The translations under genes and the position numbers were made by a program. A stretch of DNA of 64,000 nt, taken from NCBI RefSeq assembly GCF_036429475.1, contig NZ_CP144125.1, positions 1,922,001 to 1,986,000 of the forward strand. Direction: 5' to 3'. The notes beneath the pieces are model-generated. The model searched no databases. It was not told the origin of the DNA and saw nothing but the letters and a program-made list of their open reading frames with translations. Source of the stretch: Halalkalicoccus sp. CGA53. GTDB lineage: Archaea > Halobacteriota > Halobacteria > Halobacteriales > Halalkalicoccaceae. Of the stretch, positions 1 to 64,000 are shown piece after piece (the stretch's first letter is position 1; every line of letters starts with the position of its first letter).

Positions 1-1
1 G

Positions 2-199
2 TACGTTCGTCTCGCAAAGCGCATCGCCGAACGGAACCGGCTCCGGTTTCCCCGCCGGTTCGAACGGTCGGTCTGTGACCGCTGTGGGCTCTACCTCAGG
101 CCGGGACGAACGGCGAGGACCAGACTCCGCGACGGCCACCTCACCGTCACGTGTCAGTGTGGCGGTCAGAAGCGCTATCCCTACCGCGGGAGGGTATAA
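2..199 (+). CDS. rnp4: Ribonuclease P protein component 4 (Rpp21/Rpr2 family), 3' part only
   Basis: The window begins inside this gene; 65 C-terminal residues are visible. They hold a basic helix-like stretch followed by a zinc ribbon: CDRC at visible residues 25-28 and CQC at 51-53, then a KRYPY motif, which is the typical end of archaeal Rpp21. The protein is a subunit of RNase P, which removes 5' leaders from pre-tRNA. The second cysteine pair is C-x-C, not C-x2-C. The stop overlaps an AT-rich stretch (GTATAAA) that may be the TATA box of the next gene. The YhbY-like RNA-binding gene follows 39 bp downstream, which fits an RNA-processing context. The family call rests on the cysteine pattern and the C-terminal motif. 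Confidence 0.85.
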   Translation, partial: YVRLAKRIAERNRLRFPRRFERSVCDRCGLYLRPGRTARTRLRDGHLTVTCQCGGQKRYPYRGRV

Positions 200-238
200 A
201 CGTTCAACTGGGTCGGCGCTCTATCCGGGACAGAGACC

Positions 239-487
239 ATGAGTGACCCGGATCTGCAGCGGGAGATACACGACCTGGACGTGACCGTTCGGGTAGGGAA
301 GGGAGGGATCGCGTCCGTCGCCGACGAACTACGCGACCAGCTCGACGGACGCGACCTCGTGAAGGTGAAGTTCCTCCGGTCGGCCAGGGGCGAGAGCGAG
401 ACCGAGGAGCTGGCTGCCGACCTCGGCGAGCGAGCCGACGCGGAGCTACTCCAGACCCGGGGGCACACGGCGGTGTACCGTCGATGA
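239..487 (+). CDS. YhbY/CRM-domain RNA-binding protein
   Basis: This 82-residue protein is one CRM (CRS1-YhbY) domain. It carries the GKGG loop at residues 20-23 that corresponds to the GxxG RNA-contact loop, and it ends with the GHTAVYRR motif typical of the family. Bacterial YhbY associates with the pre-50S ribosome; an RNA-processing or ribosome-assembly role here is inferred. It lies between rnp4 and the MscS gene, and its stop overlaps the MscS start codon (ATGA), so the two are probably co-transcribed. The start is the first ATG, about 40 bp after a possible TATA box at 194-200. Confidence 0.88.
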   Translation: MSDPDLQREIHDLDVTVRVGKGGIASVADELRDQLDGRDLVKVKFLRSARGESETEELAADLGERADAELLQTRGHTAVYRR

Positions 488-1389
488 GCGCGGTCGCTCC
501 CGTGGTTCTGGAGGGGCCACTCACCGACGCGGGCATCGAGGAGGGGCTGGCTGCCGCCATCTCGAGCGCGGTCGTCTTCGTCGTGGCGTTCGTCGCGCTC
601 GCGCTCGTCGCGCACGCGGTCGTGATGCCGCTGATCGACAGGTTGCTCTCCTCGCGCGACCTCGACGAGCACGCGAGGCGGCCGATCGCGAAGATCGCCT
701 GGGGGCTCGTGCTCTTCGGCGTGATCGCGATAGCATTCGGGATCGCGGGCTACGGCAACTTCCTCGTCGCGCTCGCGACGATCGGCGCGGCCGCGACGAT
801 CGCGCTCGGCTTCGCGATGCAGTCGGTGCTCTCGAACTTCGTCTCCGGGGTGTTCATCTTCACCGAGAAGCCGTTCCGGATCGGCGACTGGATCGAGTGG
901 GACGAGCACTCGGGGATCGTCGAGGACATCAGCCTCCGGGTCACCCGCGTGCGCACGTTCGACAACGAACTGCTCACGGTACCGAACTCCCAGCTCGCCG
1001 ACGGCGTCGTGAAGAACCCGGTCGCGAACGACTCCCTCCGGCTGAAGTTCGACTTCGGCATCGGCTACGACGACGACATCGACGAGGCGACCGAGATCAT
1101 CGTCGAGGAGGCACGCGAGCACCCCGAGATCATGAACGATCCCGCACCCTCGGTCCGGCTCACCGAACTCGGCGACTCCGATATCGGCCTCCAGTCGCGC
1201 ATCTGGGTCGCGGATCCGAGCAGGGCGGACTTCGTCCGGATACGCGGGGAGTACGTCCAGTCGGTGAAAGAGCGCTTCGACGCTGTCGGGATCGACATCC
1301 CGTACCCCTACCGAAACTTGGACGGGAAAGTGCTCGTCAGGAACGTCGCCGAGGAGGCGATCGGCAGCATCGGGGAGGGCACGGAGTGA
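484..1389 (+). CDS. MscS-family mechanosensitive ion channel
   Basis: The 301 residues start with three hydrophobic segments (about 18-40, 70-95 and 97-120). The third runs into the Gly/Ala-rich pore helix and the family motif around NFVSGVFIF, followed by RIGDWIEW. A soluble beta-rich domain with the VPNSQL motif, typical of MscS, follows. The channel opens under membrane tension and releases solutes on hypo-osmotic shock, which suits a halophile. The length is normal for the small MscS class. Translation is probably coupled to the upstream YhbY-like gene through the 4-nt overlap. Confidence 0.9.
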   Translation: MSAVAPVVLEGPLTDAGIEEGLAAAISSAVVFVVAFVALALVAHAVVMPLIDRLLSSRDLDEHARRPIAKIAWGLVLFGVIAIAFGIAGYGNFLVALATIGAAATIALGFAMQSVLSNFVSGVFIFTEKPFRIGDWIEWDEHSGIVEDISLRVTRVRTFDNELLTVPNSQLADGVVKNPVANDSLRLKFDFGIGYDDDIDEATEIIVEEAREHPEIMNDPAPSVRLTELGDSDIGLQSRIWVADPSRADFVRIRGEYVQSVKERFDAVGIDIPYPYRNLDGKVLVRNVAEEAIGSIGEGTE

Positions 1390-1431
1390 GCAGGCCCCGA
1401 TTTTAGGCGGTTCACGCCCCTCGTTTCGCAC

Positions 1432-1842
1432 GTGCCTACCCACTACGACGAGGTCATCGAGCGAGTGCGTGGACAGGCGAACCTCGGATCGGACGGCGAG
1501 ACCGAACACGTGACGATCGCCGTCCTCTCGACGCTCGGAGAGCGCCTCTCGGAGGGACAGGTGCGGGACCTGGCGGACGAACTGCCCGAGGACCTCGCGG
1601 GGATGCTCACCGACACGGGGGTGAGCGAGGCGCGCTCCTTCTCGGCCGAGGAGTTCGTCGACCGGGTCCGAGAGCGCGAGTCTGAGGTCGACGCGATCGA
1701 GGACGACGACGCCCGCCGGCACGTCCAGGCGGTGTTCCTCGCGGTCTCCGAGAGCGTCAGCGACGAGGCGTGGTCGGACCTCGACGATCAGCTCCCCGCC
1801 GAGTACGGCGAGCTCTACACGGTGCCGGGACAGCGGGAATGA
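1432..1842 (+). CDS. DUF2267 family protein
   Basis: This 136-residue acidic soluble protein starts at a GTG. It shows the helical DUF2267 pattern: an N-terminal HYDEVIERVR-type helix, then LSTLGERLS and a D/E-rich helix with DLADELPEDL. No catalytic motif is visible and the molecular function of the family is unknown. It often sits near stress or redox genes, and here its stop overlaps the start of a flavin reductase-like frame by 4 nt, so the two were probably one transcript. The GTG is preferred because it is the only start giving the complete domain. Confidence 0.8.
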   Translation: MPTHYDEVIERVRGQANLGSDGETEHVTIAVLSTLGERLSEGQVRDLADELPEDLAGMLTDTGVSEARSFSAEEFVDRVRERESEVDAIEDDDARRHVQAVFLAVSESVSDEAWSDLDDQLPAEYGELYTVPGQRE

Positions 1843-2678
1843 CGACCGTGAGGATCGAGTCGGTTCATCAGGTAACGCCGGACGTGAAGTAGTTCCTCCT
1901 CTCGGTCGACGGGGGGATCGGCTACGAGCCGGGCCAGCACACGACGATCCGGTTCGAGCGAGAGGGCGAGGAGGTCGTCCGGCCGTACACCGCAACGTCG
2001 CTCCCGGGAACCGGTCGGTTCACGCTCGCGATCCGACGCTACGACGACGGCACCGCCTCGGTCTACATGCACGAGCGCGAGGTCGGTGACGAGGTCGAGA
2101 TCGGCGAGCTCGGCGGGAACCTCACCCTCGACGATCCGACCGCGAACGTCGCCTGCGTCGCGACCGGAACCGGCATCACGCCGATGGCGGCGCTGATCAA
2201 ACAGCACGTAGACGTCGGTGAGGGCGAGACACGGCTCTTCTTCGGCGAACGCACCGAGGAGGACGTCATCTACAGGGAGACGTTCGACCAGCTCGCAGCC
2301 CAGAACGCGAGCTTCGAGGCGGTCTACTCGCTCTCGGAGCCGGGAGAGGGGTGGACGGGTCCGATCGGACCCGTCCAGGAACACCTCCCGGAGGAGCTGG
2401 AGGAGCTCGCCGACTGGCAGTTCTACGTCTGTGGTGTCCCCGAGATGGTCGTCGAGACGAAGGAGCTGCTCTCGGAGGAGGGCGTCCCCGAGGAGCAGGT
2501 CTTACGTACCGGCGGCCGCACAGGGCGTCCCGGCCACTGCAAGGTCCTCCGGTGGCCCGTGGAAATCGCCGGTCGTGGGGTCTCCCGTCCCCGTTCGGCG
2601 ACTCGACGGATCGATCGCATCGCGGTAGCCATCCGGTCAGCTGGTGCGGTTCCGAACGAGCCGTCCGCTCGAGACTGA
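1839..2678 (+). pseudogene. FAD/NAD-binding ferredoxin reductase-like gene with in-frame amber stop
   Basis: From the ATG overlapping the preceding gene, the frame reads a ferredoxin-NADP reductase fold: a short N-terminal beta strand, GQHTTIRF, RPYTATS (FAD-binding RxYT/S motif), GTGITPMAAL (NAD(P)-binding) and a FYVCGVPEM segment near the end. Codon 18 is TAG at 1890-1892, in a place where homologues would be expected to carry Gln or similar; one C-to-T change explains it. Downstream ATG or GTG restarts would lose the FAD-binding strands. Beyond about 2515 the frame turns Arg-rich and unlike the family, so the 3' end may also be degraded. It is either a recent pseudogene, a sequencing error, or a readthrough gene. 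Confidence 0.75.
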
Positions 2679-2699
2679 AAACGGTATGAATGAGACGGA

Positions 2700-2996
2700 C
2701 GCCCGGGGTTGCCCGGCGTTCCGGTGCGGGTAGTCCCGGTCACCTCCTCCACCCCGCGACCCGTCGAGCGACGGCTGTCCAGCGGTGGGCTGCTCGCTTC
2801 CGCGCCTGACCCACTGCCGCCGGTTAGCCACGACGGACCGTCCCTGCGGACGGGCGTCGTGGTCCACCGTCCCCGATGGACGAGGCTTCTCTGTCGGATT
2901 CCGGGGCCCGCACCGGTCTGACCGGACGCCCCCGGGGTTCGGTCCCCGCTGAAGACTACCTCACGGGTGAAAGCAGGGCCTAACTGCCCGACCTAG
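2700..2996 (-). ncRNA. Signal recognition particle RNA (archaeal 7S RNA)
   Basis: Read on the minus strand, this region has the landmarks of SRP RNA. The SRP54-binding helix 8 core is present as GGGTCAGG, then GCGGAAGC, then GAGCAGCCC. A helix 6 hairpin pairs CCACGACG with CGTCGTGG, capped by GTCCGCAGGGAC with a GNAR-type tetraloop. Near the 5' end GGGC-AGTTAG-GCCC forms a small stem as expected for helix 3. The length near 300 nt fits archaeal 7S RNA. A promoter-like CCTTACG element on the minus strand around 3019-3026 would place the 5' end near 2996. The ends are estimates (about 10-15 nt), and reading frames in this stretch are spurious. Confidence 0.88.
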
Positions 2997-3052
2997 TCCA
3001 CTCCCGAGTACACCGGGATGACGTAAGGGCCTTTCGCCTTCGCGTCCGGCGA

Positions 3053-3466
3053 TCAGACCACGCCGATCGCCCGCGCGTAGAGCCCCGAGGCGACGGCGAG
3101 TCCGGCCGAGGTACCGACGACGACGAAGCGGTGATACGTCCAGGTCTCGGAGGCGACGATCGCGTTCTCCGACGGGACGGAGAACGCCCACTGGAGGGCG
3201 ATACCGGTCGCGACGAGCCCGATGACGAGCGCGGCGCCAGCGGCCGTGTCCGGCTCGGTCCGGCCGGCGAGGCCGGCGCCGAGGACGACGAGCGCGACGA
3301 GCGCGAAGACCCCGAGGATGCCCGCACCGAAGACGCCGCTCGCGTAGTAGAGTTCGAGTTCGAGCTGGGCGTCGGCGGGCAGCCGGAGGTACGGCGCGAG
3401 CAGGGCGGCGACGAGCGCGAGACAGCAGACGATCCCGAACTGGGGGGCGCGTCGGGTCAGCTCCAT
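3053..3466 (-). CDS. Haloarchaeal four-helix membrane protein of unknown function
   Basis: From the ATG chosen here the protein has 137 residues with four predicted membrane helices (about 9-27, 43-68, 75-95 and 113-133) and short loops. The longer upstream open frame is Arg-rich and crosses the promoter region of the opposite gene, so the internal MEL start is preferred. No motif points to a function; it resembles small conserved haloarchaeal membrane proteins. It lies just upstream of the SRP RNA on the same strand, but the RNA probably has its own promoter in the gap. Confidence 0.72.
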   Translation of the reverse strand: MELTRRAPQFGIVCCLALVAALLAPYLRLPADAQLELELYYASGVFGAGILGVFALVALVVLGAGLAGRTEPDTAAGAALVIGLVATGIALQWAFSVPSENAIVASETWTYHRFVVVGTSAGLAVASGLYARAIGVV

Positions 3467-3547
3467 GGCTCGCGTAGGCGAGCCGGACGGTAAGGGTTCC
3501 CGATCCGGAACGCAAGGCCCACATACCCGCCGACCGAGTGAGAGGGT

Positions 3548-3886
3548 ATGGGACTCGGCAGCACCACCAAGAAGATCCAGATGCTCGCCGAACGAGCAGA
3601 ACAGCTCTACGCGCGTCTGAACGAGGTCCAGGAGGAGATGGTCCACCTCAGAGAGAACCTGGACGAAACCCACGACTCCGTGACGACGCTGAAACACCAC
3701 AGCCGCGAGAACCGCGCGCTGCTCGAGGCGATCGCCGACGAACAGGGCGTCGACGTGGACGCGGTGCTCACCGAGGCCGCGATCGAGGACGTCGACGCCG
3801 CCGAGGAGCGCGACGACGGGACGGAGGCGGACGACGGGGAGGCGGGCGTCGCGGACACCCCCCAGACCGACGGCGGCGACGTTTAA
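3548..3886 (+). CDS. DUF5798-like haloarchaeal coiled-coil protein
   Basis: This is a 112-residue acidic protein. The N-terminal two thirds are strongly helical with heptads (MLAERAEQLYARLNEV onward) and likely form a coiled coil; the last 40 residues are a disordered Asp/Glu/Gly tail. The GLGSTTKK N-terminus matches the haloarchaeal DUF5798 family as I recall it. The function is unknown. The stop codon is the first base of the left arm of the nested palindrome that follows, so the element may act as its terminator. Confidence 0.8.
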   Translation: MGLGSTTKKIQMLAERAEQLYARLNEVQEEMVHLRENLDETHDSVTTLKHHSRENRALLEAIADEQGVDVDAVLTEAAIEDVDAAEERDDGTEADDGEAGVADTPQTDGGDV

Positions 3887-3965
3887 TACTGTCGGCGGTA
3901 CCTATGTGGAGATCCTCACCACCCCGTACCGATGAGGATCTTCAACGACGTACAGCCGACAGTAT
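3886..3965. repeat. Nested palindromic element A
   Basis: The outer arms ATACTGTCGGC (3886-3896) and GCCGACAGTAT (3955-3965) are perfect 11-bp inverted repeats; pairing extends inward to GTAC on each side with one mismatch. The inner arms AGATCCTCA (3910-3918) and TGAGGATCT (3933-3941) are a second perfect 9-bp inverted repeat. The element therefore folds as a long two-stage hairpin. Its left end overlaps the stop codon of the upstream gene, and its right end supplies the TATAAT of the cysteine synthase promoter. Its size matches three other palindromes in the window (77, 78 and 72 bp) although the sequence differs. Confidence 0.85.
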
Positions 3966-3970
3966 AATCC
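3961..3970 (+). promoter_or_regulatory. TATA box of the cysteine synthase gene
   Basis: AGTATAATCC lies 23-32 nt before the ATG of the next gene, the usual haloarchaeal spacing for a leaderless transcript. Half of the box lies inside the right arm of palindrome A, so folding of the element or a factor bound to it could affect initiation. Confidence 0.6.
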
Positions 3971-3992
3971 CACCCGGCAACAATTGCGGCCC

Positions 3993-4970
3993 ATGACCGA
4001 CCACCGCGAGCTGTTCTCGTCCGTCCTCGCGACGATCGGACGGACCCCGATCGTCACCCTCCACGCCGCCCCCGAGGAGGTCCCCGTCTACGCGAAACTC
4101 GAGTCGTTCAACCCCGGTGCGAGCGTGAAAGACCGCATCGGGAGGTACATGCTCGAACGGATGCTCGAGACCGGAGAGCTCTCTCCCGGCGGGACGGTGA
4201 TCGAGCCGACGGCGGGGAACACGGGTATCGGACTGGCCATCGCCGCCGGCCAGCTCGACCTGACCGCGGTCTTCGTCGTTCCCGAGCGTTTCAGCGTAGA
4301 GAAACAGCAGCTCATGCGCGCACTCGGCGCGGAGGTGATCAACACCCCCACCGAGGACGGGATGGGCGGGGCGATCGACCGCGCGTACGCGCTCAGCGAC
4401 GAGCTGGATAACGCCGTCGTCCCCCAGCAGTTCGCGAACCCGCTCAACACCGAGGCGCACTACGAGACGACGGCTCCGGAGATCTACGAGGCGATCCCCG
4501 AGATCGGCGCGGTCGTGATGGGCTGTGGCACCGCGGGAACGCTGATGGGCGTCGCGAAGTACGCTCGCGAGCAGCACCCCGGGACCTACGTCGGCGCGGT
4601 CGAACCGGAGGGCTCGCTCTACTCCACGACGAAGGGTCGCTCGGTCGAGGAGGGCGAGTACAAGATCGAGGGGATCGGCACGCACGACCCGGCGACGAAC
4701 GAGCTGTTCGAGCCGGACCTCGTCGACGACGTGATCCAGGTGTCGGACGAGCGAGCCCACGAGGAGGCACACCGCCTCGCACGCGAGGAGGGCCACCTCG
4801 TCGCGACGAGCGCGAGCGCCGCGAGCGTCGCCGCGCTCTCGGTCGCCAGGGGAATCCGCGACGGCGAGATCGACGCCCCCTACCCGAGCGTGGTCACCCT
4901 CTTTCCGGACTCTTCCGAACGGTACCTCTCGAAGGGGATCTACCGGTCGTTCGAGGAGTGGACCGATTGA
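3993..4970 (+). CDS. cysK: PLP-dependent cysteine synthase family protein
   Basis: This 325-residue fold-type II PLP enzyme makes cysteine from O-acetylserine (or O-phosphoserine) and sulfide, or does a related beta-replacement. Lys46 in GASVKDR is the Schiff-base lysine. EPTAGNTGIGLA (about 70-81) is the substrate-binding loop, and the GCGTAGT segment (about 173-179) is the phosphate-binding glycine loop. DSSERY near the end is also typical. The ATG gives a leaderless transcript from the TATA box at 3961-3970; an upstream TTG is possible but less likely. No serine acetyltransferase lies next to it. Cystathionine beta-synthase-like activity cannot be excluded. Confidence 0.87.
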   Translation: MTDHRELFSSVLATIGRTPIVTLHAAPEEVPVYAKLESFNPGASVKDRIGRYMLERMLETGELSPGGTVIEPTAGNTGIGLAIAAGQLDLTAVFVVPERFSVEKQQLMRALGAEVINTPTEDGMGGAIDRAYALSDELDNAVVPQQFANPLNTEAHYETTAPEIYEAIPEIGAVVMGCGTAGTLMGVAKYAREQHPGTYVGAVEPEGSLYSTTKGRSVEEGEYKIEGIGTHDPATNELFEPDLVDDVIQVSDERAHEEAHRLAREEGHLVATSASAASVAALSVARGIRDGEIDAPYPSVVTLFPDSSERYLSKGIYRSFEEWTD

Positions 4971-5005
4971 TAGATCCGGAGTGAGCGGGAACCGACGTTC
5001 GAGGG

Positions 5006-6223
5006 TCAGTGAAGCCGGTCGAGCCACCACTGGCCTGTCCGGAGATCGGTCGGGATCTCCTCGCCGAACGCACAGCGTGTTCGCTCGGTCTCGCACGGAC
5101 TGCCCACCCCGATCTCGATCACCGGCGAGCCACCCTCGAAGATCGCCGTACTCGCCGTCGTTAGCTGCCCGAACGCGTGCGGTTCGTCCGTCTCGGGTTC
5201 CGGATGGCGACAGATCGAATCGTCGCCGGGACCGTTCGCGTGATCCCGAGCGACCGCCCACAGGTCCTCGCGGTCGAGTCGGTCTACTCCCTCGAGCAGC
5301 CCGAGCGCGCGTTCGCGTCGATCCGTCGAGCTCTCGGTCCGCGTCGACGCCGAGTCGACGAAGTGGTTCGTCCTGGTCACGACGGGGCCGTCGTCGACGG
5401 CGATCCGTTCGGCCACGGGATCGACCTCGAGCAAGGCGCTATCGGTCCCGTCGGCCAGAAACAGCGTCTGGCCGCTCAACCGACGCGTGGGATAGGACTC
5501 CAAGTGGTCTCGAGCCTCGTCGACGGTGGCACACGTCTCCAGGAGCGTCCGAATGACGGTGCCGTTACGCAGTTGCTCTTCCGGGTCGACGTCCTCTCTC
5601 GTGCTGTCTATGTAGGTGTTGGCCGCGACCAGCCCCCGGTCGTTGACGCCCTTGAACGTCGTGATCGTTCCACACGTGTCGATCGTCAGAAAGCCGTAGT
5701 AGTCGTCGATCGGTGGCTGCTCGATGACCGATTTCGGGCGGGTCCCTCGACCCGCGATATCTCGGTTCTTGAGTACGAGCGGCCCGGAGCTACTGGGTTC
5801 GGTACCGGTCGAACCAGTGTCGAATCCACCGTCGGACTCGACCCTCGAGGGGGCAGCGAGGACGTTCGTACACCCCTTCGGGTTCTTCTCGGACCGCCCG
5901 TCCCCGTCGGCGAGCTCCTCGCAGAGCTCCGCGTAGACGAAGACGTAGACGTCGTAGACGTCCGGGTCGACGTCGAACGCCTCGGCCATCGTCTCGTACG
6001 CCCGGAGGTGGCGGTCGGGGAGACTCTCCCGACTTCGACGGGCGTACTCGAGCATCGGTTCGAGATCGACGTCCCGCTCGTCGATCGCTCGCTCGAGTTC
6101 GTCGATGGCCCACTCGACGGCCTCGCGTTCGGTCTCGGCCCGGCGTCGTGCCTGCTCCGCGAAACTATCGGCTCCGGCGATGAGATCGGTGTCGACAGGA
6201 GTATCGACGCCCGTGTCGTCCAT
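5006..6223 (-). CDS. C45-family autoproteolytic acyltransferase/hydrolase (AAT-like)
   Basis: The 405 residues match the acyl-CoA:6-aminopenicillanate acyltransferase (AAT) type of N-terminal nucleophile hydrolase. The predicted self-cleavage site is Gly117-Cys118 in KGCTN, which would make Cys118 the N-terminal nucleophile of the beta chain. The first 110 residues are a charged helical alpha-chain region. Downstream, LVLKNRDI, GFLTIDT, GLVAANTYID and VTRTNHF are typical of the fold. The natural substrate in archaea is unknown; amide hydrolysis or acyl transfer is inferred from the family. The start is the first ATG giving a complete alpha region; the longer open frame upstream is basic and non-haloarchaeal in character. 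Confidence 0.8.
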   Translation of the reverse strand: MDDTGVDTPVDTDLIAGADSFAEQARRRAETEREAVEWAIDELERAIDERDVDLEPMLEYARRSRESLPDRHLRAYETMAEAFDVDPDVYDVYVFVYAELCEELADGDGRSEKNPKGCTNVLAAPSRVESDGGFDTGSTGTEPSSSGPLVLKNRDIAGRGTRPKSVIEQPPIDDYYGFLTIDTCGTITTFKGVNDRGLVAANTYIDSTREDVDPEEQLRNGTVIRTLLETCATVDEARDHLESYPTRRLSGQTLFLADGTDSALLEVDPVAERIAVDDGPVVTRTNHFVDSASTRTESSTDRRERALGLLEGVDRLDREDLWAVARDHANGPGDDSICRHPEPETDEPHAFGQLTTASTAIFEGGSPVIEIGVGSPCETERTRCAFGEEIPTDLRTGQWWLDRLH

Positions 6224-6760
6224 ACAGTGACGTGGGACTCGAGGTGGTTGTATTCTTGGCCTGAAACGGTAGGTGTGGGTCCAGGGGACGTTCGACGATC
6301 GGCACGGGCGAAGGATTCGGAGTACCGGATCGCCACGCCGTTCGACAAACGGACGGTACCGGCTCCCTCGGTATCGTCTACCATATCGACGTCTCGGGAT
6401 TCGACGGAGATCACCCCTCGAAGCACGACACGAAACGGGCGAAGCCGGACCATTCAGCAACTGAAAGTCACACTCTTAGTCGATACGAGAGCGAACGCTG
6501 TCTTCGGTCTCCACAGAAGGACGACTCGCGAGCCCGATACACAGATCGCACCATCGCTCATCAACCACGACGCGACAGAAGTCGATGTCCGCTTGGAGAC
6601 GGCCGATATGGCGATCGACAGATTCGGACAATGGTTCGCGAGAACGGGATTCGTCCGCTACTCGGGAGAGACGGAGCGGATAGTAATCGGCTGAAACGGC
6701 GACGTGGAAGGAAGTCTCACGCTAAAAAAACGCTTTGGGGTTCGAGTCCGATGACTCTGT
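6224..6760. other. Intergenic region, no gene seen
   Basis: About 540 bp separate the divergent hydrolase and Lrp-type genes. The frames crossing it are basic and lack haloarchaeal codon bias. The only signals are AT-rich stretches, including GCTAAAAAAACG at 6723-6734, which lies 27-38 nt before the Lrp start and could be its TATA/BRE region. Confidence 0.6.
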
Positions 6761-7267
6761 ATGGGACGCGATCTCGATGGCGTAGATCGAAGCATCCTCT
6801 ATCTGCTTCAGAAGGACGCCCGAAACACGACCGCCCAAGAGATCGCCGATCAGGTCGGCGTCTCGCCCAGTACCGTCCGCAACCGTATCGACTCCCTCGA
6901 AGCCGACGGGGTCATCCGCGGCTACCATCCGGAAATCGACTACGAAGCAGCCAACCTTCCCTTGCAGGTGAGCTTCGTCGTAACCGTGCCGCCCACCAAG
7001 CTGACCGACTACTCCGAGCAGATTCGGGGGATTCAAGGTGTGATCGACGTACAGGAGATGCTCACCGGCCGTCGGAACATCCACGTCGACGTGGTCGGGA
7101 CGAACACGGGCGATATTACGAGGGTTACCGATTCTATCCACGAGATGGGCGCTGAAATCGAGAGCTCGGAGGTGATGCGCCGGCGGCACGTCCAGCCGTT
7201 CAACCACTTCTTCCTGCAAGGAACGGATGATATGAGCACACGCGCGGACGATTCCCAGGACGAGTGA
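6761..7267 (+). CDS. Lrp/AsnC family transcriptional regulator
   Basis: This 168-residue protein has an N-terminal winged helix-turn-helix (about residues 5-60: LDGVDRSILYLL, TAQEIADQVGVSPSTVRNRI, GVIRGY) and a RAM-like ligand domain (about 65-150). It is expected to bind DNA as a dimer or octamer and to sense an amino acid or other small effector. The tail is polar and acidic. A TATA-like stretch just upstream suggests a leaderless or short-leader transcript. No operon partner follows within 260 bp, so it may act at a distance or on itself. Confidence 0.9.
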   Translation: MGRDLDGVDRSILYLLQKDARNTTAQEIADQVGVSPSTVRNRIDSLEADGVIRGYHPEIDYEAANLPLQVSFVVTVPPTKLTDYSEQIRGIQGVIDVQEMLTGRRNIHVDVVGTNTGDITRVTDSIHEMGAEIESSEVMRRRHVQPFNHFFLQGTDDMSTRADDSQDE

Positions 7268-7342
7268 TCACCGACGACGTGAGCCACAACTGAGAACGAG
7301 ATTCCACAGGATACACCGTCTGTGTTCGTGAAACCACATCCC

Positions 7343-7353
7343 CTTATTTAAAA
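7343..7353 (+). promoter_or_regulatory. AT-rich TATA-like element
   Basis: CCTTATTTAAAATTC is the most AT-rich stretch between the Lrp gene and the next regulator. It looks like a haloarchaeal TATA box, but it is about 185 nt before the next start codon, so it would give a long leader that includes the 25-bp tandem repeats. Confidence 0.35.
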
Positions 7354-7445
7354 TTCACAGCCCCAACGCCGCTTTTCTGCGAAATTCAGAACCCATCAAC
7401 GTTCACGTACAGTAACGTTATCCGTGCTTGGCGTCATCTAGTACG

Positions 7446-7495
7446 AGAGGACGTGACCGCTGAAGGTATCAGAGGACGGGACCGCCGGAGGTATC
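7446..7495. repeat. Two exact-period 25-bp tandem repeats
   Basis: Copy 1 (7446-7470) and copy 2 (7471-7495) both start AGAGGACG and end AGGTATC, and match at 22 of 25 positions with no gap. They lie 38 nt before the start of a winged-helix gene. A period near two and a half helical turns in a promoter-proximal position suggests paired binding sites for a regulator, possibly one of the two HTH proteins encoded downstream. Confidence 0.7.
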
Positions 7496-7532
7496 GACTG
7501 TCCTTTTGGGGGTCCATCTTCGGAGACACACT

Positions 7533-7847
7533 ATGAACGACAAGGCCTTCGATGCGCTACGGAACGAAGATCGCCGAGAGCTGCTGCTCGCGCTCCTCGA
7601 GCACAATCCCCAGAGCATCACTAAACCGAGCCCTGCGGGTGAGAGGAGAACGCCTGTGGATGCCGACCAGCAGTTCCAGATCACGATGTACCATCACCAC
7701 CTCCCCAAACTCGAAGCGTACGGCTTCGTCAGGTGGGATAGGGACGCTCACGAGACCGTCAAGGGGCCACAGTTCGAGGAGATTCGTCCCCTGCTCGAGT
7801 GTATCCACGGCCACGAGGAGATCAGAACCGATGGCAACAATCGCTGA
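7533..7847 (+). CDS. Small winged-helix protein (DUF7344-like)
   Basis: This 104-residue acidic protein begins with a helix typical of haloarchaeal ArsR-like regulators (AFDALRNEDRRELLLALLEHN), followed by a second and recognition-like helix around MYHHHLPKLEAYGFV and a wing with WDRDAHETV. This matches the haloarchaeal DUF7344 pattern. It probably binds DNA. The next gene begins before this one ends (17-bp overlap), which indicates one transcript and a joint regulatory role. The ATG is close behind two tandem repeats that could be its operator. Confidence 0.75.
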   Translation: MNDKAFDALRNEDRRELLLALLEHNPQSITKPSPAGERRTPVDADQQFQITMYHHHLPKLEAYGFVRWDRDAHETVKGPQFEEIRPLLECIHGHEEIRTDGNNR

Positions 7848-8517
7848 GTTCGAGATCTCTCTCGAGGATTTCGCGATGAGCCAGACGCTCACGGAGCGAG
7901 ACGGAATCGAACTCGATATCGAGCGTGTCGTCGCTCACGAGGAGGGGTCGGTGATGCCGTACGTCTGGGTCGAATGTGACGATTTCGACGCGTTCGATCG
8001 GGCACTCGAGACGGATCCGAGTGTCGACGCGTTCGAGCGGATAAGCGAGACGGAGGAGTGGCTTCTCTATCGGATGAACTGGACCGAGAACATTCACTTC
8101 TTGATGACATTGCTAGTCGAATACGAGGGGGCGGTCCTCTCGGCGAATGCGACGTCCGATAGATGGTGCGTACGGGTACTCTTTCCAACCCGAAAGTCCG
8201 TCTCGAACACGTACGAGTATGCGAACGACGAGGGTATGTCACTCACGGTAGCCGCGATCTACGAGATGAGCGACAAGCGATCGGGCCGGTTCGGTCTGAC
8301 CGAGGAGCAAACGGAGGCACTCACGCTCGCGACCGAACGCGGCTTCTACCGAGTCCCGCGGAAAACCACCCTCATGGGTCTATCCGAGGTGATGGAGATC
8401 TCGCATCAGTCGCTCTCGGAGCGACTTCGACGGGGACAGCACACGCTCAATTCGAACACGCTTCTCGGGAGATCCGAACAGGACGATTCCGCAGAACTAC
8501 TGACGCGAGTGAGATAG
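7831..8517 (+). CDS. Bacterio-opsin activator-type HTH regulator (HTH-10)
   Basis: The 228 residues have the two-part layout of haloarchaeal Bat-like regulators: an N-terminal alpha/beta sensor-like domain (about 1-145, starting ATIAEFEI) and a C-terminal HTH-10 domain (about 155-212) containing GLTEEQTEALTLATERGFY and the recognition helix region SHQSLSERLRRG. The family controls metabolic and phototrophy genes; the target here is unknown. The start is the ATG overlapping the upstream winged-helix gene. The longer open frame upstream is the shifted reading of that gene. Confidence 0.87.
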   Translation: MATIAEFEISLEDFAMSQTLTERDGIELDIERVVAHEEGSVMPYVWVECDDFDAFDRALETDPSVDAFERISETEEWLLYRMNWTENIHFLMTLLVEYEGAVLSANATSDRWCVRVLFPTRKSVSNTYEYANDEGMSLTVAAIYEMSDKRSGRFGLTEEQTEALTLATERGFYRVPRKTTLMGLSEVMEISHQSLSERLRRGQHTLNSNTLLGRSEQDDSAELLTRVR

Positions 8518-9064
8518 CGGGTTTTAGCGAGAGACACGATCCATCCACTCAGTGGCCACGGATATCCATCAGCCTTCGGACTTGACGGTAGTTTCACGAT
8601 AGTAGGTACTAAAGAAGTGGGTTTCAACAGACCCGATGAGCCCGTTCCATCGGGAGTCTCACCCGGATCTATCCGCCGATCCCGAGTACGACGTCCTCGA
8701 TTCGGAGGGGAGTGAGACGGCTGGACCGCCCGCTCACCGCCGGAACAGAGAAGAGACACATGCGCTCGGGTGGGGAGTGGGGGGTACGAAACGCACGTGC
8801 CGTGTGCACCGTGAACACCCGGACTCATAACCGATTTCCCTTCACCTGCCACTCGGTGGATCGCCGGCCGCGTTCGGGGACCTCGGACGGGCCGTCGGTC
8901 CCCACTCCGGTCAATCCAGCCGTGACGGCCCGGATCCTGCCCCGAACGGATCGTTTCTACAGTTCAACAGGTAAAAGAGGTTTTCGTGGGTTCGCGTATA
9001 TGTCGTGGCCGGACTCGGGCGACCGGATCGGTGGACCCGAGAGCCGGGACGGCGATCGCGTCGG
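8518..9064. other. Intergenic region with one hairpin
   Basis: No convincing gene lies here; the short frame at 8636-8830 has poor codon bias and a basic tail. A perfect 7-bp stem pairs GGGGACC (8876-8882) with GGTCCCC (8897-8903). It sits between convergent genes and could serve as a terminator, though without a T tract. Confidence 0.45.
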
Positions 9065-9478
9065 TTACGGGGCGACGAGACGCTGGTGTTCGACCTTCAT
9101 ACACCGGTCGGCGACGACGTGGAGGCCGGCACGTTCGGCGCGGGCGGTCGCGTCCGGGTCCGTGATGCCGAGCTGGAGCCAGATCGCCGTCAGGTTCGTT
9201 CTCTCGAGGGCCTCGTCGACGATCCCCGAGACCTCCTCGCTGGGGCGAAAGACGTTCACCAGGTCGATCCCCTCCTCGACCGCCGAGAGGGAGTCGTACG
9301 CACGTTTGCCGAAGACCTCCTCTGCGTTCGGGTTGACGGGGATCACGTCGTAGCCGCGTTCTTCGAGGTACTTCGGTATCTCGTGGGCGTCCTTCCCCGG
9401 GGTCGCGGAGCAGCCGACGACGGCGACCGTTCGGAGACCGAGGAGTTCGCGGAGTTCGGCGTCACTCTCGACGGGCAT
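9065..9478 (-). CDS. CoA-binding (YccU-type) protein
   Basis: This 137-residue single Rossmann domain shows the CoA-binding protein signature: TVAVVGCSATPGKDAHEIPKYL near residues 17-38, VIPVNPNAEEVFGKRAY (about 45-61), and AIWLQLGITD (about 99-108). It corresponds to the N-terminal domain of succinyl-CoA synthetase alpha but stands alone, as in bacterial YccU/YneT. The biological role is unknown. The gene starts 28 bp after the KaiC-like gene on the same strand, so the two probably share a transcript. Confidence 0.88.
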   Translation of the reverse strand: MPVESDAELRELLGLRTVAVVGCSATPGKDAHEIPKYLEERGYDVIPVNPNAEEVFGKRAYDSLSAVEEGIDLVNVFRPSEEVSGIVDEALERTNLTAIWLQLGITDPDATARAERAGLHVVADRCMKVEHQRLVAP

Positions 9479-9506
9479 TCGTACCGACGCGAGGGATGCG
9501 TGACTG

Positions 9507-10142
9507 TTAACGGTTCCGAGGCAGGTCAGAGAAGGCCGGCCCGAGCAGTCGCGGCTCGCCACTCTCCTCGACCGCGACCACCCCGTCGAAGAGCTGTTTC
9601 AGCGTGTTCATCGTCCGGTCGTCGTGGGTAGTCGAGTCGATCACACAGAGGCCGAGCGCGCCCGCGCTCTGGAGCCGTCCCGTGAGGACGTGGACGAACC
9701 GGAAGACAGTCCCGAGTTCGGCGTACATGAGCAGCGTCGAGAGCGAGTGGACGAGCACCCGGTTCCGCCTGAGCCCACGCTCGCGCGAGAACGATTCGAG
9801 ATACGAGGAGAGTTCGACCCCGATCGTCGTCATGTCCACCGGCGAGGCGGCGTAGCTGACCCGGTCGTCGGTGACGGGATCGATGCCCTGGTGGCGCGAG
9901 ACGCAGTCGACGACGCCGATCGGTGTCTCCGGGGTGAGGTCGGCCCGCTCGACGTACTGCGAGAGCACGTGGGCCGCACCGTCGGTCGTCGTCACGACGA
10001 TCGCCCCCTCCCCCCGGTCGGTGCCGGCGGCGAGGACGTCGAGACCGACCATCCGCTTTCCCGCCATCGGCGACCCCGTAACGAGGAGGTTCGTCCCCGG
10101 CCGTACTCGCGGGGCTGCCAGCACGTCGTCGAGTTCGTACAT
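9507..10142 (-). CDS. KaiC/RecA-superfamily ATPase-like protein (DUF7504-like)
   Basis: The 211 residues follow the RecA/KaiC layout. A Walker A-like GSPMAGKR lies around residues 23-30. An IGVVDCVS strand and RVLVHSLSTLLMYAEL (Walker B region, but with no acidic residue in the usual place) follow, then LGLCVIDSTTHDD. The P-loop has Met-Ala in place of canonical residues, so ATP hydrolysis is uncertain. Haloarchaea have many such proteins, often linked to signalling. It lies upstream of the CoA-binding gene. A TATA-like GGGATATACG (10201-10210, read on the minus strand) would give a short leader. Confidence 0.75.
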   Translation of the reverse strand: MYELDDVLAAPRVRPGTNLLVTGSPMAGKRMVGLDVLAAGTDRGEGAIVVTTTDGAAHVLSQYVERADLTPETPIGVVDCVSRHQGIDPVTDDRVSYAASPVDMTTIGVELSSYLESFSRERGLRRNRVLVHSLSTLLMYAELGTVFRFVHVLTGRLQSAGALGLCVIDSTTHDDRTMNTLKQLFDGVVAVEESGEPRLLGPAFSDLPRNR

Positions 10143-10230
10143 TGAGGTCCCACTCCGATCGAACTCGTCGTTCGAGTCAGGTATCGGTGCATTGCCGTAG
10201 CGGGATATACGTCTTGTCCCCGATCGGTTC

Positions 10231-11073
10231 CTAGAGGGCGACCGCGCCGATCCGCCCGGCGACGAACGCGAGCGCCGCGAGGAACATCCCGACCTTGAGC
10301 CGCTTCTGTCCCGTCGTCGGGTCGCGAAAGCTCGCGGCCGCGGCCCAGAGCATCACCCCCACGGCCGGGACGAGCACGAGGAGGTAGGCGGCGCCGAACT
10401 CGCCGGTGAGATACGGCAGCGGGCTCACCGCCACGGCGACGAGCAGACAGGCCGTCGCGATCCAGAGTGCGGGTCGCTCGCCGATCGCGATCGGGAGCGT
10501 GTTAAGCCCCTCCTCCCGGTCGCCGTCGACGTCCTCGACGTCCTTTATCACCTCGCGGGTGAACGTCGAGAGCGCCGCGAGGACGAACAGCACCCCCGGC
10601 GCGGCGATGTCGCCCACGGCGGCGCCGCCGAACAGGAACGTACTCCCGCCGAGGGCTGCGACGACGGCGTTTCCCACCCCCGGAAGCCCCTTGAACAGTT
10701 CGGTATAGGCGATCAGCAACAGCAGGTTCACGACCGCGATGGCGATCGCGAGCGGTGGGAGGGTGATCGCGAGGGCGACCGCACCGAGGAAGAGGGCGAC
10801 ACTGAACCAGAGCGCGAGCCGCGGTGAGACCCGGCCGCTCGGGATCGGACGGCCGGGCTGGTTAATCGCGTCGATCTCCCGGTCGAAGTAGTCGTTGATC
10901 GCGTTGCCCGCCCCGGTGGCGAAGACCGTCGCGCCGACCGCCGCGGTCACCGCCCACGGCGCGGCGAGGACGCCGCCCGCGACGAACGCGCCGATGAGGG
11001 TGAGAACGCCCGCCGCGACGGCGTTCACCGGGCGCGTGAGCGCGAGGAGTCCGCGGGCGGTCGAGAGCGCCAT
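10231..11073 (-). CDS. ubiA: Digeranylgeranylglyceryl phosphate synthase (UbiA family)
   Basis: This 280-residue integral membrane prenyltransferase has about nine hydrophobic helices. The first Asp-rich motif is NAINDYFDREID (around residues 56-67), and the second is DVEDVDGDREEG (around 178-189). These bind the Mg-diphosphate of the prenyl donor. In archaea this subfamily adds the second geranylgeranyl chain to geranylgeranylglyceryl phosphate, a step in ether-lipid synthesis. The length and the archaeal-type N-terminus (ALTRPVNAVAAG) support that over a quinone-prenylating role. It is monocistronic, with a downstream gap to the KaiC-like gene. Confidence 0.88.
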   Translation of the reverse strand: MALSTARGLLALTRPVNAVAAGVLTLIGAFVAGGVLAAPWAVTAAVGATVFATGAGNAINDYFDREIDAINQPGRPIPSGRVSPRLALWFSVALFLGAVALAITLPPLAIAIAVVNLLLLIAYTELFKGLPGVGNAVVAALGGSTFLFGGAAVGDIAAPGVLFVLAALSTFTREVIKDVEDVDGDREEGLNTLPIAIGERPALWIATACLLVAVAVSPLPYLTGEFGAAYLLVLVPAVGVMLWAAAASFRDPTTGQKRLKVGMFLAALAFVAGRIGAVAL

Positions 11074-11117
11074 ATCCCGCGTCCTCGTCGTCTCCCCTTA
11101 AGTCGCTCCGTTTCCGA

Positions 11118-11882
11118 TCAGCCGATGTAGCGGAGGTCGTCGTCTGTCGGGAGCTCCATCGCCTGCTGCTGGGCCTCGAGCTCCTGGATCTTTCCGACCA
11201 CTTCCTCCATCTCCTCGGCGCGCTCGTCGAGGCTCGTGAGGTCGACCTCGAAGCCGAGCAGCGACTGGAGCACGCCCAAAAGCGCCTTCGCGCTCTTCGG
11301 GTCGACGAGGTAGCCGCTGGTCTCGCCCATCAGACAGCTCGCGTCCAGTCCTCTCCGACCGCCGAGGCCGACCAGCAGCCCGCTGATCCCGACGATGCCG
11401 CCGGCCGGCTCGCCCTCGCGGAAGACGACCCCCGCCTCCGAGAGCGCCTCGATGCTCTCGGGGTTCGACACCGCACCGAGGACGTCGTACTCCTCGATGA
11501 GCTCGCCCGTCGGGACCCCGCCGAGGGCGAACAGCCGCTCGACGCCGAACTCCTCGACGGCGTCGAGGACGGCCTCGGTGATCCGGTAGTGACCGATACC
11601 GCTCGCGGCCTGCTGGTCCCCGGAGAGCACGAGCAGGTCCTGGTTCTCGAAGGAGACGGCGTGGAGCTCCGCACAGACGAGTTCGGCGACTCCCTCGTCG
11701 CCGACGGTCACCTGGGGTGGGAAGTGCTCGGAGTGCAATCGGCGGACGAGTTCGCTCTCGGCCTCCGAGAGCAGGTGTTCTGCGACCAGCGATCCGACGT
11801 GACCGACGCCCGGCAGCCCCTCGATCAGCACCGGCTCGCGGAGTTCGGGATCGGCGTGAACCACCGTCTCGACGTCGTCCAT
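11118..11882 (-). CDS. PAC2-family (proteasome assembly chaperone-like) protein
   Basis: The 254 residues fit the archaeal PAC2 family: EGLPGVGHVGSLVAEHL near residue 19, HSEHFPPQVTV, LLVLSGDQQA, a GGVPTGEL segment and GLVGLGGRRGLDASCLMGET. The last 50 residues form a predicted coiled coil (LDERAEEMEEVVGKIQEL). Eukaryotic relatives assemble the 20S proteasome; the archaeal role is not settled. It is the last gene of the L44e-S27e-aIF2alpha-Nop10 operon, a linkage seen in other haloarchaea, and it starts 4 bp after the Nop10 stop. Confidence 0.88.
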   Translation of the reverse strand: MDDVETVVHADPELREPVLIEGLPGVGHVGSLVAEHLLSEAESELVRRLHSEHFPPQVTVGDEGVAELVCAELHAVSFENQDLLVLSGDQQAASGIGHYRITEAVLDAVEEFGVERLFALGGVPTGELIEEYDVLGAVSNPESIEALSEAGVVFREGEPAGGIVGISGLLVGLGGRRGLDASCLMGETSGYLVDPKSAKALLGVLQSLLGFEVDLTSLDERAEEMEEVVGKIQELEAQQQAMELPTDDDLRYIG

Positions 11883-11886
11883 ACCC

Positions 11887-12069
11887 TCACTCGCGCACGC
11901 GGCGCTTAAGAGCGCGTCGGTACTCCCCGTAGCGGTCCTCGGGGCTGTATCGCGCCGGCGCGCTGTTGACGGCGTCGGCTCCGCAGTCGGGACAGGTCGA
12001 CGAAAGCGTGTAGACCGGGCGGTCGTGATGGGCCTCCCAGTCCGAACAGACCTTGATGTCCGAGATCAC
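11887..12069 (-). CDS. nop10: Nop10, H/ACA RNP component
   Basis: This 60-residue zinc-binding protein has Cys8, Cys26 and Cys29, with a His pair at 14-15, then the [20 protein letters not shown] tail that contacts Cbf5. It is a subunit of the archaeal H/ACA small ribonucleoprotein that makes pseudouridine in rRNA. The length is normal. The ATG overlaps the stop of the aIF2 alpha gene by 4 nt, so it is translated from the same operon mRNA. Confidence 0.92.
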
Positions 12070-12860
12070 TCGTCGTCGGTCCGGCGCTCGCGGTGGAACT
12101 CGCCGCTCCCGCCGTCGGCCTCGATGGCGGCCCGAGCGCGCTCGGCGCTCGCTTCGAGCTGGCCCTCTGCGGTCTTGTAGTTCGGCGCACGCACCTTGAT
12201 GCGGTACTCCGGCGCACCGACGTAGGTCACCTCGAGGTCGATCTCCTCGGGGACCTCGCCGTTACCCTCGGCGGCCGCGAGCGCCGAGCGCACCGCGTCC
12301 ACGCCCGCTTCCGTCGAACAGACGAGGTCGACGTAGCCGGTCACCTCGACGTACGGCACCGAGACGTTCTCGCGTGCGGTCTCGACGATCGCGTCGATCT
12401 CCGCGTCCGAGAGGTCGGTCTCCGCCAGCGCTTCGTCGCCCAGGATCGCCGCCTGCTCGAACGCGTCGTAGAGCGTTCCGTGGACCTCGACGAGTTCGTT
12501 CGCGATCCGGCCGTACTCGTCGGCGTCCTCGCCGACGGCGATCGACATCCAGTTGTCGGCCTTCTGTTCGTTCTTCCAGCGCTGGATCGCCTCCTTTCGC
12601 TGGTGGTCGTTGACGTCCTTGATCGAGAGGTCGATCTGCTGGCTTCCCTCGTCGATCGAGAGTACCTTACAGACGGTCGTCTGGCCCTCGCGGACGTGGT
12701 CGCGGACGTTCTTGATCCAGCCGGAGGCGACCTCGCTGATGTGTGCGAGCCCGCGTCTGTCCTCGTACTCTTCGAGGTCGACGAAGACGCCGAAGTCCTC
12801 GATCTCGTCGACCTTCCCGACGACGATCTCGCCCGGCTCCGGGTAGCCGCTGTACTTCAT
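12066..12860 (-). CDS. eif2a: Translation initiation factor 2 subunit alpha
   Basis: The 264 residues begin with an S1 RNA-binding domain (about 10-85: [28 protein letters not shown]), followed by a helical domain and a C-terminal alpha/beta domain with the [11 protein letters not shown] motif that contacts aIF2 gamma. It is part of the aIF2 trimer that carries initiator Met-tRNA to the ribosome. The start overlaps the S27e stop and the stop overlaps the Nop10 start. The C-terminus has a short polar acidic tail. Confidence 0.95.
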
Positions 12861-13033
12861 GCTCTCTGTTCGACGGTCTCGGTGACCTCACCGTGGAGTT
12901 CGGACTCGCCCCCGGTCGGCGTCGCGAGCGTCGTCCCGCAGACGGCACACGCGACCTCGGTCGCGACCCGGCCGAAGACGATCTGTTCGTTCCCGCAGTC
13001 CGGACAGACGACGGTGTAGAAGTTCCCCGCCAT
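12857..13033 (-). CDS. rps27e: 30S ribosomal protein S27e
   Basis: This 58-residue zinc-ribbon protein has Cys10, Cys13, Cys29 and Cys32 in the usual C-x2-C...C-x2-C arrangement and the family motifs [13 protein letters not shown] and [14 protein letters not shown]. It belongs to the small ribosomal subunit. The first ATG is used, 2 bp after the L44e stop; the longer open frame upstream is the shifted reading of L44e and non-coding DNA. Confidence 0.95.
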
Positions 13034-13035
13034 CG

Positions 13036-13320
13036 TTACTCCTGGAACTCCAGGCGGCCGGCCCGCCAGCCCTTCCGGAGGTGGGCCTTGCCGCACTCGC
13101 TGCAGCGGTATTTGAGGTTCGTCTTCTTCGTCGGCTTCTCGCCGCTGGGCACCTTCGAGAACTTCCCGGCGTTCCCAATACCCGAGCGCTGGCGCTGGCG
13201 CTGGCGGCCCTGGACCTTCGTCATGCCGGAGGCCTGGCCCTGTCTGACCTTCTCCAGTTCGTGTTCGTGATGGGCGTTGCAGTGCGGACAGTAGGTGTTG
13301 AACCGTCGTGGGATCTGCAT
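13036..13320 (-). CDS. rpl44e: 50S ribosomal protein L44e
   Basis: This 94-residue protein has a zinc site formed by Cys11-x2-Cys14 and Cys73-x2-Cys76, a basic central segment ([12 protein letters not shown]) and the KKTNLKYRC motif of L44e. It sits near the E site of the large subunit. It is the first gene of the translation operon and is basic, unlike most proteins of this window, as expected for an rRNA-binding protein. Confidence 0.96.
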
Positions 13321-13351
13321 AGGGTATACTCTGGGGAGTCGTTGGGTACCG

Positions 13352-13362
13352 CCGGTTAAAAC
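13352..13362 (-). promoter_or_regulatory. Probable TATA box of the L44e operon
   Basis: On the minus strand the stretch GGTTTTAACC lies 32-42 nt before the L44e ATG, which would give a leader of about 10 nt. It is the only AT-rich block close enough to drive the five-gene translation operon. Confidence 0.55.
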
Positions 13363-13501
13363 CCGTTTGGTATAGCTTCGAATTCGGCAGGAGCCAGCAC
13401 GGTGGATACGGTGACAGATAGCCGTTCGTTCCCACGAGCGGGGTGATCGGTTCCCCGGTGTTCCAGCTCCCGATCGGCGCTCCCTGGTTTTGGCCGCAGA
13501 G

Positions 13502-13600
13502 ATTGGCTCCGGTGACTTCTCCGAGTGGGTCGACGGCGCGCAGGAACTCGTCGAGAACGTCCAGGAGACGGTTGACCAATCCGTGGATCAGATCGCGTGA
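13502..13600 (+). pseudogene. Remnant: C-terminal end of an unidentified protein
   Basis: A 32-codon stretch, open upstream but without a plausible start, reads [20 protein letters not shown] and then [12 protein letters not shown] before TGA. It has haloarchaeal GC-rich third positions, acidic character and an amphipathic helix, whereas the sequence upstream of about 13490 does not look coded. It resembles the last helix of a secreted or phage-type haloarchaeal protein. It is probably what remains of a gene cut off at its 5' side. The parent family is not identified. Confidence 0.4.
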
Positions 13601-13688
13601 TAGGCGATTCTTCGTCGTGGTGTGAGCGCTCTCGCCTGGTTCTGAGATATGCTCGGTTATATCGGAACCGAGGTGAGTAGTGGCGACG

Positions 13689-14051
13689 CTATCGGTTTTG
13701 ATAGAGTGGGTATACGGACAGAATGACAACCCCTAGTGCAATAGCAAATACACCGATGGCGTAATAGAGTCTCGAAGTAGCCATATAAACTGTTGGGGGG
13801 ACTGTCACCAAAATTAAAATCATCGACCCTACGCTAAGACCCTGACCGACCCTCTGTGCTCTTCTCTGTGAGCGAATGCTGCCCTCGACGTTCCTGAGGA
13901 GTTCGTTCTGCTGTCTTATCTCTCGAAGTTGTTCTTCGTGACGCACTTTATCAGATGAACTCACCTTTTCGACCAGTCCCGAAATATCGATATTCTGTGA
14001 CTCACTTTCCGCGCTCCCCACCGACTCTAGCTGAGACTCAAGATCGTTCAC
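13689..14051 (-). CDS. Small coiled-coil membrane protein of unknown function
   Basis: The 120 residues, from a GTG start, begin with a polar helical region (about 1-68, rich in Glu, Gln and Ser) and end with two hydrophobic helices (about 72-90 and 95-115). The codon use is clearly more AT-rich than that of neighbouring genes. The frame is open upstream for 23 more codons that also look coded (IQERQTVTWSDTIGHIGAQ), up to tandem stops TGA TAA shared with the short frame before it. The true N-terminus may therefore lie further upstream in an intact relative. No function can be given. Confidence 0.6.
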   Translation of the reverse strand: MNDLESQLESVGSAESESQNIDISGLVEKVSSSDKVRHEEQLREIRQQNELLRNVEGSIRSQRRAQRVGQGLSVGSMILILVTVPPTVYMATSRLYYAIGVFAIALGVVILSVYPLYQNR

Positions 14052-14120
14052 TTGAGCACCGATATGCCCAATCGTATCGCTCCAAGTGACAGTCTGGCGC
14101 TCTTGTATGTCCTTGGTTTA

Positions 14121-14261
14121 TCAGAAGTTCTTCATTTCACTACGGATCTGGACCGGTTCTGATCGAAGATTGCTTTCACTGCGGATGTTCGGACTTGGTC
14201 CGTCACCTAATTCGAGTTCGGTGCGGAGATCGGGCGGCTCTTTCTCTTGCCCGTCTGGCAT
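14121..14261 (-). CDS. Short reading frame upstream of the coiled-coil membrane protein
   Basis: This 46-codon frame (starting MPDGQEKEPPDL, ending RSEMKNF) is polar and probably disordered. It is in the same frame as the following membrane-protein gene and is separated from it by TGA TAA and about 23 coding-like codons. It could be the true N-terminus of that protein, now split by a stop mutation, or an independent small upstream gene. The GC content is low, as in the neighbouring gene. Confidence 0.4.
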   Translation of the reverse strand: MPDGQEKEPPDLRTELELGDGPSPNIRSESNLRSEPVQIRSEMKNF

Positions 14262-14638
14262 CGTTTGTGTGATCGGGGGTGAAAACAAGACGCTTTCTTC
14301 TTTTTAATCCGTTTGCGCCGGTATTCCCCTTTTCCCCTTCACTTCGTGTTGATTACAGTCCTATTCATTACATACCTCGCCTTCCGATCCGAACACGCAA
14401 GCAATGAAGCGATGCTCGCAACTCCGATAGGTGAAACCGCGCGGGCGTGGTACGGACCCGTACACCCGACGGGACCCCGTCGGCTCGTCACCCCGACCCG
14501 TGGCGTTTCGGGTACGCCGAGCTTTCCGCGATATCACTGCACATACTGACGTGGCTCGCGGTCCTCACTCGGGTAGGGCCGGGCGATCGAACGCGACGCT
14601 CGGGTGCCTCGAACGCCAGCGCGCCCGGCCCGATTTTT
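14262..14638. other. AT-rich intergenic stretch with a GC-rich palindrome
   Basis: No gene with haloarchaeal codon use is visible. The left half is T-rich. A perfect palindromic stem CCGACGGG-AC-CCCGTCGG (14468-14485) is preceded by a near-palindrome GTACGGACCCGTAC (14452-14465). These could fold as a small hairpin pair, possibly the edge of a degraded element. Confidence 0.45.
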
Positions 14639-14899
14639 CTACTCGCGTCCGACCGGATTGGAGACCGAGAGCGTCGTCTCCCCGGCGAGTTCGGTCGTTT
14701 CCCGGTCCTCGACCAGAACGTGGCTCCCCTCACACATGACGAGCAGCTCCTCCCTCTCGATCCCCGGAGCGCGCTCTGCGAGCGCGACGAGGGCGTCCGA
14801 GACGGTCGCTCCCGGAGGGAGCGTGAGCGAGACGGTTCGCTCGCCGACCCGCTCGCGGACCACGCCGTAACACCGAACGGTGACCCGGATCTCCGACAT
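14639..14899 (-). CDS. MoaD/ThiS-fold ubiquitin-like protein without C-terminal Gly-Gly
   Basis: The 86 residues have the beta-grasp pattern of MoaD/ThiS: VTVRCYGVVRERVGERTVSL, PPGATVSDALVALAERAPG and a late strand. The chain ends in SNPVGRE and lacks the terminal diglycine needed for activation by an E1-like enzyme, so it cannot act as a standard sulfur carrier or SAMP modifier. It is divergent from a second MoaD-like gene, 51 bp away, that does have a diglycine. A structural or regulatory role is inferred only from the fold. Confidence 0.72.
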   Translation of the reverse strand: MSEIRVTVRCYGVVRERVGERTVSLTLPPGATVSDALVALAERAPGIEREELLVMCEGSHVLVEDRETTELAGETTLSVSNPVGRE

Positions 14900-14950
14900 G
14901 TCCCGGAAGAGGACGGGGAACTACAAGAGCGGTCGGACCCGAGACGGGGT

Positions 14951-15238
14951 ATGGAGATCAGCTGTCAGCTGTTCGGACCGCTACGGGAGACGGTCGGCGA
15001 GAAGACGGTCGCCGTCGAGGTCGAGACGGGTGCGACGGTCGCGGAGGCCCTCCGTGCGCTCTGTGAGGCCCACCCGGGTCTCGAAGACCGGCTGTTCGAG
15101 GGGGGTGAGCTCGCGTTCTCAAGCGTGACGGTGACGCGGAACGGGAGACACGTCACACAGGAGGAAGGCGGGGAGACGGTCCTCGACGAGGGCGACACGC
15201 TCAGGCTCGCCCCGCCGGTCGTCGGCGGGTCGGGGTAG
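14951..15238 (+). CDS. MoaD-like ubiquitin-fold sulfur carrier or SAMP-type protein
   Basis: This 95-residue beta-grasp protein (CQLFGPLRETVGEKTVAVEV; ATVAEALRALCEAHPGL; DTLRLAPPVVGGSG) ends with GGSG. Family members must expose Gly-Gly at the C-terminus, so the last two residues would need trimming, or Ser-Gly replaces the usual end. MoaD carries the sulfur for molybdopterin. Its closeness to the AOR gene (convergent, 113 bp apart) fits a role in tungsten or molybdenum cofactor supply. Haloarchaeal SAMPs are another possibility. Confidence 0.8.
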   Translation: MEISCQLFGPLRETVGEKTVAVEVETGATVAEALRALCEAHPGLEDRLFEGGELAFSSVTVTRNGRHVTQEEGGETVLDEGDTLRLAPPVVGGSG

Positions 15239-15314
15239 GCAGATCGCTCATCGGGAGTATCGTAGTCGTTCATAGAATCCTCAGTTCGGGACCGAGAGAC
15301 GAGACCCGTTGATC

Positions 15315-15347
15315 GATTACCGAGATCTCCGGTTGGCTACGGTAATC
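15315..15347. terminator. Hairpin between convergent MoaD-like and AOR genes
   Basis: The arms GATTACCG (15315-15322) and CGGTAATC (15340-15347) pair perfectly over 8 bp around a 17-nt loop. The hairpin lies 4 bp from the AOR stop and 76 bp past the MoaD-like stop, where a shared terminator would be expected. There is no clear T tract. Confidence 0.4.
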
Positions 15348-15351
15348 CCTA

Positions 15352-17016
15352 TCAGTCGGCGCTCGCGTGGTCGGCGACCTGCTCGCCGGGGACCGTCCCG
15401 TCGTCGTTCCAGCCGCGGCGCTCGTAGTACTCCCCGATCGATGCGTCGAGGTCGGGCAGGTCGTAGGGGAGGCGGTCGTCCGAGCGGTCCATCCCGCGCT
15501 GGTTGTTGAAGTGACGCTCGAGTTCGATCACCCGGCTGCCGGCGGCGAGCAGCTCCTCGAACGGTGCGTCGAGGAGCTTCTCGAGGCTCTCGTCTGGGAC
15601 GTAGTCGCCGCCGAACGCGCAGACGATCCCGCTGTCGCGCAGCGCGTTCCGGTTCTCGTGTTCGATCAGCGTCTCCGCCTTCCCGGCGGTCCCCTCGGGG
15701 TCGAGTTCGCCGGAGTACTCCTTCCGGAGCATCGTCGCGTACATGTGGTCGGCGCCGCGGTTGGCCACGGCGTACGACAGCCCCTGTCCCTGGAGGACGC
15801 GGCCGTCGTGAGCGGCGAACTCCATCCCCTTCACCGAGAAGTTCTCGACGCCGAGCTCCCCGTGTGCGCGCTCGACGCCCTCCGCGAGTAGGTCTCCTTC
15901 CTCCTCCCGGAAGGCGATCTTCTCGACGAGGTCGTGGATCAGCTCCGCGTTGCCGAACTCGTCGTGGGCGGCGAGGTACGCCGCCACGCTGTTCCCACAC
16001 GAGATGGTGTCCATCCCGTAGATGTCACAGAGCTCGTTCGAGATCATCACGTCCACCACGTCGTCGACCCCGCAGTTCGACCCGAACGAGAACACCGTCT
16101 CGAACTCCGGCCCCTCGGTCTCGACCCCTCGCTCCTCGTCCTTCGTCGGGAGCTTGCAGGCGAACGCACAGACCGAGCAGGCCTCCTTCTTGTACTTCTT
16201 CTCCTCGACGGCGTCCCCGCCGATCCCCGCGACGCCCTCGAACTCGTACTCCGAGAAGTATCTCGTCGGCAGGGAGAAGTTGTCGTTGATGAACTCGGTG
16301 TTGGCGGTCGTCCCCTGGCGTTTCATCATGTCGTCGGTCGTCGCTGCCTCGCGGTGGATCTCGCCCTGGACCTCCTCGGGGAGCTCGAGGTCGGGACGCG
16401 AGTCGCCCCTGAACGAGACCGTCTTCACGTTCTTCGATCCCAGCACCGCGCCGAGGCCGCCGCGGCCGAACGCCCGGCTGTCGTAGGTCATCACGCAGGC
16501 GAACCGAACGAGGTTCTCCCCAGCAGGTCCGATCGTGATCAGGTTCTCCGAGGCGAGGTCGTGGGCCTCGTCCATCGCGTCGGTCACCTCGGGGACCGTC
16601 GCCATCTCCAGGTCGGGGACCTCCTCGAACTCGACGCCCTCGTCGGTGACGTGGACGGCGAGTAAGTCGTCGCTTTCACCCACAATCTCGACGGCGCTGT
16701 AGCCGGTGTCGGCGAAGTTTCGCGAGAGGTACCCCCCCGCGTTCGTCGAGAGCAATCCATCGGTGAGGGGGGAGAGCCCGGTGAGGCTCATCCTGCCGGT
16801 GAAACTCATCTCCGAGACCTGCAGCGGGCCGGTCGCGAGGTAGATCCGGTTCTCGGGACCGAACGGATCGGCGTCGAACGGGATCCGGTCGTGGGCGAGT
16901 GCGGTCGCGACGCCGCGGCCGCCGATGAACGACTCGAGCGTGTCGTCGATCTCGGTCGTCTCGTACGTTCGCTCGCCGACGTCGATCGTGAGCAACGGAC
17001 CGGGTGTGTGTCGCAT
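15352..17016 (-). CDS. Aldehyde ferredoxin oxidoreductase (AOR family)
   Basis: The 554-residue protein matches AOR: an N-terminal beta domain (ESFIGGRGVATAL; GPENRIYLATGPL; SFTGRMSLTG), the pterin-binding FGRGGLGAVLGSK segment (about 183-195), and an iron-sulfur motif Cys280-x2-Cys283-x3-Cys287. A fourth cysteine is expected in the MDTISCG segment. AOR enzymes hold a tungsten- or molybdenum-bispterin and one 4Fe-4S cluster, and oxidise aldehydes to acids with ferredoxin. The length is slightly below the 600 residues of hyperthermophile AORs. The ATG chosen is the first in frame at the domain start. The neighbouring MoaD-like proteins may help cofactor synthesis. Confidence 0.9.
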   Translation of the reverse strand: MRHTPGPLLTIDVGERTYETTEIDDTLESFIGGRGVATALAHDRIPFDADPFGPENRIYLATGPLQVSEMSFTGRMSLTGLSPLTDGLLSTNAGGYLSRNFADTGYSAVEIVGESDDLLAVHVTDEGVEFEEVPDLEMATVPEVTDAMDEAHDLASENLITIGPAGENLVRFACVMTYDSRAFGRGGLGAVLGSKNVKTVSFRGDSRPDLELPEEVQGEIHREAATTDDMMKRQGTTANTEFINDNFSLPTRYFSEYEFEGVAGIGGDAVEEKKYKKEACSVCAFACKLPTKDEERGVETEGPEFETVFSFGSNCGVDDVVDVMISNELCDIYGMDTISCGNSVAAYLAAHDEFGNAELIHDLVEKIAFREEEGDLLAEGVERAHGELGVENFSVKGMEFAAHDGRVLQGQGLSYAVANRGADHMYATMLRKEYSGELDPEGTAGKAETLIEHENRNALRDSGIVCAFGGDYVPDESLEKLLDAPFEELLAAGSRVIELERHFNNQRGMDRSDDRLPYDLPDLDASIGEYYERRGWNDDGTVPGEQVADHASAD

Positions 17017-17101
17017 GGGATACCCATGCGAGGGCAAGTACAAAAACGTACGCGCCCCGGCGTTCGAAACGCTTACCCCACCCTCACACGAACCCGCCCC
17101 C

Positions 17102-17368
17102 ATGAAGCGGCTCATCATCCACGGCGATCCCGGGGTGAGAAAGGGCGGGCGGATCGAGGTCGACGGCGAAGAACTCGTCTGTTTCGGCATCTCTCGCAAC
17201 GGCGAGTGGCACGGCCCCGATCGGATGCAGCTCTGGTGTGTCGTCGGTACCGAGGACGAACGCGAAGCGTTCCAGAAACAGGAGTACGTTCCGCACTTCC
17301 TCGACGTGGAGGCGGTCGACGAGTCCGACGTCACCGTGATCGAGCGCGGCCCGCCGACGATCGTCTAG
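17102..17368 (+). CDS. HAH_0734-type conserved haloarchaeal protein
   Basis: This is an 88-residue soluble protein beginning MKRLIIHGDPG, with a central SRNGEWHGPDRMQLWCVVGTE segment and a conserved EYVPHFLDVEAVD stretch. It resembles a small family conserved across haloarchaea with no known function. No catalytic motif is evident. Its 3' end overlaps the last 4 bp of the convergent DUF2298 gene. Confidence 0.7.
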   Translation: MKRLIIHGDPGVRKGGRIEVDGEELVCFGISRNGEWHGPDRMQLWCVVGTEDEREAFQKQEYVPHFLDVEAVDESDVTVIERGPPTIV

Positions 17369-19560
17369 TCCACCCGGTAGATCACGACCGCGCCGAACTC
17401 CCCTGCCACCTCGACGCCTGGCAGTTCCTCGAACTCGCCCAGCTCGTAGCGTTCTCTCTCCTCGGGACCCACGTAGACGTACTCGACGTCGTACTCGGTG
17501 AGCAGCGCGCGCCGCTCGTCCGGCTCGCCCTCGTAGATCGTCCCGACGTCGGCCACGCGCTCGTGGTACTCCCCTGGATCGCGGTAGCCCGTCTGGTGGG
17601 CCCAGCCAGCGACGGTCGGGACCCCCGTGAGACTGGACGGCGCGTTCACCCAGCGGTAGATCCCCGCCTCGTGCGTGCCGGGCGCGCTCACCATCGTCGG
17701 CTGGCCCTCCCGTTCTGCGAGCCAGGCGATCGCCTCGGCCTCCTCGGGGTGCTGTTCCTCGACGAACGCCGTCGCGTCGAGCGTCTTCTCATCGGAGGTC
17801 GCCGCGTGGCTCGCGAGCGCGAACGGGGCGTAGAGACCCGAGGCGGCGACCACGAGAACGACGAGGAGCGTCGCGGTGTTTCGTCGGGTGCGGGGAGGAG
17901 TCGACGGGGCGAACCGTCGCCGGTCGGAGAGCAGACCGGCGAGCACGACGCCGCCCGCGACCGACCAGAGCCCCCAGAGCTGCGCGTAGGTCTTGAACAC
18001 CGTGTTCAGCCGCTCGGGACCGGCGGTCTCCACCACGTACGCGACCTCGACGATCAGGACGAGCCCCGAACCGGCGACGACGAGCAGCGACGCGAAGCCG
18101 CCACCGGTCCGACAGCGGTGCCAGCCGAGCGCGAGCAGGGGCAGGGCGAGTCCGACCGCGGCGAGGTCGGCGAGCCAGCCGAGTACGAGCGCGAAGAGCG
18201 CGAGCGCCACGATAGTCCTTCGGTGTCCGCGGTACTCCTCACGGGTGAGGAAGAAGGCCCAGAACGCGACGAGGAAGGTGCCGTGGACGAGGAGGAGCGA
18301 GCCGAGCGGGCTCCGATCGGGGAGGAACCCGACCGACCGACCGCTCGCGGTTCCGGTGAGGAAGGGGACGACCGCGAGGAGGCCGAGGAGGACCGGGGGG
18401 ACGACGAGCAGTCCCGCGAGCACCAGCCTACGGAGTTCGATGCGGACGGACGACGGAGACCCCCTCCGGAACCGCTCCGGAAGGAGCGAGGTCGGACCCG
18501 AGTGGGCGAGCGCGAGCGTGAGCGCGAGCAGGCCGGTCGCGATCGGCGCGTCCCACGTATTGACGAACGCGAGCAGGCCGACGAGGACCCCGCCGGAGGC
18601 CAGGAGCGCGAGTCGTCTCCGCCGCTCTTCCTCCGGAGTGCGGTAATACTCGTGGCAGCAGGCGGCCACCAGGAGGACGAACGGGACGCTCATCATGTGG
18701 GCGTGGAGGTCGCCGTTGAGGTACGCGAACAGCGGGAACTCGTTGATCGTGCCCTCGATCACGCGGCTCGCGTCCCAGTAGGAGAACTGCGTCGGGCCAC
18801 CCGAAACCCGATCGGGTTCGTAGCCCGTCGCCGCGAGCAGCGGCTCCGCGAGTGTGTCGGGGAGGACCCAGAGGAGGAGGCCGAGCGCGGTGGTGAGCGT
18901 GCCGGCGACACCGAAGAGGAACGCGGCGAGCGCGCCGGCGGTGCGGCGGGGATAGCCCATCCCGGCCGCGACCGTGCCCGCGAGGCCGAAGGCCGCGGTG
19001 ACGCTCGTCGCGTAGAAGCCGGCCAGCGCGAGGTTGTACGCGAAGCGGGCGTCGGTTCCCGTCGCCTCCGCGAACAGTGCCGCGAGCATGTGTCCGCCGT
19101 AGTAGTACCTGACCGGCTCACCGGCGAACCAGACGTCCTCGGGAGGGAGCACCTCCGCACGGAGGAGCGTCTGCAGCAGGCCGAAGTCGAGGAACTTCTC
19201 GCCCGCGGTCGGCGTCACCGCGGGGTCGAGGCCCCGGATCACTATCACCAGCAGGTAGGCGAGCGTGAAGACGACGAGCGTGTCGAGGACGACGGAGCGG
19301 TGGGGAAGGCGAACTCCCCGCCGAAGCGCGAGGAGCGAGGCGGCGAGGAGGGTGAGGAGACCGACGCCGAACGCGAGGAGCCCGAACCGGACCTGGCCGG
19401 CCCAGAACCCGACGAGCGCCAGTACCGAGAACGAGAGGGGAAGCGAGAGCGAGAGACCCCGGTCCGCACACCGTGCGAGGAGGGCGGCCGCGGCCGGGGC
19501 ACCCGAAGCGGCCAGGGAGAGGAAGAAGAGCCACCAGAGCGCGACGAGGCCGTACTCCAT
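17365..19560 (-). CDS. DUF2298 polytopic membrane protein
   Basis: The 731-residue protein has about 14-16 hydrophobic helices and a soluble C-terminal domain of about 200 residues (from ATSDEKTLDATAF). It shows the DUF2298 (YYY) hallmarks: FAGEPVRYYYGGHMLAALF in the middle and TNEFPLFAYLNGDLHAHMMS-like residues (INEFPLFAYLNGDLHAHM) after it. The fold resembles membrane glycosyltransferases that use lipid-linked sugars, but the substrate is unknown. The start is the ATG at MEYGLVAL; the longer open frame upstream runs through the opposite small gene. Confidence 0.85.
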   Translation of the reverse strand: MEYGLVALWWLFFLSLAASGAPAAAALLARCADRGLSLSLPLSFSVLALVGFWAGQVRFGLLAFGVGLLTLLAASLLALRRGVRLPHRSVVLDTLVVFTLAYLLVIVIRGLDPAVTPTAGEKFLDFGLLQTLLRAEVLPPEDVWFAGEPVRYYYGGHMLAALFAEATGTDARFAYNLALAGFYATSVTAAFGLAGTVAAGMGYPRRTAGALAAFLFGVAGTLTTALGLLLWVLPDTLAEPLLAATGYEPDRVSGGPTQFSYWDASRVIEGTINEFPLFAYLNGDLHAHMMSVPFVLLVAACCHEYYRTPEEERRRRLALLASGGVLVGLLAFVNTWDAPIATGLLALTLALAHSGPTSLLPERFRRGSPSSVRIELRRLVLAGLLVVPPVLLGLLAVVPFLTGTASGRSVGFLPDRSPLGSLLLVHGTFLVAFWAFFLTREEYRGHRRTIVALALFALVLGWLADLAAVGLALPLLALGWHRCRTGGGFASLLVVAGSGLVLIVEVAYVVETAGPERLNTVFKTYAQLWGLWSVAGGVVLAGLLSDRRRFAPSTPPRTRRNTATLLVVLVVAASGLYAPFALASHAATSDEKTLDATAFVEEQHPEEAEAIAWLAEREGQPTMVSAPGTHEAGIYRWVNAPSSLTGVPTVAGWAHQTGYRDPGEYHERVADVGTIYEGEPDERRALLTEYDVEYVYVGPEERERYELGEFEELPGVEVAGEFGAVVIYRVD

Positions 19561-19683
19561 GGTCGGGAAACCGAGCCGGGAGGAATACGCCTTCTGGTCG
19601 GCCCCACCTCCGCCTACGAGGCGCGCGCGACCGCACGGGTCGGGAGCGAGAAAGAGTATACCGACCGGGGCGGTACTGCGTGC

Positions 19684-19907
19684 GTGATCTCGCCGACCCA
19701 GGTCGCGACCCTCTACGTTGCCGCCTTCTTCGCGGCGCTCGGTCTCGCCGAGATCAGGTGGTTCCAGGTGGTGTCTTTCCTCCAGTGCGTGCCGTTCGGG
19801 ACGGAGAACGACGGACTCACCGATGCCGGGAGTGAGACGTACCGACGGACCGGCGTTTTCTATCTCGCGATCGCCCGCCTCTCGCACTCCTCGTCCTCGT
19901 TCTGTGA
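19684..19907 (+). pseudogene. Small two-helix membrane protein, apparently frameshifted
   Basis: A GTG start lies about 26 nt after a TATA-like AGAGTATACC (19653-19662), as in a leaderless gene. The frame reads TQVATLYVAAFFAALGLAEI and then RWFQVVSFLQCVPFGTENDG with strong haloarchaeal codon use. It continues to GVFYLAIA near 19886, after which it becomes Ser-rich. The next frame from about 19891 reads LALLVLVL followed by TGA at 19905-19907, a natural membrane-helix end. A 1-nt loss or gain around 19880-19892 would join them into a protein of about 74 residues with two helices. Unshifted, the frame ends at 19959 inside mgsA. The function is unknown. Confidence 0.5.
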
Positions 19908-19933
19908 GGGCGGTCCGGTCGGACCGGACGTGG

Positions 19934-20302
19934 TCAGTCGGCGAGCCCCGAGAGGATGAACTGGGCGCTCGCGAGGTTCGTCGCCAGCGCGGTGTCGTGG
20001 ACGTCACAGATCCGCAGGAGCGCGGTGATGTCGGGTTCGTGTGGCTGGGCGCGAAGCGGGTCCCGGAGGAAGACGATCCCGTCGAGGTCGCCGCGGGCGA
20101 CCTCCGCACCGATCATCATGTCACCGCTGAGCGGCCCCGACGCCATCCGCGTGACCGTGAGGTCGGTCTCCTCGTTCAGTCGCCTCCCGGTGGTGCCGGT
20201 CGCGATCAGTTCGCAGCCCGAGAGGACCGTCTCGTGTTCGCGGGCGAAGTCGATCATGTCGGCTTTCTTCTCGTCGTGGGCGATCAGCGCGAGCCGCGTC
20301 AT
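19934..20302 (-). CDS. mgsA: Methylglyoxal synthase
   Basis: The 122 residues match Mgs[19 protein letters not shown] at the start, the phosphate-binding ATGTTGRRL segment (about 34-42), [29 protein letters not shown] (catalytic Asp in GDMMIG) and a [18 protein letters not shown] segment. The enzyme converts dihydroxyacetone phosphate to methylglyoxal and phosphate, bypassing lower glycolysis. The length is a little short of the bacterial 150, as usual in haloarchaea. It is monocistronic and divergent from the glycosyltransferase gene. Confidence 0.93.
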
Positions 20303-20361
20303 GCCCGGAGTACGGACGCCCGTGGCATATACTGCCCTCCGCCGGGACCCGTCTCGCCGGG

Positions 20362-20372
20362 AGGTTTTTATC
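20362..20372 (+). promoter_or_regulatory. TATA box of the glycosyltransferase gene
   Basis: AGGTTTTTATCCG lies 24-34 nt before the ATG, matching leaderless haloarchaeal promoters. A nearly identical block, AGGTTTTTACCGG, sits at the same distance before the gene starting at 23386. Confidence 0.7.
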
Positions 20373-20395
20373 CGTTTCCGGCTAGCTGAGAGTGA

Positions 20396-21166
20396 ATGTC
20401 GCCTGACGTCGGGGTCGTCGTTCCCGCCTACCGCCCCGATCCCGACCGCCTCCGTGCGTTCGTCGAGAGCGTCGCCGAGACGGTCGATCCGATCCGGCTC
20501 CGGGTCGAACTCGACGACCCCCTGCCGGAGACCGCGGACGCCCTCTCCGGGCTCCCGGCGACCGTGAACACCGTCCCGGAGCGACGGGGCAAGGGGCGAG
20601 CGATCACCGAGGGGTTCGACGCGCTGGAGACCGAGGTGCTCGCGTTCGCCGACGCGGACGGTTCCACCCCCGCGACCTCGCTCGCGGACGTCATCGGACC
20701 CGTCGACGGTCGGGCCGTCGCGCTCTCGGTCGGCTCGCGCCGTCACCCCGAGAGCGAGGTGATCGCACACCAGACCGTCGTCCGCAGGCGGCTCGGCGAC
20801 GGCTTCGCGTGGCTGGCGAGACGACTGCTCGACCCACAGCTCACCGACTACCAGTGCGGCGCGAAGGCGATCGACGCGGCGCTCTGGGAGGAGGTCAGAG
20901 GCGAGCTTCGAGCCCCGGGGTTCGCCTGGGACGTCGAACTGGTCGCGCTGACCCACGCCCGCGGTGGACGGATCGTCGAGGTACCGGTGACCTGGGTCGA
21001 CGCCCCGGGATCGACCGTCGCGGCGCGGGACGCACTGACCGTCGTCTCGGAGCTGATCGCCGTCGGACGGCGAGTGAACGGGGAAGACGGAGCCGGGTCT
21101 GGTGGGGCGGTCGTGGGGGATCGTCCCGGTGTCCGATCCCCGACCGGGAACGGTGGCGATGAGTGA
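20396..21166 (+). CDS. Family 2 glycosyltransferase
   Basis: The 256 residues form a GT-A fold: [15 protein letters not shown] at the start, [13 protein letters not shown] (about 64-76), the [10 protein letters not shown] motif (DxD-type metal site, about 84-93) and [13 protein letters not shown], which is typical of dolichyl-phosphate sugar synthases. [16 protein letters not shown] follows. It likely moves a sugar from a nucleotide sugar to a polyprenyl phosphate. The last 30 residues are polar. The GtrA gene overlaps its 3' end by 8 nt, which supports one membrane glycosylation unit. Confidence 0.85.
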
Positions 21167-21608
21167 GGACCTCGGCCGGACCCTGCTGGTCCGCTACGCC
21201 CGTGTGCTCGTCTCACGGGTCCGTCTGGTGAAGTTCGCGCTGGTCGGCGCGCTCGGCGCGCTCGTCGATACCCTCGTCCTCGGGATCGGGTACACGCTCG
21301 TCGGGCTGCCGATCTGGGGGGCGAAGTTCGTCGGCGCGGAGACCGCGATCCTCGTGATGTTCGTCGTCAACGAGCGGTGGACGTTCGCAGACGCCGGGCT
21401 CTCGGGGTTCGGGGCACTCTCGCGACGGCTCGTCCGGTCGAACCTCGTCCGGGTGGGCGGTATCGCCGTGGCAACAGTCGTGCTCGTCGTACTCTACCGG
21501 CAGGTTGGCGTCCCCTGGCCGCTCGCGAACCTCGTCGGGATCGGCTGTGGCTTCCTGTTCAACTACACGCTGGAGTCGGTCTACACCTGGCGAGTGCAGT
21601 GGGTCTGA
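21159..21608 (+). CDS. GtrA-family membrane protein
   Basis: This 149-residue protein has four helices and the GtrA signature: [18 protein letters not shown] (about 25-42), [11 protein letters not shown] (about 68-78), and [22 protein letters not shown] at the end. GtrA proteins are proposed to flip polyprenyl-linked sugars or to support a partner glycosyltransferase, and here the partner gene directly overlaps. The ATG inside the previous gene is chosen because it gives the normal length. The stop codon abuts the left arm of palindrome D. Confidence 0.87.
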
Positions 21609-21685
21609 TACGGACGGTTGAAACCGGTTGCCGCCGATCACCAGTACGGTCGGCGATCACTGGTAGGGGACCACAACCGTCCGTA
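21609..21685. repeat. Palindromic element D
   Basis: The outer arms TACGGACGGTTG (21609-21620) and CAACCGTCCGTA (21674-21685) are a perfect 12-bp inverted repeat. Inside, CGATCACCAGTA and CGATCACTGGTA form an imperfect direct repeat. The left arm begins at the base after the GtrA stop codon. The first 7 bases, TACGGAC, are shared with palindrome C, and palindrome B carries the closely related ACGGAC, so this may be a third, diverged member of one family. It lies between GtrA and the initiator tRNA gene. Confidence 0.8.
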
Positions 21686-21734
21686 CGACCGGTCGATCAC
21701 AACCCTTAACTAGCACACGGCGGTACGATCTGGT

Positions 21735-21809
21735 AGCGGGATGGGATAGCCAGGAGATTCCGCCGGGCTCATAACCCGGAGATCGGTAGTTCAAATCTAC
21801 CTCCCGCTA
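21735..21809 (+). tRNA. Initiator tRNA-Met (anticodon CAT)
   Basis: The 75-nt gene folds normally: acceptor arms AGCGGGA and TCCCGCT with discriminator A, D arm, anticodon stem CCGGG-CTCATAA-CCCGG, and T arm GTAGTTCAAATCTAC. Three consecutive G-C pairs next to the anticodon loop (GGG...CCC) and the A1-U72 pair are initiator features. CCA is not encoded. The last 24 nt are repeated 141 bp downstream. Confidence 0.95.
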
Positions 21810-21950
21810 TGTTTTCGTCGAACTCGCGTCTCACGCGGCTACGCCTCGTTCGACGGTGAGTTCGACAGAACTCGCACGGAGTGCATTTGAACTAGACCAC
21901 GAGCGACCGAAGGGAGCGAAGTGGGCGTAGTTCAAATCTACCTCCCGCTA
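21786..21950. other. tRNA 3'-end direct repeat, probable attachment-site scar
   Basis: The last 24 nt of the tRNA gene (21786-21809, from GTAGTTCAAA to CCCGCTA) recur without mismatch at 21927-21950, and the flanks after both copies are alike (TGTTTTCG and CTTTTCG). Between them are about 117 bp without a gene. A repeat of a tRNA T arm and acceptor 3' end is the classic product of integration by a tyrosine recombinase. The short spacing suggests a scar or a minimal remnant, as no integrase is present. Confidence 0.7.
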
Positions 21951-22015
21951 CTTTTCGAGGCGAATACGTCGACGAGCGGAACTGTGACCGTGAGCCCCGA
22001 GAAGAGGGGTGATGC

Positions 22016-22468
22016 TTACTCCGGCTCCATCCCCTTCTCCGAGAGCTCCTCGATCGCCCCCTCGGTCTTCTCGAGATCCGAGAGGTCCATCCCCGAGAGG
22101 ACGTGCTCGGCCTTCGTGAACTGGATCTCCTCGTAGCCGACGATCTGGAGGCGGTTGCCCCACGGATCGCGGAAGTCGAATCCACTGGTGTCGAGGCGGT
22201 CGATCCCCAGCTCGTCCAGACGGGCCTCGACGAGCGTCGGGTCGTCCACCACGATCCCGACGTGTCGGTGTTCGTCGTGGTACTCCGCGTCCGTCTCCGA
22301 GAGCGCGAGGAACTGATCGCCCATGTCGAGAAAGGCGCTCGACTCGCCCCGTCCGCGAAGCTCGAACGCGAAGACGGACTCGTAGAACGCGAGCGCCTCG
22401 TCGATGTCGCCGACGTCGAGCGCGACGTGGTTCACGCCGATAAGTCGGGCACGGTCGTCGTCGGTCAT
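22016..22468 (-). CDS. VOC superfamily protein (glyoxalase/bleomycin-resistance fold)
   Basis: The 150 residues hold two beta-alpha-beta-beta-beta units: GVNHVALDVGDIDEALAFYESVF (His near residue 13 as first metal ligand) and HRHVGIVVDDPTLVEARL, then RDPWGNRLQIVGYEEIQF with a Glu near the end. Metal-dependent lyase, dioxygenase or resistance activity is possible; the substrate is unknown. The last 30 residues form an extra helical tail. The internal ATG giving MTDDDRARL is preferred over the longer frame, whose N-terminus is basic and in the intergenic region. Confidence 0.85.
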   Translation of the reverse strand: MTDDDRARLIGVNHVALDVGDIDEALAFYESVFAFELRGRGESSAFLDMGDQFLALSETDAEYHDEHRHVGIVVDDPTLVEARLDELGIDRLDTSGFDFRDPWGNRLQIVGYEEIQFTKAEHVLSGMDLSDLEKTEGAIEELSEKGMEPE

Positions 22469-22549
22469 CGATCTTCCCGTCTGCCTACGGTCGCTGTCTC
22501 CGATCTCGATCCTACCGATTCGGTCTGAAACACACGATCCGTTCGGGCG

Positions 22550-22588
22550 CCGGTGGCGTAACTGCTGGGGCGCCGGCAGAGCCACCGG
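22550..22588 (-). terminator. Hairpin after the DJ-1/PfpI gene
   Basis: CCGGTGGC (22550-22557) pairs perfectly with GCCACCGG (22581-22588), with a GC-rich partly paired loop. It starts 19 nt after the DJ-1/PfpI stop and precedes the VOC gene on the same strand, so it may separate two transcripts. Confidence 0.35.
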
Positions 22589-22606
22589 TCGACCGGGGTG
22601 AAACGG

Positions 22607-23287
22607 CTACTCGAGACCCAGTTCCGAGAGCAGGGTCTCGGCCGCGGCCGCCGAGGACTCCGGCCCACGTGCGGTGATCAGGTCGCCGTCGACGGCGACG
22701 CTGGTGTCGGCGTCGAGTTCCGCGTCCCAATCCCCACCAGCGGCGGAGACCTCCTCCTCGACCCAGTAGGGGAGCTTTCGGCCGTCCGGTAGCACGTCGT
22801 TCTCGTCGACGATGTCTGCCTCCCAGGCGTCGGGGAACCCGGTGACAGACCGTCCGTCGACGATCCGCGAGCCATCGCTGCCCCACGTGAACCCGAGGAT
22901 GCCGACGGCGTGACAGACGACGAGCGCCTTCCCGCCGCCCTCGACCGCCTCGCGCAGCGCCCTCCGTGCGTGGCGGTCCTGGTTGACGTCCCAGACGGTG
23001 CCGTGGCCGCCCGGGAGGACGACCGCGTCGAATCCGCTCGGATCGACCGCCGCGAGCGCCTCGGGGTCGTTCAGCCGTTCGTCGGAGTCGTGTATCTCCC
23101 GCACCTGCTCCGCGGTCTCCTCACCGACCGTCTCGGGATCGACCGAGCGCTCGTCGATCTCCGGCGGCGCTCCGCTCGGCGTCGCGACCGTGACCTCGAC
23201 GCCCGCCTCGGTGAGCGCCGTGAGCGGTTCGGTACACTCCTCGCCCCAGTAGCCCTCCTCGCTGACAATGAACAGTGCGTCGGTCAT
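22607..23287 (-). CDS. DJ-1/PfpI superfamily protein (class I glutamine amidotransferase-like)
   Basis: The 226 residues match the Hsp31-like branch of DJ-1/PfpI: ALFIVSEEGYWGEECTEPLTAL at the start, AVVLPGGHGTVWDV, and the nucleophile elbow VVCHAVGIL (Cys near residue 126). Relatives act as glutathione-independent glyoxalases, chaperones or deglycases. With mgsA 2.3 kb away, a methylglyoxal-handling role is possible but is only inference. The ATG chosen is the first in a good context; the longer frame adds only a short basic stretch. Confidence 0.86.
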   Translation of the reverse strand: MTDALFIVSEEGYWGEECTEPLTALTEAGVEVTVATPSGAPPEIDERSVDPETVGEETAEQVREIHDSDERLNDPEALAAVDPSGFDAVVLPGGHGTVWDVNQDRHARRALREAVEGGGKALVVCHAVGILGFTWGSDGSRIVDGRSVTGFPDAWEADIVDENDVLPDGRKLPYWVEEEVSAAGGDWDAELDADTSVAVDGDLITARGPESSAAAAETLLSELGLE

Positions 23288-23355
23288 CGAAGGCGGTACG
23301 GGCCGAGATCGCAAAAGCGGCCGCCCGGCACTCGGATCCCGACGGATCTCCGCAG

Positions 23356-23366
23356 GTTTTTACCGG
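23356..23366 (+). promoter_or_regulatory. TATA box of the zinc-ribbon membrane protein gene
   Basis: GGTTTTTACCGG lies 20-30 nt before the ATG and matches the promoter block before 20396 almost exactly, which supports a leaderless transcript. Confidence 0.65.
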
Positions 23367-23385
23367 TTCCTCGCTAGTCCGACAC

Positions 23386-24264
23386 ATGACCGATCAGCCG
23401 ACGTCGGTTCTCGACCGGTTCAGACGGCCGGAGTACACGGGCGAGAACCGCTGTCTCCCCTGTACCGTGGTCAACGTCTCGATCGCCCTCGTCCTCGCGA
23501 TCGCGATATCGGTCCTCGCCCCGCCGGTCGGCGCAGTAGTGCTCGTCGGCTCGCTCGTCGCGATCTACCTCCGAGGCTATCTGGTGCCCGGAACGCCGAG
23601 GCTCACCGAACGCTACCTCCCCGATCGGGTGCTCGCCCGCTTCGAAAAGGCGCCGAACCCGATCGAGGAACGACGCACCGAGACCGGAGCCGTCGAGGAG
23701 ACGATCGACCGGATCGAAGCACGCCGCGAGAACGCCGTCGATCCCGAAAGCTTCCTCCTCGAGGTCGGCGCCGTCGAACCATGCGAGCACGAGGACGACC
23801 TCTGTCTCACGGATCGATTCCGCGACCGCCTGGACGAGGACGAACCGGCGAACCCGTTCGATCCCGGTCGTCTGGCGACCGTCTTCGACACCGAACCGGC
23901 GGCGATCGAGATGCTGGACCGGCCGTACCCGGCGATCAAGATCGACCGCAGGGTACGGAAGTGGCCCTCGGAGGCGGCGCTTCTGGGTGATCTCGCCGCC
24001 GACGGCGCGCTCAGAGGACTGTCCGACCGCTGGGTGGGCGTCCCCCTCGAACAGCGCCTCGGCATCCTCTCCTCGCTCCGCTCGTTCCGGGACAGCTGTC
24101 CCCGGTGTGGTGGTCCGATCGTCGTGAGCGACGGCACCGTCGAGTCCTGCTGTCGCTCCTACGAGGTGATCACGTTCGGCTGTGCCGAGTGTGAGGAGCC
24201 GCTGCTGGAGTTCAGCCCGGACGAACTCGGACTCGGCGAGAACCGGACCGGCATCACCCCCTGA
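23386..24264 (+). CDS. Membrane-anchored protein with C-terminal zinc ribbon
   Basis: The 292-residue protein has a CLPC pair (Cys23, Cys26), a double hydrophobic segment (about 29-66), an acidic central part (about 75-235) and a C-terminal zinc ribbon with CPRCGG, a CC pair and CAEC. Similar proteins occur in haloarchaea without an assigned role. The cysteine clusters on both sides of the membrane anchor suggest metal binding at the N-terminus and in the C-terminal domain. The stop codon is followed after one base by the left arm of palindrome B. Confidence 0.72.
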   Translation: MTDQPTSVLDRFRRPEYTGENRCLPCTVVNVSIALVLAIAISVLAPPVGAVVLVGSLVAIYLRGYLVPGTPRLTERYLPDRVLARFEKAPNPIEERRTETGAVEETIDRIEARRENAVDPESFLLEVGAVEPCEHEDDLCLTDRFRDRLDEDEPANPFDPGRLATVFDTEPAAIEMLDRPYPAIKIDRRVRKWPSEAALLGDLAADGALRGLSDRWVGVPLEQRLGILSSLRSFRDSCPRCGGPIVVSDGTVESCCRSYEVITFGCAECEEPLLEFSPDELGLGENRTGITP

Positions 24265-24265
24265 G

Positions 24266-24343
24266 ACGGACCGCTGTACCTGTGTACCGTTCGGACCGAG
24301 AGGCGGGTACCGGCCTGAGCGGGACGGACGGACAGCAGTCCGT
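24266..24343. repeat. Palindromic element B
   Basis: The outer arms ACGGACCGCTGT (24266-24277) and ACAGCAGTCCGT (24332-24343) pair with one mismatch over 12 bp. The interior holds GAGAGGCGGGTACCGG, which recurs nearly unchanged in element C at the same relative place (GAGAGGCTGGTACCGG), and the two elements align along most of their length. B fills almost the whole gap between two convergent genes, starting 1 bp after a stop codon and ending 5 bp before the other gene's stop, so it could act as a bidirectional terminator. Confidence 0.85.
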
Positions 24344-24348
24344 ATAAC

Positions 24349-24891
24349 TCACTCGGGGACGAGCCGAACCGTCGTCTCGTCGTAGAGTCCCTTCCCCTCG
24401 GCGTCCGGAACGTTGAGAGCCGCCCCGATCGTGTACGTCCCCGGCCCGGCGCGCTCCCACTCCGTCTCCGAGACGCGAAAGAGCCCCTGCCAGCGCTTCG
24501 AGAAGCGTTTGTGCTCGCCGCGGTCGAAGCGGAACGCGCCGTTCGTCTCCGGTGGCCGGTGGACGGGGACGTGCGAGGCTTCGGGGTGGTCGTCGACCGT
24601 CCACGTCCAGAGGTGTGGGGAGTCGGTCCGGATCGAGACGGGGACCGGAAGCGCGTTCTTCATCGTGACGCGAAACGGCACCGCGGTCCCGACCGGGTAC
24701 TCCTCCCTCGGCGTCGTGATCCGTACCGAGATCGCCCAGTTCCGCAGCCTGCGGGGGAGCAGGAGCCGGCTGAGCAGCGACGCGTTCACCCACCGGAACG
24801 CCTGCGGTCGCTCTCGACGCTCGTGCTCGTTCGGAGAGAAGGCGTCCTCGTCGTCGCGGTGGAGGGCCTCGGACTCGTAGATCCGACGCAT
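24349..24891 (-). CDS. Conserved haloarchaeal protein, likely beta-sandwich domain
   Basis: The 180 residues begin with a polar stretch (about 1-30) and a basic hydrophobic segment (LLSRLLLPRRLRN), then an Ig-like beta-rich domain (about 55-178) with FRVTMKNALPVPVSIRT, HLWTWTVD and a GPGTYTIGAAL strand. The pattern resembles BsuPI-type proteinase-inhibitor folds, but that link is only inference. There is no signal peptide. It lies downstream of the oligopeptide transporter genes on the same strand (47 bp gap), so it could be the last gene of that operon. Confidence 0.65.
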   Translation of the reverse strand: MRRIYESEALHRDDEDAFSPNEHERRERPQAFRWVNASLLSRLLLPRRLRNWAISVRITTPREEYPVGTAVPFRVTMKNALPVPVSIRTDSPHLWTWTVDDHPEASHVPVHRPPETNGAFRFDRGEHKRFSKRWQGLFRVSETEWERAGPGTYTIGAALNVPDAEGKGLYDETTVRLVPE

Positions 24892-24938
24892 CGAGAGGAG
24901 GGAGGGGCGGGCCGAACTAAAGGGTTCTGTGCCGTGGC

Positions 24939-26285
<1,347 letters not shown>

Positions 26286-27353
26286 CTAGTTCCCCTCCGC
26301 CTGCGGCGTCTGTGGGCCCTCCGGCCCGTCCACCACGTCTATCTCGTAGGTGAGCCCCTCGCTGAGCGCGCCGGTGTACTCGAGACACGCCGCGGAGTGT
26401 TCGACCGATGGGCCGGCCGGCTCGCCGGTCTCCGGGTCGAGCAGCGGCGGCTCCTCCAGCGTGCAGGCCTCCTCTGCGAACGGACACCTTGGGTGGAAGC
26501 TACAGCCGGGGGGGAGTTCGACGAGGTCGGGCATCGTGCCGGGGATCGTCTGGAGGCGCTCTCTCGTGTCGCCCACCCTCGGGATCGACCCCATCAGCCC
26601 GACCGTGTAGGGGTGTTTCGGGTCGTAGTAGAGCTCCTCGACCGGCGCCTTCTCGACGGGTTTGCCGGCGTACATCACCATCACGCGGTCACAGACCTGC
26701 GCGATCACGCCCAGATCGTGGGTGATCAGCTGCACGGCGGTGTCGAACTCGTCGGCGAGTTCCTCGATCAGGTCGAGGATCTTCGCCTCGATCGTGACGT
26801 CGAGCGCCGTCGTCGGCTCGTCACAGATCAGGAGATCCGGATCGCACGAGAGCGCCATCGCGATCACCGCCCGCTGTTGCATCCCGCCGGAGAACTCGTG
26901 GGGGTAATCCGAGTAGCGGGCCTCGGCCTCGGGGATGCCGACGGTGTCGAGCAGGCCGATCGTCCGCTCTCTGGCCTCCTCGTCGCCGTAGCCGAGGTGG
27001 TGTCGGATCGCCTCGGCGATCTGTTCGCCGACGGTGTAGACCGGGTTCAGCGCGGTCTGTGCGTCCTGGAACACCATCGCCATCTCGTTGCCACGGATCG
27101 AGCGGACCTCCGCCTCGGTCATCTCGAGGACGTCCCGCCCCTTGAACCGGATCTCGCCCTCGACGATCCGGCCGGGGCTGTCGATCAGCCGCATCAACGA
27201 GAGCGCGGTGACGCTCTTTCCGGCGCCGGACTCGCCGACGACGCCGAACTTCTCGCCGCGCTCGATACGGTAGCTGAGGTCGTCGGCGGCGGTGACCACC
27301 CCGTCTTCGGTGTAGAACTCGACGGTGAGGTCCTCGACTTCGAGCAGCGCCAT
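26286..27353 (-). CDS. dppD: Oligopeptide ABC transporter ATP-binding protein (DppD/OppD type)
   Basis: The 355 residues contain Walker A GESGAGKSV (about 38-46), Q-loop MVFQDAQTAL, signature FSGGMQQRAVIAMAL, Walker B LLICDEPTTAL, the H-loop ITHDLGVI and a C-terminal oligo-HPY segment GCSFHPRCPF. It forms the ATPase pair with DppF at the inner face of the permeases. The start overlaps the DppC stop by 1 nt and the stop abuts the DppF start, so the genes are tightly coupled. Confidence 0.94.
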   Translation of the reverse strand: MALLEVEDLTVEFYTEDGVVTAADDLSYRIERGEKFGVVGESGAGKSVTALSLMRLIDSPGRIVEGEIRFKGRDVLEMTEAEVRSIRGNEMAMVFQDAQTALNPVYTVGEQIAEAIRHHLGYGDEEARERTIGLLDTVGIPEAEARYSDYPHEFSGGMQQRAVIAMALSCDPDLLICDEPTTALDVTIEAKILDLIEELADEFDTAVQLITHDLGVIAQVCDRVMVMYAGKPVEKAPVEELYYDPKHPYTVGLMGSIPRVGDTRERLQTIPGTMPDLVELPPGCSFHPRCPFAEEACTLEEPPLLDPETGEPAGPSVEHSAACLEYTGALSEGLTYEIDVVDGPEGPQTPQAEGN

Positions 27354-28402
27354 CAGGCACCACCGCCCTGCTTGCCGACGCCGGTCTCCTGTGCGTCGAG
27401 CGCGTCGTTGACGCCGTCACCGATCAGGTTCATCGCCATCACGAACAGGAAGATCGCCATGCCCGGGAACACCGTCGCCCACCACGGGATCCGGCCCTCG
27501 GGGCCCTGGATCAGCGTCTCGCGGGTTGCGTCGAGCATCGTCCCCCACTCGGCGGTGCCCGGCGGCATGCCGAGACCGAGGAAGCCGAGCGCCGCGACGC
27601 CGATGACGGTCGTGCCGATGCCGAGGGTGGCGAGCACCAGGAGCGGCGGCATCGCGTTCGGGATGATGTGTCTGAAGATCACCGACCGGTCCCGCGCGCC
27701 GAGGGCCTTCGCCGCCATCACGTACTCGTTCTCCTTGATCGAGAGCACCTCCCCTCGGACGAGACGGCCGTAGCCGGCCCAGCCGAACAGCGTGAACGCG
27801 AGCACGAGCTGCCAGTAGCCCCCGCCGAGCACCGCGACGATGATCAGCGCGAGGATCAGCCCCGGGAACGCGAAGATGGTGTCGACGATCCGCATCATGA
27901 TCTCGTCGACCCAGCCGCCGTAGTAGCCCGAGACGGCGCCGTAGACCGCGCCGACGGTCGCGTTGATCGCGATCACGATGAAGCCGATCGAGATGCTGAA
28001 GCGGCCGCCGTAGAGCACCCGCGAGAACAGGTCCCGACCCGAGTTGTCGGTGCCCATCGGGTAGTCCGTAGAGGGCGGGTCGTAGATGCCCGCCGACGGG
28101 TCCGTCCCCAGGTAGAGGATCGTCGTCGGGTCGTGCGGGGCGAGCGAGAACGGCTGGATCGGGACGCCGCCGACGACGATCGGGCGCGCGAAGAACGCCG
28201 CCAGCGACATGAGCACCACGACCGCCACCCCGAGCAGCGCCGACCGGTTCCGTCTGAACCGGCGGAACCCGCGTCGCCACCTGCTCTCGGTTCTCGTCTC
28301 CGATTCCCCCGTCCAGTCCGAAAGCGGATCGCGTCGCTCGACGCGTTCGGCGTCGAAGCCCCTGATCCGGATTCGGCCTCGTTCTGTCGACATTAGTGAC
28401 AC
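27353..28402 (-). CDS. dppC: Oligopeptide ABC transporter permease (DppC type)
   Basis: The 349-residue permease has an N-terminal cytosolic arm with a basic patch, a first helix (about 54-73), an extracytoplasmic segment with YPMGTDNSGRDLFSR (DppC signature) and five more helices. The cytoplasmic EAA loop is around VRGEVLSIKENEYVMAAKALGARD. It pairs with DppB to form the channel. A start overlapping the DppD coupling pattern and the usual 300-350 residue length support the call. Confidence 0.94.
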   Translation of the reverse strand: MSLMSTERGRIRIRGFDAERVERRDPLSDWTGESETRTESRWRRGFRRFRRNRSALLGVAVVVLMSLAAFFARPIVVGGVPIQPFSLAPHDPTTILYLGTDPSAGIYDPPSTDYPMGTDNSGRDLFSRVLYGGRFSISIGFIVIAINATVGAVYGAVSGYYGGWVDEIMMRIVDTIFAFPGLILALIIVAVLGGGYWQLVLAFTLFGWAGYGRLVRGEVLSIKENEYVMAAKALGARDRSVIFRHIIPNAMPPLLVLATLGIGTTVIGVAALGFLGLGMPPGTAEWGTMLDATRETLIQGPEGRIPWWATVFPGMAIFLFVMAMNLIGDGVNDALDAQETGVGKQGGGA

Positions 28403-29359
28403 CTAGTCATATCGAATCCGCGGATCGAGCACCGCGTACAGTATGTCCGCCAGCAGGTTCGCGAGGATGATGAACACACCGGTAAACAGCGTGATCGCCA
28501 TGATCATGTTCACCTCGCGGCCGTTGATCGCGTTGATGAACTCCCGACCGAGCCCCGGCCAGTTGAACACCACCTCGACGACGACCGACCCCGAGACGAT
28601 GGAGGCGGTCAGCGCCGCCGCGAGCGTCACCACCGAGATCAGCGAGTTCCGGAGCACGTGTTTGAGTATCACCTGCCGCTCGGGCAGTCCCTTCGCCCGC
28701 GCGGCCGTGACGTAATCCTTGTTCATCTCCTCGCCCATCGATGTCCGCATCACCCGCATGATCCCCGCCGCCGCGGCAGTCCCGATCGTCAGCCCCGGTA
28801 GTATCAGGTACCAGAGCATGTTCGGGTGGTAAAGCGGCAGCCGCGAGGGCGCGAGCACCGGCCAGAGGCCGAGCCAGAGCGACCCGATCAGGATCAGCAT
28901 CAGCCCGAGCCAGAAGTTCGGGATCGAGATGCCCGACAGCGCGAGAAACCGGCTGACGTCGTCGCCGAGTTCGTCCTTGTGCACGGCCGCGTAGATCCCG
29001 GCCGGGATCGCGATGGCGAGGCCGAACGCCCAGCCGAAGACCCCGAGCGCGATCGTCGCCGGCAGCCGCGCGAGGACGATGCCCGAGACGTCGCGGTTGG
29101 TGCTGATGACCTCGCCGAAGTCACCGGTCAGTACGTTCGCCATCCACGTGAGATACTGCTCCCAGACCGGCCCGTCGAGCCCGTAGCGAGCCCGGAGCTG
29201 TGCCTCCTCGTTGGGGCCGACGTCGGGGTTCAACGCGACCATCTGACTGATCGGGTCCCCCGGGGTCAGATGCACGAGACCGAACGTGATCAGCGAGACG
29301 CCGAACAGGATCGGGATGATCGACAGGATTCGATTCAGTATGAAACGTCGTAAGCTCAT
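28403..29359 (-). CDS. dppB: Oligopeptide ABC transporter permease (DppB type)
   Basis: The 318 residues start with a classic DppB N-terminus (FILNRILSIIPILFGVSLITF), followed by LTPGDPISQM and six helices. The EAA loop region is MNKDYVTAARAKGLPERQVILKH. It forms the membrane channel with DppC. The C-terminus ends in DPRIRYD, as in most family members. The gene follows the substrate-binding protein gene after 69 bp on the same strand. Confidence 0.94.
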   Translation of the reverse strand: MSLRRFILNRILSIIPILFGVSLITFGLVHLTPGDPISQMVALNPDVGPNEEAQLRARYGLDGPVWEQYLTWMANVLTGDFGEVISTNRDVSGIVLARLPATIALGVFGWAFGLAIAIPAGIYAAVHKDELGDDVSRFLALSGISIPNFWLGLMLILIGSLWLGLWPVLAPSRLPLYHPNMLWYLILPGLTIGTAAAAGIMRVMRTSMGEEMNKDYVTAARAKGLPERQVILKHVLRNSLISVVTLAAALTASIVSGSVVVEVVFNWPGLGREFINAINGREVNMIMAITLFTGVFIILANLLADILYAVLDPRIRYD

Positions 29360-29428
29360 GATCGTTCGATGAAAATCCGTGCTCGCTACGGACGCAAATC
29401 GTTTCGGGTTGCGAGCGGGCCGGGCCGA

Positions 29429-31438
29429 CTACTCGTCGTCTTCGTCGTCCTGGTCGTCCAGCCAGATGACCTGCTCCTCCTGGGGAGCGTGTAGCGCGAA
29501 GCTGTACATGCTCTCCGGGAACGGGTGGGTGCTGAAGTTCTGGACGCGGTTGTGCATGATCGCGTCCGTGAGTCCGAAGTGCGTGATCGAGCTGTACCGG
29601 CGCTCGGCGAGCAGGTCCCAGATCTCGTCGTAGCGCTCCCCGCGAAGCTCCTGGTCGTCGACGACGTCGACGTCGAAGCGGGCGGCGTCGACCATCTCGT
29701 CGAACTCCTCGTCGCTGATGCCGGTCAGGTTACAGCACTGGCCGATGTTGGCGGTGTTGTGCAGCGCGTCACAGAAGCTCTCGGGGTTGAACGTCCCGGA
29801 GAGGCCGATACACGGGATGATCTCCTCCTGGGGGTACTCGGGGTCGAGCACCCGCGCGATGTAGGAGTTCCACTCGTAGGTCTCGACGCTCGTCTCGAAG
29901 TAGCCCGACTCCTCCATCGACGCGGCGATCAGCTCGACGAGCTGGACGCGGTCGTCGTTGTCGGCGTTGGTCTCGAGCTGGACCTCGAGCGGGAACTCGA
30001 CGCCGTCGTTCTCGACCTCCTCGATCAGTTCGGCCGCTCGCTCGGGGTCGAACTCGTTCTGCGGCCGGATCCGCTCTTCGAGCGCCTCGGCGTCGGCCGT
30101 CCCGCTCTCCTCGGCGAGCTCGGGGATGTCCGTCCAGGCGGGCCGGCCCCAGCCGTTCAGGACGTTGTCGACGATCTGCTGTCGGGGGACGAGGTGGTTG
30201 ACCGCCTGGCGCAGGCGCTCGTCGTCCCACGGCTCGATGTTGACCGGGTACTGGATGTAGGTGTAGCCGCCGGTCTCCGTCGTCTCGACGACGAAATCCT
30301 CGGCAGCGTCGAAGTCGTCGAGCGTCGCGGTCGCCAGCCCCGAGGTGACGTCGATCTCGTCGTTCTGGAGCGCGCCCGCGCGGGTCGCGTCGTCGGGAAC
30401 GATCTCGAGTTCGATCTCGTCGATCACGGGGCCGTCGGGGAACTCGTCGCCTCCCTCGAACCAGTCGAGCGAGTCGACGCCCATCTCCTCGAGCCAGTAG
30501 CCGTCGAACTTCTCGTACTCGGCGTACTGCTCGTCCTCAAACTCGACGAGCTCGTAGGGGCCGGTCCCGATCGGGGTGTTGCCCTGTCGAGGGTCGACCT
30601 CGCCGCCGGGGAGCTCGGCCTGCTCCAGCGAGTGAATGTAGAAGCCGGGGAGCTGGCCCTCGCCCTCCGCGTCGGGAACCTGCGCGTAGATCGAGACGGT
30701 GTACTCGTCCTCTTCCTCGACGTAGAGCACGGAGTCGAACGTCTGGGCGGAGACGTCGGAGTTCTCGTAGCGGGCGGCGGTCGCCACGACGTGCTCTGCG
30801 GTGAGCTCCTCGCCGTTGTGGAACTCGACGCCCTCTCTGAGCTCGTAGCGGTACTGCATCCCGAAGACGCCGTCGGCGACCGCGTCGGCGGCCTCCTCGG
30901 TCGTGAGGATGCGAACCTCGTCGTCCTCGAGCGGGTTGTCCTCGGGGTGCTGGACGATCACCTGCGCGTCGGTGTCGAGGATGCCCTCCTCGTCGGCGCC
31001 GACGGAGATCATGTACTCCTCGTAGGCCGTCCGGTCGATGTCGTTCGTCTCGACCAGCTCGTAGCTCTCGGCGAGCCACGGGTAGTAGTTGCCCTGCGTG
31101 TCCGAGGTCACGAGCCCCTCGAAGACGAAGAACTGTGCCGAGGAGGAGGTCGTGTCGGTGCTGTACGGTGGGTCAAAGGAGTCGATGTTCGCGCCCTCCG
31201 CGATCCGGAGCGTGCCGCCTTCCTGGATCCCACTGAGGTCCGCTGGCTCGTCGTCATCGTCGTCGTCGCCGTCGGTGTCGACGTCGTCGCCGGCGTCGTC
31301 GCCGGCGTCGTCGCCGGGATCGTCGTCGCCGTTGCCACCGATACAGCCGGTGACTCCGACTACCCCGGCGGCACCCATCCCCTGGAGGAGGCGTCGCCGA
31401 TTGATACGTCGAGCGGGAGTGTTGTCATCTTCCGCCAT
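29429..31438 (-). CDS. dppA: Oligopeptide ABC transporter substrate-binding lipoprotein
   Basis: The 669-residue family 5 solute-binding protein starts with a Tat-type motif (RRINRRRLLQG) and a lipobox ending at Cys32 (VTGC), so it is probably exported folded and lipid-anchored. An Asp-rich linker (about 37-62) precedes the binding domain with GGTLRIAEG, GVEFHNGEELTAEHVVATA and YIQYPVNIEPWDDERLRQAVNH. It is longer than bacterial DppA (about 535) owing to acidic insertions. It captures peptides or other solutes for the DppBCDF proteins encoded downstream. Confidence 0.93.
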   Translation of the reverse strand: MAEDDNTPARRINRRRLLQGMGAAGVVGVTGCIGGNGDDDPGDDAGDDAGDDVDTDGDDDDDDEPADLSGIQEGGTLRIAEGANIDSFDPPYSTDTTSSSAQFFVFEGLVTSDTQGNYYPWLAESYELVETNDIDRTAYEEYMISVGADEEGILDTDAQVIVQHPEDNPLEDDEVRILTTEEAADAVADGVFGMQYRYELREGVEFHNGEELTAEHVVATAARYENSDVSAQTFDSVLYVEEEDEYTVSIYAQVPDAEGEGQLPGFYIHSLEQAELPGGEVDPRQGNTPIGTGPYELVEFEDEQYAEYEKFDGYWLEEMGVDSLDWFEGGDEFPDGPVIDEIELEIVPDDATRAGALQNDEIDVTSGLATATLDDFDAAEDFVVETTETGGYTYIQYPVNIEPWDDERLRQAVNHLVPRQQIVDNVLNGWGRPAWTDIPELAEESGTADAEALEERIRPQNEFDPERAAELIEEVENDGVEFPLEVQLETNADNDDRVQLVELIAASMEESGYFETSVETYEWNSYIARVLDPEYPQEEIIPCIGLSGTFNPESFCDALHNTANIGQCCNLTGISDEEFDEMVDAARFDVDVVDDQELRGERYDEIWDLLAERRYSSITHFGLTDAIMHNRVQNFSTHPFPESMYSFALHAPQEEQVIWLDDQDDEDDE

Positions 31439-31458
31439 GCTAAATTTGTCTAAACCCC

Positions 31459-31470
31459 AAAGGTATATGT
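31459..31470 (-). promoter_or_regulatory. TATA box of the oligopeptide transporter operon
   Basis: On the minus strand CACATATACCTT lies 21-32 nt before the ATG of the substrate-binding protein, consistent with leaderless transcription of the whole transporter operon. Confidence 0.65.
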
Positions 31471-31520
31471 GTGTCGATTTTCCTCAACACGTATTGTCAC
31501 AGTCACAAAGAACGAATTTC

Positions 31521-31553
31521 AGAAAACGGTTGTACACTATCTACCGGTTTTCT
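31521..31553. promoter_or_regulatory. Inverted repeat upstream of the transporter promoter
   Basis: AGAAAACGGT (31521-31530) and ACCGGTTTTCT (around 31543-31553) form an imperfect inverted repeat around an AT-rich centre. It lies about 50 bp upstream of the transporter TATA box and 163 bp past the hpt stop, so it may be an operator or an hpt terminator. Confidence 0.35.
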
Positions 31554-31715
31554 TCTACGAACCCGGACCCTCACGGATTATCAGGCGGAACAAACGGTAT
31601 GGTACTGGATGTCAGTGCGTGGACGGAACGTGCTCCATAAACCTACACTAAATCTGATGTTTCCTCCAACCTCGTCACTCGAACCGACCCGCTCTGGACG
31701 CGGTCGTGTCGCAAC

Positions 31716-32273
31716 TCACTCGTCGACGACGACGACCACGCCGTCGCGAACGTCGACCGTGATGAGCGTCTTCACCGACCGACCCGACTCCCGGAGTTTC
31801 TCGCCGCCATCGACCTTCTCAATCACGGCGACGACGTCGACGACCTCCGCCCCGATGTCGGTGAGCGCGTCGGTGATCGCACGGAGGGTCCCTCCCGTGC
31901 TGAGCACGTCGTCGAGTACGAGCACGCGGTCGCCGGCCTCCACGTCGTTGATGTACATCTGGTTCTCGTCGTAGCCGGTCTCCTGGAAGAGCGCGACCTC
32001 GCCCTCGAGCCCGTACTGGCGCTTTCTGATCACGACCAGCGGGATGTCGGTCATCAGTGAGACCGCCGTCGAGATGTGGATGCCCATCGCCGCGGGGGTG
32101 ACGATCTTGTCGACGTCCTCCAGCCTCGCCTCGCGGATGATCTTGATCACGATCTCTCGCATCAGCGAGGGTTCGAGCATCGGCACGCCGTCGCTGATCG
32201 GGTGGACGAAGTACTGGTAGCCCTCTTTCTCGATGATCGGCGCCTCCTCAAGCGATCGGGCGAGCTTATCCAT
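31716..32273 (-). CDS. hpt: Hypoxanthine/guanine phosphoribosyltransferase
   Basis: The 185-residue type I phosphoribosyltransferase has the PRPP motif [15 protein letters not shown] (about 111-125) and the archaeal HGPRTase N-terminus ([31 protein letters not shown]). [11 protein letters not shown] supplies the cis-peptide loop region. It salvages hypoxanthine and guanine with PRPP. It has its own TATA-like stretch (TAAAAG read as CTTTTA on the minus strand, 32297-32302) 24-29 nt before the ATG, in the 39-bp gap after the last antiporter gene. Confidence 0.92.
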
Positions 32274-32312
32274 GCCGTGGGTTCGTGGCCCCCGAGTAAA
32301 AGCTGGCGAAAC

Positions 32313-34160
32313 TCACAGGACGAGCCAGAGGATCACGGTGAGCACGACCGTGATCATGAGTACCGTGGTCCCGATCGACGCCCGCAGCCGAAGCGTCGAG
32401 GGTTTCGTCTCGCTCACCTCGGACCCACCGTCCGGCCGGCGTTCTGCGGCCCCGCCGTCGGTGGGCGTGAGCCCGTCGGTGTCGACGAGCCAGTTCGGAA
32501 GCCGACGCCCGACCCGTCTGACCGCGAGGACGGGATTGTTCCCGATCCAGTAGCAGGTCGTCACGAGCGAGACGGCGAGCGCGTCAACCGCTGCGTAGAG
32601 ATCGGTGACGGCGAGCATCGTCCCCCGACCGAGGGTGTACGTCGCGGGGTTGAGGACGACCTCCACGTCGGGGATGTCGCCGAGTCCCGACAGCGGCTGT
32701 CTGACGAGCGCGAAGCCGACGACCGAGACGACCAGCAGCGTCAGCGCGTCGGTGAGGTGGCCGATGCTGTAGGGGGCGACCTGGCCCTCGCCGATCACCT
32801 CGGGGCCGAACGGGAGCAGGTCGACCAGGCCCTGCCACCAGACGCCAAAGACGATACAGGCGGCGGCGACGGCGAGCATCGCGACGGACTGACCGGGTCT
32901 CGCGTCCGGGACCGAGATCGAGCTCTCGCCGTGGAGGAAGGTGTAGTAGCCGAGCTTGATGAACGAGAGGAACGTGCCGATCGCCCCGATCATCAGCAGC
33001 CAGAACAGCGCGAGGTACTCCGAGGAGCCGTAGTAGTGGGGGTTCGCCGCGTCGAAGACCATCCCTTTGCTGATGAAGCCGTTGAACCCCGGGAGGGCGA
33101 CGATCGAGAACGCCCCGATCGCGTAGGCAGTAGCCGTGATCGGCATCTCGCGCCAGAGCCCGCCGAGCTCGTAGAGGTCGTTCTCGCCGGTCCGGTAGAT
33201 GACGACCCCGATCGCCATGAACAGCAGGCTCTTGTAGAGCACGTTGTTGAAGAGGTGGCCCATCGCACCCGAGACGGCGATCGCCGTCCCGATCCCGATC
33301 CCGGCGACCATGTAGCCCAGCTGGGCCTGGATGTGATAGGAGAGCAGCGCCCGCATGTCGTGCTGGAGCAGCGCGAAGACGACGCCGTAGACCGCCATCA
33401 GCCCGCCCATGTAGGCCAGGAAGAGGTTTCCCTCGGGGAACGCCCTGTAGAGGACGTAGGCGCTGGTCTTGGTGGTGTAGGCCGCGAGGAAAACCGAGGC
33501 GGTGAAATGCGGCCGCGGGTAGGTGTCGGGCAGCCAGGTGTGCAGCCCGATGAACGCGACGTTGACGCCGATGCCGAGGGCGGCGAGCAGTGCCGGGATC
33601 CCGGGGGCGATGCCCGCCGCGCCCTCGCCGTAGGCGAACGCGCCGACGTCGGCGAAGTGCCAGACGACGGCGAACAGCACGAGGCTCCCACCGATCCCGT
33701 GAGCGATCGCGTACCGGTAGCCGGCGCGGACCGCGTCGCCGCCGTAGTGCCAGACGAGGAGGGTGGAGGTGACCGCCATGACCTCCCAGTAGAAGACCAG
33801 CACCAGCCAGTCGCCCGCGAAGGCCGCCCCGAGCGAGGAGGCGACGTATGCGAGCGCGAACGCCGCCATCGTCCTCGACGCCTCGCTGGAGTAGGCGAAG
33901 AGGACGGCGCCCGCGCCCAGGAACCCCATGACGAAGCCCATCATCGCGGTGAACTCGTCGACGAGGTACGGATTGGCCTCGAAGCCGAGGAACGTCGTCC
34001 CGAGGTACGACCCCTCGGGGACGGTGAGCGACAGCGCGGCGACGGCGACGAGCGAGAGCGTCCCGAGGCCGAAGCCGATCGTCCGGGGGAGGACGAGCAC
34101 GAGCAGCGCCGCCGCGAGGACGAGAAACGGCGGGTAGGCGAGCGCGAGCGTCTCGCTCAT
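32313..34160 (-). CDS. mnhD: Mrp antiporter/complex I-like subunit, MnhD type (third copy)
   Basis: The 615-residue proton-conducting membrane subunit has about 14-15 helices and the NuoL/M/N-type core: FYWEVMAVTSTLLVWHYGG (conserved Glu), a long run with KTSAYVLYRAF (conserved Lys), and LFNNVLYKSLLFMAIGVV with HLF. The C-terminal 90 residues carry two more helices and a polar loop. It is the last of three consecutive MnhD-like proteins and overlaps the previous one by 4 nt. Together with the other Mrp subunits it should carry out Na+/H+ exchange. Confidence 0.88.
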   Translation of the reverse strand: MSETLALAYPPFLVLAAALLVLVLPRTIGFGLGTLSLVAVAALSLTVPEGSYLGTTFLGFEANPYLVDEFTAMMGFVMGFLGAGAVLFAYSSEASRTMAAFALAYVASSLGAAFAGDWLVLVFYWEVMAVTSTLLVWHYGGDAVRAGYRYAIAHGIGGSLVLFAVVWHFADVGAFAYGEGAAGIAPGIPALLAALGIGVNVAFIGLHTWLPDTYPRPHFTASVFLAAYTTKTSAYVLYRAFPEGNLFLAYMGGLMAVYGVVFALLQHDMRALLSYHIQAQLGYMVAGIGIGTAIAVSGAMGHLFNNVLYKSLLFMAIGVVIYRTGENDLYELGGLWREMPITATAYAIGAFSIVALPGFNGFISKGMVFDAANPHYYGSSEYLALFWLLMIGAIGTFLSFIKLGYYTFLHGESSISVPDARPGQSVAMLAVAAACIVFGVWWQGLVDLLPFGPEVIGEGQVAPYSIGHLTDALTLLVVSVVGFALVRQPLSGLGDIPDVEVVLNPATYTLGRGTMLAVTDLYAAVDALAVSLVTTCYWIGNNPVLAVRRVGRRLPNWLVDTDGLTPTDGGAAERRPDGGSEVSETKPSTLRLRASIGTTVLMITVVLTVILWLVL

Positions 34161-35971
34161 AGCACAGCCTCCCCGATGACCCTCTCGACGATGTAGACGG
34201 CCAGATCGAGGAACACCGCGAGGTCGGGGACGATTCCCAGGAGGACCGCCCCGGTGACGATCACAGCGATCGGCATGAGCATGAGCCAGGTGCTCTCCTC
34301 GCGGATCGGGGTGCGCTCCCAGCCGCCCGGCGGCGCGCCGCCGTGGTGGTCGCCGTGGTCGTCGTGGTCCTCCGTACTGTGATCGCTCGGGTTCACGTCG
34401 ACCGCGTAGGCGGGGTCGTCGTCAGCGTGGCCGCTGCCACGAGCGTGGGCGCCGCCACGAGCCTGGCCGCCGTGGTCCGGGTGCCCGCCGTCGGTCACCG
34501 CGTGCGCGTGCTCACCGTGATCGTCACCATCGTCGAAGTAGGACTCACGCTTCCCGCCCATCGGGTACTCGAGGAGCGGTTTCGCGTCGTGGCGCTCTTC
34601 GCTCTCGAAGAAGGCGGTGTAGACGACCGGCCAGAGGTAGGCGATGTTCAGTATACCTGAAACGATCAGCGCGAGCGCGAAGATCGAGAGCCCGGCCTCG
34701 AGCCCGCCGATCAGGAGGTAGAACTTGCTGACGAAGCCCGCTAGTAAGGGTATGCCTGCCATGCTCGCCGCGCCGAGGGCGAACGCGCCCATGGTGAGCG
34801 GCATCCGTTTGCCGATGCCGGCCATCTCGCTGACGTAGTCGGTGTGGGTCTCGACGTGGACCGCCCCCGCACAGAAGAAGAGCGTGAGCTTCCCGAAGGC
34901 GTGGGCGGGGATGTGGAGCAGTGCGCCGACGAGCGCGATCGGGTGCAGCATCGACAGCCCGAGGACGATGTAGGAGAGCTGTGCGGTCGTCGAGAACGCG
35001 AGCCGACGTTTCAGGTGGTCCTTCCGGAGCGCGATGATACTCGCGGCGACGAGCGTGAACGCCGCGAGCGCCGCGAGCGGGAGGTTCACCCCGAGGTCGC
35101 CGGTGAGCTCCGGTCCGAAGGTGTCGAGGATGAGGCGGGCGACGCCGAACGCACCCGATTTCACGACCGCGACCGCGTGGAGCAGCCCGGAGACCGGCGT
35201 CGGAGCGACCATCGCGTCGGCGAGCCAGGAGTGAAGCGGCATCACGGCCGCTTTCACGCCGAAGCCCGCCGCGAGCAGGAAGAACGCGATCGAGGCGGCG
35301 ATCGGATCGGTCGCCGCGGCCTCCGCCAGCGCGGTCATCCCCCCGGTCTCGAAGGCGACGGTCGCCTCGCCCACCCCGGCGGTGAGCCAGTAGACCAGCA
35401 CCGTGCCGGCGAGCAAGAAGACCCCGCCGCCGAAGAACGTGTAGAAGAGGTACTTCCGCCCCGCGATTCGCGCCTCGTCGTCCTCGTTGTGCGCGACCAG
35501 CGGGTAGGTGACGAGCGAGAGCAGCTCGTAGAAGAGGAAGATCGTCACCAGATTACCGGCGAACGCGATGCCCAACGCGGTCGAGAGGCTGGCGGCGAAG
35601 GAGGCGAAAAATCGGGTCTGGGCGTGTTCGTTCAACCCGCGCATGTAGCCCGTCGCGTAGAACGAGGTGAAGATCCAGAGGAAGCTCGCGAGCAGCGCGA
35701 ACAGCATCCCCAGGGGATCCGCGCGCAACGAGAAGTCGATCCCGGCGACGAACTCGGTGCCGGTCGCCTCGGCGAAACTCCACTCGTAGACGGTGCCGTC
35801 CATCACGCCGGGGAGCATCGAGGCGACGATACCAAACTTCGCGAGCGCGGCGAGCACCGACCAGCCCTCGCGGACGTTCGGGTAGCGGTACGAGGCGACG
35901 ATCAGGACGACCGCGAGCGCGGAGACGAGCACCGCGGCGAGCGGTCTGATATCGGTGACGAGTTCACTCAT
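34157..35971 (-). CDS. mnhD: Mrp antiporter/complex I-like subunit, MnhD type (second copy), with His-rich loop
   Basis: The 604-residue protein has about 14 helices and the conserved proton-channel features FLFYELLSLVTYPLVAHNEDD (Glu), KAAVMPLHSWLADAM (Lys, His) and HIPAHAFGKLTLFFCAGAV. Residues 480-549 form an unusual hydrophilic loop with 12 histidines and many Asp and Gly, before a last helix (about 562-585). MnhD relatives lack such a loop as far as I know. Overlaps of 4 nt with both neighbours place it inside the operon. Confidence 0.88.
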   Translation of the reverse strand: MSELVTDIRPLAAVLVSALAVVLIVASYRYPNVREGWSVLAALAKFGIVASMLPGVMDGTVYEWSFAEATGTEFVAGIDFSLRADPLGMLFALLASFLWIFTSFYATGYMRGLNEHAQTRFFASFAASLSTALGIAFAGNLVTIFLFYELLSLVTYPLVAHNEDDEARIAGRKYLFYTFFGGGVFLLAGTVLVYWLTAGVGEATVAFETGGMTALAEAAATDPIAASIAFFLLAAGFGVKAAVMPLHSWLADAMVAPTPVSGLLHAVAVVKSGAFGVARLILDTFGPELTGDLGVNLPLAALAAFTLVAASIIALRKDHLKRRLAFSTTAQLSYIVLGLSMLHPIALVGALLHIPAHAFGKLTLFFCAGAVHVETHTDYVSEMAGIGKRMPLTMGAFALGAASMAGIPLLAGFVSKFYLLIGGLEAGLSIFALALIVSGILNIAYLWPVVYTAFFESEERHDAKPLLEYPMGGKRESYFDDGDDHGEHAHAVTDGGHPDHGGQARGGAHARGSGHADDDPAYAVDVNPSDHSTEDHDDHGDHHGGAPPGGWERTPIREESTWLMLMPIAVIVTGAVLLGIVPDLAVFLDLAVYIVERVIGEAVL

Positions 35972-37515
35972 GAGAAGACCTCCGAGACGAAGGGGTCGAA
36001 CAGTTCGTGGAACGTCGCCCCCGCGAAGCCGAGGGCGACGGCGAGGACGGCGGCTCCGACGGCGAGACCGATCATGCCCCTGGAGACGGGGTCGGCCTCC
36101 TCGAGCGTCCCGACGAGGACGCCCTCACCGCCGTCGGCCGCGACGCCGTTTGCGGAGGGGCCGCTCGCACCATCCGGCACGCCCGTGGTGGGCGTGAAGA
36201 ACATCTTCTCGAGCAGACGGGCGACGTAGCCGAGCGTGAGCATCGTCGAGAGGAAGATCACCGCGGCGACCGACCAGAGTTCGGCCTCGATCGAGCCGAC
36301 CGCGATGTACCACTTGCCGATGAAGCCGACGGACGGCGGGATGCCGATCAGCGCGATGCCGAGTACCGCCATCGAACCCGCCGCGACCGGCCGGCGCGCG
36401 AACAGGCCCGCATACTCGTCGACTTTCCGGGCGCCGTAGCCGGCAGCGATCACGCCTGCACAGACGAACAGCCCGGCTTTCATGACGCCGTGTCCGACCA
36501 GATGGACGAGCGCGCCGACGAGCGCCGTCTCCGTGAGCAGGCCGTAGGCGGCGACGATCAGGCCGAACTGCGAGACCGACGAGAACGCGAGCATCCGCTT
36601 TACGTCGACCTGGATCACGGCGAGGGCGCTACCGGCGATCACGCTCACGGAGCCGACCGTGACGATGACCTCCTGGAGGTAGGGGGTGGCGTGGACGAAC
36701 TCAACGGTGTAGACGCCGAATATGACGCGCGCGAGCGCGTACGCGGAAACCGTCGAGACGAGCGCCGCGATCATCGGCGTCACGCCGTCGGGGGCGTGCT
36801 GGTAGGCGTCGGGCTGCCAGGTGTGAAGCGGCCACTGGGCGACCTTGATCGCGAAGCCGACGAACATGAAGACGAAGCCCATTCGCACCAGGGGATCGTC
36901 GTAGCCCGCCTCCGGGATCGCGCTCGCGAGGTCGATCATGTTCAACGTCCCCGTCGCGAGGAAGACGAAGCCGACGCCGACGAGGTAGAGCGACGCCCCC
37001 ACGGTCCCGATGATCAGGTACTTGAGCGCGGCGACGGCCGCCTCCGGGCCGTCTGCCTTCGCGATCAGCGCGTAGGTCGCGATGCCGGTGATCTCGAGGA
37101 AGACGAAGAGGTTGAAGACGTCGCCGGTGAGCGCGATGCCCATCAGGCCCCCCACCAGGAGGAGATAGCCGCTGTAGAACGTGTTCCCGCGCGGGCCGCC
37201 GTGGCGGGTGTAGGCGAGGGTCGCCAACGAGATTCCCGCGACGAGCAGGACGATGATCGTCGAGAGCTCGTCGGCGACGAGTTCGATCCCGACCGGGCGC
37301 TCGAAGCCGCCGAGCGGGTGGATCACCCAGACGCGCTCGCCGACGCCGTAGACGGCGTTCGCGACCGGGAGCGAGAGCGCGAAGACGGCCCCGCAGACGG
37401 CCGTCGCGACCGTCCAGCCGACGTCGTCGTACCGGAGGCCGAGCGCGAGCGGGAACGTCGCCCCGAGGATCGGGAGGATCACGAGCAGCGCCGGGACGAG
37501 GTCGAGGCTACTCAT
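35968..37515 (-). CDS. mnhD: Mrp antiporter subunit MnhD (first copy)
   Basis: The 515 residues match MnhD/MrpD closely: VFNLFVFLEITGIATYALIAK (conserved Glu), KVAQWPLHTWQPDAYQHAPDGVTPMIAAL (Lys, His), and LVGHGVMKAGLFVCAGVIA. About 14 helices are predicted; the length is normal for MrpD. Its start overlaps the MnhC stop by 8 nt. Confidence 0.92.
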   Translation of the reverse strand: MSSLDLVPALLVILPILGATFPLALGLRYDDVGWTVATAVCGAVFALSLPVANAVYGVGERVWVIHPLGGFERPVGIELVADELSTIIVLLVAGISLATLAYTRHGGPRGNTFYSGYLLLVGGLMGIALTGDVFNLFVFLEITGIATYALIAKADGPEAAVAALKYLIIGTVGASLYLVGVGFVFLATGTLNMIDLASAIPEAGYDDPLVRMGFVFMFVGFAIKVAQWPLHTWQPDAYQHAPDGVTPMIAALVSTVSAYALARVIFGVYTVEFVHATPYLQEVIVTVGSVSVIAGSALAVIQVDVKRMLAFSSVSQFGLIVAAYGLLTETALVGALVHLVGHGVMKAGLFVCAGVIAAGYGARKVDEYAGLFARRPVAAGSMAVLGIALIGIPPSVGFIGKWYIAVGSIEAELWSVAAVIFLSTMLTLGYVARLLEKMFFTPTTGVPDGASGPSANGVAADGGEGVLVGTLEEADPVSRGMIGLAVGAAVLAVALGFAGATFHELFDPFVSEVFS

Positions 37516-37963
37516 CGACGCGCACCTCCCGAAGGGTCCCCTCGTTCATCGTACCGTACTCGGTGTAGATCCGGACGATCAGCGCGAGCGCGACCGCCGT
37601 GAGGCTGATCCCGACGACGATGGCGGTGAGGACGATCACGTGGGGGAGGGGACTCGCGACGGCGAGTTCGCCCGGCGTCGAGTCCTGTGGAACGACCGGC
37701 GAGACCCCGCCCTCGACGTAGGCAGCGGCGACGAAGAAGAGGAAGACGGCGGTCTGAAAGAGGTTCATCCCGATCACCTTCTTCACGAGGTTCGGGCTCG
37801 CGATCATCATGTAGAGCCCCACCGAGAGCAGGACGAACACCGTCGCGTAGGCGTAGCGGGTGAGGAAGGTCTCGACGAGCGCGGGTGCGAGGGTGGCGTC
37901 GGCGACGGTCGGGAGGACCGAGGCGAACCCGAGGGCGGCCTCCGGGGCGATCGCGTCGATCAC
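37508..37963 (-). CDS. mnhC: Mrp antiporter subunit MnhC (NuoK-like)
   Basis: The 151-residue protein has an N-terminal polar extension (about 1-35) and three helices: TVFVLLSVGLYMMIASPNLVKKVIGMNLFQTAVFLFFVAAAY, then a third after VVPQDS (HVIVLTAIVVGISLTAVALALI). The conserved NuoK-type motif GMNLFQTAV is present. An internal start near TRYAYATV would give the more usual 115 residues, so the first 35 residues are uncertain. Confidence 0.88.
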   Translation of the reverse strand: MIDAIAPEAALGFASVLPTVADATLAPALVETFLTRYAYATVFVLLSVGLYMMIASPNLVKKVIGMNLFQTAVFLFFVAAAYVEGGVSPVVPQDSTPGELAVASPLPHVIVLTAIVVGISLTAVALALIVRIYTEYGTMNEGTLREVRVDE

Positions 37964-38454
37964 GCCCCGTCACCCCCGCGGTCGAGGCCGGCCGCGGTGA
38001 CGAAGAAGAGGCCGATGAAGACCCCGGCGACGATCAGCGCGATGCCGCCGACCTCGATCGCCTCCATCCCCCACTTCGTCCCGTCGGGGATTCCGACCAC
38101 CGTCTCGAACAGCCGGTACTCGAGGAACGCGCCGCCGAGTGCCATCGTGACGATGCCGACGCCGAGGAAGATCACGACGCCGCCGGCGACCAGCCCGGTG
38201 ACGACGGAGTTCCGGAGCCACTCGCGGGTCGGCTCGATGCCGAAGGCGAACGCGAGCATCAGAACTGTCACGCCGATGATCGCCCCGCCCTGGAAGCTCC
38301 CGCCGGGGGTGTCCGCGCCGTGGAGCGAGAGGAACAGCCCGTAGGTGAGCACGAACGGCGCGACGAGCTTCACCGCCGTCAGAATCACCTGGCTCTCGAC
38401 GTAGGTGTCGTCGTAGCCGTCGCCGCGGCTCATCGAGCGGTCGGCCCGGGCCAT
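37960..38454 (-). CDS. mnhB: Mrp antiporter subunit MnhB
   Basis: The 164-residue protein starts with a polar stretch including a YDDTYVESQV segment, then four helices with MnhB motifs: LVAPFVLTYGLFLSLHGADTPGGSFQGGAIIG and GIEVGGIALIVAGVFIGLFFV-like residues near the end. It is fused to no other domain here. The ATG overlaps the stop of the DUF4040-type gene by 1 nt and its own stop overlaps the MnhC start by 4 nt. Confidence 0.9.
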   Translation of the reverse strand: MARADRSMSRGDGYDDTYVESQVILTAVKLVAPFVLTYGLFLSLHGADTPGGSFQGGAIIGVTVLMLAFAFGIEPTREWLRNSVVTGLVAGGVVIFLGVGIVTMALGGAFLEYRLFETVVGIPDGTKWGMEAIEVGGIALIVAGVFIGLFFVTAAGLDRGGDGA

Positions 38455-38990
38455 CAGGCGAACGCCTCCCGGTTGAGCACCAGCAGCGTGGCGATCCCGG
38501 CGGCGAAGACGACGACCGCCTCGCCGAAGGTGTCGAAGCCGCGGTAGGCCGCGAGCACCGCCGTCACGGCGTTCTGGACGCCGGTGTCCGCCCACGTGTT
38601 CTGGATGTAGTACTGGGTGACCTCGGGGTTCGACCAGACCGGGGCTGCCGGGTCGCCCACGGCGGGGACCTCGGGGATCGTCGAGAGCAACACCAGCGCG
38701 AGCGCCCCGACGGCGATCAGCCCGGGAAGGTGGATCTCCTCGAAGAGGTCGTCGCTCGCGGGCCGACTCGTCTTCGCGATGGTGAGAAGGAGCAGTATCG
38801 AGGTGACCCCGGCCCCGATCGCCGCCTCGGTCATCGCGACGTCGGGTGCTAAGAGGAACGTGTAGAGGATCGCCATTCCCAGGCTGTAGGCGGCGAATAC
38901 GATGATCGCCGAGAGTACGTCCCGAAAGAGCGCGGTGGCGACGGCGGTGATGACGACGAAGACCACGAGCGTGCCTTCGAGCGGGGTCAC
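38454..38990 (-). CDS. Mrp antiporter subunit, MbhD/MbhE-like (DUF4040)
   Basis: The 178 residues have five to six helices. The first half (VVFVVITAVATALFRDVLSAIIVFAAYSLGMAILYTFLLAPDVAMTEAAIG) is the DUF4040/MbhD domain found in MrpA C-termini and in membrane-bound hydrogenases. The second half (QYYIQNTWADTGVQNAVTAVLAAYRGFDTFGEA) is MbhE-like. It therefore replaces the C-terminal part of bacterial MrpA. Confidence 0.88.
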   Translation of the reverse strand: MTPLEGTLVVFVVITAVATALFRDVLSAIIVFAAYSLGMAILYTFLLAPDVAMTEAAIGAGVTSILLLLTIAKTSRPASDDLFEEIHLPGLIAVGALALVLLSTIPEVPAVGDPAAPVWSNPEVTQYYIQNTWADTGVQNAVTAVLAAYRGFDTFGEAVVVFAAGIATLLVLNREAFA

Positions 38991-39328
38991 CGCTTCTCAC
39001 CCCCGTCGGTTCGCGACTCGCCCTCGGGAGTCCACGGTTCGATCCCCGACTCCGAGGCGGCCCGGGCGATGGCGTGAGCCGCGGTCGGGTTCGTGATGAA
39101 GACGAAAAAGAGCAACAGCACGGTGTAGACCGTCGCGTGCTGCCAGCCCAGCGCGAGGGCGACCGCGGCGAGCGCGAGGCCCGCGCCGAGGGTGTCGGTC
39201 TGGGAGGCGGTGTGCGCGCGGGCGTAGACGTCGGGCAGGCGCAGGACGCCCACGGCGGAGACGAACGTGAAGAACAGCCCCCCGACGAGGAGGATGATGA
39301 TCGCCCAGAACCGGAGCGTCTCGATCAC
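38987..39328 (-). CDS. mnhG: Mrp antiporter subunit MnhG
   Basis: The 113-residue protein starts at GTG and has three helices; GGLFFTFVSAVGVLRLPDVYARAHTASQTDTLGAGL is the MnhG signature. A polar acidic C-terminal tail of about 25 residues follows. The GTG overlaps the stop of MnhF (4 nt). The longer frame upstream is the shifted reading of MnhF. Confidence 0.9.
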   Translation of the reverse strand: MIETLRFWAIIILLVGGLFFTFVSAVGVLRLPDVYARAHTASQTDTLGAGLALAAVALALGWQHATVYTVLLLFFVFITNPTAAHAIARAASESGIEPWTPEGESRTDGGEKR

Positions 39329-39597
39329 AGCACACCCCCCCGCTCGACGGTGAACTTCGAGATGGCGACGGCCATCAGGAAGTTGAGCAGCGCGTAGATC
39401 AGCGCGACGTCGAGGAACCACGGCTGGTCGAGACCCGCGGCGAGCAGCGCGAGGATCACCACCGTGTTCGTCCCGAGGACGTTCACCGCGAGCACGCGGT
39501 CCTGGACCGTCGGCCCGGCGACCGCCCGGTAGAACATCGCGATGGCGAGGACGACGAACAGCGCGGCGGCGAACAGGAAGATCTCCGAGACGACCAT
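39325..39597 (-). CDS. mnhF: Mrp antiporter subunit MnhF
   Basis: The 90-residue protein has three helices: LFAAALFVVLAIAMFYRAVAGPTVQDRVLAVNVLGTNTVV and LDVALIYALLNFLMAVAISKF contain the MnhF motifs GPTxxDRV and ALLNFL. It overlaps the MnhE stop by 1 nt and the MnhG start by 4 nt. Confidence 0.92.
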   Translation of the reverse strand: MVVSEIFLFAAALFVVLAIAMFYRAVAGPTVQDRVLAVNVLGTNTVVILALLAAGLDQPWFLDVALIYALLNFLMAVAISKFTVERGGVL

Positions 39598-40646
39598 CAG
39601 CGATCGTCCCCCTGGAGGATCTCCGTGTCACCGCGCTCTCTCGGCGTGGCGATGGTCGCGGCCTCGCGACCGTAGAAGACGAACCGGACCGCGCGTTCGA
39701 GCCCACCGTCGAAGAGGTCCTCTCGCGCCTCTGCGATCAGCGTGTGGACGACGAGTCGCTGGTCGTTCGCTCTCACCGTCAGGGTGCCCGGCGTGAGCGT
39801 GATGCTGTTCGCGAGCGTCATCAGCGGGAGGCCGCTCCGCACCGCGGCGTTGACCCGCGTGAGCTTCGGGTCGATCGGCATCGACGGCCGGAGGATCACG
39901 AGCGAAATCGCCAGGTTCGCCTTCACGATCTCGAACAGCAGGTACGGGACGTAGACCATCCCCCGGAGCACGCGGGCCGGCGTTCGCGTCGGGTGCAGCG
40001 GCGTCGAGAACGTGACCTGCGAGAGGGTGACGGCGACGATCGTCGCGCTCGCCGCGCCGGTGATCAGGTCGAAGGGGTAGGTCGGATCGCCCAGGATCAG
40101 GTAGAAGAGATAGGAGACGGCGAAGAGGCCGACGAACCGGCTCCGGCCGCCCGGACCGAGAAACCGTGCGTGACGGGCCGAGCGCTCGACGGGTGCCTCG
40201 GACCACTCGACGCCGGCAGCCGTGAGCTGGCCTTCGAGCGGCTGGAGCATCGGCGCGGTCGCGCCGGGGCGGTACTCCGGGTCGAGGATCACCCGGTCGA
40301 TCCCACGCTCCTCGACGTAGGCCTCGATCGCCTCCGCGTAGTCGCGGGGGCCGAAGAGGTACTCGTCGGCTCCGAGCAGGGCGGTCTCGACCGTGAGCGT
40401 GTCGTCGGAGGCCTCGGCAGCCCAGGCCTCCGCCCGAGCTAGTAGGCGCCGGGCCTCCTCGGCGGAGGCCGTCCCCTCGGGGACGTCGGCCTCGTAGGCG
40501 AGCGCGAACGCCAGGTGGAGTTCGCCGCCGGTCTCGAGACAGGCGGAGACGGCGTGATCGACGGTCTGCCGGGCCGTCACCGAGTTCGATATCGGAACGA
40601 GGAGTCGTTCGTGGCCCGACCCCTCGCTCCCGTCACGGTCGCTCAT
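39597..40646 (-). CDS. mnhE: Mrp antiporter subunit MnhE fused to an N-terminal UspA-like domain
   Basis: The 349 residues have two parts. Residues 1-165 look like a universal-stress-protein fold: HERLLVPISNSVTARQTVDHAVSACLETGGELHLAFAL and RGIDRVILDPEYRPG near residue 127. Residues 180-345 are MnhE: FLILGDPTYPFDLITGAASATIV-like helices, then MVYVPYLLFEIVKANLAISLVIL and the TLANSITLTPGTLTVRAN hallmark. It begins the nine-gene antiporter operon, 58 bp after the coaBC stop. The cytosolic sensor-like domain may couple antiport to a nucleotide or stress signal (inference). Confidence 0.88.
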   Translation of the reverse strand: MSDRDGSEGSGHERLLVPISNSVTARQTVDHAVSACLETGGELHLAFALAYEADVPEGTASAEEARRLLARAEAWAAEASDDTLTVETALLGADEYLFGPRDYAEAIEAYVEERGIDRVILDPEYRPGATAPMLQPLEGQLTAAGVEWSEAPVERSARHARFLGPGGRSRFVGLFAVSYLFYLILGDPTYPFDLITGAASATIVAVTLSQVTFSTPLHPTRTPARVLRGMVYVPYLLFEIVKANLAISLVILRPSMPIDPKLTRVNAAVRSGLPLMTLANSITLTPGTLTVRANDQRLVVHTLIAEAREDLFDGGLERAVRFVFYGREAATIATPRERGDTEILQGDDR

Positions 40647-40704
40647 TACCCGTGACAAGCAAGACTCCTCGCAAAACGATTTCGTTCTTCGGCTGTCAGG
40701 GTCG

Positions 40705-41892
40705 CTAGGCGAGTTCTCCGGCGAGTTTCGCCGCGACCGCCTCGCCCACCGCCCACTTCGTACCCTCGCACTCGGTCGCGTCGTCCCCGGTCACGAGCAG
40801 GACCCGCGAGTCCTCGGCGCCCATCACGCTCGCGTCGTTCGCGACGACAAAGGCGAGTTCCACCCGGGTGAGCGTCTCGCGAGCGGTCGCGATCAGGTCG
40901 TCGTCGTCGCCGCCGGTCTCGGCCTTGAAGCCGACGATCGGCAGGTCCGGGTGGCGCTCTCGCACCGCGTCGATCAGTTTCGGGGTGGGCGAGAGGTCGA
41001 GCGAGAGCCCCTCCTGTCCGGACCGGATCTTCTCCGTGGCTGTCTCGACCGCGTAGTCGCCGACCGCCGCGACCGAGAGCAGCGCGTCGGCCCCATCGAC
41101 CGCCGAGAGCGTCGCCTCGCGCATCTCTTCCTCGGACTCGACCTCCTGGACCTCGGCGAACGCCGGTCTCGGGAACTCGGCACCGAGGGGGTGCGGCCCG
41201 ACCGGGCCGTGGACGAGCGTCACGTCCGCGCCCACGACGTAGCAGGCCCGGGCGACCTGCCTCCCCGTCCGCCCGGACGACCGATTCGTGAGCACCCGCA
41301 CCGGGTCTATCGGTTCGACCGTCGCCCCGCTCGTGATCACGACCTCCCTCCCGGCGAGCGGTCGGTCGCCCACTGCCCGCGCCACGTCGAGACAGATCGC
41401 GTCCTCGCTCGCCACCTTCGCCTTCCCCTCCTCGATCCTCGGGTCGACGAACGAGACGCCCCAGGACTCGACCCGGGCGATGGCGTCGAGAACCCCGGGG
41501 TGGTCGTACATCGGCTCGTGCATCGCGGGGGCGATCACGACCGGGAGTCCGGAGCCGAGCGCCGTCGTCGCGGTGGTCGTCACGGGCGTGTCGTCGATCG
41601 CGCTCGCGATCTTCCCGACCGTGTTCGCCGTGGCAGGCGCGATCAGGAGGACGTCCGCCCAGCCGTCGTAGCCACAGAGCTCGACGTGTTCGACGCTCCC
41701 GGTTATCTCGGTCGTCACCGGGTGCCCGGTCGCGAACTCGACAGCCCACGGGTGGACGATCCCCCGGGCACTGTGGCTCATCACGGCCCGCACCGACGCG
41801 CCGCGTCGGCGGAGTTCGTGTGCGAGTTCGACCACCTTCACCGCGGCGATCGACCCCGTGACGCCGAGTGCGACGTTGGCTCCCGAGAGCAT
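40705..41892 (-). CDS. coaBC: Bifunctional phosphopantothenoylcysteine decarboxylase/ligase
   Basis: The 395-residue enzyme makes 4'-phosphopantetheine from phosphopantothenate and cysteine in CoA synthesis. The N-terminal CoaC half (about 1-185) has GVTGSIAAVKVVELAHELRRRG, ATANTVGKIA, APAMHEPMYDHP (PAMN/H-type) and a flavin-binding fold. The CoaB half follows with VVITSGATVEPIDPVRVLTNRSSGRTGRQVA and VGFKAETG. A TATA-like CGTTTAATCC on the minus strand (41917-41926) lies about 28 nt before the ATG, suggesting leaderless transcription. Confidence 0.93.
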   Translation of the reverse strand: MLSGANVALGVTGSIAAVKVVELAHELRRRGASVRAVMSHSARGIVHPWAVEFATGHPVTTEITGSVEHVELCGYDGWADVLLIAPATANTVGKIASAIDDTPVTTTATTALGSGLPVVIAPAMHEPMYDHPGVLDAIARVESWGVSFVDPRIEEGKAKVASEDAICLDVARAVGDRPLAGREVVITSGATVEPIDPVRVLTNRSSGRTGRQVARACYVVGADVTLVHGPVGPHPLGAEFPRPAFAEVQEVESEEEMREATLSAVDGADALLSVAAVGDYAVETATEKIRSGQEGLSLDLSPTPKLIDAVRERHPDLPIVGFKAETGGDDDDLIATARETLTRVELAFVVANDASVMGAEDSRVLLVTGDDATECEGTKWAVGEAVAAKLAGELA

Positions 41893-42095
41893 GTCTCGGC
41901 ATTTTCTCTATGGGGGATTAAACGTGCCTACCGCGTCGTCCCCTCTCGCCGACCCGCTCCGGTAGAGAATACTGTCGTCCGTCCAGGGACTAAACTTCTA
42001 ACCGTAGATTAAGGTCAAGTAATGAGTCACCATGATTGATACAACTCCCCTGCGAACCGGGATGGGGCCCGGGCGAAGTGGGAGACGAGGCTACC

Positions 42096-43148
42096 ATGAG
42101 TGACAACCACGTCAACAGACGGACGGTACTCGGTGCGGTTGGAACGACGGTCGTCGGCGGGATGCTCGCGACGGGCAGCGCCGCGGCCGAAGGACACGCG
42201 GAGACGTTCTCCGCGGAGCTGACGGGCGCGGCGGAGGTCCCGCCGGTCGAGACGAACGCGAGCGGACGGGCCACGTTCGAGGTGGCAGAAGACGGCTCGG
42301 CGGTCCACTTCCAGGTGTACATCGACTGTATCCAGAACGTGACACAGGGCCATATCCATCTGGGTGCCGAGGGGGAGAACGGGCCGGTGGTCGTGTGGCT
42401 CTACCCGCAGGACACCCGCGAGCCGACGTTGCTCGAGGGCGTCCGACGCGACTTCGTCCTCGCGGAGGGCACCCTCACCGAGGAGGACCTGGTCGGCGAC
42501 TTCGAGGGCGAGTCCCTCGGATCGCTCGCGGAGGCGATGCGCGAGGAGGACGTCTACGTCAACATCCACTCCGAGCAGAACCCCGCGGGCGAGATCCGGG
42601 GACAGATCGTCCCCGACGAGGAGGCCGAGGTGACAGAGGTCGAGGAGCCGGAAGAGCTGCCGGAGGAAGAAGATCCGGACGAAGAGGAAGAACCAGAGGA
42701 AGAGCCGGATGAGGGGCCGATCAGCACCGCCGACGAAGCACAGGGCTCGATCGCGGTAACGGAGCGGAACGTCAACGTGGGTCAGTTCAACCCAGACGAG
42801 GAGTACATCACCTTCCAAAACACGGGCGACCGCCCGATCGACATGACTGGCTGGTACCTCCGAGATCGGTTCGACTCCGGTGTAGTCGACAGCCGTGGCG
42901 ATCCCCGATTCCAGTTCCCCAGGTTCGTTCTGGAGCCCGGTGCGGAAGTGAGCGTCTATAGCGGGGTCGGGAACGACGACGACGAGAACCTCTACTGGGG
43001 ACTGACAGGGCAGAACGTCTGGCTGGTGCAGGGAGACGTGATCATTCTCAAGGACGCGAACCTGGACATCGTCCTTGAAGACGAGTACGGCAACCCGCCG
43101 AACTCCATTCGGTTCGTCTTCTCCGTGCTCCGGTCGCTCTTCGCGTAG
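42096..43148 (+). CDS. Secreted CHRD domain-lamin tail domain protein
   Basis: The 350 residues start with a Tat signal (NRRTVLGAVG; cleavage likely after Ala31). A CHRD domain spans about 36-172 (AELTGAAEVPPVETNASGRA; HIHLGAEGENGPVVVWLY; VYVNIHSEQNPAGEIRGQI). A Glu/Asp/Pro linker (173-208) leads to a lamin-tail domain (about 215-325: EEYITFQNTGDRPIDMTGWYLRD). The last 25 residues are hydrophobic and might insert in a membrane or aggregate. Codon use in the linker is more AT-rich than elsewhere. The function may be surface adhesion or calcium binding, inferred only from the domains. The second ATG-type start is preferred as it begins the Tat signal. Confidence 0.8.
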   Translation: MSDNHVNRRTVLGAVGTTVVGGMLATGSAAAEGHAETFSAELTGAAEVPPVETNASGRATFEVAEDGSAVHFQVYIDCIQNVTQGHIHLGAEGENGPVVVWLYPQDTREPTLLEGVRRDFVLAEGTLTEEDLVGDFEGESLGSLAEAMREEDVYVNIHSEQNPAGEIRGQIVPDEEAEVTEVEEPEELPEEEDPDEEEEPEEEPDEGPISTADEAQGSIAVTERNVNVGQFNPDEEYITFQNTGDRPIDMTGWYLRDRFDSGVVDSRGDPRFQFPRFVLEPGAEVSVYSGVGNDDDENLYWGLTGQNVWLVQGDVIILKDANLDIVLEDEYGNPPNSIRFVFSVLRSLFA

Positions 43149-43231
43149 ATTCCCTCGGTGTTGTTCTTTCGGAACGCCGAATCGATGCTCCGATTCCAGA
43201 AGAGCACCCCAACTCGGGCGTACAGCGCTGC

Positions 43232-43636
43232 TTATCGATGTGGAGACTGCACGCAGAAGCCGTTTCCTTCGGGATCGCGCATGACGGTCCAGGTCTCGGT
43301 ATAGGGGCCGGTGGTCTCCGTTTTCGTCTCGACGACCGTCGCTCCCAACTCGGTCAGCCGCTCGATCTCGGCGTCAGGATCCTCGGTGTCGAGGTCGAGG
43401 TGGATCGGAATGTGTTCGGGGGACGACCGTGGCATCTTCTTGAAAAACAGGCGGGGTCCACGGCCCGCTGGATCGACGGCCGCAGCGGCTGCGTTGAGAT
43501 CACCGCCTTCGGCTTCTATGGCCTCACGGAGTTCTGGCGGGGCCTCCTGTAGCTCGTAGTCGACTGCTCCCGCCCAGAACTCGGCGAGGGTCTCGGGGTC
43601 GTCACACGCGAACGTTATGTTGCCGATCGACGCCAT
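43232..43636 (-). CDS. VOC family protein
   Basis: The 134-residue protein has two glyoxalase-like units: GNITFACDDPETLAEFWAGAVDYEL (His replaced by an acidic-rich strand) and IPIHLDLDTEDPDAEIERLTELGATVV followed by WTVMRDPEGNGFCVQ. Gln and His near these positions leave metal binding uncertain. The family is close to the PhnB-like and DUF-type VOC proteins. A perfect palindrome overlaps the start codon. Confidence 0.84.
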   Translation of the reverse strand: MASIGNITFACDDPETLAEFWAGAVDYELQEAPPELREAIEAEGGDLNAAAAAVDPAGRGPRLFFKKMPRSSPEHIPIHLDLDTEDPDAEIERLTELGATVVETKTETTGPYTETWTVMRDPEGNGFCVQSPHR

Positions 43637-43649
43637 GACAGTGTGTCAT
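43635..43649. promoter_or_regulatory. Perfect 6-3-6 palindrome at the VOC start codon
   Basis: ATGACA-GTG-TGTCAT overlaps the VOC start codon. A TATA-like stretch (GGTGGTATAT on the minus strand, 43650-43659) lies immediately upstream, so a bound repressor could block initiation. The TATA is closer than the usual 25 nt, so the exact start of transcription is unclear. Confidence 0.35.
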
Positions 43650-44160
43650 CATATACCACCAAATCTGTTACTGCCACCTCGTCACCTCGGTTTCCCAGGA
43701 CGAACACCGGTCGGAACCTGCATATTCCATCCGTGCTCTATTCTCGGACCCTATTCGGTACGTCCTCCGAACGACCTCCGTACCCGATAGAACGGCCACC
43801 GTTCTATTCGCAGCGGTTGTGAGCACCTGGTTCACCAGCCGATGGGTGAAACCAACCCAACCGTTGCGCATTGAGGACGGGGCGGAGGCGCTGGACGCAG
43901 TCACCGGAGAGAGGCGCTCGCTTCCCGACCACGACGGGACTGTTTCGGAGACGAGTCCGGGGAGCCAACGGACGGACGGCGACGGAATGACATTCGTACA
44001 CCGACGGTACGTTCCGTTTCTGATGGATGGATAAATCGTAAATCGAGCGACCGGGCCACCGCCACGCAACACGCCAATCCCTCGCCACAGGCCGTTTGAC
44101 CCCGATATTCCGGAGAGCAGGCGAAAAAGTATTTCTCATTGTCGATCGTGTAGATTTGCT
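43637..44160. other. Intergenic region, weak coding signal only
   Basis: Between the divergent VOC and hydrolase genes lie 524 bp. The best frame (43819-44034, GTG start) is polar, without clear haloarchaeal third-position bias or a recognisable domain, so it is not called. AAAAAGTATTTC (44124-44135) lies about 27-37 nt before the hydrolase start and is a likely TATA region. Confidence 0.5.
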
Positions 44161-45003
44161 ATGGCTTACATCGAGACGGCCGACGGCGTTCCGCTGTACT
44201 ACGACGAACGCGGCGAGGGCGAGACGGTCGTGCTGGTCCACGGCTGGAGCTGCGACTCGGAGTTCTGGTGGCAGAAGAATGCCGACGCGCTCGCGGCCGA
44301 CCACCACCTCGTCACCTACGACCTCCGGGGCCACGGCCTCTCCGGGAAGACCGACGACGGTCACAGCATGTCCGGCTACGCGGCGGACCTCGAGTTCCTG
44401 ATGGAGGAACTCGACCTCTCGGACGTGACGCTCGTCGGCTGGTCGATGGGCGTCCCGGTCATCCTGACCTACCTGGAGGAGGTCGGCGACGAGCGGGTGC
44501 TGGCGCTCGGGCTGATCGACCAGACCCCGAAGTTCTTCACCGACGACGAGTGGGAGTTCGGGCTCATGGGCGAGTTCTCCGAGGAGGGGATGGAGGGACT
44601 CGCCGACGGGATCGAGGCCGACCGAGCCGAGACGGCCAAGCCGGTCATCCAGGCGTTCTTCGGCGAGCCGCGCTCGGACGAGGAGCTCGCGGAGATGTAC
44701 GCCCGGACGACGCTGACCCCGAGTTCCGTCGCGGCGTCGCTGCTCAGAGACTTCTTTCCCATGGACTTCAGGGAGCAGCTCGCCGAACTCGCGCTCCCGA
44801 CGCTGCTCTGTTACGGCGAGCAGAGCGTGGTCTTCCCCGGCCCACTCGGCGAGTGGATGCACGAGCAGATCCCAGACTCCGAACTCGTGCTCTTCGACGA
44901 GAGCGGTCACAGCCCGTTCTGGGAGGAGCCCGAGAAGTTCAACGAGAGCCTGAGCGGGTTCGTGAGAGGGGTCGCGGAACGCGAAGCGGTGAATGCGGAC
45001 TGA
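44161..45003 (+). CDS. Alpha/beta hydrolase
   Basis: The 280 residues form an alpha/beta-hydrolase fold: VVLVHGWSCDSEFWW (oxyanion region), YDLRGHGLSG, the nucleophile elbow GWSMG (Ser near residue 95), an acid in the LLCYGEQSVVF strand region, and the catalytic His in DESGHSPFWEEPEKF (about 251-265). It probably hydrolyses esters, lactones or similar; the substrate is unknown. AAAAAGTATTTC just upstream gives a leaderless-type promoter. Confidence 0.87.
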   Translation: MAYIETADGVPLYYDERGEGETVVLVHGWSCDSEFWWQKNADALAADHHLVTYDLRGHGLSGKTDDGHSMSGYAADLEFLMEELDLSDVTLVGWSMGVPVILTYLEEVGDERVLALGLIDQTPKFFTDDEWEFGLMGEFSEEGMEGLADGIEADRAETAKPVIQAFFGEPRSDEELAEMYARTTLTPSSVAASLLRDFFPMDFREQLAELALPTLLCYGEQSVVFPGPLGEWMHEQIPDSELVLFDESGHSPFWEEPEKFNESLSGFVRGVAEREAVNAD

Positions 45004-45225
45004 GGCGGTGAAGACGGACCGAGATGGCGATCCCCGTCCGAGCCGAGCGGACGGTCCCGGCCGTCGTGTGAGACCGGCCCGTCCCCGTTCGTGGTTCGCT
45101 GTCTGTAGGCGGGTTTCCCCGGGATAACGAGTCGTTACTCCGAACCGACGCACGGTCGAGGAGGCTGTCGTGGTGGAAAGCCGATCGTTCGGCCGGCGAC
45201 GGAGATCCGCTCGCCGGTTCCGTCG

Positions 45226-47418
45226 CTACCGGCGGCCGCGTTCGAGGATCGCACCGTCCTCGCCGACGGCCACGTCGAGCGCCGTACCCGCGATGACGAC
45301 GTCCTGCAGGTCGGCCGCCGTCGGCGTCCCGTCCTCGTCCCAGCCGTAGAGCGTCCACGAGACCGTCGTCCCACTGCCTCCGGCCGCGACGCCCCGGTCG
45401 CGCCCGCGGTCGATCCCCGAGAGCGCCTCCTCGCCGGCGTCGAGCTTCGTCCAGACGGCGCCGTTGAACCGGAAGACCGAGCCGTCGCCGCCCGCGGCGG
45501 TCACGTCGTCGCTCTCCTCGGCTGCGACGTCGTTCATCGCGACGGAGCCGCCGGAGACGCCGATCGTCTCCCAGTTCTCGCCGGCGTCGTCGCTGCGGAA
45601 CACCTCCGAGTTCGTGTCCGAGGCGTAGACGGTGTCGCTCCCCGGGAGGAACGACGCGCCGGCGATGCTGGAACCCCCGCCGGGTTCGACGACCTGGCCC
45701 CACTCGACATCGTCACCGGTGTACTCGCCGGGCAGCGCCTCGCCGGAGCCGTTGAGCAGGACGATCCGTTCCTCGCCGGCATCGCCGCCGACAGCGACGG
45801 CCCCCCAGGTGCTCGTCTTCTCCTCCACGTCGCCGTCGCTCCCCTCGACCTCCGGTGCGGTGTAGTCGGCGAGTTCGTCCTCTCCGACGTCGTAGCGGCC
45901 GATCGCACCGCTCCCGCCGGCCACCCAGACCGCGTCGCCATCCTCCGTGGCGGCCGCGTCGTTGAGCGGGTTCGACCCCCCCGACGGGCCGTCCTCCCTG
46001 ACGACGAACCAGTCGCCGTCCTCGCGTCGGAGGATCCGACCCTCCTCGCCGGCGGCGACCGGGACGGCTCCCGCAGCCACGCCGTAGAGAGCGCTCTGAA
46101 CCGGTGAATCGACCTCGTTCCACGTGCGATCGGCGAGCCGCAGCGGCGAGACGTCGAACAGTTCGAAGTCGTCGTCGCCGAACTCGGCGTTCGTCTGCGG
46201 AAGCGGCCCGCCGGTCACGTCGAAGTCGACGATCCGACCGGCGAGGTCGAAGACGTGTTCGTCGCCGTTTCCGAGCGTGCCCGTCACGGTGCATTCGTCG
46301 ACGGTCGCGTCGTCCTCGCCCGTTTCGACCTCGACCTCACAGCCCTCGACGAGCTCGAGTTCGTAGTCGACCGACGCCGGGACGTCCTTCGTGAGCCGGA
46401 GTCGCTGGGGCAGGGCGGTGTAGTCCCCGCGCTCGACGGCCGTCCCGCCGGTCCCGACGGCCGCGTCCGGGAACTCCCCTACCGTGTCGAGATCGACACC
46501 GAACAGGTCGCCCTCACTCGGCTGGTCGATCCGCTCCCAGTCCGCTTCATCGTCGGAAACCGTTCGTTCGTACATGTAGCCGCTCGCGCCGACCGCGAGG
46601 CCGTCCTCGCCGTCCCTGGAGACTGCGAACACCGTCTCGCTGCCGACGTCGTAGTCCCGCCAGACGGTTCCGTCGTACTCGTAGACGAAACCGTTGCTCG
46701 CTACGACGGAAACGTCGTCCTGGTCGACGACCGCGAGGTCCTGCAGTTCCTCCTCCGCCGACTGGACGCCGACCCCCTCCCACGACGCCCCGCCGTCGGT
46801 CGTCTCGTAGACGGCACCCTCGGAGTCACAGACGAACCCCTCATCGCGCGAAAGGAACGAGACGCCGTTGATCGTCGTCCCGGCACCGGGTTCGACGACC
46901 GTACCCCAGTCCACGCCGCCGTCCTCCGTCACGTCACCGGGGAGCACCTCACCGGAGCCGTTCGCGAGCACGACGCGCTCTTCGCCCGCGGGCCCGGCCG
47001 CCGCCAGTGCGGTCCACGTACTCGTCTTCTCGCCCTCCTCGTCCTCCGGACTCGGCCCGGAGTAGTCGGTCACCTCGTTCCGGAGGGTGTCGTACCGCCC
47101 GACGACGCCGCTGCCACCACAGAACCAGACGTGCCGGCCGTCGTCGGTGGCGGCGACGTCGTTCAGTTCGTTCGCGTCGGTCGTCGGCCCCGTCTCGAGG
47201 ACCGCCTCCCAGCCGGTGGTCCGTCGGACGAGGACCAGACCCCCTTCGCCGACGGCGTACGGCCCCTCGCGAGTCCCGACCACCCCGGAGAGGGTCGCAT
47301 CGGTGGGGGTCGGCACGTCCGCCCAGTCGGCGCCCGTGGCGACCGCCTGCCCCGCCAGCGTCGTACTTGCCGCCGCGATGCCGGTGAGCTTGATGAACGT
47401 CCGTCGGTCGGTATTCAT
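45226..47418 (-). CDS. Secreted BNR/YCF48-like protein with internal duplication
   Basis: The 730-residue protein begins with a Tat signal (DRRTFIKLTG). It then has two homologous halves. Half one (about 31-330) and half two (about 433-730) both contain LNDxAAT-DG, W-GGSG-GRYD, KTSTW-A-A, NGSGE-LPG and VVEPG-G segments in the same order. Short repeats with SW/NWE motifs suggest a beta-propeller of the BNR/YCF48 type. The intervening region (about 335-432) is beta-rich and not repeated. It probably acts outside the cell; the ligand is unknown. Confidence 0.78.
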   Translation of the reverse strand: MNTDRRTFIKLTGIAAASTTLAGQAVATGADWADVPTPTDATLSGVVGTREGPYAVGEGGLVLVRRTTGWEAVLETGPTTDANELNDVAATDDGRHVWFCGGSGVVGRYDTLRNEVTDYSGPSPEDEEGEKTSTWTALAAAGPAGEERVVLANGSGEVLPGDVTEDGGVDWGTVVEPGAGTTINGVSFLSRDEGFVCDSEGAVYETTDGGASWEGVGVQSAEEELQDLAVVDQDDVSVVASNGFVYEYDGTVWRDYDVGSETVFAVSRDGEDGLAVGASGYMYERTVSDDEADWERIDQPSEGDLFGVDLDTVGEFPDAAVGTGGTAVERGDYTALPQRLRLTKDVPASVDYELELVEGCEVEVETGEDDATVDECTVTGTLGNGDEHVFDLAGRIVDFDVTGGPLPQTNAEFGDDDFELFDVSPLRLADRTWNEVDSPVQSALYGVAAGAVPVAAGEEGRILRREDGDWFVVREDGPSGGSNPLNDAAATEDGDAVWVAGGSGAIGRYDVGEDELADYTAPEVEGSDGDVEEKTSTWGAVAVGGDAGEERIVLLNGSGEALPGEYTGDDVEWGQVVEPGGGSSIAGASFLPGSDTVYASDTNSEVFRSDDAGENWETIGVSGGSVAMNDVAAEESDDVTAAGGDGSVFRFNGAVWTKLDAGEEALSGIDRGRDRGVAAGGSGTTVSWTLYGWDEDGTPTAADLQDVVIAGTALDVAVGEDGAILERGRR

Positions 47419-47704
47419 CGTTCGCCGGCGATGAGGACCGCCACCACCGGAAAAGTGCGTCCTGCACGTGAAGGCGATGCGAGACGTTCCCGTACGGCAC
47501 GGCCAGCCGAGACGACTACCGGTCCTCCCGAGTCTACCGGATCGGCCGTAGCGGCCCCACGTCTCCGATTTCCTCGACCGAGGGGGAGGGGACCACGTTC
47601 GCGAGGTGGTACGTCGTCACGGGTGAGGTGTTCCGGAGGGCCGTACGGGTTCGCGTTCGTCTGCCGGGCGAGGCTATACCCGTCCGCCCGGGCTACGTGG
47701 GGAC

Positions 47705-48100
47705 ATGGGAGACGACGATCTCGAACTCGACGAGGACATCGGCGAGGCGACCATCGTGTACGAACACCCCGAGGAGGGCACCGTCGAACAGGAGGTCCCG
47801 AACGAGCACATCGCGTACTTTCAGGACCACTGGCTGATCAAGACGGGCGAGGACGAGGACGGTCGCGACCTCGTCCGACGGATCCCCGCACAGCGGGTCC
47901 ACTACGTCGAGCGGACCGTCGAGCGGTTCGAGGAGGAGGTGAAGACCCTGCGGGACCAGGTCCAGTCGTTCGCCAAGGACATCCGGACGAAGCTCCCGGT
48001 CGGCGGCGCACGCGGTGGTCAGGGCGGGGCGGACGACGGGTCGGTCCACCGGATCGACGTGGAGTTCGACGACGACGAGGACCACCCGAGAGAGCCCTGA
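47705..48100 (+). CDS. Conserved haloarchaeal protein with C-terminal coiled coil
   Basis: The 131-residue acidic protein has an N-terminal beta-rich part (about 1-68: ATIVYEHPEEGTVEQEVPNEHIAYFQDHWLIKTG) and a helical segment (about 70-105: VERTVERFEEEVKTLRDQVQ) likely to form a coiled coil, then a polar tail. No motif identifies a function. GCTATACCC (47669-47677) lies about 28-36 nt upstream and could be its TATA box. Confidence 0.7.
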   Translation: MGDDDLELDEDIGEATIVYEHPEEGTVEQEVPNEHIAYFQDHWLIKTGEDEDGRDLVRRIPAQRVHYVERTVERFEEEVKTLRDQVQSFAKDIRTKLPVGGARGGQGGADDGSVHRIDVEFDDDEDHPREP

Positions 48101-48126
48101 ACGGGCCGAGGAGTCCCGTAGGGTCG

Positions 48127-48198
48127 TACGGACTGCTGTCCCTGTGGTCCGCTCGCTCGGAGAGGCTGGTACCGGAACGGACGGAGGGCAGTCAGTAT
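48127..48198. repeat. Palindromic element C
   Basis: The left arm TACGGACTGCTGTCC pairs imperfectly with the right arm GGAGGGCAGTCAGTAT. The centre GAGAGGCTGGTACCGG is nearly the same as in element B, and the left arm (ACGGACTGCTGT) differs by one base from B's left arm (ACGGACCGCTGT). Both elements are in the same orientation and have almost equal lengths. C lies between two tandem plus-strand genes, starting 27 bp after the upstream stop. Confidence 0.8.
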
Positions 48199-48254
48199 CA
48201 GGGAGCGCACCGCGGTTCGGCCCGGAGGACCGGGCCGCGAGAGGGACATAGCTT

Positions 48255-48569
48255 ATGCCACTGGATCGCACAGCCAGAGCCGTGTCCGAGGAATCGCCGT
48301 CGACGGAGCTTCGACTCCCCACCGACACGCAGCAGTTCGCGTTAGTCACCGAGATCCGGGACGGTGGGCACGCGAGGCTTCGCTGTGCCGATCGGATCGA
48401 GCGGACCGGGAAGGTGCCCGTCCGGCTCAGAAACCGGGTCTGGATCCGCGAGGGGGATCTCGTGCTGGTCGAGCCGTGGGGCTGGGAGAGCGAGAAAGCC
48501 GAGATCGTCTGGCGCTACACCGACCGGAACGCGGAGCGTCTCCGGAGCGACGGCCACGTCTCGCTGTAA
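48255..48569 (+). CDS. aIF1A-like protein (paralogue of translation initiation factor 1A)
   Basis: The 104 residues contain the S1-like domain of IF1A (TQQFALVTEIRDGGHARLRCADRIERTGKVPVRLRNRVWIREGDLVLVEPWGWESEKAEIVWRY pattern, about 26-90). Canonical aIF1A has a basic N-terminal tail; here residues 1-20 are short and mixed. The conserved core and the W-G-W-x4-KAEIVWRY motif support the family, but it is more diverged than typical aIF1A, so it may be a second copy with a specialised role. Confidence 0.82.
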   Translation: MPLDRTARAVSEESPSTELRLPTDTQQFALVTEIRDGGHARLRCADRIERTGKVPVRLRNRVWIREGDLVLVEPWGWESEKAEIVWRYTDRNAERLRSDGHVSL

Positions 48570-48647
48570 CGACGAGCGCCGTCGCTGGTCGTGTAGCCTG
48601 CGGAAAAATCGGTGAGTCTGTCGGTTATCGGGCGTCGAACGCGGCGC

Positions 48648-48842
48648 CTACTGGCGCTGGACGTTCGTCGCGCGCGGGCCCTTCGGGGCCTGCTCGATGT
48701 CGAACTCTACTTCCGTTCCCTCTTCGAGGTCGGGGCCGCCCACGTCTTCCATGTGGAAGAACACGTCGTCGTCCGCGTCGTCCGTCGAGATGAAACCGTA
48801 GCCGCCTGTGTCGTTGAAGAAATCAACCTTGCCTTTCGCCAT
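48648..48842 (-). CDS. cspA: Cold-shock domain protein
   Basis: The 64-residue single cold-shock domain has RNP1 GGYGFIS (about 13-19) and RNP2 DVFFHM (about 26-31), with GKVDFFN at the start. It binds single-stranded nucleic acid and acts as an RNA chaperone. It is almost identical in layout to other haloarchaeal CspA proteins. Confidence 0.95.
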   Translation of the reverse strand: MAKGKVDFFNDTGGYGFISTDDADDDVFFHMEDVGGPDLEEGTEVEFDIEQAPKGPRATNVQRQ

Positions 48843-48866
48843 TGCAACTCAAGGGAGATGAGCCAG

Positions 48867-48878
48867 GGTAATAAGGCT
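48867..48878 (-). promoter_or_regulatory. TATA box of the cold-shock gene
   Basis: On the minus strand GCCTTATTACCC lies 25-36 nt before the ATG. The strong match and spacing support abundant leaderless transcription. Confidence 0.7.
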
Positions 48879-49065
48879 TCCGCGGGTCGGGCTATCGTGG
48901 CACCCGGCGGCGTCGAGCGGGACCGCAGACGGCAGTGAGACGCGAAAGGCGCCACTGGACGGGCGGTTCGTAGGGATCGTAGGAGGTCGTAGTCCCTCGA
49001 TCGCAGATCGAACAACACCAGTGAGATATCTACCTGAGAGACCCGGGTGGCTACGATGGTCCCTC

Positions 49066-49797
49066 TCAGTCGTCGGCGAGGCTCGGGTGTGGCGTCGGCT
49101 CCTCGTCGTGGGCTTCGGCGAGCCACTCGCACATCGCCTCCCTGGCCGTTTCGGCGCGCGCCCGACGTTCGTCGTCGTCGATCTCCTCGATTCCCGGTGG
49201 AACGTCGATCCCACGGTCGGTGAAGTAGCCCTCGGGGACGACCCAGTCGTTGTAGAAGTGGACGTCAGAGTCGTGGATCAGCGTCAGCGCGACCGACGCG
49301 CCGTGGCCCGCCGCGATGACCGTCTGGTGGTACTCCTTCGCCATGCGCCCGGCGGCGTAGAGCCCCTCGGGCGTCGTCCTCCCGTCGGCATCGGTCTCGA
49401 CGAACCCCTTGTTCCCCCGTCGGTCGAGGTCGACGTCGAGCGCCTCCAGGTAGCTCGAGTCCGACCAGGAGGCGACGATCACGTAGGTCGCCTCCAGCGT
49501 CGTCCCGTCCTCGCAGACCGCGGTGAACCCCTCCCCGTCGTCGAGCTGGGTGATCCGACCCTCGTGGAACGAACAGCCCGCCCCCTCGGCCTGCGCGCGG
49601 GTCATCTCGAGGAAGAGCCGCGGGTCGATCCCCATCGGGAAGCCGGGGTAGTTCTCCAGGTGGGCGTTCCGGCGGAGGATCGACTCGCCGTCGTCCACGA
49701 TCAGCGTGTCGATCCCCGCGCGCGCGGTGAAAATACCTGCGGTGAGCCCCGCGACGCCGCCACCGACGATCAGCACGTCCTCCGTCTCGTCGTCCAT
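49066..49797 (-). CDS. Thioredoxin-reductase-like flavoprotein without a redox CxxC
   Basis: The 243 residues begin with the FAD dinucleotide fold VLIVGGGVAGLTAGIFTARAG (about 8-28), DDGESILRRNAHLENYPGFP (isoalloxazine region), and the second nucleotide-binding stretch around ATYVIVASWSDSSYLEAL. The FAD motif near the end is GLYAAGRMA. No CxxC pair exists, so it is not a classical disulfide reductase; it may be a single-component oxidoreductase. It is 26 bp downstream of the NIS synthetase gene on the same strand. Confidence 0.84.
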   Translation of the reverse strand: MDDETEDVLIVGGGVAGLTAGIFTARAGIDTLIVDDGESILRRNAHLENYPGFPMGIDPRLFLEMTRAQAEGAGCSFHEGRITQLDDGEGFTAVCEDGTTLEATYVIVASWSDSSYLEALDVDLDRRGNKGFVETDADGRTTPEGLYAAGRMAKEYHQTVIAAGHGASVALTLIHDSDVHFYNDWVVPEGYFTDRGIDVPPGIEEIDDDERRARAETAREAMCEWLAEAHDEEPTPHPSLADD

Positions 49798-49822
49798 ACC
49801 CTCCCCTCGGGTCGACCCCGCG

Positions 49823-51868
49823 TTAAAACTGTGGCTCCCCGGGAGCCGAGAGCGGGTTCGGGACCTCGCTCGTGACGTACTCGTGGCACTTTCCCGCGAG
49901 CCGCATCGCCGTCAGCGCCTTGTGCGTCGCGCGATCGGCGAACAGCGCCGCCCGATCTCGTTCGACTCGCTCTCCGGGTATCGACGAGGCCGCGAGCGCC
50001 TCGAACGTCTCCGCACACCGCGAACGGGCGAGGGACCAGCACTCGGCCTCCGAGAGCGACGTCGACCGCGAAACCGCGTCGAAGACGGTCGCGAGCTGGT
50101 TCTGAAAGAGCGCGTAGTAGAGCTTCTCGTAGAGGTCGATTTCGGTGTCGGCGTCGAGATCCGAGTCGGGATACGGATCGAGTCCGAGACCGTGTACGGA
50201 GAGGCGCTCTCCGAGGAGGCGGATCCCGCCGAAATCACGAACCAGGGTCGCGACCGGTCGGCCCTCCTCGACCACGAGGAGCGAGTTCTGTGCGTGTGAC
50301 TCGAGGGCGATCCCGTAGGTCGTGAGGAGCGCGAGCTGGTCGGGGATCGTCACCTCGAGATAACGCTCGACGAACGACGAGGCCGCGCGTCTCCCCTCCG
50401 TTATCCCCTCTGTCTCGGCGAACCGGTCGATCACGTCCCGGACGATCGGGCGGCCGGTCGTGGGTGATCGGGCCGAGAGCGCCGAGACGGCGATCGGCGT
50501 CCGCTCCGAACCGACCAGGGGGTGCGAGACGGGGTTCTCCCGGAGCAGCCCCGAGAGGTGGCGGGCGTCGTCGAACGCCTCCCCCTCGGTGTGGACCCCA
50601 CCCGGCTCGTAGTAGCACGCCGCGGCGGGTTCGTCGAGGGGTCCAAGCGTCTCGAACGCCTCCCGCTCCCGGATCGTCGCGAGCAGCCTCGTCACCCGCG
50701 GGCCGTTCGCGACCGCCTGTGGCGAGACCGATCGGACGACGTTCGTCGTCTGGACGTCGACCGCGAGTTTGAGGTGCGGGAGGGCTGTCCCCCCGTCGGT
50801 CGGGTACGGGACGACCGTCCGGAGGTTCGAGAGCGGCGTCGCCGGGTGGCTGTAGGGGACGAGGACGATCCTGCCGTCCGCACGCTGCTCCGCGTATCGC
50901 TCCGGCAGCACGTGGTGGTACTGCCAGGGGTGGACCGGGATCACGACGTACTCTTCCGAACCGCTCCCGGCAGGGAGCGCCCGCTCGGTGGCCCCCGAGA
51001 GCCCGTCGAACGCCTCGAACAGCCGTTCGGTGAGCCCGCGCTCGCCCGAGCGGGAGCACATCGCACACTCGCGTCGGACCGCCGCGAACCGGACGTCGAT
51101 CGTCGGGGCGAACTCGGGTGCGTAGGAGAGGGACTCGACCGCGCTCATCCCGCGTCGGAGCTTCGCGCCGTAGTGGTACGGATGCCCCTCCGTCGCGAGC
51201 CGTTCGAGCGCGGCGCTGGCGTCGGCGCCGGGGAGCGCGGAGAGTCTATCGAGGACCGACGAGGCGTCGCCGACACGGTCGTCGAGGACGGATCGGACGA
51301 GCCGTGAGAGCGCGAGGTTCGCGACGCTCTCGTCGAGTTCGTTCCGAACACGCGCCGCCTGCTCGTCGCTCGAGAACGCGCCCTCCGCGACGAGCGGGCC
51401 GATCAGCTCCCGCGGGTGGACGAGTCGTTCCCTCCGGTCCGCGAAACAGCGGTAGACGTCGCCGGTGAGTCGCGCTCGACCGTAGCCGTGAGTCGCCTCG
51501 ACGGCCACCGCGACGGCCGATCCGTTCTCGGGAAGCGGACACACCGTCACCCGATCCGTCTCGGGTACCCGAGAACGAACCGCGCGAACGCACTCGACCC
51601 CACCCGAGTGTCCTAGGACCGATGTGATCGGTTCCGGAATCGGACCGCCCACCTGAACCGTGACCGGGTCCACGAGACCGTCGGGATCACCGCGGAGCAG
51701 CCCGGTGAGAAACCGGTGGGCGATCTCCCGGCGTGCAGCGGGCAGGAGGGAGAGGTACGCCTCCTCCGGGGGAGATGAGATGTCGTGGACCCGGGCGTAG
51801 TACGTCGCTGCGGCGAACGCCTCGCGTTCGGCGTCCGTGGCGAGCCGATCCGGGTCCCCGGTTGCCAT
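49823..51868 (-). CDS. IucA/IucC-family NIS siderophore synthetase
   Basis: The 681 residues match NRPS-independent siderophore synthetases: HPYHYGAKLRRGMS (ATP-binding HPxxK-type region), VIPVHPWQYHHVL, PYSHPATPLSNLRTVVP, PHLKLAVDVQTTNVVRS, and the C-terminal FhuF-like segment with ALESHAQNSLLVVEEGRPVATLVRDFGGIRL. These enzymes condense citrate or a carboxylate with an amine through an acyl-adenylate to make hydroxamate or carboxylate siderophores. No decarboxylase, monooxygenase or siderophore transporter lies in the window, so the product is unknown. Confidence 0.87.
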   Translation of the reverse strand: MATGDPDRLATDAEREAFAAATYYARVHDISSPPEEAYLSLLPAARREIAHRFLTGLLRGDPDGLVDPVTVQVGGPIPEPITSVLGHSGGVECVRAVRSRVPETDRVTVCPLPENGSAVAVAVEATHGYGRARLTGDVYRCFADRRERLVHPRELIGPLVAEGAFSSDEQAARVRNELDESVANLALSRLVRSVLDDRVGDASSVLDRLSALPGADASAALERLATEGHPYHYGAKLRRGMSAVESLSYAPEFAPTIDVRFAAVRRECAMCSRSGERGLTERLFEAFDGLSGATERALPAGSGSEEYVVIPVHPWQYHHVLPERYAEQRADGRIVLVPYSHPATPLSNLRTVVPYPTDGGTALPHLKLAVDVQTTNVVRSVSPQAVANGPRVTRLLATIREREAFETLGPLDEPAAACYYEPGGVHTEGEAFDDARHLSGLLRENPVSHPLVGSERTPIAVSALSARSPTTGRPIVRDVIDRFAETEGITEGRRAASSFVERYLEVTIPDQLALLTTYGIALESHAQNSLLVVEEGRPVATLVRDFGGIRLLGERLSVHGLGLDPYPDSDLDADTEIDLYEKLYYALFQNQLATVFDAVSRSTSLSEAECWSLARSRCAETFEALAASSIPGERVERDRAALFADRATHKALTAMRLAGKCHEYVTSEVPNPLSAPGEPQF

Positions 51869-51954
51869 CGCCGTGGGTTCGAAAGCGGGCGGCTTATACC
51901 CAGGCCATGACGCGGAGACCGAACACTTAGGGTCCAGTCGTCGGTACGGAGGGC

Positions 51955-52482
51955 GTGGACGAAGTCGAAGTGAGCACGGTGATCAGACTCCCCCCGGAGG
52001 AGGTCTACGAGTTCATCGTCGACTTCCCCCGGTACGCCCGCTACTCGAAGCACCTGACCGACGTCAGACAGCACGGCGACGGCACCCCCGGCACCCGCTA
52101 CGACCTCCGCTTCGCGTGGTGGAAGCTCTCCTACACGGCCCACTCGGAGGTGACGGAGACGGAGCCGCCACACCGCCTCGACTGGAAGCTCGTGAAGGAC
52201 CTGAACGCCCACGGCTACTGGGCGATAGAGCCGGCACCCGAGGAGGCCCCCGCCGACGGCGAGGCCTCACGGCTCAGCTTGCGAGTCGACTTCGACCCGG
52301 AGACGGCGAACTCGGACACGCTCGGCCTCCCCAGGTTCGTCTCGATGGGCTGGGTGATAGACAAGGCGAAACCGCTGATCGTCGAGGAGGCCCAGCGCGT
52401 CGTCGAACGGATCGTCGCCGATCTGGAGGGCGAACGACGCGACGTGGAGCTGACGATCCACCGCACGCCGGACTCGATCTAA
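51955..52482 (+). CDS. SRPBCC-fold (polyketide cyclase/START-like) protein
   Basis: The 175 residues start at GTG and have the helix-grip pattern: VEVSTVIRLPPEEVYEFIVDFPRYARYSKHLTDV at the start, a beta sheet with WWKLSYTAHSEVTETEPP, and a long C-terminal helix KPLIVEEAQRVVERIVADLEG. It probably binds a hydrophobic ligand in a cavity. It is divergent from the siderophore synthetase gene and convergent with halocyanin. No catalytic site is visible. Confidence 0.82.
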   Translation: MDEVEVSTVIRLPPEEVYEFIVDFPRYARYSKHLTDVRQHGDGTPGTRYDLRFAWWKLSYTAHSEVTETEPPHRLDWKLVKDLNAHGYWAIEPAPEEAPADGEASRLSLRVDFDPETANSDTLGLPRFVSMGWVIDKAKPLIVEEAQRVVERIVADLEGERRDVELTIHRTPDSI

Positions 52483-52494
52483 GTTGGATACTGA

Positions 52495-53229
52495 CTACCG
52501 TTCCTCGTAGTCACCGCCGTACTTCATGAAGACGTAGGCGAGGCCGAGCGTCGAGCCCGCGGCGACGACGGTCGCCACGCCGAGCGCCCGCGCCGAATCG
52601 GGGAGCGGAACGCCGCCCCCACCGCCGGCCGCTTCCGCCTCGCCCTCGGCTTCCACGGTGTCGATGTCGTCGCCGACGGCGACCCCGCCGAACATGCTCT
52701 GTGCGGCGTGGGGCGTACACTCGTAGGCCGTGATCCCGCTCTCCTCGAACGTCTCCTCGAACGTGAACCCCTCCTCGTCGGTCGTGTCGCTCTCGAAGTC
52801 GTGATCGCCGTCGATCGTCGAGACGTTGTGAGCCCCGCCCGCGCCGGACCACTCCCAGACGACCGTCGCGCCCTCGTCGATCCAGATCGCCGGCGGATCG
52901 AACGAGAGCCCCTCGTCGCCCGCACCGACCGTCACCTGCACCTCGTCCTCACCCCGTTGGTCGGTCGTCCCGTCGAAGTTCGGCGCCTCCTCGACCTCGC
53001 TCGGCCAGTCCGGCTCGACATCGCCGTCTGCCTCCTCGCCGTCGTCACCCTCCTCCTCTTCCTCGCCGTTCTCCTCTCCCTCTTCCTCCTCTCCGTTCTC
53101 TTCCTCCTCGGCCTCCTCTTCGTCGTCCTCCTGTGCGGCCGCCGGCGTCGCTCCCGCTCCGGCCGCGGCCCCGGCTCCGGTCGCGATCAGGAACGTCCGG
53201 CGCGAGAAACGCTCGGTCTCCTCGGTCAT
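52495..53229 (-). CDS. Halocyanin-type blue copper protein with acidic linker and membrane anchor
   Basis: The 244-residue protein has a Tat signal (SRRTFLIATG), an Asp/Glu-rich low-complexity linker (about 34-72), and a plastocyanin-like domain (about 96-187) whose copper ligands are His134 (GAHNV), Cys171, His174 and Met179 (C-x2-H-x4-M). A C-terminal helix (about 213-233) followed by KYGGDYEER could anchor it to the membrane. There is no lipobox, unlike many halocyanins. It carries electrons outside the membrane, probably to a terminal oxidase or from the bc complex. Confidence 0.9.
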   Translation of the reverse strand: MTEETERFSRRTFLIATGAGAAAGAGATPAAAQEDDEEEAEEEENGEEEEGEENGEEEEEGDDGEEADGDVEPDWPSEVEEAPNFDGTTDQRGEDEVQVTVGAGDEGLSFDPPAIWIDEGATVVWEWSGAGGAHNVSTIDGDHDFESDTTDEEGFTFEETFEESGITAYECTPHAAQSMFGGVAVGDDIDTVEAEGEAEAAGGGGGVPLPDSARALGVATVVAAGSTLGLAYVFMKYGGDYEER

Positions 53230-53274
53230 AGACGGGCGTTGGGGACCGCCCGTACTGAATATGTTGGTTCCACC

Positions 53275-54339
53275 TCAGAGGCGGTACTCGTGATCGCCCG
53301 TCTCGCTCCCGAGGAACGCCGAGAGCAGGTCGATGGTCGCCTCGATATCGGCGAGGTGAGCCATCTCCGTCACCGTGTGGAGATACCGCGTCGGGATCGA
53401 GATGGCGCCGACCGGCGTCGCCCCACCGGGCGTCTGGAAGCCCGCCGTGTCCGTCCCGCCGGCCGGGAGGATCTCGAACTGGTGGGCGATCCCCTCGCGC
53501 TCTGCGACCTCGCGGAGCCTGCGGTTCACCTTCGGGTTCGTGATCACGCTCGAGTCCTTCAGCTTGATCGCCGCACCCTCGCCGAGTTCGGTGACGTACT
53601 TCCCCGCCTCGAAGCCGGGGACGTCGTTCGCCACGGTCACGTCGAGCGCGATCGCGAGGTCGGAGTCGATGTCCACCCCGAGCGCCCGCGCCCCGCGCAA
53701 CCCGACCTCCTCCTGGACCGTCGCGGCGAAGTGTACGGTCACGTCGGGGTCGCCGATCCGTCGGGCAGCCTCGATCGTCGCGAGCACGCTCGCGCGGTCG
53801 TCGAGCGCCTTCCCCGTCACCGTCTCGCCGACGATCTCCGTCCCTTGTTCCATCGTCACCAGGTCGCCCGGGGAGACGAGGTCGGAGACCGCCTCGCCGT
53901 CGAGTCCGAGGTCGATCCGGACGTCCTCGGTCTTCGGCTTCTTCTCCAGGTCCTCGTCGTCCAGCGTGTGCGGTGGCGGCGAGCCGATCACGCCCGGGAG
54001 CGAGCCGTCCTCCGCGTGGATCCGCACGCGCTGGGCCTTCAGCACCCGTGGATCGAACCCGCCCAGCGGATCGACCGAGACGAACCCCTCCTCGGAGACG
54101 TGGCTCACCATGAACCCGATCTCGTCCATGTGCGCCGCGACCGTCACCTCGTAGTCGGGGTTCTCGACACCGTGAACCGTCCCAACGACGTTGCCCATCG
54201 CGTCGGTCCGGATCTCGTCGACCTCGGGCGAGAGCGCGTCCTCGACCAGCGCCCGGACGTCGTCCTCGTAGCCCGGGACGCCGGGCGTCTCCGTCAGATC
54301 GGTGAGCAACTCGAAATCGAAGCCTGGAGTGAGCTTCAT
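53275..54339 (-). CDS. M42-family aminopeptidase
   Basis: The 354-residue metallopeptidase has His70 and Asp72 in AAHMDEIGFM, a central ALDDRAS stretch (metal Asp), and the catalytic pair in ATVQEEVGLRG (Glu-Glu). A further His is in the TRYLHTVTEMAHLADI segment near the end. The enzyme forms tetrahedral dodecamers in archaea and trims peptides with two metal ions. The ATG selected gives the normal length and start (MKLTPGFDFELL); the upstream extension is a shifted reading of the next gene. Confidence 0.93.
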   Translation of the reverse strand: MKLTPGFDFELLTDLTETPGVPGYEDDVRALVEDALSPEVDEIRTDAMGNVVGTVHGVENPDYEVTVAAHMDEIGFMVSHVSEEGFVSVDPLGGFDPRVLKAQRVRIHAEDGSLPGVIGSPPPHTLDDEDLEKKPKTEDVRIDLGLDGEAVSDLVSPGDLVTMEQGTEIVGETVTGKALDDRASVLATIEAARRIGDPDVTVHFAATVQEEVGLRGARALGVDIDSDLAIALDVTVANDVPGFEAGKYVTELGEGAAIKLKDSSVITNPKVNRRLREVAEREGIAHQFEILPAGGTDTAGFQTPGGATPVGAISIPTRYLHTVTEMAHLADIEATIDLLSAFLGSETGDHEYRL

Positions 54340-54383
54340 GGACACCCTCGCCGCCCGTCGTGTATAAACTCGAAGGGTTCGCC

Positions 54384-55448
54384 CTACACCTCGCGCTCGA
54401 TCACGTAGCGTGTGAACGCAGAGAGCTCCTCGGCCCGGGCCTCCTCCAGGTCGACCGCCGCGAGGTGCTCGCGGGCGCGTGCGGCGAACGCGAGCGCGCG
54501 CTCTCTGGCGTACTCGACGCTCCCCGTCTCCTGGAGCAGCCCGATCGCTTCGTCGATCTCCTCGCGCGTGTTCTCGCTCGCCTGGAGGATCTCCATCAGT
54601 CGCTCCCGATCGGCCGCCGGGGCGTTCGCCGCGGCGTGGATCGCGATCAGCGTCCGCTTTCCCTCGCGGATGTCGTTTCCGTAGGCCTTCCCGAACACGC
54701 CGTCCTCGGCGATCGTGCTCTCGATGTCGAGGATGTCGTCGCCGATCTGGAACGCGATCGACATCTCCTCTGCGTACTTCGCGACCTCCCGTTCGGTCTC
54801 CTCGGGCTGGCCGGTGAGGATCGCGGCGAGGCGGGCGACGATCCGGCCGAGACAGCCCGTCTTGCACGCACACATCTCGAGATACTCCGCCTCGCTCACC
54901 TCGGCGTCGGCCGTGTTGTGCCAGTAGATGTCCATCCCCTGGCCGAGGTGGGTGCGGTTCAGTTCGTACATCAGCATCTCGAAGATCGAGAGTCGCGTCT
55001 CGGCGTTCAGTCCGGCGGGGTTCGCGCTCACGACCTTCAGTGGGAGGAAGTACATCGCGTTGCCCGCGTTGAGCGCGACGTCGGTCCCGAACCGGTGGTG
55101 GAGGGCGGTCTCGCCCCGGCGCTTCGTCGCGCCGTCCTCGACGTCGTCGACGATGATCGTCCCGTTGTGGAGGATCTCCGGGATGCAGGCGTAGGGGAGG
55201 TACTCGTGTGGGTCGGCGCCGAAGCCGTCGATCAGGAGGAGCGTGACGACCGCCCGCCAGCGCTTTCCGCCCCGGTCCAGCAGGTCCCAGATCGGGTCGG
55301 CGAGCGCCGCCTGGAGCGCTACCGAGTCGTAGCGGTGACTCGCCGGGCCGAAGTAGCGCTCGAGGTACGCCTCGTCGATCTCCCGCGGCAACAGCTCCTC
55401 GATGGCTGCGTCGACGATCGGCTGCCACTCCGCCAGCACCTCTCGCAT
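54384..55448 (-). CDS. Polyprenyl diphosphate synthase (geranylgeranyl/farnesyl type)
   Basis: The 354-residue isoprenyl synthase has the first Asp-rich motif DDVED (Asp101, Asp102, Asp105), GGKRWRAVVTLLL before it, and the second Asp-rich motif in FQIGDDILDIES (about 234-245). The Met and small residues upstream of the first motif suit medium-long chains. It condenses IPP with allylic diphosphates for archaeal lipids or quinones; the chain length cannot be read from sequence. It is 45 bp upstream of the M42 gene on the same strand. Confidence 0.9.
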   Translation of the reverse strand: MREVLAEWQPIVDAAIEELLPREIDEAYLERYFGPASHRYDSVALQAALADPIWDLLDRGGKRWRAVVTLLLIDGFGADPHEYLPYACIPEILHNGTIIVDDVEDGATKRRGETALHHRFGTDVALNAGNAMYFLPLKVVSANPAGLNAETRLSIFEMLMYELNRTHLGQGMDIYWHNTADAEVSEAEYLEMCACKTGCLGRIVARLAAILTGQPEETEREVAKYAEEMSIAFQIGDDILDIESTIAEDGVFGKAYGNDIREGKRTLIAIHAAANAPAADRERLMEILQASENTREEIDEAIGLLQETGSVEYARERALAFAARAREHLAAVDLEEARAEELSAFTRYVIEREV

Positions 55449-55579
55449 ACCCGGGGTTCACCATCCCCCGTGAAAAACCTTCGTTCACACCCCGACGCCC
55501 GCCGTGCCTGCCCTCGAAACCCGCTCCGGGTTCTTCCGGGTTTCAGAACGTTTTTGCCCCGCGCGGCGACAGGTCCCCC

Positions 55580-55834
55580 ATGGTCGACAGAGACGAACTC
55601 CGCCAGCAGTTCCACGACGCGTTCTCCGGCGCCGACTACCCGGTGAAGAACCAGATGGACCTCGTCCCGGCGCTGCCGAACGGCCCGGCGACGCGATTCG
55701 ATTCCGGCGACTTCTCGATGACCGCGATGGAGCTCGCGACGAAACTCGGCGGCCACCAGGAGTTCCCGTACGAGGACCCCGACAGCCTCGTCGACGACGT
55801 GATGGACGCCCTTGACGAGCAGGGCGAGATCTAG
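55580..55834 (+). CDS. DUF5789-like small haloarchaeal protein
   Basis: The 84-residue protein is acidic and soluble, with a conserved LVPALPNGPATRFDSGDFSMTAMELATKLGG stretch and a C-terminal helix. It matches the haloarchaeal DUF5789 pattern, which has no assigned function. AACGTTTTTGCC (55547-55558) lies 22-33 nt before the ATG and suits a leaderless promoter. Confidence 0.8.
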   Translation: MVDRDELRQQFHDAFSGADYPVKNQMDLVPALPNGPATRFDSGDFSMTAMELATKLGGHQEFPYEDPDSLVDDVMDALDEQGEI

Positions 55835-55979
55835 CCCCGCTTCTCGAGGTCCACGGCTCCGAGGCGAGCCCTCTATCGATCCGCCGAGCACCGCGAGGAC
55901 CGGGAGAGCATCCGGTACGTGGCGGCCGCGATGACCGCAACGTGAACAGCGAAGTCCCTCCGCCCGGAACGGGGGTCTC

Positions 55980-57305
55980 ATGCGTGCGTTCTTCGCGATG
56001 CCGCGAGAGGAGCTCCTCTTCGGCCTCCTCGTCGCCTCGATCCATGCCGGCCAGCACCTCTTTCTCAGGCTCTTTCCCCCGCTCATCCCGATACTCGTCG
56101 TCGATCTGGACGCCTCGCTCTGGCAGCTCGGCCTGCTCGTCTCCGTCTACATGTTCGCGGGCGGGCTCTTCCAGGCACCGATGGGCGTCCTCTCCGACCG
56201 GTACGACCGCCAGTATCTCCTGGTTCCTGCCTTCGTCGCGATGGGGATCGGCTACCTCGTATTCGTCCTCGCGCCGACCGCCGGCGCGCTGCTGCCGGAG
56301 CTCACGCTCTGGGGGCAGACGTTCGACGGCTCGTACCAGGTGATGGCGCTCGGGATGTTCACCGCGGGCGTCGGCTACAGCGCGATCCACCCCGTCGGCT
56401 ACCCGCTCATCTCCGCGAACGTCGCCCCCGAGAACAAGGGGAAGGTGCTCGGGATGTGGGGCTCCGCCTCGAAGGTCGGTGACGCCGGCGCGCCGCTGCT
56501 CGTCGGCGTGTTCATCCTGCTGTTCACCTGGGAGTCGATTCTCGTCGGCGTCAGCCTCTTCGGCTTCGCGTTCGCCCTTGCCCTCCTCGTCGTCTTCGGC
56601 TCCGGACGGTACGAGACCCGCCCGCCGTCGAACGACGAGGAGGGTTCGGAGGGGGCGGACGTCGACTGGCGCTCCTCTCCCCGGAGCTTCCTCTTCCCGA
56701 TGGCCGCGGTCGTCCTGAGCTTCTTCTTCATCCTCTTCGCCGGCAACGGGCTGATGACCTACACTCCCGTGTTCGTCTCCGACGTCTACGGCTACTCGCT
56801 GTCGGTCGCCGGCGTTGACCTCGCACCCGCGTCGGTCGCCAACTTCTACTTCGGGCTGTTGCTGATCAGCGGGGCGCTCTCCCAGCTCGTCGTCGGGGGC
56901 GTGACCGACGTCTACGACCACCGGACCGTGCTCGTGACGCTGCTCGGCGTCTCGGCCGTCGGTCTGCTCGGTCTCGCGGCGCTTCCCCTCTCCCCGCTCT
57001 TGCTCGCGGGCGCGTTCGTCCTCCTCGGGGTCACGCTGTTCGGGCTGAACCCCGCTCGCGACGCGCTGATCAGCGACATCACCCCCGCGGCGTACGAGGG
57101 CCGGACGTTCGGCTACATCTGGACGCTCGCGCTCGTCGGCAGTTCCGTCTACCCCGTCGTCATCGGCTACATCGCCGACACGATGGGGTTGCGCACGAGC
57201 TTCGGCGTGCTCGCGGTCGGTGCTGTCGGCGGACTCCTCTGTATCGCGGCGCTGTTCAGCCCCCGCGTCTACCGGGAGTCGAGACACGGGACGGCCGAGG
57301 CGTAG
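55980..57305 (+). CDS. Major facilitator superfamily transporter
   Basis: The 441 residues have 12 hydrophobic helices. Motif A is GVLSDRYDRQYLL in loop 2-3 (about 65-77), and its counterpart in the second half is GGVTDVYDHRTVL. A polar loop of about 30 residues (YETRPPSNDEEGSEGADV) separates the two halves. The substrate is unknown; the closest families include drug and sugar exporters. The ATG is about 145 bp after the upstream gene and no strong promoter is visible. Confidence 0.88.
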   Translation: MRAFFAMPREELLFGLLVASIHAGQHLFLRLFPPLIPILVVDLDASLWQLGLLVSVYMFAGGLFQAPMGVLSDRYDRQYLLVPAFVAMGIGYLVFVLAPTAGALLPELTLWGQTFDGSYQVMALGMFTAGVGYSAIHPVGYPLISANVAPENKGKVLGMWGSASKVGDAGAPLLVGVFILLFTWESILVGVSLFGFAFALALLVVFGSGRYETRPPSNDEEGSEGADVDWRSSPRSFLFPMAAVVLSFFFILFAGNGLMTYTPVFVSDVYGYSLSVAGVDLAPASVANFYFGLLLISGALSQLVVGGVTDVYDHRTVLVTLLGVSAVGLLGLAALPLSPLLLAGAFVLLGVTLFGLNPARDALISDITPAAYEGRTFGYIWTLALVGSSVYPVVIGYIADTMGLRTSFGVLAVGAVGGLLCIAALFSPRVYRESRHGTAEA

Positions 57306-57369
57306 GCGGAGACCGGTCGATCCACACCCGTCTTCCCGACGGGGACTCCTACTGCGATTCGAAATAGGT

Positions 57370-58707
57370 ATGGCGCTCCCGGCGACACGCCACCTCATGA
57401 CGCAGTGGATCGGAGAGACGTTCACCAGCGACGCGGGATGGACTCTCCTCACCGAACTCGTCGACATCGGGAACCGGATGGCAGGGAGCGAGGGCGAAGA
57501 CGAGGCGGCCGATCGGGTCGAGGAGGCGCTCTCGGCGGCGGGTGCCCGAAACGTCCGCAGCGAGGCGTTCGACATCCAGGGCTGGGAACGTGGATCGAGC
57601 GAGATTCGGGCAGGGGAGACGGCCCAGAACTGTATCGCCCTCCCACGCAGCCCCAGCGAGGAGGCGTCGGGCGAGCTGGTCGACCTGGGCTACGGTCTCC
57701 CTGCCGACTTCGAGGAGGCGGAGATCGAGGGGAAGGTGGTGATGTGTCGAAGCGACATCCCGAACTACTACGACCGCTACATCCACCGACGAGAGAAGTA
57801 CTACTACGCGGTCTCCGGCGGTGCGGCGGCGTTCGTCTACAGGAACCACGTCGAAGGCTGTCTCCCACCCACCGGGAGCGTCGGCACCGCCGAGGACCCG
57901 ATCGGGGACGTCCCGGCGGTCGGCGTGAGCACCGAGGTCGGCGCTCGGCTCGCCCGCCGGTTCGAGGGCGAGGAGATCTCGGTGACGGTCGACGCGGAGA
58001 TCGACGACGCGACGAGCCGGAACGTCCACGCCGAACTGGGTCCGGAGACGGAGAAGCGGGTGCTCGTGACGAGCCACCTCGACGCTCACGACATCGCCGA
58101 AGGCGCCATGGACAACGGTGCCGGGACGGCGATGGTCGTCGAGATCGCGAACGCGCTCGCGTCGCGCGAAGACGACCTGGACACCCGCGTCGAGTTCGTC
58201 GCCTACGGCGCGGAGGAGGTCGGTCTCGACGGCTCGAACTACCACGCCGAGCGGACCGACCACGACTCGATCAAGGCGATCCTGAACAACGACGGCGTCG
58301 TCCGGGGCCGGACCCTCGAGTTCACCACCCACGGGTTCGAGGAGCTGGGTGAGGCCGCAGAACGCGTCGGAGAGCGCTTTTCCCACCCGGTGCAGACGAA
58401 GCCGACGATGGGGCCACACAGCGATCACTGGCCCTTCGTCACCTGGGGCGTTCCGGGCTACCACGTGATGAGCGACACGGGCGAACTCGGCCGCGGGTGG
58501 GGTCACACGTTCGCCGACACGCTCGACAAGGTGGAGGTCCGCACGCTGCGAGAGCAGGCGGTCCTCCTGACGGACCTCGTCGTGGACCTCGCGAGCGAGG
58601 GGTTCTCCGTCGAGCACAAGACACCAGAGGAGATCGCCGGGGCACTGGAGGACGAGCGCCAAGCCGAGGGGATGAGGGTGATCGGCGACTGGCCGTACGA
58701 GTCATAG
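57370..58707 (+). CDS. M28-family metallopeptidase
   Basis: The 445-residue protein carries a PA-like insert (about 105-205) and an M28 catalytic core. Metal ligands appear in SHLDAHDI (His, Asp), AMDNGAG (bridging Asp), a YGAEEVGLDGS pair (catalytic Glu-Glu) and a late His in GWGHTFADTLD. It has no obvious signal peptide, so it is probably cytosolic and acts on peptides. An alternative start nine codons later (MTQWIGE) is also possible. M28 peptidases often carry two zinc ions. Confidence 0.88.
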   Translation: MALPATRHLMTQWIGETFTSDAGWTLLTELVDIGNRMAGSEGEDEAADRVEEALSAAGARNVRSEAFDIQGWERGSSEIRAGETAQNCIALPRSPSEEASGELVDLGYGLPADFEEAEIEGKVVMCRSDIPNYYDRYIHRREKYYYAVSGGAAAFVYRNHVEGCLPPTGSVGTAEDPIGDVPAVGVSTEVGARLARRFEGEEISVTVDAEIDDATSRNVHAELGPETEKRVLVTSHLDAHDIAEGAMDNGAGTAMVVEIANALASREDDLDTRVEFVAYGAEEVGLDGSNYHAERTDHDSIKAILNNDGVVRGRTLEFTTHGFEELGEAAERVGERFSHPVQTKPTMGPHSDHWPFVTWGVPGYHVMSDTGELGRGWGHTFADTLDKVEVRTLREQAVLLTDLVVDLASEGFSVEHKTPEEIAGALEDERQAEGMRVIGDWPYES

Positions 58708-58712
58708 GGATC

Positions 58713-58741
58713 GGTGTCGTCCCTTCCCGGTGATCGACACC
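58713..58741 (+). terminator. Hairpin after the M28 gene
   Basis: GGTGTCG (58713-58719) pairs with CGACACC (58735-58741) around a GC-rich 15-nt loop, 6 bp after the M28 stop. It could aid termination before the NAD kinase-like gene. Confidence 0.3.
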
Positions 58742-58826
58742 CTCTCGGTCGACCACCGGTAATCGGTTACAACGGCCCCTATCAGAGACCGCAGTCTTTT
58801 CGCCCCCGCGCTTCGGAGGTGAGGGC

Positions 58827-59600
58827 ATGACCGCGTGCGAGGAGGGCGTTGCCGTCGGGATCGTCGGGGCGAGCGAGCCGAGCGAGCTCGCCGAGGCGCT
58901 CTCGCGACGGGACGAGACGTACCTCGTCGGGGACGCCGAACGCGTGTGCCCCCGGGCACGGGAACTCGTCGTCGCCGTCGGGAGGGAGGCGCTGCTCGCG
59001 GTCGCGAACGAACGACCGGGGGTGCCCGTCCTCCCCGTGGAGACGGGCAGAGGGGTGACGTCGATCGACCGCGTCGAGGTGCCGACGGCGCTCGACGCAG
59101 TCTTCGACGGCGATCGGGAAGAACGACGACACCCGCTGTTCTCGGTCGAGGTCGGAGGCGAGTCGGTCGGGAGTTCCTTCGGCGACGTGACGCTAGTGAC
59201 GAGCGAGCCCGCCCGCATCTCGGAGTTCGCGATCGACCACGGCCGACGCGTCGCGACGGTGCGTGCCGACGGCGTCGTGATCGCGACGCCCGCGGGCAGC
59301 GCGGCCTACGCGACGGACGCGGGCGGTCCGGTGCTCGCTCCCGGGATCGACGCTGTGAGCGTCGTGCCGATCGCCCCGTTTCACACCCGTGACCGGCGGT
59401 GGATCCTCGACCCCGAACACCTCTCGGTCTCGGTGCTTCGCGACGAGGAGCGGGTCTCGCTCCGCTGTGACGGCTCCGAACGGGCGACGCTCACGCCCCC
59501 CGACCGCCTCACGCTCACCCGCGAGGCGACGGTCCGGACCGTTCTCCCCCGTGCCGATCAGAAACACTCTAATGGACCTACGTCCGATACTCGGCCATGA
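58827..59600 (+). CDS. NAD kinase-like protein lacking the GGDG catalytic motif
   Basis: The 257 residues align in outline with NAD kinases: a nucleotide-fold N-terminus (VAVGIVGASEPSELAEAL) and the substrate-loop motif IATPAGSAAYATDAGGP (about 152-168, from TPTGSTAY). The region where GGDGT should be reads VVAVGREALLAVAN, so the catalytic Asp and Gly residues are lost. It is likely a regulatory or degenerate copy. It is the first gene of the respiratory bc region and its stop overlaps the start of the next gene (ATGA). Confidence 0.8.
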   Translation: MTACEEGVAVGIVGASEPSELAEALSRRDETYLVGDAERVCPRARELVVAVGREALLAVANERPGVPVLPVETGRGVTSIDRVEVPTALDAVFDGDREERRHPLFSVEVGGESVGSSFGDVTLVTSEPARISEFAIDHGRRVATVRADGVVIATPAGSAAYATDAGGPVLAPGIDAVSVVPIAPFHTRDRRWILDPEHLSVSVLRDEERVSLRCDGSERATLTPPDRLTLTREATVRTVLPRADQKHSNGPTSDTRP

Positions 59601-60028
59601 TACCGTTGCTGCTCGACCCGGACCCGGCGCTCGCGCCGTTCATGGGGTTCGTCCTGTTCGGGCTGGTGCTCGTCAACCTCGCGACCAGGCACCTCGCACA
59701 CCGCTCGCACGTGGAAGCCGCCGACGAAGGGGGCGAAGACGGCATCGAGCGCCACCGGATCCACGAGCTCTCGAACGTCGTCCTCGTGCTCGCCGGGCTC
59801 TACTACGCGACGATCGACGTGTTCTTCGGGGTCCTCTTCTCGGTGGTCGCCATCGGGCTGTTCGTCACCGACTTCTTCGAGTTCGAGACCCGCAGGGTCG
59901 AGGCGCGAAACGACCGGCCGATCGGCACCCCCAGGGCCGCCATCGCCGCGTCGGTCCTGTTGCTGCTCTACGCCATGTACGTCGCCTTCTTCTTCCTCGT
60001 CGCGCCGTACTGGAACGCGATCGTCTGA
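59597..60028 (+). CDS. Four-helix membrane protein of the bc complex region (DUF7313-like)
   Basis: The 143-residue protein has four predicted helices (about 14-33, 61-79, 82-94 and 116-138) and a charged loop with HRSHVEAADEG. It matches my memory of a small haloarchaeal family found next to cytochrome bc genes (DUF7313), but the name is tentative. It overlaps the NAD-kinase-like gene by 4 nt, so it is co-transcribed with it. A role in respiratory complex assembly is inference. Confidence 0.65.
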   Translation: MIPLLLDPDPALAPFMGFVLFGLVLVNLATRHLAHRSHVEAADEGGEDGIERHRIHELSNVVLVLAGLYYATIDVFFGVLFSVVAIGLFVTDFFEFETRRVEARNDRPIGTPRAAIAASVLLLLYAMYVAFFFLVAPYWNAIV

Positions 60029-60039
60029 TCCGCGTCCGA

Positions 60040-60135
60040 TCACTCCTCCCGGCTCCGCGATCGCCACTCCTCTACCAGCAGCCCGGACCGGTGGAGATCG
60101 AGGTACTCGCCCTCGACGAACGGTGGACCGGGCAT
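60040..60135 (-). CDS. Very short reading frame, possible gene remnant
   Basis: The 31-codon frame reads MPGPPFVEGEYLDLHRSG and then LLVEEWRSRSREE before TGA, with haloarchaeal third-position bias and acidic character. The first 15 residues resemble the start of GNAT acetyltransferases (MPGPxFxEGExVxLR), suggesting a truncated remnant. It is too short to carry an acetyltransferase fold. Confidence 0.35.
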   Translation of the reverse strand: MPGPPFVEGEYLDLHRSGLLVEEWRSRSREE

Positions 60136-60433
60136 ACGGGTCGAGGTTCGGACCCGAGGCACCTAACTCCCCCAGACCGCCGTCGATCTTACGAACGTTC
60201 AGGAGTCGGGGAGTCGGACGCACCGTAGACACCCGGGGACGATCGATCTCCGCTCGGACTGGCTCCGGGGCGCTCGCCGCCGCCGCCGTCACGACGCTCC
60301 TCGTCGGAACGTTCCTCGGTGGACGACCCGGTGCCGGGGAGTGTACCGTAGCCCCTGGAGTGGGCCTCGCGGTCGCGAGCGTCTCCTCTCCGACGGCGTC
60401 GCCCGCCTTCGAGTGAGAGCGGCCACCGATCGC
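60136..60433. other. Intergenic stretch, no gene seen
   Basis: Opposite frames of about 90 codons exist but are Arg/Gly/Ser-rich on one strand and Ala/Ser-rich on the other, typical of GC-rich shadows. There is no promoter or repeat of note. Confidence 0.5.
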
Positions 60434-60643
60434 TTACACCTCCGGCGACCACTCGCAGGCGTCGCCCACGGGCAGTTCGTGCGCCTCGACGTAGACCGAG
60501 AGACAGGCGTAGTTACAGAAGTAGGTCGGCGAGCCACAGCGATCGGTGCAGTCGCGCACACAGATCGGGTCGTGGTGGAAGAGCCGCGACCCACAGTACG
60601 CACACGTCTCGTTCGCGTCAGGGGTTTCGACGCTGGTGGACAT
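60434..60643 (-). CDS. Small zinc-finger-like protein
   Basis: The 69 residues contain eight cysteines, including CAYCGS, CVRDC, TDRCGS and FCNYAC, and a His pair, and probably bind one or two zinc ions. It resembles small zinc-ribbon proteins of haloarchaea that may act in regulation, but no specific family is assigned. It lies alone between the respiratory gene groups. Confidence 0.65.
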   Translation of the reverse strand: MSTSVETPDANETCAYCGSRLFHHDPICVRDCTDRCGSPTYFCNYACLSVYVEAHELPVGDACEWSPEV

Positions 60644-60722
60644 ATCGGTAGAGTAGCGAGGAACCGATGAAACCGTTTCGTCGGAGAGAGCGATACGGGA
60701 CGTATCGGAGCCGAAACCCGTC

Positions 60723-60998
60723 TCACTCCGCGCGCTGGCGCTCGTCCCAGGCGCGTCGGCCCTCGCGGAAGGCGGGGACCAGCACCCAGAAGGTGATCGC
60801 GCCGATGAGCGCGAAGTAGAGCGCGATGTCGCCGACCACGATCAGCGCCTCGCCGTAGGTCCCGAGGTCCTCCTCGGGTCGGGGTGCGATCAGCTGGGTG
60901 CCGCCGAAGCCCTCGGTCCGGTACCAGGAGGCCACGGTGAACCAGACCATGCCGGAGCCGGTGAGGATCGCGAGCCCCTTGATGAACTCGTCAGCCAT
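60723..60998 (-). CDS. Small bc complex region membrane protein (DUF7314-like)
   Basis: The 91-residue protein has two helices (about 7-25 and 50-75) and a polar loop between them. It fits the position of DUF7314, a small haloarchaeal protein encoded beside cytochrome b, but the name is from memory. Its ATG overlaps the stop of the upstream gene by 8 nt. The sequence SASWYRTEG after the first helix is on the outside by the positive-inside rule. Confidence 0.65.
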   Translation of the reverse strand: MADEFIKGLAILTGSGMVWFTVASWYRTEGFGGTQLIAPRPEEDLGTYGEALIVVGDIALYFALIGAITFWVLVPAFREGRRAWDERQRAE

Positions 60999-61353
60999 TA
61001 CCGGGTCCTTCGTCGGACCGCTCTTTAGGTTTTCTCATCTCCTCGGCCTCGAACCGGGTCGAAAAGGCGTAGACAGCCGACGCCCCGACGATGAGTCCCA
61101 GCCCGAGCAGGGCGAGCGGGAGGCTGATCTCCTCGAGATCCGCGGTCGCCCGGTTGGTCGCCGCGTCGAGGACGACGAACCCCCCGACGACGCCGAAGAC
61201 GGCGATCAGCGTCGAGAAGACGGTCACCGCCTTGTAGATCCGCATCGGGACGGCCACGGACCGTGAGCGCGGACCCTCGCCTTCGACCGCACCGTCGGCG
61301 CTCTCCGGGGACCGTTCGCTCTCGACCGTCGGCTGCTCGGAAGAGTTCATCAA
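60991..61353 (-). CDS. Small bc complex region membrane protein (DUF7315-like)
   Basis: The 120-residue protein has an acidic N-terminal stretch (about 1-33), two helices (about 42-61 and 77-97) and a basic C-terminal tail. It is encoded 1 bp after the second cytochrome b piece on the same strand, which suggests a shared mRNA. The DUF7315 label is tentative; its role is unknown but likely tied to the bc complex. Confidence 0.65.
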   Translation of the reverse strand: MMNSSEQPTVESERSPESADGAVEGEGPRSRSVAVPMRIYKAVTVFSTLIAVFGVVGGFVVLDAATNRATADLEEISLPLALLGLGLIVGASAVYAFSTRFEAEEMRKPKERSDEGPGNG

Positions 61354-61354
61354 A

Positions 61355-62161
61355 CTACCGCGGCGGCCGCAGGCGGTAGTACCGCTTGTTCAGCTCGTAC
61401 ATGTAGCCCTCCTGCATCGTCTTCAACACCGCGTAGGCGATGAAGAAGGCGACCACCGGGAGGATGAACGAGAGCGCGAACAGCAGGTCGATCGTCATGA
61501 TCGCGATGAACTCCGCGACGATGTTCTGGATCGGGACGATCGCGATGGTGATCGCGAAGACGACGCCCGCGACGCCGAGCGCCGCCCAGAACGGCTCTTC
61601 GACCGGCCGGCGTGCCGAGCCCTTGTTCAGGAACGGCACCATGGCGATGAAGCCGACGACGACCAGGTTCGCGAGCACGCCGTAGACGCGATCCGAGACG
61701 ATCTTGTCGCCACCGAGGATCGCCAGGTTCGGGTTGATCGGGTCGAGATGCAACAGTCCAAACGACCAGTAGAGATACCAGTCGGGGAGGATCACCGGCG
61801 GGGTGTTCGAGGGGTCCGCCGGGTCCGGCAGGTGCGGCGGCAACGCCGCGGCGACGAAGAACATCATCCCGAGGAAGAAGCTCGTGATCGCCAGGTTTCG
61901 GATCGTCTCGTGGGGCCAGGTCGGAAAGGCGAGTACGTCGCGTTCGACGTAGTCGGAGCCCTGTCTGAGCACCTGATCCTCGTAGCGCGCCCGCTCGAAG
62001 TACTCGTAGGTGAGCCGCGAGAGCCCCTGCGTTCTCGCCTTCCGGTCGTGCCAGGTGGGCGTCTCGTCGTCCGGCGGGACGTTCGCCGGCAGCCCGCCGT
62101 CGGTCTCGGGGGCCTCGCCCCCGTCGGTTCTGGCGTCGTCGGTGGTGTCTCTCTCGGTCAT
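61355..62161 (-). CDS. Cytochrome b, C-terminal piece (subunit IV-like)
   Basis: The 268-residue membrane protein starts with a long polar N-terminus (about 1-95) with RARYEDQVLRQGSDYV, then four or five helices. The conserved Qo-site segment reads TPPVILPDWYLYWSFGLL (PDWY, in place of PEWY). The protein corresponds to helices E-H of mitochondrial cytochrome b, as in the plant cytochrome b6f arrangement. It follows the N-terminal cytochrome b gene by 2 bp. Confidence 0.9.
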   Translation of the reverse strand: MTERDTTDDARTDGGEAPETDGGLPANVPPDDETPTWHDRKARTQGLSRLTYEYFERARYEDQVLRQGSDYVERDVLAFPTWPHETIRNLAITSFFLGMMFFVAAALPPHLPDPADPSNTPPVILPDWYLYWSFGLLHLDPINPNLAILGGDKIVSDRVYGVLANLVVVGFIAMVPFLNKGSARRPVEEPFWAALGVAGVVFAITIAIVPIQNIVAEFIAIMTIDLLFALSFILPVVAFFIAYAVLKTMQEGYMYELNKRYYRLRPPR

Positions 62162-62163
62162 GA

Positions 62164-62970
62164 TCAGTGTGGCTCCGCGATCCCCTGCATCCAGACGATC
62201 CCCACGTGGATCGCGATCAGCGCGGTGACGACGAACGGCAGGATGAACACGTGGAGGATGTACATCCGCTGGATCGTCGGCTCTCCGAGGGTAAACCCGC
62301 CGAAGACTAACTGGGCGGTCCACTCTCCGATCAGCGGGATCGACAGCGCCATCTCGACGCCGATCTGACCCGCCCAGTACGACAGCTGGCTCCAGGGCAG
62401 CAGGTAGCCCGTGTAGCCGAAGACCATCGTCAGGCTGATCAGCACGATGCCGAGCAGCCAGTTCAGCTCCCGGGGCTCTTTGTACGCGCCCGTGAAGTAG
62501 ACCCGCAGCATGTGCAAGAACACCGCCGCGGTCATGATCTGGGCGGACCAGCGGTGTAAGCTCCTGAGGAACGACCCGAAGTTCAGGTCGATCATGATCG
62601 TCTGGGCGACGTGAGCGTAGGCGACGTAGGCGTACTCGGGGTGTTCGGCCGTCGACGGCGAGTAGTAGAAGCCGAGGATTCCCCCCGTAACCGCCGCGAC
62701 GATGTAGGCGAGGATCGAGAAGAACCCGAGCGAGTAGAGCGGATACCAGTACCAGAACTTGTTGTCGAGGTTATACTGCTCGGTGTGGCTCTTGGGCATC
62801 TGGAGGTTGATCTTGTAGTACATGTCCTCCATCAGCTCGAGGTAGTCGACGATCCGGAGCCGTTTGTCGAGGTACATCAGCCCGTAGAGATAGCCCTCCT
62901 CGATCGGCGAGAGGTCGCGCTCGTCCATCCAGGCCCGGTTGTCGAGCTCGTCGCGTGGTTCGAGGCTCAT
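62164..62970 (-). CDS. Cytochrome b, N-terminal piece (haem-binding)
   Basis: The 268 residues include a polar N-terminus and four helices. The haem ligands are two His pairs: SLHRWSAQ...FLHML (His-x13-His) and LHVFILPFVV...IHVG (His-x14-His). It forms the two b-haem sites of the quinol-oxidising complex. The ATG at MSLEPRDE overlaps the Rieske stop by 4 nt; the longer open frame is a basic shifted reading of the Rieske gene. Splitting of cytochrome b into two genes is normal for haloarchaea. Confidence 0.93.
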   Translation of the reverse strand: MSLEPRDELDNRAWMDERDLSPIEEGYLYGLMYLDKRLRIVDYLELMEDMYYKINLQMPKSHTEQYNLDNKFWYWYPLYSLGFFSILAYIVAAVTGGILGFYYSPSTAEHPEYAYVAYAHVAQTIMIDLNFGSFLRSLHRWSAQIMTAAVFLHMLRVYFTGAYKEPRELNWLLGIVLISLTMVFGYTGYLLPWSQLSYWAGQIGVEMALSIPLIGEWTAQLVFGGFTLGEPTIQRMYILHVFILPFVVTALIAIHVGIVWMQGIAEPH

Positions 62971-63830
62971 AGGTCGTCGTCCTCTCTGGGCAGTGAGACG
63001 AAGCTCTGTTCGAGGATCGTGAACGGGTCGTAGACCGACTGGTGACACTGGCAGTAGATCTCGTCACCGGTGCCGAACTGCATCGACTCGCGGGTCACCT
63101 TCCAGCCGGGGATACAGCAGAAGTGCGTACAGGTGTTGTAGACGGCGATGAACCCCTCGTCGGTGCTCGCCTCCATCCACTCGTCGTTCGCCGCGGCCTC
63201 CTCGATCCGCTCGCTCCTGATGATCAGGACCGGGATCGTATCGGCTGAGCCGACGTCGTCGCCCTCCGACCGCCAGCGGGCGTTCGCGGGCTTCCCGATA
63301 CCGGAGGTCCCGATGTCCTGCTCTGCCTCCCAGTCCATGTAGTCGTCGAAGTCGTCGACGTGGATCCGGTCGCCCGCCTCGACGTCCGACTGCTGCCACT
63401 CGTACTGGGTCAGATCGGAGTAGTGGAAGTAGTCGTCCTGGTCGGCCGTCGGCGCGAGGCCGGGAACCGTCTGGCCCCCACAGTAGTGGAACCACTCGGA
63501 GGAGTACTCGATGCCGCCGAGTTCCTCCTCGGCGATGACGACCGTCTCGCCCTCGACCTCAATCTCCTCGGTCTCGGGCCAGATACCCTCCAGATACCCC
63601 TCGTCGTCGACCCGGAGGGGGATCTGTGGCATCCCGTTCGGTGCGGGGCCGTCGACGAGCTCGGTGCCCATGAAGTTCCTGACACCGCCGCCGACGGGCG
63701 ACGGGGGCGTCGAGGTGTTCACGGCCGCGGCGCCCGAGGCGCCGAAGCCGGCGACGGCGGCCGCGCCGACGACTCCCTTCACGAACCGTCGGCGATCGGA
63801 TTCGACTGGATACTTGTCTTCGTCTGCCAT
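62967..63830 (-). CDS. Rieske iron-sulfur protein
   Basis: The 287-residue protein has a Tat signal anchor (SDRRRFVKGVV), then a domain with extra loops, and the 2Fe-2S site: Cys234 and His236 in CTHFCC and Cys260, Cys262, His263 in CQCHQS. Cys239 and Cys262 are placed for the usual disulfide. The residue after the second His is Gln-Ser instead of Gly, a variant seen in some Rieske proteins. It carries electrons from quinol to the downstream acceptor, probably halocyanin. The ATG at MADEDKYPVE is chosen as the Tat-bearing start. Confidence 0.93.
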   Translation of the reverse strand: MADEDKYPVESDRRRFVKGVVGAAAVAGFGASGAAAVNTSTPPSPVGGGVRNFMGTELVDGPAPNGMPQIPLRVDDEGYLEGIWPETEEIEVEGETVVIAEEELGGIEYSSEWFHYCGGQTVPGLAPTADQDDYFHYSDLTQYEWQQSDVEAGDRIHVDDFDDYMDWEAEQDIGTSGIGKPANARWRSEGDDVGSADTIPVLIIRSERIEEAAANDEWMEASTDEGFIAVYNTCTHFCCIPGWKVTRESMQFGTGDEIYCQCHQSVYDPFTILEQSFVSLPREDDDL

Positions 63831-63832
63831 GA

Positions 63833-64000
63833 TTACCTCTTGTGATACGGGTAGACCGCTCGCTTCACGTGCTCCCAGGCACCGTCCCAGTACTCCCCGC
63901 CGTCGGCCTGGTCCCCACGGACGTAGAGGTCCTCCCACTTCCGCCGTCGTTTCTTCACGATCATCACGTCCGGGAGGAACTCCTTCCGGTAGAGCACCAG
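63833..64000 (-). CDS. C-terminal part of a small membrane protein upstream of Rieske
   Basis: Only 55 residues are visible before the window edge. They read LVLYRKEFLPDVMIVKKRRRK, then WEDLYVRGDQ and end RAVYPYHKR, a basic-then-aromatic tail. It lies 2 bp before the Rieske gene on the same strand, so it belongs to the bc operon. I recall a haloarchaeal DUF7318 protein in this position, but the name is tentative. No transmembrane helix is seen in the visible part. Confidence 0.7.
   Translation of the reverse strand: MVLYRKEFLPDVMIVKKRRRKWEDLYVRGDQADGGEYWDGAWEHVKRAVYPYHKR

Follow-up and report, generated by a model that had tools for sequence, protein, structure and literature searches.

Halobacteria probably harbor a family of mobile, non-coding palindromic cassettes inserted at the 3' ends of tRNA genes

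Partial tRNA copies that lie beside tRNA genes in haloarchaea have been interpreted as leftovers of integrated viruses. In archaea, tRNA 3' ends are frequent integration sites (PMC8371274). In Haloferax gibbonsii, integrative elements with duplicated 3' tRNA ends have been reported, and the passages considered here describe 11 partial tRNAs of strain LR2-5, several directly adjacent to the full gene, as tRNA remnants (PMC7921747). A different group comprises the PATEs and terminal-only IS200/IS605 derivatives of Haloquadratum walsbyi, which are short and non-coding, have palindromes near their ends, and are thought to be mobilized in trans (PMC3119063). The locus described below belongs, with a probability of about 0.6, to a family, specific to Halobacteria, of non-coding palindromic cassettes that are mobile and target the 3' ends of tRNA genes in a site-specific manner.

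The window, i.e., the whole stretch of 64,000 nucleotides that was analysed, lies on a haloarchaeal chromosome (G000:C2:1922001-1986000). A single tRNA gene was detected in the repeat region: an initiator tRNA-Met(CAT) gene on the forward strand at 21735-21809 (Rfam tRNA match; 21734-21810 according to ARAGORN). Its 3' end forms the direct repeat GTAGTTCAAATCTACCTCCCGCTA at 21786-21809 and 21927-21950, identical over 24 nt with 141 bp from start to start, and extendable to 29 nt at 93% identity. The exact duplication claimed by the first-pass annotation was reproduced in both coordinates and identity. The 18-mer TTCAAATCTACCTCCCGC has just two occurrences in the entire 4.04-Mb genome; therefore, the repeat is not due to chance. 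The truly duplicated portion was estimated as about 20-21 nt, from G53/T54 to the discriminator base 73, which corresponds to the last 21 nt of the gene (21789-21809) and to 21930-21950 of the second copy. The three extra identical bases (GTA) are explained by the inserted unit ending in CGTAG where the tRNA has GGTAG, and this unit end is common (18 of 96 units). We also considered a degraded tandem tRNA gene as the origin of the second copy. This was ruled out, since ARAGORN and Rfam found one tRNA only, no 5' half precedes the second copy, and hairpins fill the space.

The inserted non-coding unit occupies the 120 nt between both tRNA 3' ends (21810-21929, forward strand), the boundaries being set by analogy with empty and filled sites in relatives. 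Directly 3' of the tRNA lies hairpin 1, the left palindrome (21814-21870), for which the predicted single-stranded DNA fold gave z -2.46 on the + strand and z -3.75 on the - strand. It is followed at 21885-21892 on the + strand by an inverted T-arm, the reverse complement of the T loop of the same tRNA (ATTTGAAC versus GTTCAAAT). Hairpin 2 (21885-21937, + strand) starts with this inverted arm, is of a type ending in GGGCGTAG, and has the T-loop copy as its 3' foot; its predicted fold gave z -3.13, and 0 of 200 shuffles were as good. Hairpin 2 of this type was observed at 86-92% identity in other families, there with an unrelated hairpin 1. An Rfam search returned no family covering the inserted unit. 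Downstream of the second copy, the + strand segment 21951-21995 contains CTTTTCGAGGCGAA, as does the sequence after the last copy at another locus (L081), and also GTGACCGTG, which is similar to a hairpin 2 end. Judging from this sequence comparison, the segment is probably a decayed leftover of an older unit.

For each of the 43 tRNA genes of the same genome that match the Rfam tRNA model, a recurrence of the final 20 nt, counted from the T loop, was sought within 250 nt, with up to 4 mismatches allowed. A downstream copy of the own 3' end was present for 11 of the 43, namely Asn, Gly(TCC), Gly(CCC), Lys(CTT), Val(GAC), Val(CAC), iMet, Ser(TGA), Leu(TAA), His, and Leu(TAG), always 91-127 nt away. 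Upstream of the 43 genes, no copy was found at this threshold, the best match having 6 mismatches. The tRNA-by-tRNA scan covered three haloarchaeal genomes in total; in one from a second family of the same order (G031), 14 of 29 tRNAs had such a copy. Among 52 tRNAs of non-haloarchaeal members of the same phylum, none had such a copy, one plain tandem duplication aside. That duplication, in the outgroup genome G197 (L357), comprises the 3' end of tRNA-Ala(CGC) together with its flanks. The comparative set finally comprised 113 units at 82 tRNA loci and 24 tRNA kinds. The initiator tRNA gene, which had been considered a noteworthy target, is hence not special, as units recur behind at least 24 tRNA kinds; this recurrence behind many tRNAs also ruled out the att scar of a single provirus.

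The distribution was further investigated with a tRNA-free pattern, composed of unit sequence and generic T-loop letters only, in 84,980 bacterial and archaeal genomes. Among the matches listed, all 80 loci belonged to Halobacteria or to MAGs titled haloarchaea or Euryarchaeota, representing many genera, and 111 of the 125 pattern matches had a tRNA on the same strand no more than 362 nt upstream. The remaining 14 were read as contig ends or as tRNAs missed by ARAGORN, several of them apparently intron-bearing. The copy differed from the upstream tRNA by 0-3 mismatches in 97 of the 111, and apparent values of 14 or more were errors of the tail parser. Separately, a short motif around GCGACCGAAGGGAGC, a quasi-palindrome around CGAGCGACCGAAGGGAGCGA, was observed at nine further places (L196-L204), where the 3-kb segments inspected contained no tRNA.

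The units are non-coding and about 80-160 bp long (mostly 80-130 bp), and their parts follow a fixed order: hairpin 1, the inverted copy of the own tRNA's T-arm, hairpin 2, and finally the duplicated tRNA 3' end. Each unit lies exactly between base 73 of the tRNA and the duplicate of bases ~53/54-73 of the same tRNA. The start is T-rich and ACTTYT/TTTTCN-like, and the end is CGTRG-like. Hairpin 2, whose foot is formed by the inverted T-arm and the T-loop copy, falls into a few types, each with conserved mismatches; one ends in GACCGTGG|TTC, with a tandem G.A pair and a bulged G, and that of the window ends in GGGCGTAG|TTC. In 25 distinct type-I hairpins from Halobacteria, 94% of the cells were paired, compared with 25-45% in slid controls, and 39 double changes were counted versus 15.5 +/- 2.8 in shuffled data. 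This covariation shows that the structure of hairpin 2 is real. The inverted T-arm agreed with the copy at the variable base 57 in 114 of 123 units and disagreed in 9, and the match continued into the T stem, which is specific to the tRNA (permutation P=0.0002). In diverged copies, the inverted arm matched the tRNA rather than the copy at 57 versus 12 positions.

Empty and filled sites differed by exactly the unit plus ~20 bp. At the initiator site within one genus, the empty genome (G057) reads tRNA-CTTCTGGACGAACGCCACAC and the filled one (G013) reads tRNA-unit-TTCAAATCTACCTCCCGCTA-CTTCTGGACGGACGCCACAC; at tRNA-Gly(CCC), the empty/filled pair G059/G031 shows 20 bp duplicated, with ATGGCTGAGCAYCGCGAAGCCATGTTCG next in both. 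These exact sites in congeners indicate that the units insert precisely and duplicate ~20 bp of their target. The detected copy number was unequal between the congeners G031 and G059 at 14 of 18 unit-bearing tRNAs, although part of the absences are decayed copies past the mismatch limit; the upstream flanks were mostly 86-98% identical. Two Haloferax gibbonsii strains differ at the same plasmid locus in their proximal units (128 vs 138 bp), while the old distal unit is near-identical, and in the MAG G138 apparently one locus occurs with and without an additional proximal unit. Accordingly, the insertion hotspot at the tRNA 3' end that had been suggested for this locus was borne out by the empty and filled sites and by tandem arrays.

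The arrays hold 1-3 units. In 26 of them, the distal copy was more diverged than the proximal one in 16, equal in 9, and less diverged in 1; this polarity is measured by copy mismatches alone and could also be produced by conversion with the tRNA. Types of hairpin 2 are common to different tRNA kinds and families with unrelated hairpin 1, and the converse was also observed, indicating that the modules are reshuffled. Homologous duplication also contributes, as hairpin 1 is sometimes common to array neighbours; in some arrays the neighbouring units are near-identical (L075). In two genomes, a pair of initiator-like tRNA genes is separated by 23-26 kb, and each gene of the pair has a separate unit array (G100:C1:787000-811000 and G154:C1:1163000-1190000; L062-L065), and near-identical hairpin modules occur in both arrays of G100. 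Complete initiator tRNA-Met genes were also observed on megaplasmids of Haloferax, Natronorubrum, and Halomicrobium (L112-L116); the five plasmid matches opened were all such genes, and both of those from Haloferax gibbonsii (L113 on pHG2 and L116 on pHGLR2) had unit arrays.

The units were compared with integrase-bearing elements and viruses. The own genome, with 10 PF00589 matches, contains an integrative element at tRNA-Cys(GCA) (G000:C2:476625-492771; L176, L177), which has a ~16-nt core, a far copy of the tRNA end at 476625, and an integrase frame of 435 aa adjoining that copy. Inverted sequences, TTACAATCCAAAGCCCG and CGGGCTTTGGATTATT, flank this element. Inspection of the element for unit hairpins revealed none, and its ends differ from the units. 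Could the units nevertheless be scars of ordinary tRNA-integrated viruses or plasmids, i.e., left and right ends fused after internal deletion? The frequency of archaeal integration at tRNA 3' ends and the duplicated ends in Haloferax gibbonsii cited above agree with this explanation, but the units have a uniform size over 24 tRNA kinds, and no large element with the same ends was found in the genomes examined. Specifically, in about 20 genomes inspected over the 6-8 kb downstream of the initiator tRNA, no element with cargo and unit ends was seen. An exact 18-mer search of 130 genomes gave, among the matches listed, no pair of copies with cargo between them near this tRNA; the distant pairs in G100 and G154 were second complete tRNA genes. 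Pattern scans of 2.9 million viral contigs, three in all, yielded only one true unit; on that contig, a complete tRNA-Glu(TTC) precedes the full unit and a copy of the 3' end (L205, IMGVR_UViG_3300000875_000004, 13744-13930). A search of phage records yielded no related match, and no unit was present at the attP of the HF2 virus, a partial tRNA-Thr. Considering these data, an origin of the units as such scars is quite improbable. The first-pass annotation had read the locus as an integration scar, and this reading holds in part: the empty and filled sites support precise insertion at the tRNA 3' end, with one copy in the gene and the other at the far side, but the 120-bp insert is no leftover of an element bearing an integrase and has an architecture recurring behind at least 24 tRNA kinds across Halobacteria.

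Selection for a functional trailer RNA, whose hairpins would serve termination, 3' processing, or regulation and would be multiplied by tandem duplication, accounts for the conservation of hairpin 2 with its covariation and internal loops, and for units lying strictly downstream of tRNAs in sense orientation. The excess of G.A, G.G, and G.T over C.T, C.C, and A.C mismatches in hairpin 2 also agrees with it, but the G.T/A.C bias is opposite in hairpin 1, so that this strand test, meant to tell RNA from DNA, gave contradictory answers for the two hairpins; an RNA structure is an equally good reading of the hairpins. Most tRNAs of the same genome, and the orthologous tRNAs of congeners, lack a unit, and the preference of the inverted arm for the tRNA over the diverged copy (57 vs 12 positions) indicates that the pairing is not maintained in place. 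We therefore regard a trailer RNA as unlikely. Passive tandem duplication with growth of palindromes by replication slippage at tRNA genes is highly improbable: the plain tandem duplication outside Halobacteria and the near-identical neighbouring units (L075) are of the kind it would produce, but unit types are common to several tRNA kinds and families, and the insertions in congeners carry new sequence at a fixed boundary. Precise insertion with ~20 bp duplication, reshuffled modules, rapid turnover, and neutral decay, the last indicated by diverged copies that the inverted arm mostly does not match, favor mobile cassettes over a maintained trailer RNA.

In the best reading of these data, the cassettes are non-autonomous and are moved in trans by a putative recombinase. 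No excised or circular form of a unit was seen. The agreement of hairpin 2 with the T-arm suggests as the recombining site the T-arm of the tRNA together with the folded structure that imitates it within the unit. The trans-acting recombinase, possibly of the tyrosine type and active at the T-loop (TTCRAAT, 7 nt), would recognise the T-arm together with the folded or cruciform hairpin 2. New cassettes would enter at the tRNA-proximal end, because the full T-arm site would be held by the tRNA alone, and once inserted they would decay neutrally. Tentatively, and with considerable doubt, we suggest an integron-like haloarchaeal system with gene-less cassettes, in which tRNA genes are the entry sites and folded palindromic cassettes, each with a hairpin foot fitted to the T-arm of its tRNA, are inserted by a putative recombinase. 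If the units are mobile cassettes, an unrecognised element is rewriting the 3' flanks of many tRNA genes across a whole archaeal class, remnants of integrative elements are being overcounted, and a directly testable system is available for a putative recombinase acting on any tRNA via the shared T-arm.

In the literature searched, which lay largely outside subscription journals, no description of the unit was found. The partial tRNAs of Haloferax gibbonsii LR2-5 are the same kind of object, described in main-text passages that contain no unit, hairpins, or family (PMC7921747). As in the scar of an integrative element or provirus, a direct repeat of the tRNA 3' end is present, but no integrase, cargo, or carriers with the same ends were found near the initiator tRNA in the genomes examined, and the ends of the tRNA-Cys element are different. 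With tRNA-integrated archaeal elements that encode tyrosine integrases (SNJ2 type and others; PMC8371274), the units share the tRNA 3'-end target and the restoration of the tRNA by the incoming copy; they differ in having neither integrase nor cargo, in their generic occurrence at 24 or more tRNA kinds, and in their palindromic ends. A target site duplication (~20 bp) is shared with MITEs, whereas terminal inverted repeats are absent, as the start and end of the unit are not inverted repeats of each other. The likeness to integron cassette arrays (attC hairpins) is one of form only: a tandem array beside a fixed site, apparent proximal entry, and an imperfect hairpin with its 3' foot as the exchange site. 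The polarity of integron arrays is indirectly matched by the more diverged distal copy (16 arrays vs 1) and by strain differences at the proximal position. Unlike integron cassettes, the units have no ORF and no attC consensus, and their exchange site is GTTCRAA instead of the attC core GTTRRRY. The geometry of the units, which resembles that of a leader and repeat, also brought casposon-like or CRISPR-like insertion into consideration, in which a Cas1-type integrase would act at the tRNA site. Compared by description, the units resemble PATEs in being short and non-coding with near-terminal palindromes; PATEs have no target duplication and no described tie to tRNAs (PMC3119063), whereas the units duplicate ~20 bp and occur only behind tRNAs. 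PATEs are the nearest known non-autonomous elements to the units.
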